Positions 1 through 35,703 of a stretch of DNA of 35,703 bases are shown piece after piece (the stretch's first letter is position 1; each line of letters opens with the position of its first letter). The translations under genes were made by a program, and so were the position numbers. This stretch comes from Candidatus Bathyarchaeota archaeon (lineage in GTDB: Archaea > Thermoproteota > Bathyarchaeia > Bathyarchaeales > SOJC01): contig JAOUKM010000013.1 of the NCBI GenBank assembly GCA_029882535.1, positions 1-35,703 on the forward strand, read 5' to 3'. The notes below the pieces were generated by a model. That model was not told the origin of the DNA and ran no database searches. It worked only from the letters and a program-made list of their open reading frames with translations.

Positions 1-1
1 A

Positions 2-124
2 CTGGCTGGAGTACTTCGCAGGATGGGTGAATTTCAGCCCGCACGTTTGAGTGCAGAAGCTATGGAGTATACGACATTACCTCAGATAGTAGAGAAACTG
101 AAAGACCACTTCCAACCTGCCTAA
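2..124 (+). CDS. C-terminal end of an unidentified protein (truncated by window edge)
   Basis: An open frame enters from the left edge and stops with TAA at 122-124, giving the last 40 residues of a protein that ends in KLKDHFQPA. The frame is continuous and is followed at once by a T-rich stretch, which is what the 3' end of an expressed archaeal gene looks like. Too little is present to name a family; the tail is mixed charged and hydrophobic with no transmembrane segment. Confidence 0.6.
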   Translation: MAGVLRRMGEFQPARLSAEAMEYTTLPQIVEKLKDHFQPA

Positions 125-140
125 TTTTTTTCTTCTTTTT
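125..140 (+). terminator. Oligo-T terminator
   Basis: Two T runs broken by single C residues follow directly after the stop at 124. Oligo-T tracts of this kind terminate archaeal RNA polymerase without needing a hairpin. The next gene lies on the opposite strand and ends at 153, so the tract sits between two convergent genes. Confidence 0.5.
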
Positions 141-152
141 AACTTTCGCTTG

Positions 153-701
153 CTAAGAAGACTCAGACAGATTCATCAGCTCGTCGCAACGAGTTCTAGT
201 AGCTTCGTAGACCATTCTTCGAAGTTCTTCTCCTGAGGCTTCCGTTTCTCGAATTATTCCCATTTTTTTCGCCAGTTCTTGGTCTCCTATGCTTTCAAGC
301 CACCGCTCAAAATCCTTTCGGGAAAAGTGGAATTCTACAGAGTTTATGTCGGCGGTTTTTATCTTTTCGCAAAAGTCTGGAAGGCTGTTGGCCTGCAAGC
401 CTAAGTATTGGTTGATTCCTACGTAGAAATAGAATGTTTTTTCGGGAGTCACTGGACTTAGGAGAGAGGCTGCTACTTCTTTGCTGACTTTGCGTTTCAG
501 AGTTTCTCTGGCGAGGTCAGTTACCTGGTAGTAGCCTTTTTCTGGCGAAGAAACGTATCCTGCTTTTTTTAGGCCAAGGATGTGCATCATGCATGAAGAA
601 AAGTTGAGTCCAACTTTTTTTGCTATGTCTTTAGGCTTTCTAGGCTGGCTTTCTTTAGCCATTATTTCCAAAATTGTTCTTTTGATAGGGTTCAAACGCA
701 T
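153..701 (-). CDS. Winged-helix protein with DUF5752-like C-terminal domain
   Basis: This 182-aa protein starts with a winged-helix DNA-binding domain (about residues 1-75: helices around IKRTILEIMAK and KPKDIAKKVGL, recognition-helix region with HILGLKKAGYV, wing near GYYQVTD). From about residue 85 it resembles the archaeal DUF5752 module, recognised by the FYFYVGI start and the SVEFHFSRKDFERWL segment. It is probably a transcriptional regulator whose C-terminal part senses something unknown. It ends convergently against the truncated gene at the window edge, and its upstream region (702-850) is AT-rich and shared with the divergent ferritin-like gene. The HTH assignment is firm; the DUF assignment is from memory of the family pattern. 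Confidence 0.75.
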   Translation of the reverse strand: MRLNPIKRTILEIMAKESQPRKPKDIAKKVGLNFSSCMMHILGLKKAGYVSSPEKGYYQVTDLARETLKRKVSKEVAASLLSPVTPEKTFYFYVGINQYLGLQANSLPDFCEKIKTADINSVEFHFSRKDFERWLESIGDQELAKKMGIIRETEASGEELRRMVYEATRTRCDELMNLSESS

Positions 702-853
702 TAATCGTTACTCTCCTCTTTATATTATTGTGTGTCTTGCCTTTTCAGATTTTTGCTGTTTTTACCTAAACACTTGAATAGGAGAATAGCGAATAGCGGT
801 TGTCCATAAATTTTGAATATATAGCACACGTTTTGAGCGAAAAGCAAAAAATG

Positions 854-865
854 TTTAAGCTTTAA
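854..865 (+). promoter_or_regulatory. TATA-like promoter for the ferritin-like gene
   Basis: TTTAAGCTTTAA lies about 43 bases before the ATG at 908, with a purine-rich AAAGGGAAGA ribosome-binding site at 891-900. The spacing would give a short untranslated leader. Confidence 0.45.
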
Positions 866-907
866 TAGTGCGAGGGAGTAGTTCAATTAAAAAGGGAAGA
901 AAATAAC

Positions 908-1381
908 ATGCCAGAAGAAAATCTTGTAAAGCTCATTAGGGAGCAGATAAAAATAGAGAAGAATTTCGCCACAACCATCGATGAGCAGATAAAAAACATC
1001 CGTAACGTAGCAGCTAAGTTGTTGCTGTTGGAGACGCAGAAAGACTCTGAAAAACATGCTATGATTTTGGAAGGCATCTTGGATGTAATTAGTCAAAAGG
1101 ATGCTAAGCGACTCTGGGATACTTTGGTAGATAGTTATGTCGACCCGTTAGTCGTTAGAAGAAGTCTCGAAGACCACATCAAGACGGAAACAGCGATGCT
1201 TGAGCATGTGAAGAAGGAGATTAAAGAAACAGAAGATAAAGGCATAAAACTGCTGTTGGAGCACGTTGCAAGCGACGAAGAAAAACATCATAGGATACTG
1301 CAAACCGTTATAAAACACGTATACGATATCGAAACAATGCGCACGCGTGAACAAAGCATAGAAGATCAATCAAGAGGCTAA
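908..1381 (+). CDS. Ferritin-like (rubrerythrin-type) four-helix protein
   Basis: The 157-aa product is almost entirely helical. It carries paired acidic/histidine signatures typical of ferritin-like diiron proteins: an E followed by DSEKHA in the second helix (about residues 47-56) and SDEEKHH near residue 120, with E residues in helices 1 and 3. Proteins of this superfamily bind two metals in a helical bundle and act in oxidative-stress protection or iron handling; no rubredoxin domain is attached. The start is set by a good purine-rich ribosome-binding site. It stands alone, followed by the first recombinase 3'-end fragment, and the ferritin-like fold is clearer than the exact reaction. 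Confidence 0.75.
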   Translation: MPEENLVKLIREQIKIEKNFATTIDEQIKNIRNVAAKLLLLETQKDSEKHAMILEGILDVISQKDAKRLWDTLVDSYVDPLVVRRSLEDHIKTETAMLEHVKKEIKETEDKGIKLLLEHVASDEEKHHRILQTVIKHVYDIETMRTREQSIEDQSRG

Positions 1382-1501
1382 TGATAAGCACATTCTTTTT
1401 CCAATTGACTCTTAGTCAACATTCCAAGTTAACAGTAAACTAGTTGATATGCTGGCAGTCCTATTGTGTCTTTAGGAAACGTAAAAATCCTTAAAAAGTG
1501 C

Positions 1502-1510
1502 ATATAAATA
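1502..1510 (+). promoter_or_regulatory. Isolated TATA box without an intact gene
   Basis: ATATAAATA preceded by an A-rich BRE-like stretch (AAATCCTTAAAAAG) looks like a good archaeal promoter, yet the only thing downstream is the recombinase fragment at 1575. It may be the surviving promoter of a deleted gene. The rest of 1382-1574 shows no convincing coding sequence. Confidence 0.35.
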
Positions 1511-1574
1511 ACAACCACGTGATCGTAGAAAAGAAGGAATAGGCTTCCTTCAAACACACTTTTTTAGTCAGGAA

Positions 1575-1721
1575 ATGGGTAAGAAGTTTGTTCCAGACAG
1601 ATATATTGACATCTTTCAGGGAAGAGTACCAAGAAATGTATTAGCCAAACATTATACTCCGCAAGGAATTAAGATGTTGAAGGAAATCTATGATAAGGCA
1701 AACTTGAAAGTACTATCCTAA
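1575..1721 (+). pseudogene. Tyrosine recombinase C-terminal fragment, copy 1
   Basis: A 48-codon open frame encodes what looks like the end of an archaeal tyrosine recombinase: YIDIFQGRVPRNVLAKHY followed by a helix ending LKEIYDKANLKVLS. The HY in AKHYTP is in the right place to be the catalytic tyrosine. The catalytic Arg/His residues and the rest of the enzyme are missing, so this is a remnant. The same 25-residue tail recurs at 2341, and a related one at 3060, both on the same strand. Naming it a recombinase tail rests on family memory. Confidence 0.6.
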
Positions 1722-1756
1722 CGTTGTATAGAAAATCGGGATAGCTCTATACATGG

Positions 1757-2254
1757 TTAGAAACTGTTGAAGCCAAACATTTCTTCAAATGATTTCTTCT
1801 TTCTTGGTTTTGGCTGTTCAGCAGGATAACCAAGGGTTACCAGCGCAACAAATTTCCATTTATCAGGGATCTTCAGCAATTCTTTCACTTTTTCTTCGTT
1901 GCAAGCTCCTATCCAACATGAACCGATCCCTAAAGTCCACGCGGCAATAACAATGTTCTGCATTGCAATAGTGGCGTCAACAACAGCCCATTTTCCAGTC
2001 AAAAGCGATTTTACGTCTGCACACCCAACAATAGCGACGGGAGCATATTTGACAAAACGGTTAATCAAATTATCGCACAAGTTCTTTAGCATATCATGAT
2101 CATTCACAACGACGAAACGAATAGGCTGTCTATTGGCAGCAGAGGGAGCCTGTCTGCCAGCCTCAAGAATTTGCTTCAAAACCTCTTCAGGTATGTCTTT
2201 GTTTTCATAGCGTCTAATGCTCCTTCGGCTGAGAATCAGATCAAGAAGAGACAT
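1757..2254 (-). CDS. Nitroreductase-family FMN oxidoreductase
   Basis: The 165-aa protein has the hallmarks of the nitroreductase family: an N-terminal RRSIRRY phosphate-binding segment (about residues 10-16), QAPSAANRQP (35-44), a central AAWTLGIGSCWIGA stretch and a closing VTLGYPAEQP. Members bind FMN and reduce nitro or quinone compounds or flavins with NAD(P)H; the true substrate cannot be read from sequence. The length is slightly short for the family but both conserved ends are present, so it appears intact. It is oriented opposite to its neighbours and sits between recombinase fragments 1 and 2 as a single cargo gene. Confidence 0.9.
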   Translation of the reverse strand: MSLLDLILSRRSIRRYENKDIPEEVLKQILEAGRQAPSAANRQPIRFVVVNDHDMLKNLCDNLINRFVKYAPVAIVGCADVKSLLTGKWAVVDATIAMQNIVIAAWTLGIGSCWIGACNEEKVKELLKIPDKWKFVALVTLGYPAEQPKPRKKKSFEEMFGFNSF

Positions 2255-2340
2255 AAAACCTCATTCTTCCTAAACTCTTCTTTGTCTTTTCAGAAACAAC
2301 TCTTAAAAATGTTTGTGAGTAGGGCAGAGCTCCGAAAGGC

Positions 2341-2415
2341 GTTTTAGCCAAACACTATACACCTCAGGGAATCAAGATGTTGAAAGAAATTTACGATAAG
2401 GCGAATCTCAAGTAG
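2341..2415 (+). pseudogene. Tyrosine recombinase C-terminal fragment, copy 2
   Basis: The frame VLAKHYTPQGIKMLKEIYDK continues as ANLK and then a stop. It matches copy 1 residue for residue over 24 positions, while the DNA differs at about a dozen mainly third-codon positions. The copies therefore diverged while still under protein-level selection, which suggests separate parent integrase genes rather than one recent duplication. Similarity stops abruptly at 2341. Confidence 0.6.
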
Positions 2416-2476
2416 TGGGTGAGGGATAGTTAACTTTAATTCTTCTATTCTTCCAAGAAATGCATGGGGAGTACCT

Positions 2477-3013
2477 ATGAAAACTGGTTTGAGAAAGAGA
2501 GATGTTCTGCTCGTGCTACTATTTGTGCTTGCATTGATGATCTTAGTCTTAGCATATCTACTTGTTAGCAATCCTGCGAATCACGACACTTTTGTGCTCC
2601 CTTTCTCTGAGAGTGCTAAGAGGGAATTGAATCTGAAAACCGGTGAGCACGTTTCTATCTGGTTGTCTGCAATGCCCCCAAGAGTAAGCGGACGGAGCGG
2701 ACAAATGTGGGTGATCAACTTCTGTGTTATCGATCCCAGCAACCGAACAACGCTTGAACAGCGTGGAATCGCAGGTACAGGATGGCTTTACCCCATGTCG
2801 TTCGTGGCTCAGGAAGAAGGTACGTACACTATGAAATTCGAGAACACCATTGGTGGCAATTTTGACAAAACAATCCGTCTATCCTATAGGATAACCAATT
2901 CGATCGCCGGGATTCCCATTGAGCATTTCTTGATATTCATGATTGCGGCAACCTCTATAGGCATTCTCATATTGGCAGTCAATATGCTGATTGTAAGAGG
3001 CAGATCTAACTAG
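2477..3013 (+). CDS. GOLD/emp24-like bitopic membrane protein
   Basis: The 178-aa product has a transmembrane or signal-anchor segment at residues 8-32, an extracytoplasmic beta-rich region, and a second membrane helix at about 150-172 followed by a basic tail. The middle domain ends in the pattern EGTYTMKFENTIGGNFDKTI, which resembles the closing strands of GOLD (emp24/p24-like) domains. The protein at 34546-35046 has the same layout. A strong GGGGAG ribosome-binding site lies just before the ATG. GOLD domains mediate protein interactions in eukaryotic trafficking; their archaeal role is unknown, so function is not assigned. Confidence 0.65.
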   Translation: MKTGLRKRDVLLVLLFVLALMILVLAYLLVSNPANHDTFVLPFSESAKRELNLKTGEHVSIWLSAMPPRVSGRSGQMWVINFCVIDPSNRTTLEQRGIAGTGWLYPMSFVAQEEGTYTMKFENTIGGNFDKTIRLSYRITNSIAGIPIEHFLIFMIAATSIGILILAVNMLIVRGRSN

Positions 3014-3059
3014 AAATATCTACACGAACGAATTGGAGGATACAAGAGTGGCCAGTGAC

Positions 3060-3119
3060 ATGCTTAGAGGGTGACTCGAGGCGATATACAATAAGGCCAA
3101 ATTGAAGGTGTTAGGGCAG
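3060..3119 (+). pseudogene. Tyrosine recombinase C-terminal fragment, copy 3 (degenerate)
   Basis: After an in-frame TGA at 3072 the frame reads LEAIYNKAKLKVLG, aligning with LKEIYDKANLKVLS of copy 1. The stop codon and lack of upstream similarity mark it as a decayed remnant. It lies 46 bases after the GOLD-like gene, in the same relative position as copy 1 behind the ferritin-like gene. Confidence 0.45.
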
Positions 3120-3128
3120 GTATTTTGC

Positions 3129-3740
3129 CTAAAAAATTGAAGATACCCAATTCCACAGAGAAACTACTTTCTCAAGAGCAATTACAAATAAGCTGAACAC
3201 TGCAATTATCAACGCCCAACGCTCATAGAGTTCTTCCCACGTTTTTGCTTTGATGACACTTACGCTAGAACCGGGTTTGATATAGTCTTCAACACGTTTT
3301 CCATCATAAAAAAGAACCTTTCTAAGATTACCTTTCTCATCTTTTATTACATAGACTTCCTTGTCTGTGGGACTCTTACTAATAAAGACTAAACCAAAAC
3401 CATCTGACAATGCGTTGTAAGTGACACTAGGAGTATTGTAAGAGCCATTCTTTTTCAGAAGTGGCAATATAATCGTTTCCCCATCTAATTGGTTAGAAGG
3501 CCAGAGAATGTCATAATTGAAGTCTGCTCCTAGAAAATCCCTTCACTTATGTTTTGGATGTGGAACGATATTTCATAGGGTTCACCAGAAATGACAGATT
3601 TGAGAGGGATAAGTCTGAAAAGCTTAGCTTTAGACTTCAAAAAAATCTTAACAATTAGTCTATAGGATTCAGGACTACTCAAACTCCACCCTTCTTTAAC
3701 AACTCTACTATCTTCTGAAGCATCTAAAAGATTTGGGGAG
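3129..3740 (-). pseudogene. Frameshifted C-terminally anchored membrane protein
   Basis: Two overlapping minus-strand frames together make one plausible protein. The upstream frame (ending with a stop at 3530-3532) reads ISGEPYEISFHIQNISEGIF. The downstream frame, open from 3542, continues LGADFNYDILWPSNQ and runs to a membrane helix (AIIGVF-like segment WALIIAVFSLFVIAL) near the end. A one-base change in the GGG or TTTT run at 3533-3545 would join them. The upstream part looks like an extracellular beta domain. The start is unresolved because the frame runs into repeat A at 3741. It may be a real frameshift or a sequencing error. Confidence 0.55.
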
Positions 3741-3822
3741 TCCCTAGAAGAACAAGCCCGAAACCTAACACAAAAAAAGAGGGAAGTTGGAAGACTTAGG
3801 AAACGTAAATAAGCGATAACGC
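3741..3822. repeat. Direct repeat A (left copy)
   Basis: This 82-bp block recurs at 5483-5574 in the same orientation. Long exact stretches are shared, for example AAAAAAAGAGGGAAGTTGG and TTAGGAAACGTAAATAAGCG, with a few substitutions and a 10-base difference in the middle. The pair brackets 1.66 kb containing a 43-aa gene, a secreted-protein gene and three GC tracts. Confidence 0.85.
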
Positions 3823-3828
3823 ATGCAT

Positions 3829-3838
3829 GCGCGCGCAT
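3829..3838 (+). repeat. GCGCGCGCAT motif, copy 1
   Basis: Exact copy of a 10-mer found five times in this AT-rich window. Here it is part of a perfect 14-bp palindrome (CATGCGCGCGCATG, 3826-3839) directly after repeat A. Confidence 0.85.
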
Positions 3839-3861
3839 GTTAATCGTTTGGGGCTAGAATT

Positions 3862-3993
3862 CTATCCCCCAAAATCTAGTATCACAAAAAGGAAAAACCA
3901 AATAGCGGCACCAATAATTGCAACAAGTATTGGTAACCAAATAGCCCAATTCATTCTTCTTTGTTTTTCTTCTTCTTCATTTCTTGAACTCAT
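3862..3993 (-). CDS. Predicted 43-aa single-span membrane protein
   Basis: A short minus-strand ORF starts at ATG 3993 and encodes an acidic then basic head (SSRNEEEEKQRR) followed by one strongly hydrophobic segment (about residues 15-40) ending DFGG. A cytoplasmic charged head plus one transmembrane helix is a typical layout for small regulatory or structural membrane peptides. The upstream stretch 3994-4065 contains a TATA-like CTTAAATC. It is the only gene-like content between GC motifs 1 and 2. No family is recognised; the clean membrane topology argues for a real gene. Confidence 0.5.
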   Translation of the reverse strand: MSSRNEEEEKQRRMNWAIWLPILVAIIGAAIWFFLFVILDFGG

Positions 3994-4065
3994 CCCAATA
4001 CGCCACCAAGTCAATCTAAACCAGTCAAGATTTAAGCCTTACGTCATCATTTGCTTATCGTCTAA

Positions 4066-4075
4066 GCGCGCGCAT
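4066..4075 (+). repeat. GCGCGCGCAT motif, copy 2
   Basis: Exact copy of the 10-mer, 73 bases upstream of the 43-aa gene and downstream of the secreted-protein gene. It separates these two single-gene segments. The remaining sequence 4076-4241 has no coding signal. Confidence 0.85.
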
Positions 4076-4241
4076 AGCAATTTGTTACAATTCCCATGTT
4101 TGATATACTTGCGAAAAGGTTTTAAATTTGTAAAAGAAAAAAGTGTTGGTGTCTGTGTAGGGTTGATTCCTCGCTGTGTGATTTTAGCCAATTGACATAG
4201 ATATTAGGAGCAGAGAAGTAAAGGTCTGAGGCAAAAGGCGA

Positions 4242-5303
4242 TCATGTTGGAAATATCTGCAGCGTTTCTACGTATCTCCAGAACCTCCACGCCCTTGTAG
4301 GAATCCGCATGATTATTTTGATTGTGTCGCTTCCTTGAAATTGTGTTCCATCTCTAAGAGAGCCTGTTATTGTTAATGTTACTGTTCCGAACCTATCAGG
4401 CTGTCTACCTGTGAGAATTAACTCTATTACCGCTTGTCTATCGAATTTGACCATTAAATGCGTTGCTTGCTTAGTTTTATGCCCAGCTCTTGGTGAAACA
4501 GTGCCATTCAGTAGTATTGACGATATGTCGACATGTTGGTTTGTATATTCTGTTGGAAGTCTTAGGAAGGCGAGTATACACGTGCCTCTGCTTCTTAAGT
4601 TCAGAATAGATGGCGAGAATTTCGTGTCAACATTCACGACTTCTCTTTCCCAAACGTTAGTCTCCTTTATCACCACACCCGTGAACATGTATGTTACAAA
4701 CCCTTGCTCCAACTTGGTGATTTCTCTCTCGTCAATCCACTCGTCGCATATCCCGGTTGCTCTGTCCCAGTAAAGATGCATTTCAATGACCTGTTGAATG
4801 CTGCGATATGGAGAAGTCCAGTTGCTCTCTTGGCCCCAGTAATTTACCTTTCTTTCTGCCTCAGCATATCTACGTGTCAAAGTTGCGTTTATCACTGGTG
4901 AATGGGGTTCCTTGTAGATTGTATCTCCAGCGCTGAGGTTCGCAGCTATGAATAAAGTTGGAAATGAATGGCCGAGTGTGCTCGCGACGTCGGTCACCAT
5001 CCTCCAAGATGTTTCTGTTCCATTGTTGAAGCGGATTATGACTTGGAAGGTGATGTTTGTGCCTGATACCGATTCCACTTCTGCCTTATAGGATTCTATC
5101 TCTCTGGCTCCTAAAGGAGGTGGAGGTATGGGTGGATCAGGGTCGTTGGTTGTGTAGTTGACTGTAACATCATATGTTGCCCAATCACCAACTTCAACTC
5201 CAACCTCTCTTTGTTCTGCTAAAACTTCTTGAACGTCAAATGCCAATGCTAAGCCAGCAATCAAAATTAGAGTCAATATTGAAAATGAAGCAGATTTCTT
5301 CAT
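4242..5303 (-). CDS. Secreted or surface protein with signal peptide
   Basis: The 353-aa product begins with a classical signal peptide (MKKS then hydrophobic to about residue 22, possible cleavage near LALA-FD or VLA-EQ). The rest is beta-rich and contains EVGDWATYDV (about 37-46), a proline-rich loop, and seven or so N-x-S/T sequons, which suits an archaeal glycosylated surface protein. The order GVEVGDW... then IAANLSAGDTIY then YWDRATGICDEW is familiar from a large family of uncharacterised archaeal secreted proteins, which often end in a membrane anchor; none is seen here. It lies between GC motifs 2 and 3. Function unknown. Confidence 0.75.
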   Translation of the reverse strand: MKKSASFSILTLILIAGLALAFDVQEVLAEQREVGVEVGDWATYDVTVNYTTNDPDPPIPPPPLGAREIESYKAEVESVSGTNITFQVIIRFNNGTETSWRMVTDVASTLGHSFPTLFIAANLSAGDTIYKEPHSPVINATLTRRYAEAERKVNYWGQESNWTSPYRSIQQVIEMHLYWDRATGICDEWIDEREITKLEQGFVTYMFTGVVIKETNVWEREVVNVDTKFSPSILNLRSRGTCILAFLRLPTEYTNQHVDISSILLNGTVSPRAGHKTKQATHLMVKFDRQAVIELILTGRQPDRFGTVTLTITGSLRDGTQFQGSDTIKIIMRIPTRAWRFWRYVETLQIFPT

Positions 5304-5372
5304 TCTTTCTCCCTAAATTACAGTGCGGCTTGGAATCTATTATCTTTTTTGCTGTCTGAACTTTTTGGTGAT

Positions 5373-5420
5373 TTTTACAAAACTTTTACAAAAACTTTTA
5401 CAAATTACCATGCTTTTACA
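5373..5420 (-). promoter_or_regulatory. Phased TGTAAAA repeats upstream of the secreted-protein gene
   Basis: On the minus strand the heptamer TGTAAAA occurs four times (plus-strand TTTTACA at 5373, 5384, 5396 and 5414), 70-117 bases before the start of the secreted-protein gene. The first three are 11-12 bases apart, about one helical turn, as expected for cooperative binding of a regulator to one face of DNA. A further copy lies at 4129. AT-rich slippage is an alternative explanation. Confidence 0.4.
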
Positions 5421-5434
5421 TCATAAGCAACTTT

Positions 5435-5444
5435 GCGCGCGCAT
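5435..5444 (+). repeat. GCGCGCGCAT motif, copy 3
   Basis: Exact copy of the 10-mer, lying between the secreted-protein gene and the tRNA-like remnant. Its final T overlaps the TGG that would encode the CCA end of that remnant. Confidence 0.85.
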
Positions 5445-5468
5445 GGTGGATCGGTCGGATTTGAACCA
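5444..5468 (-). other. tRNA 3'-end-like remnant (T arm plus acceptor strand)
   Basis: The minus strand reads GGTTCAAATCCGACC then GATCCACCA, the typical T-loop plus 3' acceptor strand and CCA of an archaeal tRNA. The T stem would pair at four of five positions (one wobble), but no matching 5' acceptor strand, D arm or anticodon arm lies upstream, so it is not a functional tRNA. Archaeal integrases commonly target tRNA 3' ends, so this may be an old attachment site. Chance resemblance is possible. Confidence 0.35.
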
Positions 5469-5482
5469 GCGATTTTATGGAC

Positions 5483-5574
5483 TCCCTAGAAGAACAACCC
5501 CGAAGCTGCATAATCAACAACACAAAAAAAGAGGGAAGTTGGAAGCCTTAGGAAACGTAAATAAGCGATAACGC
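5483..5574. repeat. Direct repeat B (right copy)
   Basis: This 92-bp partner of repeat A (3741-3822) ends just upstream of the glycosyltransferase gene. Its last part (GGAAACGTAAATAAGCG) may contribute to that gene's promoter. If so, repeat B is the resident copy and repeat A the duplicate made when the 1.66-kb segment arrived. Confidence 0.85.
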
Positions 5575-5623
5575 GCCTAAGCGATAGAAATAACATCGAG
5601 GTAAACGGGGACTGTGAAAAGCC

Positions 5624-6889
5624 ATGAGATTAGCTGTGATGGTTTATGAATATCCGCCCAAAATAGTTGGGGGTTTGGGCACGTATGCAGCAGAGATAAC
5701 AAGAAAGTTTGTTCTCTTAGAAAACGACGTGTCAGTGTTTACCATGAACGATGATAAAGGCGCCCTTCCCACTAGGGAGTTATGGCGTGGAATCGAAATT
5801 CACCGTCCCCTTCACATTGACGTCTCAGATTCTCTGCCAGACGTGATTGCAGAAGACGTTAGAAAATGGGGGCGGGGGATACAGTTCTTCTCCAAAATTC
5901 TCGTTTACAACTATCTCAGCGCTTCAAAAATAATTAACGAACTTGTCAAAAAAGAAGACTTCAAATATGATGTTCTAGTTGCGCATGACTGGCTTTCTGT
6001 AATTGCCGGCGTTACGGCGAAAAGAGAACTTGGACTGCCACTTGTTTTTCACGTTCATTCCACAGAGAAAGGGCGGACTTTGGGCAACGGATCAGAAGTC
6101 GTCAGCAGCATTGAACACCGTGGCGGACAGATGGCTGACTTGGTAATTACCGTTTCAAACGCGATGAAAGGCGAGTTGATCGAATTAGGGTTCCCAAAAG
6201 AGAAGATTAGGGTTTGCTACAATGGAGTTGACCCTGACAAGTATTCTCCCAAGCAGGTGGATGAGGCGAAGCTAAAGGAGATACGAGAAAGCTACGGGCT
6301 TAAAGATAAGGATGAGATGATACTTTTCATCGGGAGACTTGTGTGGATTAAAGGGGTTGACAAGCTTATTATGGCTATGCCCCATGTTTTACAGAAGGTT
6401 CCTAACGCGAAGCTTGTGATTGTTGGCTTAGGAGATATGGAGGAACACTTGAAAAGTATGGTTAAAGGTCTCAAGCTTGAAGATGCTGTGAAGTTTCGTT
6501 TTGAGTTTGTGTCTGAAGAAGAACGAATCGCCCATTATGCAGCCTGTGATTTAGCGGTCTTTCCCAGTCTTTATGAGCCTTTTGGAATTGTTGCGTTGGA
6601 AGCTATGAGTATGGAGAAGCCTGTTGTTGTGGGCGCCAGCGGAGTGAGTGGTATGAAAGAAATAATAATAGCTGATGGTTCTGAGCAATGTGGCTTCCAC
6701 ATTAATCCTAATGACCCGGTGGACATTGCTTGGGGAATTGCTAGTTGTCTTCAGAACCAGAACAGAAAGCAGATGTTTGGCAAAAATGGCAGAAAACGTG
6801 TTTTGGCAGAGTTCACTTGGGATGCTATAGCGAAGAAAACCTTAGACATCTATCGTGAAGTTGTTAAGGAAGAAGAGAAAAAAGATTAA
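5624..6889 (+). CDS. Glycogen/starch-synthase-like glycosyltransferase (GT4/GT5 fold)
   Basis: The 421-aa enzyme has a two-domain GT-B fold. The N-terminal signature YPPKIVGGLGTYA (residues 10-22) is the glycogen-synthase-type nucleotide-sugar entry loop, and the C-terminal half holds FIGRLVWIKGVD and the EPFGIVALE motif (E318 and E326) that binds the donor. Such enzymes move glucose from ADP- or UDP-glucose onto a growing glucan in the cytoplasm. The GalT-like gene follows after 27 bases in the same direction, which supports a role in storage-polysaccharide or sugar-nucleotide metabolism. The family is sure; glycogen synthase versus another GT4 acceptor is likely but not proven. Confidence 0.88.
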   Translation: MRLAVMVYEYPPKIVGGLGTYAAEITRKFVLLENDVSVFTMNDDKGALPTRELWRGIEIHRPLHIDVSDSLPDVIAEDVRKWGRGIQFFSKILVYNYLSASKIINELVKKEDFKYDVLVAHDWLSVIAGVTAKRELGLPLVFHVHSTEKGRTLGNGSEVVSSIEHRGGQMADLVITVSNAMKGELIELGFPKEKIRVCYNGVDPDKYSPKQVDEAKLKEIRESYGLKDKDEMILFIGRLVWIKGVDKLIMAMPHVLQKVPNAKLVIVGLGDMEEHLKSMVKGLKLEDAVKFRFEFVSEEERIAHYAACDLAVFPSLYEPFGIVALEAMSMEKPVVVGASGVSGMKEIIIADGSEQCGFHINPNDPVDIAWGIASCLQNQNRKQMFGKNGRKRVLAEFTWDAIAKKTLDIYREVVKEEEKKD

Positions 6890-6916
6890 GCGGCTTATGC
6901 TAAAAGTGTTGGCTAG

Positions 6917-7957
6917 TTGCAGGATGTTATTTGTTTGCTGAATGACTTTCGGAAAGATTACCTTCTTAATCGTTGGGTTGTTATCGCTACTCATAGAGGA
7001 CGTAGACCGACAGATTTTGCTAAGAAAGAAGCGGCTACTAAGAGTGTTGATAAGAGTTCATGTCCCTTCTGTCCCGGGAACGAGCGAAAGACACCGCCAG
7101 CCATGCTTGTCTACCTGAAAGGCAAAAAAAAAGTTGTGAAAGAGAAGGATAAAGATGGCTTACGCCACAAAAACTGGTTGATTCGTTGCGTGCCAAATTT
7201 GTACTCTGCCTTTTCTCCTCCTGAGAAGGGTGAAAGCTTCGAATCGGGCAAAGCGGTAGGACATCATGAGGTGCTTATTGAATCGCCGAATCACAATGAG
7301 CATCCTGCTGCCGCGAAGATTTCACAGTTAGTTCACGTGATTAACGGCTATATTGATCGTTTGAAGGTGCTTTCTTCCAAACCTTATGTGAAGTATGTTT
7401 CGATTTTCCGAAATCACGGCTTAGATGCTGGGGCTTCGTTATCACATGCCCACAGTCAAATAATTGCGACGCCCACAATACCAACGATTCCAAGTGATGA
7501 ACTGAAGGCAAGCAAGAAGTTTTTTGAGATACATGAAATGTGTGTTTTCTGCTACATAGTTGAAAAAGAAAAAAGTGGACCTCGATTCATTTGGGAAAAC
7601 GAAAGCTTTGTTACATTTGCACCTTGGGCTGGAGTTCATCCTTTCGAGTTTTGGATAGTGCCAAAGAAGCATCAAGCAACACTACTGGATTTACAGCCTA
7701 AAACTGTAAAGGATTTGGCCAAAGCTTTGAAAACTTGTTTAGGTGGGCTAAAATCGCTTCTAAATGACCCATCTTACAATTATGGGTTTCACATAGCACC
7801 AAACGAAGAAGCAGGCAAGTTTTACCATTGGCACATTGAGGTTTATCCGAAGCTAAGCATTTGGGCAGGATTTGAGAAAAGCACTGGAGTACACATTAAT
7901 GTGGTGCCGCCGGAAGATGCCGCGCAAAATCTAAAACATACAATAGAAAGACTATAA
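6917..7957 (+). CDS. galT: Galactose-1-phosphate uridylyltransferase-like enzyme
   Basis: The 346-aa protein is a HIT-superfamily nucleotidyltransferase. It has CPFCPGNE (zinc-binding Cys pair, about residues 50-57), the SHAHSQ segment with HAHSQ at 177-181 containing the catalytic histidine, a second CVFC pair and a late HWHIE motif. GalT exchanges hexose-1-phosphates with UDP-hexose; some archaeal relatives act with ADP- or other sugar nucleotides. The start is a TTG at 6917, because the first in-frame ATG would remove the conserved RKDYLLNRWVVIA opening. It forms an operon with the upstream glycosyltransferase. The bacterial HPH-type active site is replaced by HAH, as in other archaeal members. 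Confidence 0.88.
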   Translation: MQDVICLLNDFRKDYLLNRWVVIATHRGRRPTDFAKKEAATKSVDKSSCPFCPGNERKTPPAMLVYLKGKKKVVKEKDKDGLRHKNWLIRCVPNLYSAFSPPEKGESFESGKAVGHHEVLIESPNHNEHPAAAKISQLVHVINGYIDRLKVLSSKPYVKYVSIFRNHGLDAGASLSHAHSQIIATPTIPTIPSDELKASKKFFEIHEMCVFCYIVEKEKSGPRFIWENESFVTFAPWAGVHPFEFWIVPKKHQATLLDLQPKTVKDLAKALKTCLGGLKSLLNDPSYNYGFHIAPNEEAGKFYHWHIEVYPKLSIWAGFEKSTGVHINVVPPEDAAQNLKHTIERL

Positions 7958-7971
7958 CTCAGCGATTAAAG

Positions 7972-8610
7972 TCAGGGTACTCCCTTTTTCCCTCTTGGAA
8001 AGAATTTACCAGTCGCACATTGATATTCCAAATACGCTTCACCAAACCTTTTCGTTAACAATTCTTCTTCTACAGTCGCTATATGCAAGTAGCCTGGAAT
8101 TGCAATAAAAGGAATCACTGCTATCAGGTTTAGAAAAGTAAGGAACATACCGATGAACAAGATGAAGTAGGCAAGGTATGAGGGGTGACGCACATGGCTG
8201 TAAGGACCCCAAGTCACAAGTTTTTGCTTTTCAGGCATTTCCCAAGAAGTAGCATATCTACCTCTAGCTAGAACGCTCCAGATGAACAAAGCGTAGCCAA
8301 AAGCAGTCGCAAGAATACCTGCTAATTGCACCCACGAATCAAAGGGAAATTGAAGTTGAAGGAGAGAATTGCTTATGATTGTGTTAAGCCCCATGAAGAC
8401 TATTATGATGTACAGGACTGACTCTAGAAAGAAGATTCCTGTTCCGAGAGCTGCAAAGGCGAAAATAGGTCCGCTTGGTCGCTCTACCTCAGCTTTGTAC
8501 TTGACTCCCTGTTTACTTGCGCTGGATTTTGTTATGTTGTGCAGGTTTATGCTGGCAAAAATAGCGAGGCATGCTGCTAGGAAAATCGCTATTACTAGGT
8601 CAGGGAGCAT
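7972..8610 (-). CDS. Membrane methyltransferase of the isoprenylcysteine carboxyl methyltransferase/PEMT type
   Basis: The 212-aa integral membrane protein has about five hydrophobic segments and the conserved C-terminal block of the ICMT/phospholipid methyltransferase family: GPYSHVRHPSYLAYF (around residue 150) and EEELLTKRFGEAYLEY (around 185), which form the S-adenosylmethionine site. These enzymes methylate lipids, isoprenoid-linked or thiol substrates at the membrane; which one is unknown. It is divergent from the acetyltransferase gene and convergent with galT, with only 14 bases between. Confidence 0.85.
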   Translation of the reverse strand: MLPDLVIAIFLAACLAIFASINLHNITKSSASKQGVKYKAEVERPSGPIFAFAALGTGIFFLESVLYIIIVFMGLNTIISNSLLQLQFPFDSWVQLAGILATAFGYALFIWSVLARGRYATSWEMPEKQKLVTWGPYSHVRHPSYLAYFILFIGMFLTFLNLIAVIPFIAIPGYLHIATVEEELLTKRFGEAYLEYQCATGKFFPRGKKGVP

Positions 8611-8661
8611 AAATTAGAAATTGTAGATTCCGTTACTTATTAGTTGACCTTGCAACGGTAA

Positions 8662-9288
8662 TTGGAAATGAACTTCGAAACTAGGATTTTGGATATAACC
8701 AAAAACGACGAGTATGAGAAATATCTTTACAAATGTCTCGCACCTATGCCTTTCAGAAAATACAGAAAAAGACGTGGATATTTAGAAGCTGCCATTCCTA
8801 AGGGATTTCATAAAAAAATTCTAATCTTCAATGAAGGAATTGTTGGGCAAATCGAATACGCCCCACCAGAAGCATCCTACTATCCAATAATCGGTGATAA
8901 CGTCATCGTGATGAACTGCATTTGGGTATTAAGGAAAGTAAAAGGACGACTCCTTGGAAAACAACTGTTCGCTGATATGATGAAAAACGAAAAGAATGCA
9001 GATGGCTTTGCTACCGTAGCATTAGAAAATCATTGGAGTCCTTGGCTGAAAAAATGGCAGATGGAGAAGCTTGGTTTCAAATCTCTCGACTCAGTTAGAG
9101 TAATGCACAAGCTGAAGCACAAAGGAGAATGCTTCAAAATCTACCTCATGTGGTTGCCGACCGCCAAAAACTCGAAACCACCTGCATGGAACACACCAAA
9201 AATCTTAGAAGGCGTAAGCTGCTGCACTTCTCACCCACTTTACCACCAGGAAAAAACAAAACTAAAAGAAATCCTAGAAAAACGCTAG
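8662..9288 (+). CDS. GNAT-family acetyltransferase
   Basis: The 208-aa protein resembles GNAT N-acetyltransferases: a beta strand with GQIEYAPPEAS, then IWVLRKVKGRLLGKQL (about residues 93-108), which corresponds to the acetyl-CoA pyrophosphate-binding loop, and a closing strand with LGFKSLDSVRVMHKL. The last 50 residues, including a CC pair (EGVSCCTSHPLY), form an extension seen in a group of archaeal and clostridial members. The start could be TTG 8662 or ATG 8668. The substrate is unknown. It is a single gene between two minus-strand genes. Confidence 0.75.
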   Translation: MEMNFETRILDITKNDEYEKYLYKCLAPMPFRKYRKRRGYLEAAIPKGFHKKILIFNEGIVGQIEYAPPEASYYPIIGDNVIVMNCIWVLRKVKGRLLGKQLFADMMKNEKNADGFATVALENHWSPWLKKWQMEKLGFKSLDSVRVMHKLKHKGECFKIYLMWLPTAKNSKPPAWNTPKILEGVSCCTSHPLYHQEKTKLKEILEKR

Positions 9289-9394
9289 ACTTTCTGATCC
9301 AGAGCTAAATCCACACTAAAAAGGCCTTTATATAGAAGGCTATTTGGAGTTCAATAGAACAGTCTAGTCACTGCACCGAACACAAAAAACGCCT

Positions 9395-10318
<924 letters not shown>

Positions 10319-10419
10319 CTAACACCAAACACAAAATTGAGCATGTGATAAATAACTTCTTTGCTAGGAAAAGCCATATAGCCTTCTTTCTACGAATCTG
10401 TGTAAGAGGCAAACCATAA

Positions 10420-10884
10420 ATGGCTGAAACAACCCTCCTTGTCTCAAAAATCAAAGATGGCACAGTCATCGACCACATCACAGGCGGACATGCATTAGAC
10501 GTAGTAAAAATTCTGGGAATAACAAGGCGAACCAATGGAATCGTATTAATCGCTATGCATGTGCCCAGCAAACAGCTAGGCACAAAAGACATAGTTAAAG
10601 TGGAAGGCAGAGAACTAAAACCCGAAGAAGTCGACAAGATAGCGCTCTTAGCCCCCCACGCCTCAATCAACATAGTCCGCGATTACAAAGTAGTCGACAA
10701 AAAACTCGTAAAACTGCCAAACATCATACGCGGAACAGTGAAATGCGGAAACCCCGCATGCATATCCAATAGCAACGAACCGGTACAGCCAAAATTCTAC
10801 GTAAAATCTCAGGAACCCCTAATGATAAGATGCCACTACTGCGGCTACCTAATGGAAAAACAAGACATTTTAAAACAATTCTAA
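10420..10884 (+). CDS. pyrI: Aspartate carbamoyltransferase regulatory subunit
   Basis: The 154-aa regulatory chain has the N-terminal nucleotide-effector domain (GTVIDHITGGHA, residues 14-25) and the C-terminal zinc domain with four cysteines at 109, 114, 138 and 141. It binds ATP, CTP or UTP and holds the PyrB trimers in the allosteric dodecamer. It faces away from pyrB, with 104 bases between the two starts for back-to-back promoters. It ends one base before the convergent NAC gene. Confidence 0.97.
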   Translation: MAETTLLVSKIKDGTVIDHITGGHALDVVKILGITRRTNGIVLIAMHVPSKQLGTKDIVKVEGRELKPEEVDKIALLAPHASINIVRDYKVVDKKLVKLPNIIRGTVKCGNPACISNSNEPVQPKFYVKSQEPLMIRCHYCGYLMEKQDILKQF

Positions 10885-10885
10885 G

Positions 10886-11242
10886 CTATCTTGTCTGAAG
10901 AAGAAGAATAGCCTTAGCAAGGTCTCCTCCGCTTTCTCCTAATGCTTGTCTTGCTTCTTCCATGCTTTTCCCAGTTTGATCAGCCACCAACCTTATGTCT
11001 TCTTCAGGAATCGTCGCCTTCTTTTCTTCAATCACTAATGCTTTTTCAGTGATTTTTCCTCCCGTAACCTGAAACACTTTTTGCCCTTTGAGGTTTAACA
11101 TAGCTACTTCTGGCTCTTCAACAATTATTTCTTTTATGCTTGTTTTGAAAACAACTTGTTGAACGTCGGGCATTGCATCCATGCTTAAGCCCATACGCTT
11201 CATCATCCGCTTGGTCTCTCGTGAACTCATTCCTCTACGCAA
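10886..11242 (-). CDS. nac: Archaeal nascent polypeptide-associated complex protein
   Basis: The 118-aa protein has a basic N terminus rich in Arg/Met (ribosome-binding), a NAC beta-barrel domain (about residues 25-75, including EVAMLNLKGQKVFQVTGG) and a C-terminal UBA domain (about 78-118, IRLVADQTGKSMEEARQAL). Archaeal NAC forms homodimers at the ribosome exit tunnel and contacts emerging chains. It lies 40 bases downstream of the PUA-domain gene on the same strand, a common archaeal pairing. An alternative start five residues in (MSSRE) cannot be excluded. Confidence 0.95.
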   Translation of the reverse strand: MRRGMSSRETKRMMKRMGLSMDAMPDVQQVVFKTSIKEIIVEEPEVAMLNLKGQKVFQVTGGKITEKALVIEEKKATIPEEDIRLVADQTGKSMEEARQALGESGGDLAKAILLLQTR

Positions 11243-11282
11243 CTTTCACTCACTCCACACATAGTTTTCTTGCTTCTCCTTC

Positions 11283-11765
11283 TTAACCTTCCCCTTTTTT
11301 CTTTTCAGCAACTCCCCGTCTGACACGAACAGCAACGCCATGTTTAAACGCTTTCATCTCTTCTCCAGTTAAAAGTGCTCTGCCAACAGCCAAAACTTTA
11401 TGTTGGCTATCTATAACGACCACTTCTTCTTCTGGTCTAATTTCCTCGTCACAGTCAACAACGTGCTTGGCAAAAACACTTCTACCCTTAGCAATGAAGT
11501 CGGCTACGTCGTCTTGAACCCTAACCCATAATCGGAGAGGCTTAATCCGCACGATGCGGCGTGCACCTTCGAGGGTTAGCGAAAAAAATCCGTCGGTAGG
11601 GCGTAAAGTAGCCAAAAGTTTACCATCTAAATAAATATGCCTTATTCTGCCAGTTCTTCGAGAGAAAGAAATGTCAACATTGTCGGGAAAAAGCGTTTTT
11701 CCAGTTCCTCGTCCCAACTGGTAATCAGCAATGGAACGGATTTTCTGTAAAGGATTATCTAGCAT
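11283..11765 (-). CDS. PUA-domain RNA-binding protein
   Basis: The product ends in a PUA domain (about residues 75-150 of the short form: VFAKHVVDCDEEIRPEEEVV and VLAVGRALLTGEEM), a fold that binds structured RNA in pseudouridine synthases and archaeosine transglycosylases. The N-terminal half is a separate domain of the kind found in stand-alone archaeal PUA proteins linked to translation. The ATG at 11765 is chosen rather than the one at 11810 because a TTATAA box lies 26 bases upstream of it, which would give a leaderless mRNA, and the extra 15 residues are not conserved-looking. Neighbour: NAC downstream. Confidence 0.85.
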   Translation of the reverse strand: MLDNPLQKIRSIADYQLGRGTGKTLFPDNVDISFSRRTGRIRHIYLDGKLLATLRPTDGFFSLTLEGARRIVRIKPLRLWVRVQDDVADFIAKGRSVFAKHVVDCDEEIRPEEEVVVIDSQHKVLAVGRALLTGEEMKAFKHGVAVRVRRGVAEKKKGEG

Positions 11766-11790
11766 AGGTACACCATTACTAATGTGATAG

Positions 11791-11796
11791 TTATAA
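11791..11796. promoter_or_regulatory. Shared symmetrical TATA box between the PUA and aMBF1 genes
   Basis: TTATAA is its own reverse complement. It lies 26 bases from the PUA start on the minus strand and 41 bases from the aMBF1 start on the plus strand, where a GGTGA ribosome-binding site (11824-11828) precedes the TTG. One box may serve both directions. Confidence 0.45.
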
Positions 11797-11836
11797 AGAA
11801 GCAAAGACATGTAAAAACAGTTTAGGTGACAACGCT

Positions 11837-12358
11837 TTGCAGTGCGAAGTTTGTGGTCGTCGTATAAGGGGCAAAGCTTACAAAGCTATAATCGAAAGGG
11901 CACGACTCGTAGTATGCAGTGACTGTGCAACGCTCGGCTCAATGAGCTGGGAAATTAAAACGCCGAAGCCAAGTAAATCTGCTGCCAAACTCAAAAAGCC
12001 ACTAAAGCGGAAATTGAGTGTCTCAACGAAGCGACAGTCTCCTCTAGAGCCGACTTTAGAACTTGTTGACGATTTCGACGTTCGCATACGCCGAGCAAGG
12101 GAAAAGAAAGGATTAAGCCATGAAGACTTGGGTAGAAAAATAAACGAAAAAATCTCTGTGCTCAAAAAGTTGGAAAGCCACAAAATGACGCCTGACAACA
12201 AACTTGCTGAAAAACTTCAGCACTCATTAAAAATCAAACTCCTTGTTCCAGCAACTGAAGAGAAACTTTCGAAAAGACTCTTAACTGCAACTCCATCAAA
12301 AGTCCTAACGTTAGGCGATCTAATCAAAAATAAGAAAAAGCCGGAGGCAAAAAAATAA
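11837..12358 (+). CDS. Archaeal multiprotein-bridging factor 1 (aMBF1)
   Basis: The 173-aa protein starts with a zinc ribbon (CEVCGRRI at residues 3-10, CSDC near 27-30), then a basic linker and a Cro-type helix-turn-helix (about 78-130: RIRRAREKKGLSHEDLGRKI). This domain order defines aMBF1, an archaeal ribosome- and transcription-associated factor. The TTG start is required for the first zinc cysteine to be included, and a GGTGA site precedes it. The gene begins a plus-strand run continuing with HflX after 14 bases. Confidence 0.93.
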   Translation: MQCEVCGRRIRGKAYKAIIERARLVVCSDCATLGSMSWEIKTPKPSKSAAKLKKPLKRKLSVSTKRQSPLEPTLELVDDFDVRIRRAREKKGLSHEDLGRKINEKISVLKKLESHKMTPDNKLAEKLQHSLKIKLLVPATEEKLSKRLLTATPSKVLTLGDLIKNKKKPEAKK

Positions 12359-12372
12359 CAAAAGCCATTGTC

Positions 12373-13629
12373 GTGCAACGACGCCTAAGAAACGAACCAA
12401 GCAGCTTGAAAGAACTTGGAAGCCTGGCAGGAGCTGCTGGATATACCGTTGTTGCAGCTGTTGAGCAAGTACGGAAAGCAGATCCAGGTTTTCAGATAGG
12501 AAGAGGCAAAGTAGAAGAGATTACACGACTAGTCAAAAAGTACGATGCTGGGAAAATAATCTTCGACAATAAGCTCAAATCAGTTCAGGCTTACAACCTC
12601 GCCAAAGAAACAGGCATAGAAGCCATAGACAGATTTCAGATAATTCTCGAAATATTCACTCGCAGAGCTTCAACAAAGGAAGCTAAGCTTCAAATTCAAC
12701 TAGCTAAACTCCGCTACGAATTGGCACACGCAAAGGAAAAAGTTCGGCTTGCAAGAATGGAAGAACAACCAGGCTTCATGGGGCTAGGCGCATATGAGGT
12801 AGACGTCTATCATAGGGCAGTGCAAAGGCAAGTTCACACAATACAAGAAAAATTGAGAAAAATCAAAGGAAAGCGAGGCTTACATAGGAAACGAAGACGA
12901 GAACTCGGTTTCTCATCTGTTTCGTTGGCAGGTTATACTTATGCTGGAAAAAGCACTCTTTTCAATGCATTAGTTCAAGAAGCTGTTCCAACGAGTGAAA
13001 AATTGTTTACAACGCTCTCCACTACAACGCGAATCGTAGAGTTGTTTGGAAAACGAGTCCTTTTAACGGATACTGTTGGTTTTATCGATCGGCTTCCACT
13101 CACGTTGATAGAAGCTTTTCGCTCCACTCTTGAAGAAACAATTTTTTCCGATTCGATACTGCTAATTGTAGATGGGAGTGAGCCCTTGGAAGATATTGAA
13201 AGAAAAGTTTCGGTAAGCCTAGACATCATTCAAAGAATTGGAGCTCACGGGATTCCTATAGTAACTGTGCTTAACAAAATCGATTTACTCTCAGAGTTTG
13301 AAATTCAAAAACGAACAGAAGTATTGAAAGCAGCAGCTTCAAATGTTGTTCCCATCTCTGCTCTACACAGCATAAACATTAGCCTTCTTAAGCAAGAACT
13401 GTCTAAACGCCTTAAAAACTATGTTCACGTAACTTTTTCCATCCCACTTTCAGACGAAACTCTCTCCTTTCTTTCATGGCTCTTCAATTACGCCGACGTG
13501 AGAAACGTGAAATACGAAAACAATTATGCAAAAGTTGTCTTCGAGGCAGTGTCGAGCTTTGTTGACAAAGTTCTTGGACGTGTAGAGCAGTATGGTGGAA
13601 CTGTTAAAGAACTTGTTGAGTTAGAATAG
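12373..13629 (+). CDS. hflX: GTPase HflX
   Basis: The 418-aa translational GTPase has the N-terminal HflX nucleotide-binding domain (GRGKVEEITRLVKKY, about residues 38-52), a helical linker with LRYELAHAKEK, then the G domain: P-loop GYTYAGKS (187-194), DTVGFIDRLP (G3) and NKID (G4). HflX binds ribosomes and helps split stalled or stressed ones. A GTG start at 12373 gives the usual N terminus. It follows aMBF1 and precedes trm56, a translation-centred operon. The G domain is complete. Confidence 0.96.
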   Translation: MQRRLRNEPSSLKELGSLAGAAGYTVVAAVEQVRKADPGFQIGRGKVEEITRLVKKYDAGKIIFDNKLKSVQAYNLAKETGIEAIDRFQIILEIFTRRASTKEAKLQIQLAKLRYELAHAKEKVRLARMEEQPGFMGLGAYEVDVYHRAVQRQVHTIQEKLRKIKGKRGLHRKRRRELGFSSVSLAGYTYAGKSTLFNALVQEAVPTSEKLFTTLSTTTRIVELFGKRVLLTDTVGFIDRLPLTLIEAFRSTLEETIFSDSILLIVDGSEPLEDIERKVSVSLDIIQRIGAHGIPIVTVLNKIDLLSEFEIQKRTEVLKAAASNVVPISALHSINISLLKQELSKRLKNYVHVTFSIPLSDETLSFLSWLFNYADVRNVKYENNYAKVVFEAVSSFVDKVLGRVEQYGGTVKELVELE

Positions 13630-13640
13630 TTGGGATTAAA

Positions 13641-14183
13641 TTGCCTAAGGTTGTAGTTTTAAGATGGGGACATCGACTGAGAGATGAGAGACTGACAACT
13701 CATGTTGCGCTCACCGCTAGAGCGCTGGGTGCATCAGGAATAATACTTACCGACGTTGAAGATGAAAAAATAAAGAAAACCATAGATGAAGTTGTCAAGA
13801 ACTGGGGCGGGTTTTTCTTTTTTCAGATGGGTACTCCATGGAAAAAAGCTTTGAAAGACTGGAGAGCCAAAGGTGGCGTAGTTGTTCACTTGACCGCCTA
13901 TGGTGAAAACATTCAAACAAGCAACGTAATCCAACGAATTCAAGCAGCTGGAAAAGATGTGCTGGTTATTGTGGGTAGCCAAAAAGTTCCAAGCGAATTC
14001 TTTTCTAAGGAAATTTCGGATTTTGACATTGCTGTTGGAAACCAGCCTCATTCTGAGTGTTCCAGTCTTGCAGTTTTCCTCGACCGATATTTTGAAGGTA
14101 ACGAATTGGAGAAGACGTTCAAAAAAGCCAGACTACAAATCGTTCCGCAAAAATATGGGAAAAAAGTTGTTTCGAAAAAGTAA
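13641..14183 (+). CDS. trm56: tRNA (cytidine-56)-2'-O-methyltransferase
   Basis: The 180-aa protein matches archaeal Trm56, a SPOUT-class enzyme that methylates the ribose of C56 in the T loop of tRNA. Visible signatures are VVLRWGHRLRDERLTTHVALTARAL split over residues 5-29 and the knot region VIVGSQKVPSEFF followed by DIAVGNQPHSE. It starts at TTG 13641, 11 bases after the hflX stop. The family length is normal. Confidence 0.95.
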   Translation: MPKVVVLRWGHRLRDERLTTHVALTARALGASGIILTDVEDEKIKKTIDEVVKNWGGFFFFQMGTPWKKALKDWRAKGGVVVHLTAYGENIQTSNVIQRIQAAGKDVLVIVGSQKVPSEFFSKEISDFDIAVGNQPHSECSSLAVFLDRYFEGNELEKTFKKARLQIVPQKYGKKVVSKK

Positions 14184-14264
14184 AGTTTAAAAGTCAAATT
14201 GGGATTCGATAAAGAGATTTATGTTTCATGTAGATAGTATATTAGTTGGTGACAGAGGTATCCT

Positions 14265-14777
14265 ATGTTGACTTTCGTAGATGATGAGACATTGGTCAAA
14301 GTTGCAGAAGTGTTAGGAAAAGAAGATGCTATTGAAATCATGTACACATTGAAAGATGCAGGTGAAATTACAGATGACCAAATCGCGAACAAAACCGGGA
14401 TACGGTTGAATTCTGTCCGCAAGATACTTTACAGGCTGTACGATCACTCTCTCGTGTCGTTAAGGCGATCAAGAGACCAAAACACAGGTTGGTTCATATT
14501 CCATTGGAAACTCCAGCCAGATCAGCTTGAAGGGTTCATTTTGAACCAAAAAAGACACGTTTTGCAGAAGCTGGATGCACGGCTTAGTTATGAGAAAAAT
14601 CATGATTTTTACTATTGTGGCACCCCTGGATGTAAACAAGTTCCATTTGAAGAAGCAGTGGAACTGATTTTTCGGTGTCCGACGTGTAATAAGCCCATGA
14701 TGCATTTTGACAATGGCAAGGTTATTGAAGTTTTGTCTCGAAAGGTTGATCAATTAAGGAAGGAGTTGAGTGAGTAG
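14265..14777 (+). CDS. tfe: Transcription initiation factor E, alpha subunit (TFE)
   Basis: The 170-aa protein has an N-terminal extended winged helix (residues 1-95, with TDDQIANKTGIRLNSVRKIL) and a C-terminal zinc ribbon (FYYCGTPGC about residues 111-119, and RCPTCNKPM about 138-146). TFE binds RNA polymerase and stabilises the open promoter complex. ATG at 14265 is preceded by AGAGGT. Its last 8 bases overlap the start of the HD-domain gene, indicating translational coupling. Confidence 0.95.
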   Translation: MLTFVDDETLVKVAEVLGKEDAIEIMYTLKDAGEITDDQIANKTGIRLNSVRKILYRLYDHSLVSLRRSRDQNTGWFIFHWKLQPDQLEGFILNQKRHVLQKLDARLSYEKNHDFYYCGTPGCKQVPFEEAVELIFRCPTCNKPMMHFDNGKVIEVLSRKVDQLRKELSE

Positions 14778-15297
14778 GCGGCTACCGTCTGAGGAGACGG
14801 CGCTGAAACTCCTAGTGCAAGCTGGTTGTTCAGAGAAAGTTGTGGAACATTGTGGAGTAGTGGCGGATTTTGGGGTGGAAATAGCTGAAGCTTGCAAGAA
14901 GAAGGGTTTAGAAGTTGATGTTGACCTTGTGCGAATTGGCGCACTTTTACATGATATTGGACGAGCAAAAACTCATACTGTTGACCATGGCATTGTGGGA
15001 GCTCAAATTGCAAGGGATTTCAACTTGCCAGATGCCGTGGTTTTTATCATCGAACGGCATGTTGGTAGTGGAATTACAAAACGTGAGGCTGAGAAACTGG
15101 GGTGGCCTGTAAAGAGTTACGTTCCAGAGTCCTTAGAGGAGCGTATTGTGTCTTATGCTGACAAGTTGATTGAAGGTTCAATGCGGATGCCTGTTGAAGT
15201 GGCTGTTGAGCGATTTTGTCGAGATAGGCACATTCCAGAAACTTCTGTTGAACGTTTGAAGCAGTGGCATAAAGAGTTTTCAGTCTGCTTAAAGTAG
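14770..15297 (+). CDS. HD-domain phosphohydrolase family protein
   Basis: The 175-aa protein has the metal-binding HD motif (ALLHDIGRAKTHTVDHG, about residues 57-73) plus upstream and downstream histidines (EHCGVVADFG and ERHVG). It belongs to the archaeal stand-alone HD hydrolase group of predicted nucleotidases or phosphodiesterases; the substrate is unknown. A GTG start inside the TFE stop region gives the overlap GTGAGTAG. Co-translation with TFE and a DUF2110 gene is a recurrent archaeal arrangement. Confidence 0.88.
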   Translation: MSRRLPSEETALKLLVQAGCSEKVVEHCGVVADFGVEIAEACKKKGLEVDVDLVRIGALLHDIGRAKTHTVDHGIVGAQIARDFNLPDAVVFIIERHVGSGITKREAEKLGWPVKSYVPESLEERIVSYADKLIEGSMRMPVEVAVERFCRDRHIPETSVERLKQWHKEFSVCLK

Positions 15298-15301
15298 AGG
15301 A

Positions 15302-16075
15302 GTGCCGTTTTTGTGTGAAGTTGTGTTGCTTCAGAAGATTTATGGTGAGAGTTCCCTAGATGAGCTTAAAGAAGTTTTGAAGGGGTTATGCGAAGGGCTG
15401 AGAGTTGAGTTAACTGGTTTGAGTGTAGTGGAGAATGGCTGGGTCAAAGTTGAGATTTCTGGTGAGGATGAAAAGGTTGCGGTTCGTTTTTTGGAAAGAG
15501 AGTTAGGGTTAGCTCCGATTACCATTAGAAGTGTTAAACGATTTTCTGTTTTACGTGGAAAAGTCGTATTTTCTGGATGGAGTAGAATGAAAATTTCTGT
15601 GGATGTTGGAGTTTTTTCGCCAAAGCCCATTTACGTGTTTGTTCCTCTGCGGTGTTTGCAGGGACAGTTGGTTGATGGTAGGAAGTTTGCGCTTGAACGG
15701 GTTGCTGAGTTGTTTGGATTGGCAGATGGATTTCCTTTAGAGGTTCGGGTGGTTAAGGCTGGCGCAGACGGGTTTGAGGCGGAGTTGACGGAGAATCAAT
15801 TAGAGCTTTACAGTCGCTGGATTGACTCGCGGGTTGATCGTTTAGTTGTTTTGGGAGCTTTAGGTGAAAGAGTGAGAGAGGCTGTTAGGAGAGCAAGGCT
15901 TAAGCGTGATGTTCTGGGGGTTGAATCTCTGGATTTTTTGGAACATGTTGTGGTTTGCAACTTGGGAACAGATGCTAGAGGATTAGTGCCGAAACTTGGA
16001 AGGCGGTTGTTTAAGGCGAGATTTGTGCGCTTTTCTCCCTTTCGAGTTTTGGAGTTTGTAGGTGGATGTTGGTAG
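15302..16075 (+). CDS. DUF2110 family protein
   Basis: The 257-aa protein resembles DUF2110, an archaeal-only family of unknown function. Recognisable parts are the N-terminal VVLLQKIYG segment, a central region with SGWSRMKISVDVGVFSPKP (about residues 90-108) and the C-terminal SLDFLEHVVVCNLGTDA-type stretch. Position next to TFE and the HD protein is typical. The GTG start at 15302 is 4 bases after the HD stop. No catalytic residues can be assigned. Confidence 0.8.
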   Translation: MPFLCEVVLLQKIYGESSLDELKEVLKGLCEGLRVELTGLSVVENGWVKVEISGEDEKVAVRFLERELGLAPITIRSVKRFSVLRGKVVFSGWSRMKISVDVGVFSPKPIYVFVPLRCLQGQLVDGRKFALERVAELFGLADGFPLEVRVVKAGADGFEAELTENQLELYSRWIDSRVDRLVVLGALGERVREAVRRARLKRDVLGVESLDFLEHVVVCNLGTDARGLVPKLGRRLFKARFVRFSPFRVLEFVGGCW

Positions 16076-16103
16076 AGTATAGTTTCTGTGTACGGCCTGT
16101 CTT

Positions 16104-16382
16104 TTGTCTAGGTTTTATTTGGTGCCAAATAGGCAGCTAATAGACACAAATGTGAATGGCACGTTCAGAAGAATTTTTCAGGCGTGTGTTGAGCGTTATT
16201 TTGTTAAGAGCCAGTTTTTAAGGTTGAACTACAGAGTTTTTAGTGTATGGGTATTGAGCCATTCTCTTATGCATGTGGTGGCTGTTACTGCACTAGTTTT
16301 GGTAATGCTTTTGCATTTGTTGTCCTTACCTTTGCTTGGCTGCAGCTCAATCGAGTTTGAAATTAGGCGCGTAAGGAAATAG
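16104..16382 (+). CDS. Possible small membrane protein, uncertain
   Basis: A 92-codon frame from TTG 16104 has a basic first half and one hydrophobic segment (about residues 55-78, VVAVTALVLVMLLHLLSLPLL). No ribosome-binding site or family is recognised, and the base composition is like the surrounding spacer. It is listed because it is the only candidate in the 378-bp space between the DUF2110 and chelatase genes. A TATA-like ACTTATATC at 16408-16416 more probably belongs to the chelatase gene. Confidence 0.25.
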   Translation: MSRFYLVPNRQLIDTNVNGTFRRIFQACVERYFVKSQFLRLNYRVFSVWVLSHSLMHVVAVTALVLVMLLHLLSLPLLGCSSIEFEIRRVRK

Positions 16383-16453
16383 CTTGACAAACAACCTTGA
16401 AAGTCACAACTTATATCATTCCAGATTCTCTATCTTATTAGAGAGAGCAAAGA

Positions 16454-18877
16454 TTGCAACACAGAATTTTCTTCCCATTTACCGCCATCGTTGAGCTTGA
16501 CAAGCTAAAGCTCGCCATAATAATCAACGCCGTCAACCCCAACATCGGCGGACTGCTAATTAGAGGACCAAAAGGCTCCGGAAAAACCACAGCCGTTCGA
16601 GCCTTAACGGATGTTTTGCCAGAAATCCAAGTCGTCAAAGATTGCCCCTTCAACTGCAACCCCTACGACGCTTCTAACATGTGCGAGAAATGCAGCGCAA
16701 CCTACCAAAAAAACAGAAAATTCTCAATAGAAGAAAGAGAGATGAGGGTAGTGGACCTTCCCCTAGGTGCCACTGAAGACCGCGTGGTTGGAAGCTTAGA
16801 CATTGAAAAAGCCATAAAACACGGCATAGAAGCACTAGAACCAGGCATTCTGGCAGAAGCAAACCAGAACATACTCTACGTAGACGAAGTCAACCTACTA
16901 CCAGACCACATCGCAGACGACTTACTAGACGCTGCAGCAACAGGATGGAACGTCGTTGAAAGAGAAGGAATCTCAGTAAGCCACCCCTCACGGTTCATCT
17001 TCATTGGAACAATGAACCCAGAAGAAGGTCAACTCCGCCCTCAACTCCTAGACCGCTTTCCACTATCCGCTAGTGTCGAAAGAATAACATCAGTAGAAGA
17101 AAGAATGGAGGTCGTAAAGCGAAACCTAGAATTCGAAGAAGACCCCGAAGCCTTCCGCGAGAAACACAAACCCACACAAGAAGAGCTGAAAAACAGAATT
17201 GCACAAGCAAGAAAAACACTTCCAATCGTCGTTATCCCTGAAAAACTCCTCGAAGCAATATGCAAAACTTGCCTAGACTTGAAAGTTGATGGCTTAAGAC
17301 CCGACATAGTTATCAGCAAAGCAGCCACCACTCTCACTGCTTTTGAAAACAGAAAGGAAGTTTCATTAGAGGACGTTTATATCGCCTCAGAACTTGCCCT
17401 AAGCCACCGCACAAGGGAAGGCGGGTTCCTCGAACCAGCTACACCAGAAGAAATAAAGGAAACACTCTTCACCGCTGCAAAGGCTGTTGGCTTTAAACCC
17501 GAAAAAACCGAAGCAAAAACGCAAAAAGAAAAAGGAGGAGGCGATAAAAAGAAGAAAAAAGAGGGACGTGCAATTGTCTTCATCAAAGGCGATGCGAGTA
17601 AGAAGTTTGAAAAATTTTTAGAAAAACACAAAAAAAGCACTGAAGTTCGTAAGAAATTATCACACCTCTTCGTCAAAATAAATAGATTGCTTGGTCAAGT
17701 GATATTTGCCTTTGGGCAGAGAATGAAAAAACAGGTCAAAGGCATACCAAGCGTGAAAGCCATAGTAAAAAGCAACAAGCCATTGAAAGCAGAGGACGGA
17801 GACGAAGGAAAGCAAATCAGTTTGAAGAAAATGAAAGGCATACCATCAATAAGTCATGCAGCAAAAACTCCCAGACTAAAAAAAGGACTCGCTCTTTTTA
17901 AAATCTTCAAAGGTTCAAAGATCGAATCTAGTGTCCTTTCAAAATCATCCTTTAAAATAAAGAAAACCCGCTGGGATACGAGCGGTTTCGCAGGCAAGAG
18001 AGCAGAAGCTACAACGACAATCGGCCGAGGCAGAGCCAGCGGATGGAAGTTCCCCCATGGCAAACCCAGAGATATACATCTTCCAGCCACTATCCGAGCG
18101 GCAGCAAGAAAACAAAAATATAAAAAGAAGAGTCTCGAAACCGCCCTCGATATAAGCCTCCACGATGTCCGTGAAAAGCTAAGGCGTTACAAAGTGCCCA
18201 TGACAATAATTTTTGTGTTAGACCTAAGCGGCTCCATGATGCTCAGCATCGAAGCGGTAAAGAAGGCTATACTAAAACTGCATGGAGACGCTTACCGCTA
18301 CAGAGATCGGGTTGGAATTGTGGTGCTGAAAGACACTGGAGCCGTTGTGGTTCAACATCCCATCACAAACCTGAGAGTTGTAGCAAACAAACTTCTAGGA
18401 CTAAAAATCAGCGGCTACACGCCTCTTGCTGCTGGAATGCTCAAGGCTTGGGAGGCCCTGAAAGAATCAAAAAGACGCGCACCTTCAACAATACCAGCCA
18501 TGATCGTCATTACCGATGGAAGCGCTAACGTGCCCTTGGTAAGAAGCTTGGAGACTGGTGAAGTTCGATCCATTGAAGAAATGCGTATAATAGTTCGAGA
18601 ATACGAAGACCTTGCTATTCGCGATGTTATTTCTGTCTCTAAGATGATAAGAAAGGAAGGTATTCACACAGTAGTGATCAACACTAATCCCCACATGTAT
18701 GGCAGAGAAACTTACGGTCTTACGGTGACTGAACTCATAGCCATCAACACACATGGTAAGCTTCATACAGTAGGCAGATTGGCTACTGAACCAGAGTTAG
18801 TTGAGAAAATTGTGGAAAAAATAGCAGAGGATCAGCGCTTAATTGCGCATGAAGCCTCTCTAAGGAAGTTTGATTAA
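16454..18877 (+). CDS. Fused magnesium-chelatase-like AAA plus VWA protein (BchI-BchD type)
   Basis: The 807-aa protein joins the two ATPase-side chelatase subunits. Residues 1-340 are an AAA+ domain with Walker A GPKGSGKT (38-45), Walker [11 protein letters not shown] and the chelatase-type insert with CPFNCNP and CEKC cysteines. Residues about 350-560 are a long Lys-rich linker, and the C terminus is a VWA domain with the MIDAS motif DLSGSM (590-595). Such proteins drive metal insertion into tetrapyrroles with a CobN/BchH-type subunit, or act as MoxR-like chaperones. No large chelatase subunit is in the window. The start is TTG 16454 in a leader with AGAGAG. Confidence 0.9.
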
Positions 18878-20511
18878 GCCATAAGTTTCGCTACTTCTTG
18901 ATTGAACACTTTTCTTAGCAGAGAGATTGGCAGGTATCCGTTTGCTGTGATGATGTCGTGGAAGAACTTCTCGTTGTATTTTTTTCCCATTTTCTGCTTT
19001 ACTTCTTCTCGCAACTGCAGTATCAAGTGTTTGCCGAGAAGGTACGAAAGAGCGTAGCTTGGTGTTTGTGTATAGCGGCGTACCTCCGCGACAGCACCTT
19101 CCCGCGACAATCCAGCTTCTTTCATCAACAAGCCAACAGCATCGTCGAAGCTCATTTCGCCACGTGACAATTTGACGTCCACGATAATCCTCACAGCACG
19201 CCAGATCACATCTTTTATTTGTATCAGTTTAGATTCTAAGCTTGTTACGTATTCGTGTTCCACCATCATCTGCTCACAATAGTGCGCCCAGCCTTCAACT
19301 GTTTCCGTTCCATTAGCAAGCATGTGTATCAGAGAGCTTCTGTTTGAGATTGTACCTTGGAGAAAGTGTCCTGGAAAAGCTTCGTGGACTGCAGTGTTTT
19401 TGATGCTTACGTAGTTCAGGTGGCTGCCGAGGTTTGCAGTGTCTTTGGGTCGGGTGACTAGGTAAACGCCTATCATTGGCTTGTCAAATCTTGACGGCAT
19501 CATCATAGCTGCGAACGGAATGAGAGGTGCTATAAATGCTGGAGTTTGCTCAATCACCAATTTGTCTTCTTCATGAACAGTGGCAATGTTGTTTTTAATG
19601 AGGAATCGTTTTGCCTCTTCCATTGCCTCTCTTGTGGCTTTTAAGGCTTCTTCAAAAGTTTTCGGAGCGTTGTTCTCAATCGTCTTCATGACTTCTTCGA
19701 CACTTTTGCCTGGGGCAATCTGTGCGGCTATACGTGCTCTTTCCTCTTTTAACTCTTTAAGGTATTTGATGCCGAGTTGGTAGATTTCCTCTGAGGTCAT
19801 TCCGAGGTCGCGTAGCTGGATTAGTTTCTCAAACTTTTCCTTGCCCAGAGCCCAGTTTTCGGTTGTGTTTGACTTTAGACTTTGAAGCCACTGCATGTGT
19901 TCTTGGAAGGGTTGCATCAGGTTCATTACGGTTTTTCCAAGTCTTCCATGGAGTTCCTCTGGAATCTTGCCCTTTGATGCTGCAGCGATAAATTGGAATA
20001 ATCCGGGTATCTGTTGTGCTGATTCTATGGCGACTTCAGTCCATAGCTTTACAGGTATTGAGTTTTTAAATCTTGATCGAAACTCTTCTAAGTATTTGGG
20101 GAGTTTTTCGAGTCTTGCGATGATAGCGTCGATTCGTTTCTCTAAGGGTGCATAGTCTCGGGTGATCATCATGAAGAAGGTGCTGCCGACTTCTTGGAAG
20201 GCGTCTGGGTTTAGTTCGTGGGTGCGTTGTTCATAGACTTCGAATCTGCTCATTTCGAGGGCTTTCTCTAATACTTGGCAATCTATCATGTTAGCATCGT
20301 TTAAGGCGTTGTAGTCTATTGTTTCCTTAATGCGTTTAACAGATTTTTCAAGCAAATGCAGGTTTTCAAGAATGTGTGCAGTGTTGCCTTTTGGAAGCAA
20401 GTGGTCGTAGGGGTCGTGGAGGCCTAAGTGGCTGGCCCAGTGGGGGTTTAACTCGAAGAATTTGTCGAATATTTCCTTTTTTAGTTCTTCAAACTTTTCG
20501 TCTGTATTCAA
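18874..20511 (-). CDS. DUF885 family protein (predicted metallopeptidase-like)
   Basis: The 545-aa protein matches DUF885, with the diagnostic [13 protein letters not shown] motif (about residues 375-390), whose HE...H residues can bind zinc, followed by [11 protein letters not shown] and a C-terminal SYLLGKHLI stretch. Family members are thought to be cytoplasmic metallo-carboxypeptidases; direct evidence for this archaeal branch is not visible. No signal peptide. Its end overlaps the chelatase gene end by 4 bases (convergent). Confidence 0.9.
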
Positions 20512-20696
20512 AGCTTTTACACCTTAGCCGACAAATAAAGAGGCTGTCATAATTAAGCTTTAAACCGATGTGTGCGAGAAAGTCTTGCCTTTTGGTGGAG
20601 AGTAAAAGTTGCAATGGAGATGTTTTCAAGCATATTTTCTTTTTTGTGTTTGGATGTGGATGACCATAGTTGTAAGTAAATTCTCCTTTGTACTGC

Positions 20697-20831
20697 TTAG
20701 AATTCTTTCATGATTTGATTCATTGGAACAGTATCCAAAAAGTATTTGTTTTGAAAATTAATATACTCTACTGGGATGTGCTTTGAGATCGTCTGAATTT
20801 TTCTTATATCTATGGTGTCGGTTAGGGTTAG
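20697..20831 (-). pseudogene. Possible 3'-end gene remnant
   Basis: The minus strand holds a 44-codon frame with protein-like composition, ending FLDTVPMNQIMKEF and a stop at 20697, but with no start codon and an upstream stop at 20832-20834. It abuts the purE promoter. It looks like the tail of a lost gene. The family is unknown, and it could be chance. Confidence 0.25.
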
Positions 20832-20835
20832 TTAG

Positions 20836-20843
20836 CTTTAAAT
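20836..20843 (+). promoter_or_regulatory. TATA box of the purE operon
   Basis: CTTTAAAT is centred about 28 bases before the ATG at 20868, which would start transcription at or very near the start codon. The rest of the 356-bp spacer (20512-20867) shows only the possible remnant noted at 20697. Confidence 0.5.
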
Positions 20844-20867
20844 CGTTTTTCTCGTAATATAGGAACC

Positions 20868-21341
20868 ATGCAGCAAGGAAAAATCGTTGTTTTTATGGGT
20901 TCAAAGAGAGATTACGAGTTTGCCTCTCGTATCAACAAATTCTTGAAACAAGAAAAGTTCAATGTAAAATGCGAATATGTAGTCGCGTCTGCTCACAAAG
21001 CTCCCAGAAAACTGTTAGAAGAAGTTAAAAAATGCGAGAAAAAAGGGGAAAACATAGTTTTTATTACGGTTGTTGGCTTGTCCGACGCTCTCTCAGGGGT
21101 TGTGGCAGGCTCATCGAAATATCCAGTTATTGCTTGTCCCCCTGATTCGGAAAGGTTCTGGTGGGCTAAATTCTTTTCTTCAGCAATGACCCCTCAAGGT
21201 GTTGCAGTGGCTTATGTTCCTAGGCCCGAAAACGCTGCACTCTCCGCCGTTAAGATGCTTGCTCTCTTTGACAAGAGCCTGCAGAGAAAAGTTGAGGTTT
21301 ACATGCGAAGGCTTAAAGAAAGCGGCAAATCCAAAGCCTAA
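20868..21341 (+). CDS. purE: PurE, 5-aminoimidazole ribonucleotide carboxylation enzyme
   Basis: The 157-aa protein has the PurE signatures GSKRDYEFA (residues 11-19), ASAHKAPRKL (about 42-51) and VGLSDALSGVVAG. PurE acts in purine synthesis, either as N5-CAIR mutase (class I) or as direct AIR carboxylase (class II). The loop has HK-A-P rather than the class I HRTP, and no purK is nearby, so a class II reaction is plausible but not proven. It starts an operon with purC, 14 bases downstream. Confidence 0.92.
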   Translation: MQQGKIVVFMGSKRDYEFASRINKFLKQEKFNVKCEYVVASAHKAPRKLLEEVKKCEKKGENIVFITVVGLSDALSGVVAGSSKYPVIACPPDSERFWWAKFFSSAMTPQGVAVAYVPRPENAALSAVKMLALFDKSLQRKVEVYMRRLKESGKSKA

Positions 21342-21355
21342 AGCTGGAAGAACAG

Positions 21356-22198
21356 ATGAGCTCCGACGTCATCCTCAAAACTCATCTCCCTCTTACCCTG
21401 TTCAAAAGGGGAAAAGTCAGAGACCTCTATGACATGGGCGAAAGACTGCTAATTGTCTCTACAGACCGCATCTCCGCCTTCGATGTAGTCCTTCCAAACG
21501 GCATTCCCCACAAAGGCGAAGCCCTCAATAGGCTCTCAGCATATTGGTTCAACGAAACTATAGATATAATGCCAAATCACATTCTAGAAGTCGTCAACCC
21601 CCGCACAGTCCTAGTGAAAAAAACTAAGCCCATAAAAGTTGAATTCGTCGTGCGCGGGTATCTCTATGGCTCAGCATGGGAAAACTACCGAAAAGAAAAG
21701 CCTATCAGCGGAACACACTTACCAAAAGGACTGAAAAAAGCCGAACAGTTATCTGAGCCCATTTTGACTCCTACCACAAAGGCAGAAACAGGGCACGACG
21801 TAGAAATGATAAAGGAAGAAGTTGCAGGGAAAATCGGGAAAGACATGGCAGAGAAAATTGGCAACGTATGCTTGAAGATTTATGAAAGAGCTTCACGGAA
21901 GGCAGAAGCCAAAGGCATTATAGTGGCAGACACGAAGATGGAATTTGGCGTACTTGACAACGAACTCATCCTCATAGATGAACTTCTAACTCCAGACTCG
22001 TCTAGGTTTTGGCCTAAAGACAGATACGAAGTTGGAAAGAGCCAGCCGAGCTTTGACAAACAATACGTACGCGACTATCTAACGTCAATAGAGTGGAATA
22101 GACAGCCTCCAGCGCCGGAACTGCCAGAGCATGTGGTTCTTGAAACTTCAAAGAAGTATATTGAGGCTTTTGAACGGTTGAGTGGAAAAAAATTCTAG
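21356..22198 (+). CDS. purC: SAICAR synthetase
   Basis: The 280-aa enzyme joins CAIR and aspartate with ATP in purine synthesis, the step directly after PurE. Motifs seen: KRGKVRDLYDMG (residues 17-28), STDRISAFDVVLPNGIP (35-51), EFVVRGYLYGSAW and LIDELLTPDSSRFWP (about 209-223), the family's ATP and substrate sites. The length is that of the archaeal and plant-like longer form. Operon partner of purE. Confidence 0.96.
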   Translation: MSSDVILKTHLPLTLFKRGKVRDLYDMGERLLIVSTDRISAFDVVLPNGIPHKGEALNRLSAYWFNETIDIMPNHILEVVNPRTVLVKKTKPIKVEFVVRGYLYGSAWENYRKEKPISGTHLPKGLKKAEQLSEPILTPTTKAETGHDVEMIKEEVAGKIGKDMAEKIGNVCLKIYERASRKAEAKGIIVADTKMEFGVLDNELILIDELLTPDSSRFWPKDRYEVGKSQPSFDKQYVRDYLTSIEWNRQPPAPELPEHVVLETSKKYIEAFERLSGKKF

Positions 22199-22214
22199 GC
22201 TTGGTTGTTTGTCG

Positions 22215-23408
22215 ATGGGTAGAGTTTTCCTCGGCACTTCAGGATGGTCCTACAAAGACTGGATTGGACCATTTTACAAGACATCAACAGAAAGCAAGCT
22301 TAAGGCTTACTCTAAGGTCTTCAAAACGGCGGAAATTGACTCTACTTTCTACCGCTTTCCCACAAGAGGTTTGGTTATGGGCTGGCTCAGATACACGCCG
22401 TCAGATTTTATTTTTGCGGCAAAGTTACCCAAGCAAGTTACTCACGAAGGAAGGCTTGAGTCTAAAGCTGTAGAAACCGATCTAAACAAGTTTTGCGATT
22501 TAATGCAGCCTCTACAGCTTGGCGGCAAGCTTGGCTGTCTTCTTGCGCAGTTGCCTCCAAGCTTGAAGTATGATGTTGCTTTGCTGGAAGGCTTTCTCAC
22601 AATTTTCCCACCTGAGTTCAAGCTTGCCATCGAGTTTCGCCACAAATCATGGCTGAGAGATGAAACGTGGAAGCTATTAGAAAGCTACAATGCAGCCTAT
22701 ACCATCGTCGATGAACCTTTACTTCCGCCTACCGTGAAAGTCACTTCAGACATTGCCTATGTGAGGTGGCATGGACGGGGTGATCGTCCTTGGTACTATT
22801 ATCTTTACGAGCCAAGTGAGCTTGAGCCGTGGGTTGAGAAGGTTAAAAAGACGGAGAAGCAGGCTAAGAAGGTTTTTGGCTATTTTAACAATCATTATCA
22901 TGGGTATGCTGTTAGGAATTGTCTTCAGTTTGCAGAGATGATTGGGGAGTTGACGGAAGGACAGAGAGAAGCCAAAGAAAACATTGAAAGCTACTTCAAA
23001 GAGGCCAAGGCAGTGGCAAAGAAGAAGATGAAGGAGCGAGGCATGACCTTGGCTGCGTATATACCTGAAGAAGTTGAACGGATGAATTTTGAGAAGTTGC
23101 TTAGCACGTTTATGGATAAAGGTAGGATTAGACGGGCAAAAGGCATTAGCGATAAAGAGATTAGAATTGAGGAAATTTCCGACAGCAGCATTAAGGCTTC
23201 AATTCGCAAATACCATCTTTTCGTAGACACAAAAAACCGCGTAATGCTTCATGACTGTGCAGATTGGAGTCGATGTGCACCCGCAAAACAATTTTGCAAA
23301 CATGTTGGCAAGGCAATGATGACGATTCCTAAAGAGAAGGCGACGGAGATTATGAGACAGATTGCATTAGAACGGGAAAAGTGGGAATTCAAACCCTACA
23401 CAGCCTAA
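22215..23408 (+). CDS. DUF72 protein with C-terminal SWIM-like zinc motif
   Basis: Residues 1-245 are a DUF72 TIM barrel, shown by FLGTSGWSYKDWIGPFY near the start, EIDSTFYRFPT and VFGYFNNHYHGYAVRN; the family's function is unknown. A helical extension follows, ending in CADWSRC then FCKH (about residues 356-372), close to the C..C...CxH layout of SWIM zinc fingers, which bind nucleic acid or protein. ATG 22215 is preferred to the upstream GTG that overlaps purC, because the barrel starts right there. It is the third gene of the pur operon by position, without an obvious purine link. Confidence 0.8.
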   Translation: MGRVFLGTSGWSYKDWIGPFYKTSTESKLKAYSKVFKTAEIDSTFYRFPTRGLVMGWLRYTPSDFIFAAKLPKQVTHEGRLESKAVETDLNKFCDLMQPLQLGGKLGCLLAQLPPSLKYDVALLEGFLTIFPPEFKLAIEFRHKSWLRDETWKLLESYNAAYTIVDEPLLPPTVKVTSDIAYVRWHGRGDRPWYYYLYEPSELEPWVEKVKKTEKQAKKVFGYFNNHYHGYAVRNCLQFAEMIGELTEGQREAKENIESYFKEAKAVAKKKMKERGMTLAAYIPEEVERMNFEKLLSTFMDKGRIRRAKGISDKEIRIEEISDSSIKASIRKYHLFVDTKNRVMLHDCADWSRCAPAKQFCKHVGKAMMTIPKEKATEIMRQIALEREKWEFKPYTA

Positions 23409-23454
23409 AGTTATAAGTTTAGAAAGCTAGTTTAATTGTCTAGGATGGTCTGTT

Positions 23455-23676
23455 GTGACTTGCTATTTTAGGCATCTTAAACATGTTTTCGAAAAAGCAG
23501 GAATAGAGGTCTCTAAAGAGAACAAACGGAAGATTGACAGAGTTATTCATGGCATTGTTGGTGTGGAGTATAAGAATTGCTCAAGTGCCTGGAAAGAGGT
23601 AAAGAAAAGACTTGCAGAGGATGAGGATGGTTTCGTTTCTAAGCTGAAGGAAGCACTTGCTAAGCATGCAGTTTAA
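23455..23676 (+). CDS. Small conserved-looking archaeal protein
   Basis: The 73-aa protein, mostly helical and highly charged, opens TCYFRHLKHVFEKAGIEV and has GIVGVEYKNCSSAWKEVK in the middle. The pattern is familiar from short uncharacterised archaeal proteins; no function is known. It starts at GTG 23455 with its own TATA-like GTTATAAG at 23411-23418, separate from the DUF72 gene. Cys residues at 3 and about 43 might pair or bind metal. Confidence 0.7.
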   Translation: MTCYFRHLKHVFEKAGIEVSKENKRKIDRVIHGIVGVEYKNCSSAWKEVKKRLAEDEDGFVSKLKEALAKHAV

Positions 23677-23683
23677 GCCATTT

Positions 23684-24805
23684 TTATGTGGTTTTGAGTT
23701 CTTTGATTAACCGCTCTATTTCTTCTTCAGTATTATAGAAGTGAGGCGCCACACGCAGCCCCTTCGACCGCGCCGATATTATAACTCCCTTCTTCTTCAG
23801 CCTCTCTGCCCTCTCCTGAGCTCTATCAGTAAGAAAATGGACTATACCTGAACGACACTCCCTATCTTCTGGAGTAGTGAGACGAAATCCCAAACTCTTT
23901 ACAGAATCCATAAGTAGTGCTGTCAGATCCAAAATACGCTTCTGAATATTCTCAATGCCTACGTCTAGGAGAAGTTGAATGGCAACCGCTGCTCCTACGA
24001 AACTTATGAAACTTGGAGAACCCACCTCGAAGCGGCTAGCAGTCTTAGAAAGCTGTAGCCGCCAAATGTCCCAAAACTCAATCGAGTCAAAAACCTCGGG
24101 TTTCACGCTTGCCCAACCGATAAATGGCGGTTCAAACCGTTCCACAAGCTCCTTGCAAACATACAGGTATCCTGCTCCAGCAGGACCTAGGAGCCATTTG
24201 TAGCAGCTTGCCGTCAAAAAGTCTACGCCATCCCTTCCCACGTCGACAGGCATAGCACCCAACGACTGAATAGCGTCCACTACAAGATAGGCACCGTGCT
24301 CATGAGCTATCTCAGCTAACGCCTTCAAGTCGTGTCTAAAACCGTTTACGTACTCCACATGGCTTACGGCAACTGCAGCAGTTTGGTCATTCACGGTCTT
24401 TTCTACATCTCCAAGAAAAACCTTTCCGCCAACATTCTTGACATACCGCACCTCCATGCCAAGCTTCTCTTTAAGCCAAGGATACACCACCGAGGGATAC
24501 TCCAAATCCGTCGTAACAATGTTAGCACCTGCAGAGTAGTCAAGCATATTAGCAACAATATTCAGCCCTGTAGAAGTGTTAGGAACCAAAGCAACCTCGT
24601 CTTTTTCAGCACCTACAAGCTTTGCAAAAAATTCCTGCCCAAGACTATACTCCGACTCGTCAATCTCATAGCGACAAAGCTCCTCATTATACCTCCTCAT
24701 AACATCCACCACAGGCTGCGGAAGAGGTGAATAAGCAGAGTGATTCAAAAACACCTTACTCCGCGTCACCGGAAACTTTTCACGAATCTCTCGAATGTCT
24801 CTCAT
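23684..24805 (-). CDS. Class V PLP-dependent aminotransferase (cysteine desulfurase-like)
   Basis: The 373-aa enzyme is a fold-type I PLP protein: VFLNHSAYSPLP (residues 18-29), VPNTSTGLNIVANML, the VDAIQSLGAMPVDV stretch with the cofactor-binding Asp, and SCYKWLLGPAG with the Schiff-base lysine. The C-terminal domain keeps RVAPHFYNTEEEIERL. Class V members include cysteine desulfurases, isopenicillin-epimerase-like and kynureninase-like enzymes; the loop that carries the desulfurase cysteine is not recognisable, so the reaction is open. It is a single gene, converging on the small protein at 23455. Confidence 0.88.
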   Translation of the reverse strand: MRDIREIREKFPVTRSKVFLNHSAYSPLPQPVVDVMRRYNEELCRYEIDESEYSLGQEFFAKLVGAEKDEVALVPNTSTGLNIVANMLDYSAGANIVTTDLEYPSVVYPWLKEKLGMEVRYVKNVGGKVFLGDVEKTVNDQTAAVAVSHVEYVNGFRHDLKALAEIAHEHGAYLVVDAIQSLGAMPVDVGRDGVDFLTASCYKWLLGPAGAGYLYVCKELVERFEPPFIGWASVKPEVFDSIEFWDIWRLQLSKTASRFEVGSPSFISFVGAAVAIQLLLDVGIENIQKRILDLTALLMDSVKSLGFRLTTPEDRECRSGIVHFLTDRAQERAERLKKKGVIISARSKGLRVAPHFYNTEEEIERLIKELKTT

Positions 24806-24839
24806 CTATTCCAGCCTACCTAAGCATTTCCAATTATGG

Positions 24840-24908
24840 TTAGGCTTTAGGAGTGGTCTGTTTTAGGATTTTTGGTTTTGCTATAACTTTTCCGCATTTC
24901 TTACAAAT
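24840..24908 (-). pseudogene. Zinc-knuckle-like gene tail
   Basis: A 22-codon stretch reads ICKKCGKVIAKPKIL then TTPKA and stop. It is in the same frame as the 59-aa ORF just upstream (24924-25103), separated from it by two stop codons (24924-24926 and 24909-24911). It may be the decayed zinc-binding C terminus of that protein. Short, so uncertain. Confidence 0.3.
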
Positions 24909-24923
24909 CTAGTTTTCATGATT

Positions 24924-25103
24924 TTACTTCTTACGCAATATTCGATCATATAACTCCTTAGTGATCTTTCCGTTCTTGTACAACATTTCAGCTTTTTGAG
25001 AGAATCCATTAACATATGCAGTTTGTAACTGATCAATAAATTTCTTAACTACCTTCACTAAATCAAGAGGAGGATTTAATATTCCTGCACATATTAAATT
25101 CAT
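24924..25103 (-). CDS. 59-aa protein directly after the AbiV gene
   Basis: ATG at 25103 follows the AbiV stop without a gap (TAAATG on the minus strand), so the two are almost certainly translated together. The 59-aa product has a hydrophobic first third and then helical charged sequence (VKKFIDQLQTAYVNGFSQKA, KNGKITKELYDRIL). No family is recognised. Small ORFs coupled to HEPN genes are often antitoxins or sensors, so that is a guess. The TAA end may be a mutation, since a zinc-knuckle-like tail lies in frame beyond it. Confidence 0.6.
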   Translation of the reverse strand: MNLICAGILNPPLDLVKVVKKFIDQLQTAYVNGFSQKAEMLYKNGKITKELYDRILRKK

Positions 25104-25631
25104 TTATTCTTTATATTTTCTAGCATATTCGACCCATGATTCAGCATCTTCACGAGTGGAATTAGATGGAGCTGCCCATCTCCCTTCTCTGAAATCAACA
25201 TATAATCCTCGTGACCTCGTATCCCTCATGGCTTTTCCTGCAGAATCCAAATCTTTACCCACTTCAACCAAATCCTCGACATCTAAAGGCTTATTAACTT
25301 CTTTATGATTCTCCATTGCTTTTCCTATTGCTTCCATAAAATGATAACTGATGAAAAGATTGAGCTTTGCTTCGTGGGCACTCCTACCATATGTATAGTC
25401 TTTTAGCTCATCAGCTAGTGTACGTTCTCCCTCAATTCTATTTATTGCACAAACATATGCCTTGCCTGCCTCCTCAATTGCAGAAATTGCTAAAAATACT
25501 GCATGACCATAACTTTCTCGTTTAAGCAATACTTCAGCGTCTGCAATAAGGCTACTTGCGTTTTCTAGACACAACTCTGCTCCTTTCTTTGGTTCTTCCT
25601 CTGTAGGTGCTTTCAAAATATCACCTTCCAT
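25104..25631 (-). CDS. AbiV-family (HEPN-like) abortive-infection protein
   Basis: The 175-aa protein is helical. It has the AbiV pattern of a helix with NASSLIADAEVLLKRESYGH (residues 24-43), then FLAISAIEEAGKAYV (about 45-60), and a late RSRGLYVDFREGRWAAPS (about 140-157). AbiV from Lactococcus blocks phage translation, and related HEPN proteins include RNases; a canonical RxxxxH motif is not clearly seen here. It is the first gene of a two-gene unit with the 59-aa ORF and is the clearest defence-like gene in the window along with the RelA/SpoT protein. The family call is confident; activity is unknown. Confidence 0.8.
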   Translation of the reverse strand: MEGDILKAPTEEEPKKGAELCLENASSLIADAEVLLKRESYGHAVFLAISAIEEAGKAYVCAINRIEGERTLADELKDYTYGRSAHEAKLNLFISYHFMEAIGKAMENHKEVNKPLDVEDLVEVGKDLDSAGKAMRDTRSRGLYVDFREGRWAAPSNSTREDAESWVEYARKYKE

Positions 25632-26065
25632 ATTTGGAATCTAGGATTAGGTTCCATATAGAGTCTCTCACCCTTTGGTTATAGTACTATTCTTTAAACG
25701 TAAAATTTTCCTAATACGGTCCTAACTGTTTCCCTTAAGTTAGTGGCATGCTTCTGTGAGTAGGTTGAGTTCTTTGGCGTAGTCGAGAAAAGCCTCTGAG
25801 AAAGTCCCCTACTACTCAGAATAGCTATTCTAATAGAAGCCTCTGGAAATTCTCAATAATTGTGGATTCCAGAGCCAAAAAGTTTCTATTTTTGATTTTG
25901 CTCTTACGTATATCCGTTAGGTGTAGAATGAGAGTTTTTGGTGCGCGCGCAGAAAAAGGAATACCATCAGTCCGCTTGTGCGCTTGCAGTTATTCCAAGA
26001 TCCCGTCTTAAATTTCGCGAGGTTGTTATCTCCGCGCACACTGAGTTATCATCGTATGACAACTA
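25632..26065. other. 434-bp spacer with a GC tract and a possible gene tail
   Basis: No full gene is seen. The part near 25632-25700 should hold the AbiV promoter (AT-rich, GTTTAAAG on the minus strand). A 22-codon minus-strand frame at 25740-25808 ends FLDYAKELNLLTEACH, protein-like but without a start, perhaps another gene tail. The GC tract at 25943 lies between this and the secreted-protein gene. Confidence 0.4.
25943..25951 (+). repeat. GCGCGCGCA tract (variant of the 10-mer)
   Basis: Nine of the ten bases of the GCGCGCGCAT motif; the following base is G rather than T. It lies at the left edge of the segment holding the secreted-protein gene at 26066. Confidence 0.7.
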
Positions 26066-26512
26066 TCAGAAGCAGTGATCAACTGTTATCTGAAGTGTTG
26101 TGAGATCTGCAGTCATGTCATATATATGTCCCAAGTCAGTTTCATCATAGCCCCAAACATAGTGTGCCCTTATTTGAGTATCATCAAAGGTTAGAGTAAC
26201 AAGTCGACGCCAAACATATTCTCCCTTAACATGGATGAAAGTTGTCCCCGCTATCAATTCGGCTTCTTTCTCAGTCAAGCCGTCGCTTATGTTGACGCAC
26301 ACGAAGACATCCAGACGCTTCATACCGTTGACAACAGCCTCGAACTTAGTCACACCCGGAAGTGTTTCTTCATTTTCTTTGGCTCGTGTGCCTTCGTCTC
26401 TTGCAAGCCAAGCATAGGCTACAGAAGAAACGGCGATGGACACCATTATTACTATTACTAGCAGTTTCTTTCTCATTTTAATCATCAAAGAAAATAAAGA
26501 TCTGAGAAACAT
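26066..26512 (-). CDS. Small exported or membrane-anchored protein
   Basis: The 148-aa product has a basic N terminus and a hydrophobic segment (KKLLVIVIMVSIAVSSVAYA, about residues 15-34) acting as signal peptide or anchor. A small domain outside the membrane follows, with two cysteines (in VFVCVNIS and the C-terminal DHCF) that could pair. A start at one of the internal ATGs (residues 10 or 13) is equally possible. It is divergent from the membrane-tethered regulator, and palindromic sites begin 4 bases upstream of its longest start, so control by that regulator is likely. Function unknown. Confidence 0.65.
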   Translation of the reverse strand: MFLRSLFSLMIKMRKKLLVIVIMVSIAVSSVAYAWLARDEGTRAKENEETLPGVTKFEAVVNGMKRLDVFVCVNISDGLTEKEAELIAGTTFIHVKGEYVWRRLVTLTFDDTQIRAHYVWGYDETDLGHIYDMTADLTTLQITVDHCF

Positions 26513-26515
26513 TTA

Positions 26516-26552
26516 GTTCTATGCATTAGAACAAATGTTCTAAAATTAGAAC
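26516..26552. promoter_or_regulatory. Two adjacent operator palindromes, GTTCTA-N5-TAGAAC and GTTCTA-N4-TAGAAC
   Basis: Perfect six-base arms flank a 5-bp spacer at 26516-26532 and a 4-bp spacer at 26537-26552. They lie in the 115-bp region between the divergent exported-protein and regulator starts. The same palindrome recurs at 27062. This is the classic layout of operator sites for a dimeric winged-helix regulator, probably the product of the gene at 26628. Confidence 0.7.
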
Positions 26553-26564
26553 AAGTAAACAATA

Positions 26565-26571
26565 CGCGCGC
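26565..26571 (+). repeat. CGCGCGC tract (variant)
   Basis: Shorter relative of the GC 10-mer, between the operator pair and the TATA-like CTTATAAG (26586-26593) of the regulator gene. Confidence 0.5.
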
Positions 26572-26627
26572 TGAGGTGTTCGAAACTTATAAGCCAATTG
26601 ACTGTAGATTGTCCTCAGGGGCTGCTA

Positions 26628-27056
26628 ATGGAGGATGTTAAGTCAAAGCTGAAGGGTACAACCCTTCAGGTATACTGGCATCTTCTGAGAAGTGGGAAAC
26701 CCACTACCATCAGGCGTCTTCAAAGAGAACTAGGTCTTTCAAGTCCAAGCGTGGCATCTTATCATCTTGAGAAGCTTTTGGACATGGAGCTCATCAGGAA
26801 AAACGCTAAGGGAGACTACGAACTTAGGAAAACAGTTAGCTTGGAGGTGATGAGCTCCTTTGTAAGGATTAGCCAGCTGATGATTCCGAGATACGTGTTT
26901 TACACGATCTTTTTCTTTACTCTTCTAATTGTGTTTGTAGTTGGATATGCTCACGCACTGTCCATACAAGGCATCTTCGCTTTAGCTTTTGGAGGAAGCG
27001 GACTTGTCATCACAGCATACGAAACTTGGAGACAATGGAGGTTGAAACCTATTTGA
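26628..27056 (+). CDS. Membrane-tethered winged-helix transcription regulator
   Basis: An ArsR/MarR-like winged helix occupies the first 70 residues (TIRRLQRELGLSSPSVASYH as recognition region, wing near NAKGDYELRK). Two transmembrane helices follow (YTIFFFTLLIVFVVGYAHAL and GIFALAFGGSGLVITAY), ending with a short basic tail. It probably binds the GTTCTA/TAGAAC palindromes next to its own promoter and senses a membrane or envelope signal. ATG 26628 has a GGGG ribosome-binding site and a TATA box 35-42 bases upstream; a TTG at 26598 would add ten residues. The arrangement with an exported protein and a small membrane protein suggests one regulated module. Confidence 0.8.
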   Translation: MEDVKSKLKGTTLQVYWHLLRSGKPTTIRRLQRELGLSSPSVASYHLEKLLDMELIRKNAKGDYELRKTVSLEVMSSFVRISQLMIPRYVFYTIFFFTLLIVFVVGYAHALSIQGIFALAFGGSGLVITAYETWRQWRLKPI

Positions 27057-27061
27057 CCAGT

Positions 27062-27078
27062 GTTCTAAAGAATAGAAC
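27062..27078. promoter_or_regulatory. Operator palindrome GTTCTA-N5-TAGAAC, third copy
   Basis: Same arms and 5-bp spacing as the site at 26516. It lies between the regulator stop and the small membrane protein gene (27117), just before that gene's TATA-like CTATTAAAA (27082-27090). Confidence 0.7.
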
Positions 27079-27116
27079 TATAGCTATTAAAAGCCACGAA
27101 TACTTGGAGGGTAAAA

Positions 27117-27332
27117 ATGCAGATTAAATTATTGCACGCGATTTTATCTGGAGCATTAATAGCCTTTGTACTCGGTTTCTATCTAATCCCTGAGACTTGG
27201 CAAATGATGAGCCGAGAACCAACTTTCGAACCAATTACTACTGGCATGGCAACCATAGGAATTGTCGCATCAGTCGCTATTATAGCAATCACTCTGCTCT
27301 CGTTTAAATTGGTGAGAAGAATAGAAGAGTAA
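27117..27332 (+). CDS. Small two-span membrane protein
   Basis: The 71-aa protein has two hydrophobic helices (about residues 5-25 and 43-64) joined by a polar loop (PETWQMMSREPTFEP) and a basic tail (KLVRRIEE). The ribosome-binding site GGAGGG is the strongest in the window. Its own operator copy upstream implies it belongs to the regulon of the neighbouring winged-helix protein. No family recognised; it could be the membrane partner of that regulator. Confidence 0.7.
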   Translation: MQIKLLHAILSGALIAFVLGFYLIPETWQMMSREPTFEPITTGMATIGIVASVAIIAITLLSFKLVRRIEE

Positions 27333-27347
27333 GTGGGCACTCAATCC

Positions 27348-27357
27348 GCGCGCGCAT
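27348..27357 (+). repeat. GCGCGCGCAT motif, copy 4
   Basis: Exact 10-mer between the small membrane protein and the GC-rich DUF3788 gene. It coincides with a sharp change in base composition. Confidence 0.85.
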
Positions 27358-27441
27358 AAAATCTTAGATATAAGCAGTAGTTAGGTGCATATGTAGTAGG
27401 TTGGAAGGGGTAGAAAATGATATTCAAGGAGACATTGACGA

Positions 27442-27894
27442 ATGGAGAAGGTCGCAACGATGACCGAGAGTTATTTCACTGACCCAAAGCACCAACCGAC
27501 TCCGGAGGAAATCCGATCGGCTCTAGGCTCTTGCTTCCCACTCTGGGAGCGCTTGACCATCTTCATCGAGAAGTCCTACCGGATAGAAGGAACCTGGAGC
27601 ACATGGGGCCCAGCCAAGAGCGGCTGGAATCTCCGCTACCGGCGAAACGGCAAATCACTGACTGCGCTACATCCACAGCGGGAACGAATCCTTGCGCAGA
27701 TCGTACTCGGCAAGGCTCAGGCCGAGCGTGCCCTGCAGCTTGAGCTCGGAGAGAAGATCTCGCGGATGCTGCAGGAGGCCCCGCAGTTGCGAGACGGGCG
27801 TTGGCTGTTCATTCCAGTGACCAGCGAATCCGATGCAAAGGATGTGGAGAAGCTGCTGCTGACAAAGATGCGACCGCCTCGGAACACATTATAA
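27442..27894 (+). CDS. DUF3788-like protein, GC-rich (likely transferred)
   Basis: The 150-aa protein resembles DUF3788, with WNLRYRRNGKSLTALHP (about residues 54-70), ILAQIVLGKAQ and GRWLFIPV (about 119-126). The family is cytoplasmic, of unknown function and mostly bacterial. GC is about 58 percent in sampled 60-base blocks compared with about 37 percent in the gene just before, so recent transfer from a bacterium is likely. It pairs with the aldo/keto reductase 58 bases downstream. Confidence 0.75.
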   Translation: MEKVATMTESYFTDPKHQPTPEEIRSALGSCFPLWERLTIFIEKSYRIEGTWSTWGPAKSGWNLRYRRNGKSLTALHPQRERILAQIVLGKAQAERALQLELGEKISRMLQEAPQLRDGRWLFIPVTSESDAKDVEKLLLTKMRPPRNTL

Positions 27895-27952
27895 GGGCTA
27901 TGGCGATACCAACTGAGCTTACGCAGCTTGAGTAAAACGGAGGAACATTGAG

Positions 27953-28813
27953 ATGATTCCGAGACAGGAATTCGGACGTACAGGACATCAAAGCACACGC
28001 GTCATTTTCGGCGCCTATGCGCTCAACAAAGCAACGCAGGCAGAAGCGGATAGCGCATTGGCGCTGTTGCAAGAATACGGAGTGAATCACATCGATACCG
28101 CGCCCATGTACGGCAACGCAGAGAAGGTCATCGGGCCTTGGTTGGCCAAGCATCGAAATGACTTCTTCGTTGCCACCAAAACCCGCAGACGCTCACGCCC
28201 AGGAGCCTTGGACAATCTGAAGCGATCGTTGGAACGGCTACGCGTCGACTACATCGATCTCTGGCAAATGCATGGCCTGACCAACCCGGCAGGTTGGGAA
28301 AAAGTGATGGGGCCTGAGGGCGCCTTGGAGGCCTTTATTGAAGCGCGTGATAAAGGTTTGGTGCGGTTTCTGGGCGTCACAGGCCACGGTAACAAAGTGC
28401 CGGCAATGCACAAACGCAGCTTGGAGCGTTTTGATTTCGATACAGTCTTATTGCCGTACAACTACGTGCTGATGCAGAATCCCCGTTATGCAGCTGATTT
28501 CAATGAGTTAGTTGGGTTGTGCCGTAAGCGCAACGTTTCAGTACAAACCATCAAATCCATTGCTCGGCGGCCGTGGGGGAACCGTCCCAAGACTTACAAT
28601 ACGTATTTCTATGAACCTTTAGAGACTCAAATTGCTATTGATAAGTCGGTGCATTGGTCATTGGGTTTCCCGGACAGCTTTCTGATCACAGCAGGTGATA
28701 TGCAGCTTCTGCCCAAGATGTTGGATGCTGCCAATCGTTTTGAGAAGCGACCACCCGATATAGAAATGAGCGCTATTGTTGATGAGCTTGATATCCAGCC
28801 GATTTTCTCGTGA
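27953..28813 (+). CDS. Aldo/keto reductase, GC-rich (likely transferred)
   Basis: The 286-aa protein has the AKR barrel signatures: LGRTG-like opening (EFGRTGHQSTRVIFGAYAL), HIDTAPMYG with the catalytic Asp and Tyr (about residues 46-54), DFFVATKTRRR with the catalytic Lys, and LRVDYIDLWQMHG with the catalytic His. Such enzymes reduce aldehydes or ketones with NADPH. The later part is less typical, with SIARRPWGNRP in place of the usual cofactor loop. The GC-rich composition matches the upstream DUF3788 gene, so both probably arrived together. Followed by an oligo-T terminator. Confidence 0.88.
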   Translation: MIPRQEFGRTGHQSTRVIFGAYALNKATQAEADSALALLQEYGVNHIDTAPMYGNAEKVIGPWLAKHRNDFFVATKTRRRSRPGALDNLKRSLERLRVDYIDLWQMHGLTNPAGWEKVMGPEGALEAFIEARDKGLVRFLGVTGHGNKVPAMHKRSLERFDFDTVLLPYNYVLMQNPRYAADFNELVGLCRKRNVSVQTIKSIARRPWGNRPKTYNTYFYEPLETQIAIDKSVHWSLGFPDSFLITAGDMQLLPKMLDAANRFEKRPPDIEMSAIVDELDIQPIFS

Positions 28814-28818
28814 GTATT

Positions 28819-28826
28819 ATTTTTTT
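28819..28826 (+). terminator. Oligo-T terminator after the aldo/keto reductase gene
   Basis: A run of seven T residues begins at 28820, within 10 bases of the stop codon, with no hairpin. Confidence 0.4.
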
Positions 28827-28902
28827 GGGTAAAGTTTTATCAAACCAAACCAACCAAACGACGAGTGGCGGAAAAATCGCAGCACACGCCAGGATTTACT
28901 GC

Positions 28903-28912
28903 GCGCGCGCAT
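28903..28912 (+). repeat. GCGCGCGCAT motif, copy 5
   Basis: Exact 10-mer within a longer GC alternation beginning at 28901. It marks the right end of the GC-rich segment. Confidence 0.85.
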
Positions 28913-29048
28913 GGCTTCACAAACAATACTTAAAGCCAGAGATTTGAAAACTAGCGAATTCATACAGCAATATGGTTCAAAAATTACCCTGGAGAAAGTA
29001 CCTTTGTTCAGAAGCTTCACAAGACCTAAACTGAATGTTGAACCATAA
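28911..29048 (+). CDS. Possible 45-aa ORF beginning inside the GC motif
   Basis: An ATG formed by the end of the motif opens a 45-codon frame (ASQTILKARDLKTSEFIQQY and onward) ending LNVEP. No ribosome-binding site is present. Composition is protein-like but short. It could be a small cassette gene or a fragment. Confidence 0.25.
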   Translation: MASQTILKARDLKTSEFIQQYGSKITLEKVPLFRSFTRPKLNVEP

Positions 29049-29108
29049 GAACCAAAGAAACCCAACCTAATACAAAGAATATTAAGAGTAGTAATAGGAG
29101 CATGAAAG

Positions 29109-29564
29109 ATGGGAAGAAAGAAAAGCGAAGACAATGATGTATCAATGTTTAGTGGGTTGACAGTTGAAGCCATTACATTTGATGATTTCTATACTTTGCG
29201 TTATCCAGTTGAAGAAGGAGAGGACATCATTTATCCAATATTGAAAGCGTTGAAGCAACAAGGATTAGATATAAATGATGAAGAATTTCTGAAACGATAT
29301 TTCAAAGAGGATGAACTTTATCGAAGAAAACTGGAAGAAACTCTGAGTGAATCGTTACTAGATGACATAGTGAAAAATGCTCTAGTATTATGTGTTTATG
29401 AGCCTAGAACTGCTAGCACAGTTGTAAAGAAGGCGGTAGATTATGGACTAGCAACAAGAAAAACCAGACGTCGGCTACAACTCTCCGCAAACTTCCCCAA
29501 CCAAGAACCCACACACTCATTCTCAGCAACAAATCTATCAACCTCAACCCTATCAACACTATAA
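29109..29564 (+). CDS. Truncated HAD-superfamily hydrolase
   Basis: Residues 19-95 look like the start of a HAD phosphatase: VEAITFDDFYTLRYPVEEG carries the nucleophile-Asp motif and TL, followed by the helical cap region (ILKALKQQGLDINDEEFLKR). A normal HAD protein needs motifs II-IV over another 100 or more residues, but after about residue 105 the sequence becomes low-complexity and Ser/Thr-rich, with nothing HAD-like. The gene is probably cut short by a rearrangement and its last third is out-of-place DNA. It is listed as CDS because the frame is open; it may be non-functional. Confidence 0.5.
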   Translation: MGRKKSEDNDVSMFSGLTVEAITFDDFYTLRYPVEEGEDIIYPILKALKQQGLDINDEEFLKRYFKEDELYRRKLEETLSESLLDDIVKNALVLCVYEPRTASTVVKKAVDYGLATRKTRRRLQLSANFPNQEPTHSFSATNLSTSTLSTL

Positions 29565-29615
29565 AACGTACGCCGCAACATACCCCCACAATAAAACCTA
29601 AAGAAAATACAAGCT

Positions 29616-30692
29616 TTATCTAAAACATGCCCAATATTTCTTTAGAATCTGACTCAACTCTTTCACCGTAGCCTCAACACGCTCACGACACCAAGGTGGC
29701 TCAACCGGCGGCTCAGAAAGATCAGTTACCCTAATCTTTTCTACACCCGCAACTCCCGCCGCAAGAGCGTACCAACAGAGAGGCAACACACGAGGATTGT
29801 AGCCGCTGCCCACCAACAAAACAACCCTACCTCCGCAAACTTCCTCTGCAGCATTCGCAATAAGTCTCGACAAGTCAAAAAAATCCTTAACAGTCAAACC
29901 TAAACTGCCAAGGATATCAGCAAAATGCGGATCACTCCCCCCATTAGCCAAAACAATATCCGGCTTAAACTCCTTGGCAAGAGGAACAAAAATCTCTCTC
30001 AACGCAAAAAAGTACGTCTCACCTCTAGTTCCAGGCGGCAAAGGCACATTAACATTAAAACCCTCTCCATCACCTTTACCAATCTGGCCAACGAAACCAG
30101 TGCCTGGAAAAAGAGTTTTCGGATCTTGATGCACCGAAATAAACAACACCGAAGAATCAGAAAAGAAAATATCACTAGTGCCGTTTCCCGCATGCACATC
30201 ATAATCCAAAATCAAAACACGCCTAACACCATGCTTCTCCTGAAGATACCTAGCCAGCATGGCAACATCGTTGAAGAGACAGAATCCCCCACCAAAGTCT
30301 TCTCCTGCATGGTGAAGCCCACCGCCAAGGGATACTCCTCGTTCAATCTCTCCACTGTAAATAGATTCTCCAATTTTCAATGCTCCACCCATAATGTACA
30401 GTGCCGCCTCGAGAATACTGGGTGATACCGGTGTGTCAAGGTCATATGGTCTGCCCTTTTCTGCGAAGTCAAAGATCAAGTCAACATAGCTTTTGTTGTG
30501 AACTCGCAACAAATCTTTTAATTTGGCAACTTCTGGTTTCAAAATACTGACGTTAGGCAAATTTAGTAATCCTTGCTCTTCAAAAAGCTTCATAGCGTTG
30601 CCAAAACGGTCGCCTCTGAAGGGGTGCCCAGGTCCAAAGTCATACTGCCGATATTTTTCGTGAAAAGCTATTCCAACACGCAACAAACACAC
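29616..30692 (-). CDS. Histone deacetylase-superfamily protein
   Basis: The 358-aa arginase-fold deacetylase has all zinc-site motifs: GLHHAG (HH at 127-128), GGGFCLFND, DYDVHAGNG (D163, D165 and H167 region) and GGSDPH (D254). Bacterial and archaeal members act on acetylated proteins, acetoin-related regulators or acetylpolyamines. Whether the organism has histones cannot be seen here. The start is 28 bases from a symmetrical TATA box shared with the recombinase gene. Confidence 0.92.
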   Translation of the reverse strand: MCLLRVGIAFHEKYRQYDFGPGHPFRGDRFGNAMKLFEEQGLLNLPNVSILKPEVAKLKDLLRVHNKSYVDLIFDFAEKGRPYDLDTPVSPSILEAALYIMGGALKIGESIYSGEIERGVSLGGGLHHAGEDFGGGFCLFNDVAMLARYLQEKHGVRRVLILDYDVHAGNGTSDIFFSDSSVLFISVHQDPKTLFPGTGFVGQIGKGDGEGFNVNVPLPPGTRGETYFFALREIFVPLAKEFKPDIVLANGGSDPHFADILGSLGLTVKDFFDLSRLIANAAEEVCGGRVVLLVGSGYNPRVLPLCWYALAAGVAGVEKIRVTDLSEPPVEPPWCRERVEATVKELSQILKKYWACFR

Positions 30693-30719
30693 TTCTTCTG
30701 TTATATGTTTTTGTAGTCA

Positions 30720-30729
30720 TATTTAAATA
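30720..30729. promoter_or_regulatory. Symmetrical TATA box between deacetylase and recombinase genes
   Basis: TATTTAAATA is self-complementary. It lies 22 bases before the recombinase GTG (30751) and 28 bases before the deacetylase ATG (30692), so both could be leaderless transcripts from one box. Confidence 0.55.
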
Positions 30730-30750
30730 CTACTACTATAGCTCATTAGA

Positions 30751-31908
30751 GTGGACACGGTTAAAATGAAACTTGACAACAGAAACAAGTTTGATCCTGT
30801 TCAATGTTGGATAGATACCGTTGCTTTCTCTCATTCAACAAGCAAATACACAGCAAGAAACTATAGGCGGCACTTGCAGCTGTTCTTAGGGTTCATAGAT
30901 AAGAAAGCAACTGAAGTTTTAGCAGAGTATGAGGACGGCAACGACAGAGAGTTCAAACGGAAATATGCGCAGTATTTGAAGGCTTGGATAGGAAGTTTAA
31001 GTCGAGAGTTCACAAAAAACACTATCAGAGTTATGGCAGCTAGCATTAAGAGTTTCTTCAAATACAACGATTTGCCACTTGGTTATGTCCCGATGGCTAA
31101 AGCCTTCACCTCACACCACAACAGGGATATAACTAAAGAAGAAATAGCAGAGGTTTTGAGAATAGCAAGACCCCGAGATAGAGCCTTTTTCGCGGTTATG
31201 GCTCAAAGCGGCTTAAGGCCCCATACACTCTGCCAGTTACGCATAAAACACTTTGAACCTGACTTCTCAAAAGAGAGAATACCATGCAAAATTGAAGTCC
31301 CTAGAGAGATCGCAAAAGGCAACTACAAATCTTATTTCACATTTATCGCGCAAGAGGCTCTTACACACCTCAGAGACTATTTGAAAACAAGATCAAGGAT
31401 AACTAGAGAAAGCTATGTCTTCACACAGTACGGCAAAGAAACACCCATCACCTATTCAAACGTGAGCCACAGATTCAGAATTGCGCTTTTAAAACTCAAA
31501 GAAAAAGGGATAGTTGACTTCGAGCAGAAAGAAGCTGGAAAACCAAGCCAGCTAAGGCTCTACAATTTAAGAAAATGGTTTAGGAAGCAAGCACACCAGG
31601 CAGGGTTTGAGCTAGTTCAGTTTTGGATGGGTCACACTGTAGAAGCCGGGGTAGATGAACATTACAGACCGCAAGATCCTGAATTTTATAGAGAGCTCTA
31701 TGTAGAAAAAGCCATGCCATTCTTGAGAATAGAGCAAGCTACACCTACCCAAACTGAAGAGGTCATAGCCAAGCAAGCCGAGCGAATCGAAGAGTTGGAA
31801 AGAAAACTAGCTGAGACGGCGGAGGTTAAGCAGGAGCTTGCAGACTTAAAGACGCTAACTAAAAGGCTGATTGCACGCGTTGAAGCGATGGAGAAACAGC
31901 AAAGCTAA
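30751..31908 (+). CDS. Tyrosine recombinase/integrase
   Basis: The 385-aa protein has an N-terminal SAM-like core-binding domain (about residues 18-115) and a catalytic domain with SGLRPHTL (R156), LYNLRKWF (R274), WMGH (H295) and DEHYRPQ (nucleophile Y305). The HxxR histidine is replaced (YNLR), a common archaeal variation. A coiled coil (about 330-382, ERIEELERKLAETAEVK) ends the protein. It cuts and rejoins DNA at attachment sites. It lies directly upstream of the first copy of the right-hand 3'-fragment array, the position expected for an integrase beside its att site. GTG start with TATA at the right spacing. Confidence 0.92.
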   Translation: MDTVKMKLDNRNKFDPVQCWIDTVAFSHSTSKYTARNYRRHLQLFLGFIDKKATEVLAEYEDGNDREFKRKYAQYLKAWIGSLSREFTKNTIRVMAASIKSFFKYNDLPLGYVPMAKAFTSHHNRDITKEEIAEVLRIARPRDRAFFAVMAQSGLRPHTLCQLRIKHFEPDFSKERIPCKIEVPREIAKGNYKSYFTFIAQEALTHLRDYLKTRSRITRESYVFTQYGKETPITYSNVSHRFRIALLKLKEKGIVDFEQKEAGKPSQLRLYNLRKWFRKQAHQAGFELVQFWMGHTVEAGVDEHYRPQDPEFYRELYVEKAMPFLRIEQATPTQTEEVIAKQAERIEELERKLAETAEVKQELADLKTLTKRLIARVEAMEKQQS

Positions 31909-31931
31909 CACAGTTTCCCAAGGAGTACTAT

Positions 31932-32129
31932 TTGCATTTATTTACTACACTCCAACTACTATGTAACCGCCGGTGTCAAGCTGAAAGCTACTATGGAAAA
32001 TACGTCTTCAACACACCATTCGCACTAAGAGACTTTGTAGGTGTATCAGATATTGAGAGCTTAGGACCATATGTTAAGACTCAATGGAGAGATTATAGAG
32101 CTGGTTTGCTTGGCGAAAGTCAAAGTTAA
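31932..32129 (+). pseudogene. 3'-end gene fragment R1 (parent unknown)
   Basis: A plus-strand frame ends with YGKYVFNTPFALRDFVG then VSDIESLGPYVKTQWRDYRA and GLLGESQS. The first 20 codons look unrelated. The last part (32031-32129) recurs in decayed form at 33314 and 34458. No intact gene with this end is in the window. It may be the 3' end of the gene used as integration target. Confidence 0.55.
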
Positions 32130-32150
32130 ACAACATCAATGTTTCAGTTA

Positions 32151-33236
32151 TCACGAACCAGCGATTTTAGAGTATATTGAGATAATCTTCTCTGCGTTTG
32201 ATTCGATTTCATCAGGTGGACCGATTTCGGAGGTTGTTATATAGTCTCTTGCTTTCTCAATCGATTTCTCTTTTCCTATTAAGACGTAGATTAGATAGAA
32301 TAAGCTAATTCCTGCACCGAGCTCATCATATTTGGATGGAGTTATCCAAAGTTCTGCGAATTTTGTTATCTTTTCTCTTTCTTCACAAAGTTTGGAATCG
32401 AGTTCCGCAATAGTCCTCAAGCGAGCGTACCTCAATTCATCAACTAATCCATCCATAAAACGACCTTTATGTTCTCTAATCTTTGATTTAGCAATAGAGG
32501 CTATTTTCCTGTCTAACTCTTGTACCAGCGAGTTAGTCCTGATGAATGAAAGTAAAGAAGCCTTGTCAATCAAGACTGATGCAGGAGCCTCAACAATTTC
32601 TTTAGGAACGTTTCGCTCATATTCAAGCAGACCATCTCTTATTTGAATAAATTCGTCATCAGCAATTTCCAGAAGCCCAGCGAGTCTAGAGAAACGCCGC
32701 CGAACATCTCTTGGGACAGCATATTTGCTCTTATAACCTAGATCATGTTCGATTTCTGCCCACGCATGTTGGAGTATGGATCGTATCTGAATCTCAGCAT
32801 GACAATTTGCGAAGCGTCGATATTCAGTAAGTTTCAAACGAGAAGCAGAGAGTTTAACAATGTAATGTAAAGAGAGATAGCCAAATCGATCCGGATCTAG
32901 TAACTCACGTTTGTCCACTGAACGCTTCCTGTCAACATTAAATTCTTTTTCAACCATTTCTGCTATCGAATCAACCTCGTCAGCGAAATATGTAATGATG
33001 CGCAGTCCTGATATATCTGGGACATCGCTCAGTTTTGAAAACTCTTTCCCTGATTGAGTCAAATTAGAATGAAGCTTTGCTTTATCCTTAACGCGAGAAG
33101 TAACAGAATGCACACATAGATGATTCTCCTTTAACAAATCTCTTATCAGTTTCTCCGCTTTTTCAGTGAAAGTCGTGAAAAGCTTGCATTGCTTCTCATA
33201 CTCTTCTATTATCGCCGTTGCTGCATCCTTTTCCAC
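32151..33236 (-). CDS. RelA/SpoT-domain (small alarmone synthetase-like) protein
   Basis: The 361-aa protein has a RelA/SpoT nucleotidyltransferase domain at residues about 25-190: DISGLRIITYF (74-84), FGYLSLHYIVKL (118-129) and EIQIRSILQHAWAEIEHDL (148-166), including the acidic residues that hold magnesium and ATP. The C-terminal 170 residues are helical and not recognised. Relatives make (p)ppGpp or, as toxSAS toxins, other pyrophosphorylated nucleotides or modify tRNA. Archaea usually lack a stringent response, and the location in an integrase-linked array suggests a defence or toxin role (inference). No HD hydrolase domain is present, so it would only synthesise. Confidence 0.88.
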   Translation of the reverse strand: MEKDAATAIIEEYEKQCKLFTTFTEKAEKLIRDLLKENHLCVHSVTSRVKDKAKLHSNLTQSGKEFSKLSDVPDISGLRIITYFADEVDSIAEMVEKEFNVDRKRSVDKRELLDPDRFGYLSLHYIVKLSASRLKLTEYRRFANCHAEIQIRSILQHAWAEIEHDLGYKSKYAVPRDVRRRFSRLAGLLEIADDEFIQIRDGLLEYERNVPKEIVEAPASVLIDKASLLSFIRTNSLVQELDRKIASIAKSKIREHKGRFMDGLVDELRYARLRTIAELDSKLCEEREKITKFAELWITPSKYDELGAGISLFYLIYVLIGKEKSIEKARDYITTSEIGPPDEIESNAEKIISIYSKIAGS

Positions 33237-33313
33237 TTAGATCACTAACCTCTCGATCGATTAGAGACAATTTGATCTTACCGATTTTACATTATTCAAC
33301 TATTGTTTAAAGA

Positions 33314-33380
33314 GATTTTGATTGAGTATCAGATATAGAGAGTTTAGGCCGTTATGTAAGATACAATAGAGAGACTATGA
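33314..33380 (+). pseudogene. 3'-end gene fragment R2 (decayed)
   Basis: It aligns with R1 from GATTTTG to GAGAGACTAT. A stop (TGA) interrupts near the start, and one base is lost before AAGATACAA, so the frame changes after SDIESLGRYV. It is the same strand and the same boundary region as R1. The rest of 33237-33524 is AT-rich spacer without genes. Confidence 0.55.
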
Positions 33381-33524
33381 AGAAAAGCTCCTTCGTAGAA
33401 AATAAATGGTTAATCTTAGTTATTAGATTGTTAGAAATAGTTAAATTTGCTTATCATCTTGCTTGGTCATTAAGAACGATCATTTCATAATTATTTGTAG
33501 ACATCCATTTTTCTCAAGTTATTG

Positions 33525-34403
33525 TTAAGTTTCGATTCCTTGAACGATATGATTTAAGATTTTTTTGCCGATATTGATGAGTTGTTCATTGAATTTTTGA
33601 GGTGTTTCAAATTTCTCAAGAGGTGTTTTTACTGTGTAAAAAGTTATGCTTGCCCCTACAGATTTTCCATGAACTGATTGTCCTCTATAGAGAGGATGTA
33701 CGAAGTATGTATCATATCCAGCTACGTGGATCGAAAAAACACCTTTGGAGGGAGACAACCTCTCTTGAAGATAGGTGATATGACTATACGTCAATATTAG
33801 CTCACGAAGCTCTTCATCCTCAGCAATTGTGCGTTTCCACTTTTCTGGTTGTTGTTTCCATTTCTGAAAATCTTTAGTTTTTTGTGGCACCGTGATAAAC
33901 GGTAGGAACCTGTATGGCAAAATCTTCTTGTCGGGCTTTCCCGTACTCCATAACGGAGTCTTCATAACATTCTGCGTTGGAGAAAGGAATTTGTAGATAG
34001 TGAACGAAAGCATGTTCGATGTTGTGGGGGTCACTTCTAAAAAGAAATCATCGAATAATTCGCAGTAGGCTTGATAGGCAAGAGGACCAATGCATACTAT
34101 AGCCCAGTGTTTAATCAGATCGGAGATGGAATTAACAAATTCAATGCACATTTCTTTGCTTTTTCTCAACCTCCGATGTACAGTAATCGGAAGAATGATA
34201 GAACAGCCTAAACAAATGCTTCCTGCCAATACTTCCATAGAGGATAGAGCTGTTGAAACTGAGAACCCACGAACGAGAACCAATATTCCCAGTACTACAA
34301 AAAAAGGGATAAATGCGTAAATTATTACTCGTGCCAGCTTGCCAGCAAGAGATTTCGTATCATAACTTGGCTGAAGATTAACACTTGTTTTTGTCACTAT
34401 CAA
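33525..34403 (-). CDS. Unknown protein with two N-terminal membrane helices
   Basis: The 292-aa product has two adjacent hydrophobic helices (about residues 24-46 and 53-72) and a larger soluble domain (about 80-292) containing many aromatic residues, for example FLPFITVPQKTKDFQKWKQQ and FSIHVAGYDTYFVHPLYRG. No family is recognised. It is alone between fragments R2 and R3. Its layout, a membrane anchor plus an intracellular domain, fits effectors of some defence systems but nothing in the sequence shows it. Confidence 0.65.
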   Translation of the reverse strand: MIVTKTSVNLQPSYDTKSLAGKLARVIIYAFIPFFVVLGILVLVRGFSVSTALSSMEVLAGSICLGCSIILPITVHRRLRKSKEMCIEFVNSISDLIKHWAIVCIGPLAYQAYCELFDDFFLEVTPTTSNMLSFTIYKFLSPTQNVMKTPLWSTGKPDKKILPYRFLPFITVPQKTKDFQKWKQQPEKWKRTIAEDEELRELILTYSHITYLQERLSPSKGVFSIHVAGYDTYFVHPLYRGQSVHGKSVGASITFYTVKTPLEKFETPQKFNEQLINIGKKILNHIVQGIET

Positions 34404-34457
34404 AATTCCCCGTGATACATGCTCTCCATTCTACATTATCCACTAATGCAGAATAAA

Positions 34458-34520
34458 AGCTTAGGGCCTTATGTTAAGACACAGTGGAGAGCTTTTCAAG
34501 ATATATTGCTTGGGAATTAA
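34458..34520 (+). pseudogene. 3'-end gene fragment R3
   Basis: The frame SLGPYVKTQWRAFQDILLGN and stop matches R1 (SLGPYVKTQWRDYRAGLLGE) in 14 of 20 residues. The similarity begins abruptly at 34458, in a 140-bp spacer between two minus-strand genes. Confidence 0.6.
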
Positions 34521-34545
34521 GAAAAATAATAGACTAGATTAGTCA

Positions 34546-35046
34546 CTATGTCCGCTTTTTAATCCATAGCCCTCTGGTGCTATAGATCAAGATAATCAAA
34601 CCTACAAACATCAGCGATAGGCCTAGAACTTCAAACCTGTTAATGCTAGGTTCGTATGGCGAAAGAAAGCTTGCATGTACAGTCTTTTTGCTGGCATATT
34701 CCTGATTGTCAAAATAAAAACTGTAGATCCCAGAATTTCCTGCTGTAAAACCGTGCCAAAGTCGGGTTTTCACAATTCCAGCATCGTAGATAATTGCTCC
34801 AGAAGGATTTTTTATGTAGAATTTTATCTCTTCGTTTCCACCGCTAACTGTGAATCCACCCTCAGTTCTGTCACCGTTTTCAAGGTACCATGATAGTTGA
34901 AGCACGTCTCCTCCTTCTACATCGTAGTCCCCTTTTCCTACAGTTCCTTTCATCCAAAAAAAAGTAAGATAAGCTCCTAAAACAATGATGATCAGCCCAG
35001 TAAACAACATGAAGCCTAAAGCAATTTTCTTCATAGTCAGCATCAT
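34546..35046 (-). CDS. GOLD/emp24-like bitopic membrane protein
   Basis: The 166-aa product has an N-terminal membrane segment (about residues 7-30), an extracytoplasmic beta domain and a second membrane helix (about 140-160) with a basic tail (KKRT). The domain has FYIKNPSGAIIYDAG and GIYSFYFDNQEYASKKTV, the latter very close to the GOLD-domain consensus of an FDN pair followed by a Ser-Lys-Val strand. It has the same layout as the protein at 2477-3013. The start may be the ATG five codons later. Function in archaea unknown. Confidence 0.75.
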   Translation of the reverse strand: MMLTMKKIALGFMLFTGLIIIVLGAYLTFFWMKGTVGKGDYDVEGGDVLQLSWYLENGDRTEGGFTVSGGNEEIKFYIKNPSGAIIYDAGIVKTRLWHGFTAGNSGIYSFYFDNQEYASKKTVHASFLSPYEPSINRFEVLGLSLMFVGLIILIYSTRGLWIKKRT

Positions 35047-35076
35047 TTTACATTATTCCACTATTATGATATGAAT

Positions 35077-35286
35077 TTATCCTTGTGTCAATGAGGCACC
35101 GCAAAAAGGACAGAAATCGAAGTTTGCTTTGGAGATTTGCTTCCCACATTTAGGGCATTTAGGAACTGTTGTAGATAGTTTCTGAGCTATTCTTTTTTCC
35201 TTAGCACTGTAGTAACTATGAACGAGGTATGAAAGTGTTCCACCTATAATCGAGACAGTTATCCATGTTGGAAATCCCCACCCCAC
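35077..35286 (-). CDS. Small membrane-anchored zinc-ribbon protein
   Basis: The 69-aa protein has one membrane helix (WITVSIIGGTLSYLVHSYY, about residues 8-26) and a C-terminal zinc ribbon, CPKCGKQ and CPFCGAS (about 44-62), of the double CxxC type common in archaeal small membrane proteins. It starts at GTG 35286 and precedes the GOLD-like gene by 30 bases on the same strand, so the two probably share a transcript. Function unknown. Confidence 0.75.
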   Translation of the reverse strand: MGWGFPTWITVSIIGGTLSYLVHSYYSAKEKRIAQKLSTTVPKCPKCGKQISKANFDFCPFCGASLTQG

Positions 35287-35339
35287 AACACGACCAACGT
35301 GTCAAAGCATGCATGCCTTTTCGAGTGTTATTATCACTG

Positions 35340-35687
35340 TTAGTACTTTACAGATGGAAAAGGTTGTTCGCTTTTTATCCTCTTCCTTCTTTGTTCCTCC
35401 CATTCTTTTTTTCGTTCTTTCACCTGCTGCATGTCGTCCGTTAGGGCTTTGACCATAAACATTAAAAGATCTTCGAGGATATGCATACGTGATACAACTC
35501 TGCATGTATTGTAGGCTAACCAGCCTTCCAAGTAATCATCTGCGATGTAAGTAACTTTATTCTCTCCTGTTCTTTCGGTCCTTGGGAACCGAGCTGCTGT
35601 AGAAGCCATCTGCTTTTCAGAATACAAAATGTCTATTCTAACTGGAGAGGCTACTCTTTGAGGGGTGAATGCCTCCAAGTTACGCAT
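35340..35687 (-). CDS. Unidentified protein
   Basis: The 115-aa product begins near the right window edge. It has a beta-like first half (SPVRIDILYSEKQM) and a long charged C-terminal helix (about residues 75-108, ALTDDMQQVKERKKEWEEQ). No signal peptide or membrane segment, and no family recognised. The start ATG at 35687 is inside the window, so it appears complete, but an upstream start beyond the edge cannot be excluded. Confidence 0.55.
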   Translation of the reverse strand: MRNLEAFTPQRVASPVRIDILYSEKQMASTAARFPRTERTGENKVTYIADDYLEGWLAYNTCRVVSRMHILEDLLMFMVKALTDDMQQVKERKKEWEEQRRKRIKSEQPFPSVKY

Positions 35688-35703
35688 TGCTTTGCATGAA
35701 GCT

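Follow-up and report, generated by a model that had tools for sequence, protein, structure and literature searches.

The window, a stretch of 35,703 nucleotides, is contig 13 of the 1.73-Mb, 97% complete genome of a Candidatus Bathyarchaeota archaeon. In its left part, 3′-terminal remnants of integrase genes ('tails') alternate with cargo genes between resident genes, of which the last encodes a glycosyltransferase (GT). The features are:

156–701, reverse strand: resident gene with DUF5752 (Pfam, 3.5e-8) and HTH, the left locus marker; its orthologue adjoins ferritin/GT in relatives
908–1381, forward strand: resident ferritin/rubrerythrin-like gene (Rubrerythrin, 4.3e-5), with the GT gene as its neighbour in eight relatives
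1474–1487, no strand: left 14-bp copy of GT upstream sequence (TTAGGAAACGTAAA), the left edge of the insert; further copies near 3800 and 5550, a single copy in relatives
1557–1721, forward strand: tail 1, an integrase C-terminal end from residue ~216–220, catalytic Tyr codon included
1757–2254, reverse strand: nitroreductase cargo gene (PF00881, 2.9e-34), convergent with tail 1
2320–2415, forward strand: tail 2, starting at integrase residue 241, with no start codon and a stop after ANLK (E = 4.9e-14)
2477–3013, forward strand: cargo ORF for a membrane-anchored protein with no family assignment
~3060–3119, forward strand: tail 3 (weak), the last ~17 residues (A1 profile residues 257–272, E = 0.43)
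3129–3467, reverse strand: cargo remnant, a 112-aa membrane-protein ORF convergent with tail 3
3737–3822, no strand: internal copy of the GT upstream region, then an alternating GCATGCATGCGCGCGCATG motif (direct repeat with 5479–5574, 56 nt at 98%, blastn)
4242–5303, reverse strand: cargo ORF for a 353-aa secreted/membrane protein with no family assignment
5445–5485, reverse strand: tRNA 3′-end-like fragment (GGTTCAAATCCGACCGATCCACC), presumed relic of a far-end attachment site and sole T-loop-like signature in the insert
5479–5574, no strand: right-hand duplicate of the GT upstream region, marking the right edge of the insert (direct repeat and comparison with relatives)
5624–6889, forward strand: resident GT gene, the right locus marker (85–90% identity in most family relatives)

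The DUF5752, ferritin, GT and GalT genes are neighbours in relatives, where the gap of ~100–400 bp between ferritin and GT is free of tails. Ferritin adjoins GT in G012, G007, G009, G001, G003, G004, G011 and G002. It is therefore a resident, and the insert measures ~4.1 kb, from about 1488 to 5549. A sequence-only reading of this DNA had counted the ferritin-like gene as cargo, a view that its ancestral place next to GT in eight related genomes overturns. Nor do the tails belong to a single ancestral gene cluster, since the orthologous locus of the same eight genomes lacks them altogether. A different insert of 1.85 kb occupies the same ferritin–GT gap in G008 (L131, 2081–3932), which suggests an insertion-prone site. 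The duplication of the GT upstream region (3737–3822 and 5479–5574) leaves room for the segment 3800–5549, with the 353-aa gene, to be a separate second insertion or a tandem duplication.

The nitroreductase gene is 89.7% identical in DNA to a copy in a related genome (G011:C1:376468), and the homology stops at 2322, no more than 2 bp from where tail 2 begins; at the G011 locus, a run of Ns hides the other edge of the cassette. An integrase tail followed by a convergent nitroreductase gene occurs both in the window and in L189, in two families. The other three cargo ORFs (2477–3013, earlier called 'GOLD-like', 3129–3467 and 4242–5303) have no match in Pfam or PHROG. Rfam and tRNA scans of the window returned nothing, and the fragment at 5445–5485 matches no tRNA of its own genome or of 20 relatives. 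Far from the insert, the gene at 34458–35065 is 73% identical in DNA to L040 3418–3996, near lone tails of G007:C4; the copy in the window apparently contains stops.

Sequence comparison identifies the tails as the C-terminal ~30–54 codons of SSV-type ('suicidal') archaeal tyrosine integrases. The 48-aa ORF at 1575–1721 corresponds to the final part of PHROG integrase family 5127 (positions 306–345 of 355, E = 4.4e-6) and to the C-terminal residues of complete tyrosine integrases in relatives. In a profile search, residues 220–273 of the A1 profile are matched from ~1557 on, upstream of this ORF. The proposal that the tails are integrase 3′ ends is thus borne out by the PHROG match and by the full-length proteins. 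Tails had been placed at 1575, 2341 and 3060; the first two are real and begin at ~1557 and 2320, and the third is weak. Tail 3 is not significant genome-wide, being absent from the genome search at E ≤ 1, and it is plausible because of its location and strand. The protein encoded by tails 1 and 2 is the same over 24 codons, and the 14 of 72 nucleotides that differ are all synonymous (P ~6e-11 under random changes). Hence two parent integrase genes diverged while functional, in agreement with the earlier view of distinct, once-selected genes.

The same synonymous divergence (14 changes, one protein), together with the frame of tail 1, open over 48 codons, is what a complete small conserved protein with a function of its own would display. 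Such a protein, or an RNA gene, is a highly improbable explanation. The sequence in question ends full-length integrases, tail 2 lacks a start codon, and other copies carry frameshifts or stops; for an RNA gene, neither an Rfam match nor a folding signal was found. Among lone tails in general, most are frameshifted, interrupted by stops or devoid of a start codon. The tail is therefore no small conserved protein.

The full integrase behind the tail was sought and found intact in relatives. Full-length members (A1) combine the PF00589 and PF16795 domains. Their nearest solved structures are those of archaeal XerA and of the SSV1 integrase, and IntI4 gives a weak partial match. Tyr252, which lies in the tail, and Lys161 are invariant among them, so that both the archaeal phage integrase/tyrosine recombinase domain and the catalytic residues of the SSV type are present. 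SSV-type integrases have their attachment site at the 5′ end of the gene, where it overlaps a tRNA. A site at the 3′ end would therefore be an additional junction, and its enzyme is putative. The tRNA-derived site that splits the integrase gene is seen in relatives (L062, L044 and L168). In these loci and in L043, a tRNA 3′-end fragment stands just 5′ of int(C), and int(N) with the tRNA lies at the far end. Too little of the integrase end survives in the window to display such a site, and the tRNA-like fragment at 5445–5485 alone remains.

G028 contains a full-length pseudogene of the same subtype (L041), which is frameshifted and has a tail 88% identical to tail 1. In the genome under study, the only full-length copy lies on contig 30 (L053, 18229–19053). 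Two of its catalytic Arg are replaced by Lys (GLK, VLKK), which sets it apart from the orthologue in G012 (L057); judged by these replacements, the enzyme may be inactive. No int(N) fragment was found in this genome. Viral contigs contain no relatives of the integrase or of the tail, and among phage records only SSV viruses and two distant XerC-like proteins match.

Members of the tail profile occur in 65 of the 257 genomes of the class, and similar lone tails are spread across Bathyarchaeia and some Hadesarchaea. Against ~30 lone tails stand one or two body-only fragments, an excess of more than 10:1. It persists in searches with the closest relative's integrase body as query, and higher conservation of the tail could cause part of the bias. 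The lone tails form same-strand arrays of up to four, downstream of one complete integrase gene. Adjacent tails on a contig share the strand in 15 of 15 pairs, and a complete integrase, where present, is always the most upstream member; tandem integration alone would give the same-strand order too. In G119, contig 32 (L156/L205), a complete integrase precedes four lone tails. G118 (L187) also has four, the last of which abuts int(N) and a tRNA-Ala gene. In G107, G100 and G012, the integrase is followed by one or two tails, and in three Hadesarchaea by one tail at 150–170 bp. The intervals between tails usually hold one gene, and some hold at least two.

The main rival explanation of such arrays is serial capture followed by erosion. 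SSV-type elements would have integrated one after another, each splitting its own integrase, and become trapped; deletions would then have left useful genes and the 3′ ends of int(C), a dead end of this kind being protected because it abuts the next gene. This course of events is possible, though we lean against it. Gene capture by suicidal integrases is known (PMC8371274), and int(C) at one end with int(N) and tRNA at the other in L062, L044, L043 and L168 is what captured elements would leave. Lone tails are near the next gene and often convergent with it (19 of 29). Related relics are decaying, as seen from frameshifts in L058 and in C1 and C32 of the genome under study, and in L171 an apparent deletion has fused a tRNA site to residue 231. 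A rule that a lone tail always faces a convergent gene was dropped as weak, since complete integrases do so in 19 of 37 cases. An integrase of G009 (L134) truncated at residue 235 was likewise set aside, the truncation being an assembly gap of Ns.

Erosion also predicts attachment-site and int(N) relics between the tails, yet essentially none are found. T-loop signatures of tRNAs stand at the far ends of the arrays (window, L187, L188 and L168), and the single one between tails, in ~26 kb, is probably due to chance. Nor does erosion explain the survival of tails with almost no body pieces, or the position of their 5′ limits. In 24 of 31 well-preserved lone tails, the 5′ limit falls at residues 226–241 of 273, just before the catalytic tyrosine, and none begins before residue 199. 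The clustering is significant (p ~1e-6 against a uniform distribution in 199–245); the limits depend partly on where homology becomes visible, and several cases are sharp at the nucleotide level.

Comparisons between arrays place switches at the same codons, which erosion leaves unexplained as well. L188 and L190 are 91% identical in DNA up to the GRAP codons, beyond which the tails are ~77% alike and the downstream DNA is unrelated. L167 and L168 behave alike: in the two pairs, flanks with 91–92% identity extend to this point and are followed by another tail and other downstream DNA. In L205, the integrase and the next lone tail share a 43-bp core, and the flanks on both sides are of different types (98% in the core window, 39% in the rest of the tail). 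Lone tail L205b is a chimera, with a left part of the FQGRAP type and a right part of the FCGR/DYSPERM type, the latter being 95.6% identical to L189 over 68 bp. Other breakpoints differ: for L155 and L168 the break falls where a lone tail ends, on its 3′ side rather than at the 5′ edge, and that of L039/L040 lies ~45 bp further inside. Clearly raised core identity across differing types was seen in one consecutive pair only; most pairs lack it, as expected if the insertions are old.

Homologous recombination, either ordinary or assisted by the integrase, could produce such switches with no dedicated cassette site, by shuffling downstream DNA among conserved tails, because no DNA of the family is better conserved than the tail. 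The tail core is indeed the most similar DNA between arrays. The SSV-type integrase of pTN3 is reported to catalyse an exchange that resembles homologous recombination and for which 104 bp of identity can suffice, a length close to that of a tail (PMC8371274). As the sole process, recombination is nonetheless improbable: it gives no lone tails at new places, tails of the same array are often just 70–80% identical and thus poor substrates, and the crossover region spans only ~40 bp. Given this reported activity of an SSV-type integrase, the exchanging enzyme could be the integrase, in either mode, or a host enzyme.

The best explanation, to which we assign roughly an even chance, is that genes accrete as units of a tail and usually one gene where recombination occurs within the 3′ end of the integrase gene. 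The junction would comprise the codons around FQGRAPRxVLAKHY to the stop. A unit would recombine into this junction of a resident integrase gene, the frame of which would stay full with the incoming tail, and the older tail would be displaced downstream as a lone tail. Repetition would generate the order integrase–gene–tail–gene–tail, with all tails on the same strand. In the window, later loss of the integrase body would have reduced this order to tail 1–nitroreductase–tail 2–membrane protein–(tail 3). The insert would then be a decayed cassette-type array within a former SSV-type integrative element. Relics at array ends and not between tails, the junction switches, the 43-bp core pair and the L205b chimera favour insertion of tail-plus-gene units into one element over integration of whole elements. 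Intermediates in the form of circular cassettes are inferred, as is the sequence of the events; among the arrays compared, neither a circular cassette nor one array with and without a single insertion was found. The sequence-only reading had invoked repeated integration at a site overlapping the integrase 3′ end, with loss of the rest. Related genomes uphold a repeated accumulation of tails, which is polar, and a breakpoint inside the integrase 3′ end; loss on each occasion is only one reading, because tRNA-type relics stand at array ends, with essentially none between tails.

The observation thus holds and belongs to an arrangement that recurs in other genomes, and it is best filed under gene capture by SSV-type integrases, as a new variant. 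It shares with that process the PF16795/PF00589 recombinase, the tRNA-derived site in the 5′ part of the gene, the int(N)/int(C) split and the integrase fragments left by trapped elements. It differs in that the last 30–75 codons alone are found, in ordered arrays, usually with one gene between them and with junctions at the 3′ end of the gene. In the literature searched, including the available part of PMC8371274, we found no description of ordered tail arrays with such junctions. Tandem integration (accretion) at one tRNA gene likewise yields same-orientation copies beside a tRNA and modular exchange, but in the present arrays there are essentially no attachment-site copies between units and the integrase tail alone is repeated.

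Integrons, which have been reported in archaea (PMC9668308), offer another parallel. Like them, the present arrays are polar, consist mostly of single-gene units (here only putatively mobile), flank a tyrosine recombinase gene on one side and have a repeated sequence resembling a recombination site between genes. In contrast to integrons, the repeat is the coding end of the integrase itself and lacks an attC-like fold, the integrase reads towards the array, and the enzyme resembles SSV and XerA integrases, not IntI. DNA folding of ten tails gave z-scores of -1 to +1.1 and no special fold, and neither attC sites (folded imperfect palindromes) nor an IntI-type integrase, the hallmarks of integrons, are present. 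It is tempting to go further and propose that the integrase coding end is a site-specific recombination site for its own enzyme, in an integron-like capture native to Bathyarchaeia and Hadesarchaea, where each captured gene brings a copy of the tail and each insertion restores a complete, newly tailed enzyme. This stronger version is rather unlikely.

If accretion is true, the uncultured Bathyarchaeia, abundant in sediments, have a cassette-type route of their own for collecting single genes, independent of attC integrons. The genes collected would include those for nitroreductase, flavodoxin, shikimate kinase and surface proteins. Suicidal integrases would also gain a source of new C-terminal ends, because each insertion swaps the tail with the catalytic tyrosine. 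Even under erosion, tails are a sensitive marker of old captured elements missed by ordinary annotation.

Long alternating purine–pyrimidine GC motifs (GCGCGCGCA, ATGCGTACGCAT and GCATGCATGC) are found in the window at 3819–3840, 4066–4076, 5434–5445, 25941, 27347 and 28900, and also in L039, L040, L047, L059 and L060. Among the well-kept lone tails inspected, roughly half have such a motif no more than ~15 bp from the 5′ edge. In these genomes of ~42% GC, they recur about once per 2–3 kb, and GCGCGCGC occurs 39 times in 503 kb. A GCGCGC/GCATGC motif was considered as part of the system and rejected owing to this genome-wide frequency, so that it is likely a breakage-prone spot. Beside a tRNA-Val gene, the flanks of L040 14673 (G007:C4) and L047 1005 (G012:C41) are 96% identical, and 2.26 kb with genes for a TATA-binding-protein-like protein and an EngB-like GTPase (named by eye) are present in G007:C4 only, absent from the G012:C41 site. 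The breakpoint between these two genomes falls exactly at GCGCGCGCA, adjoining a lone tail.
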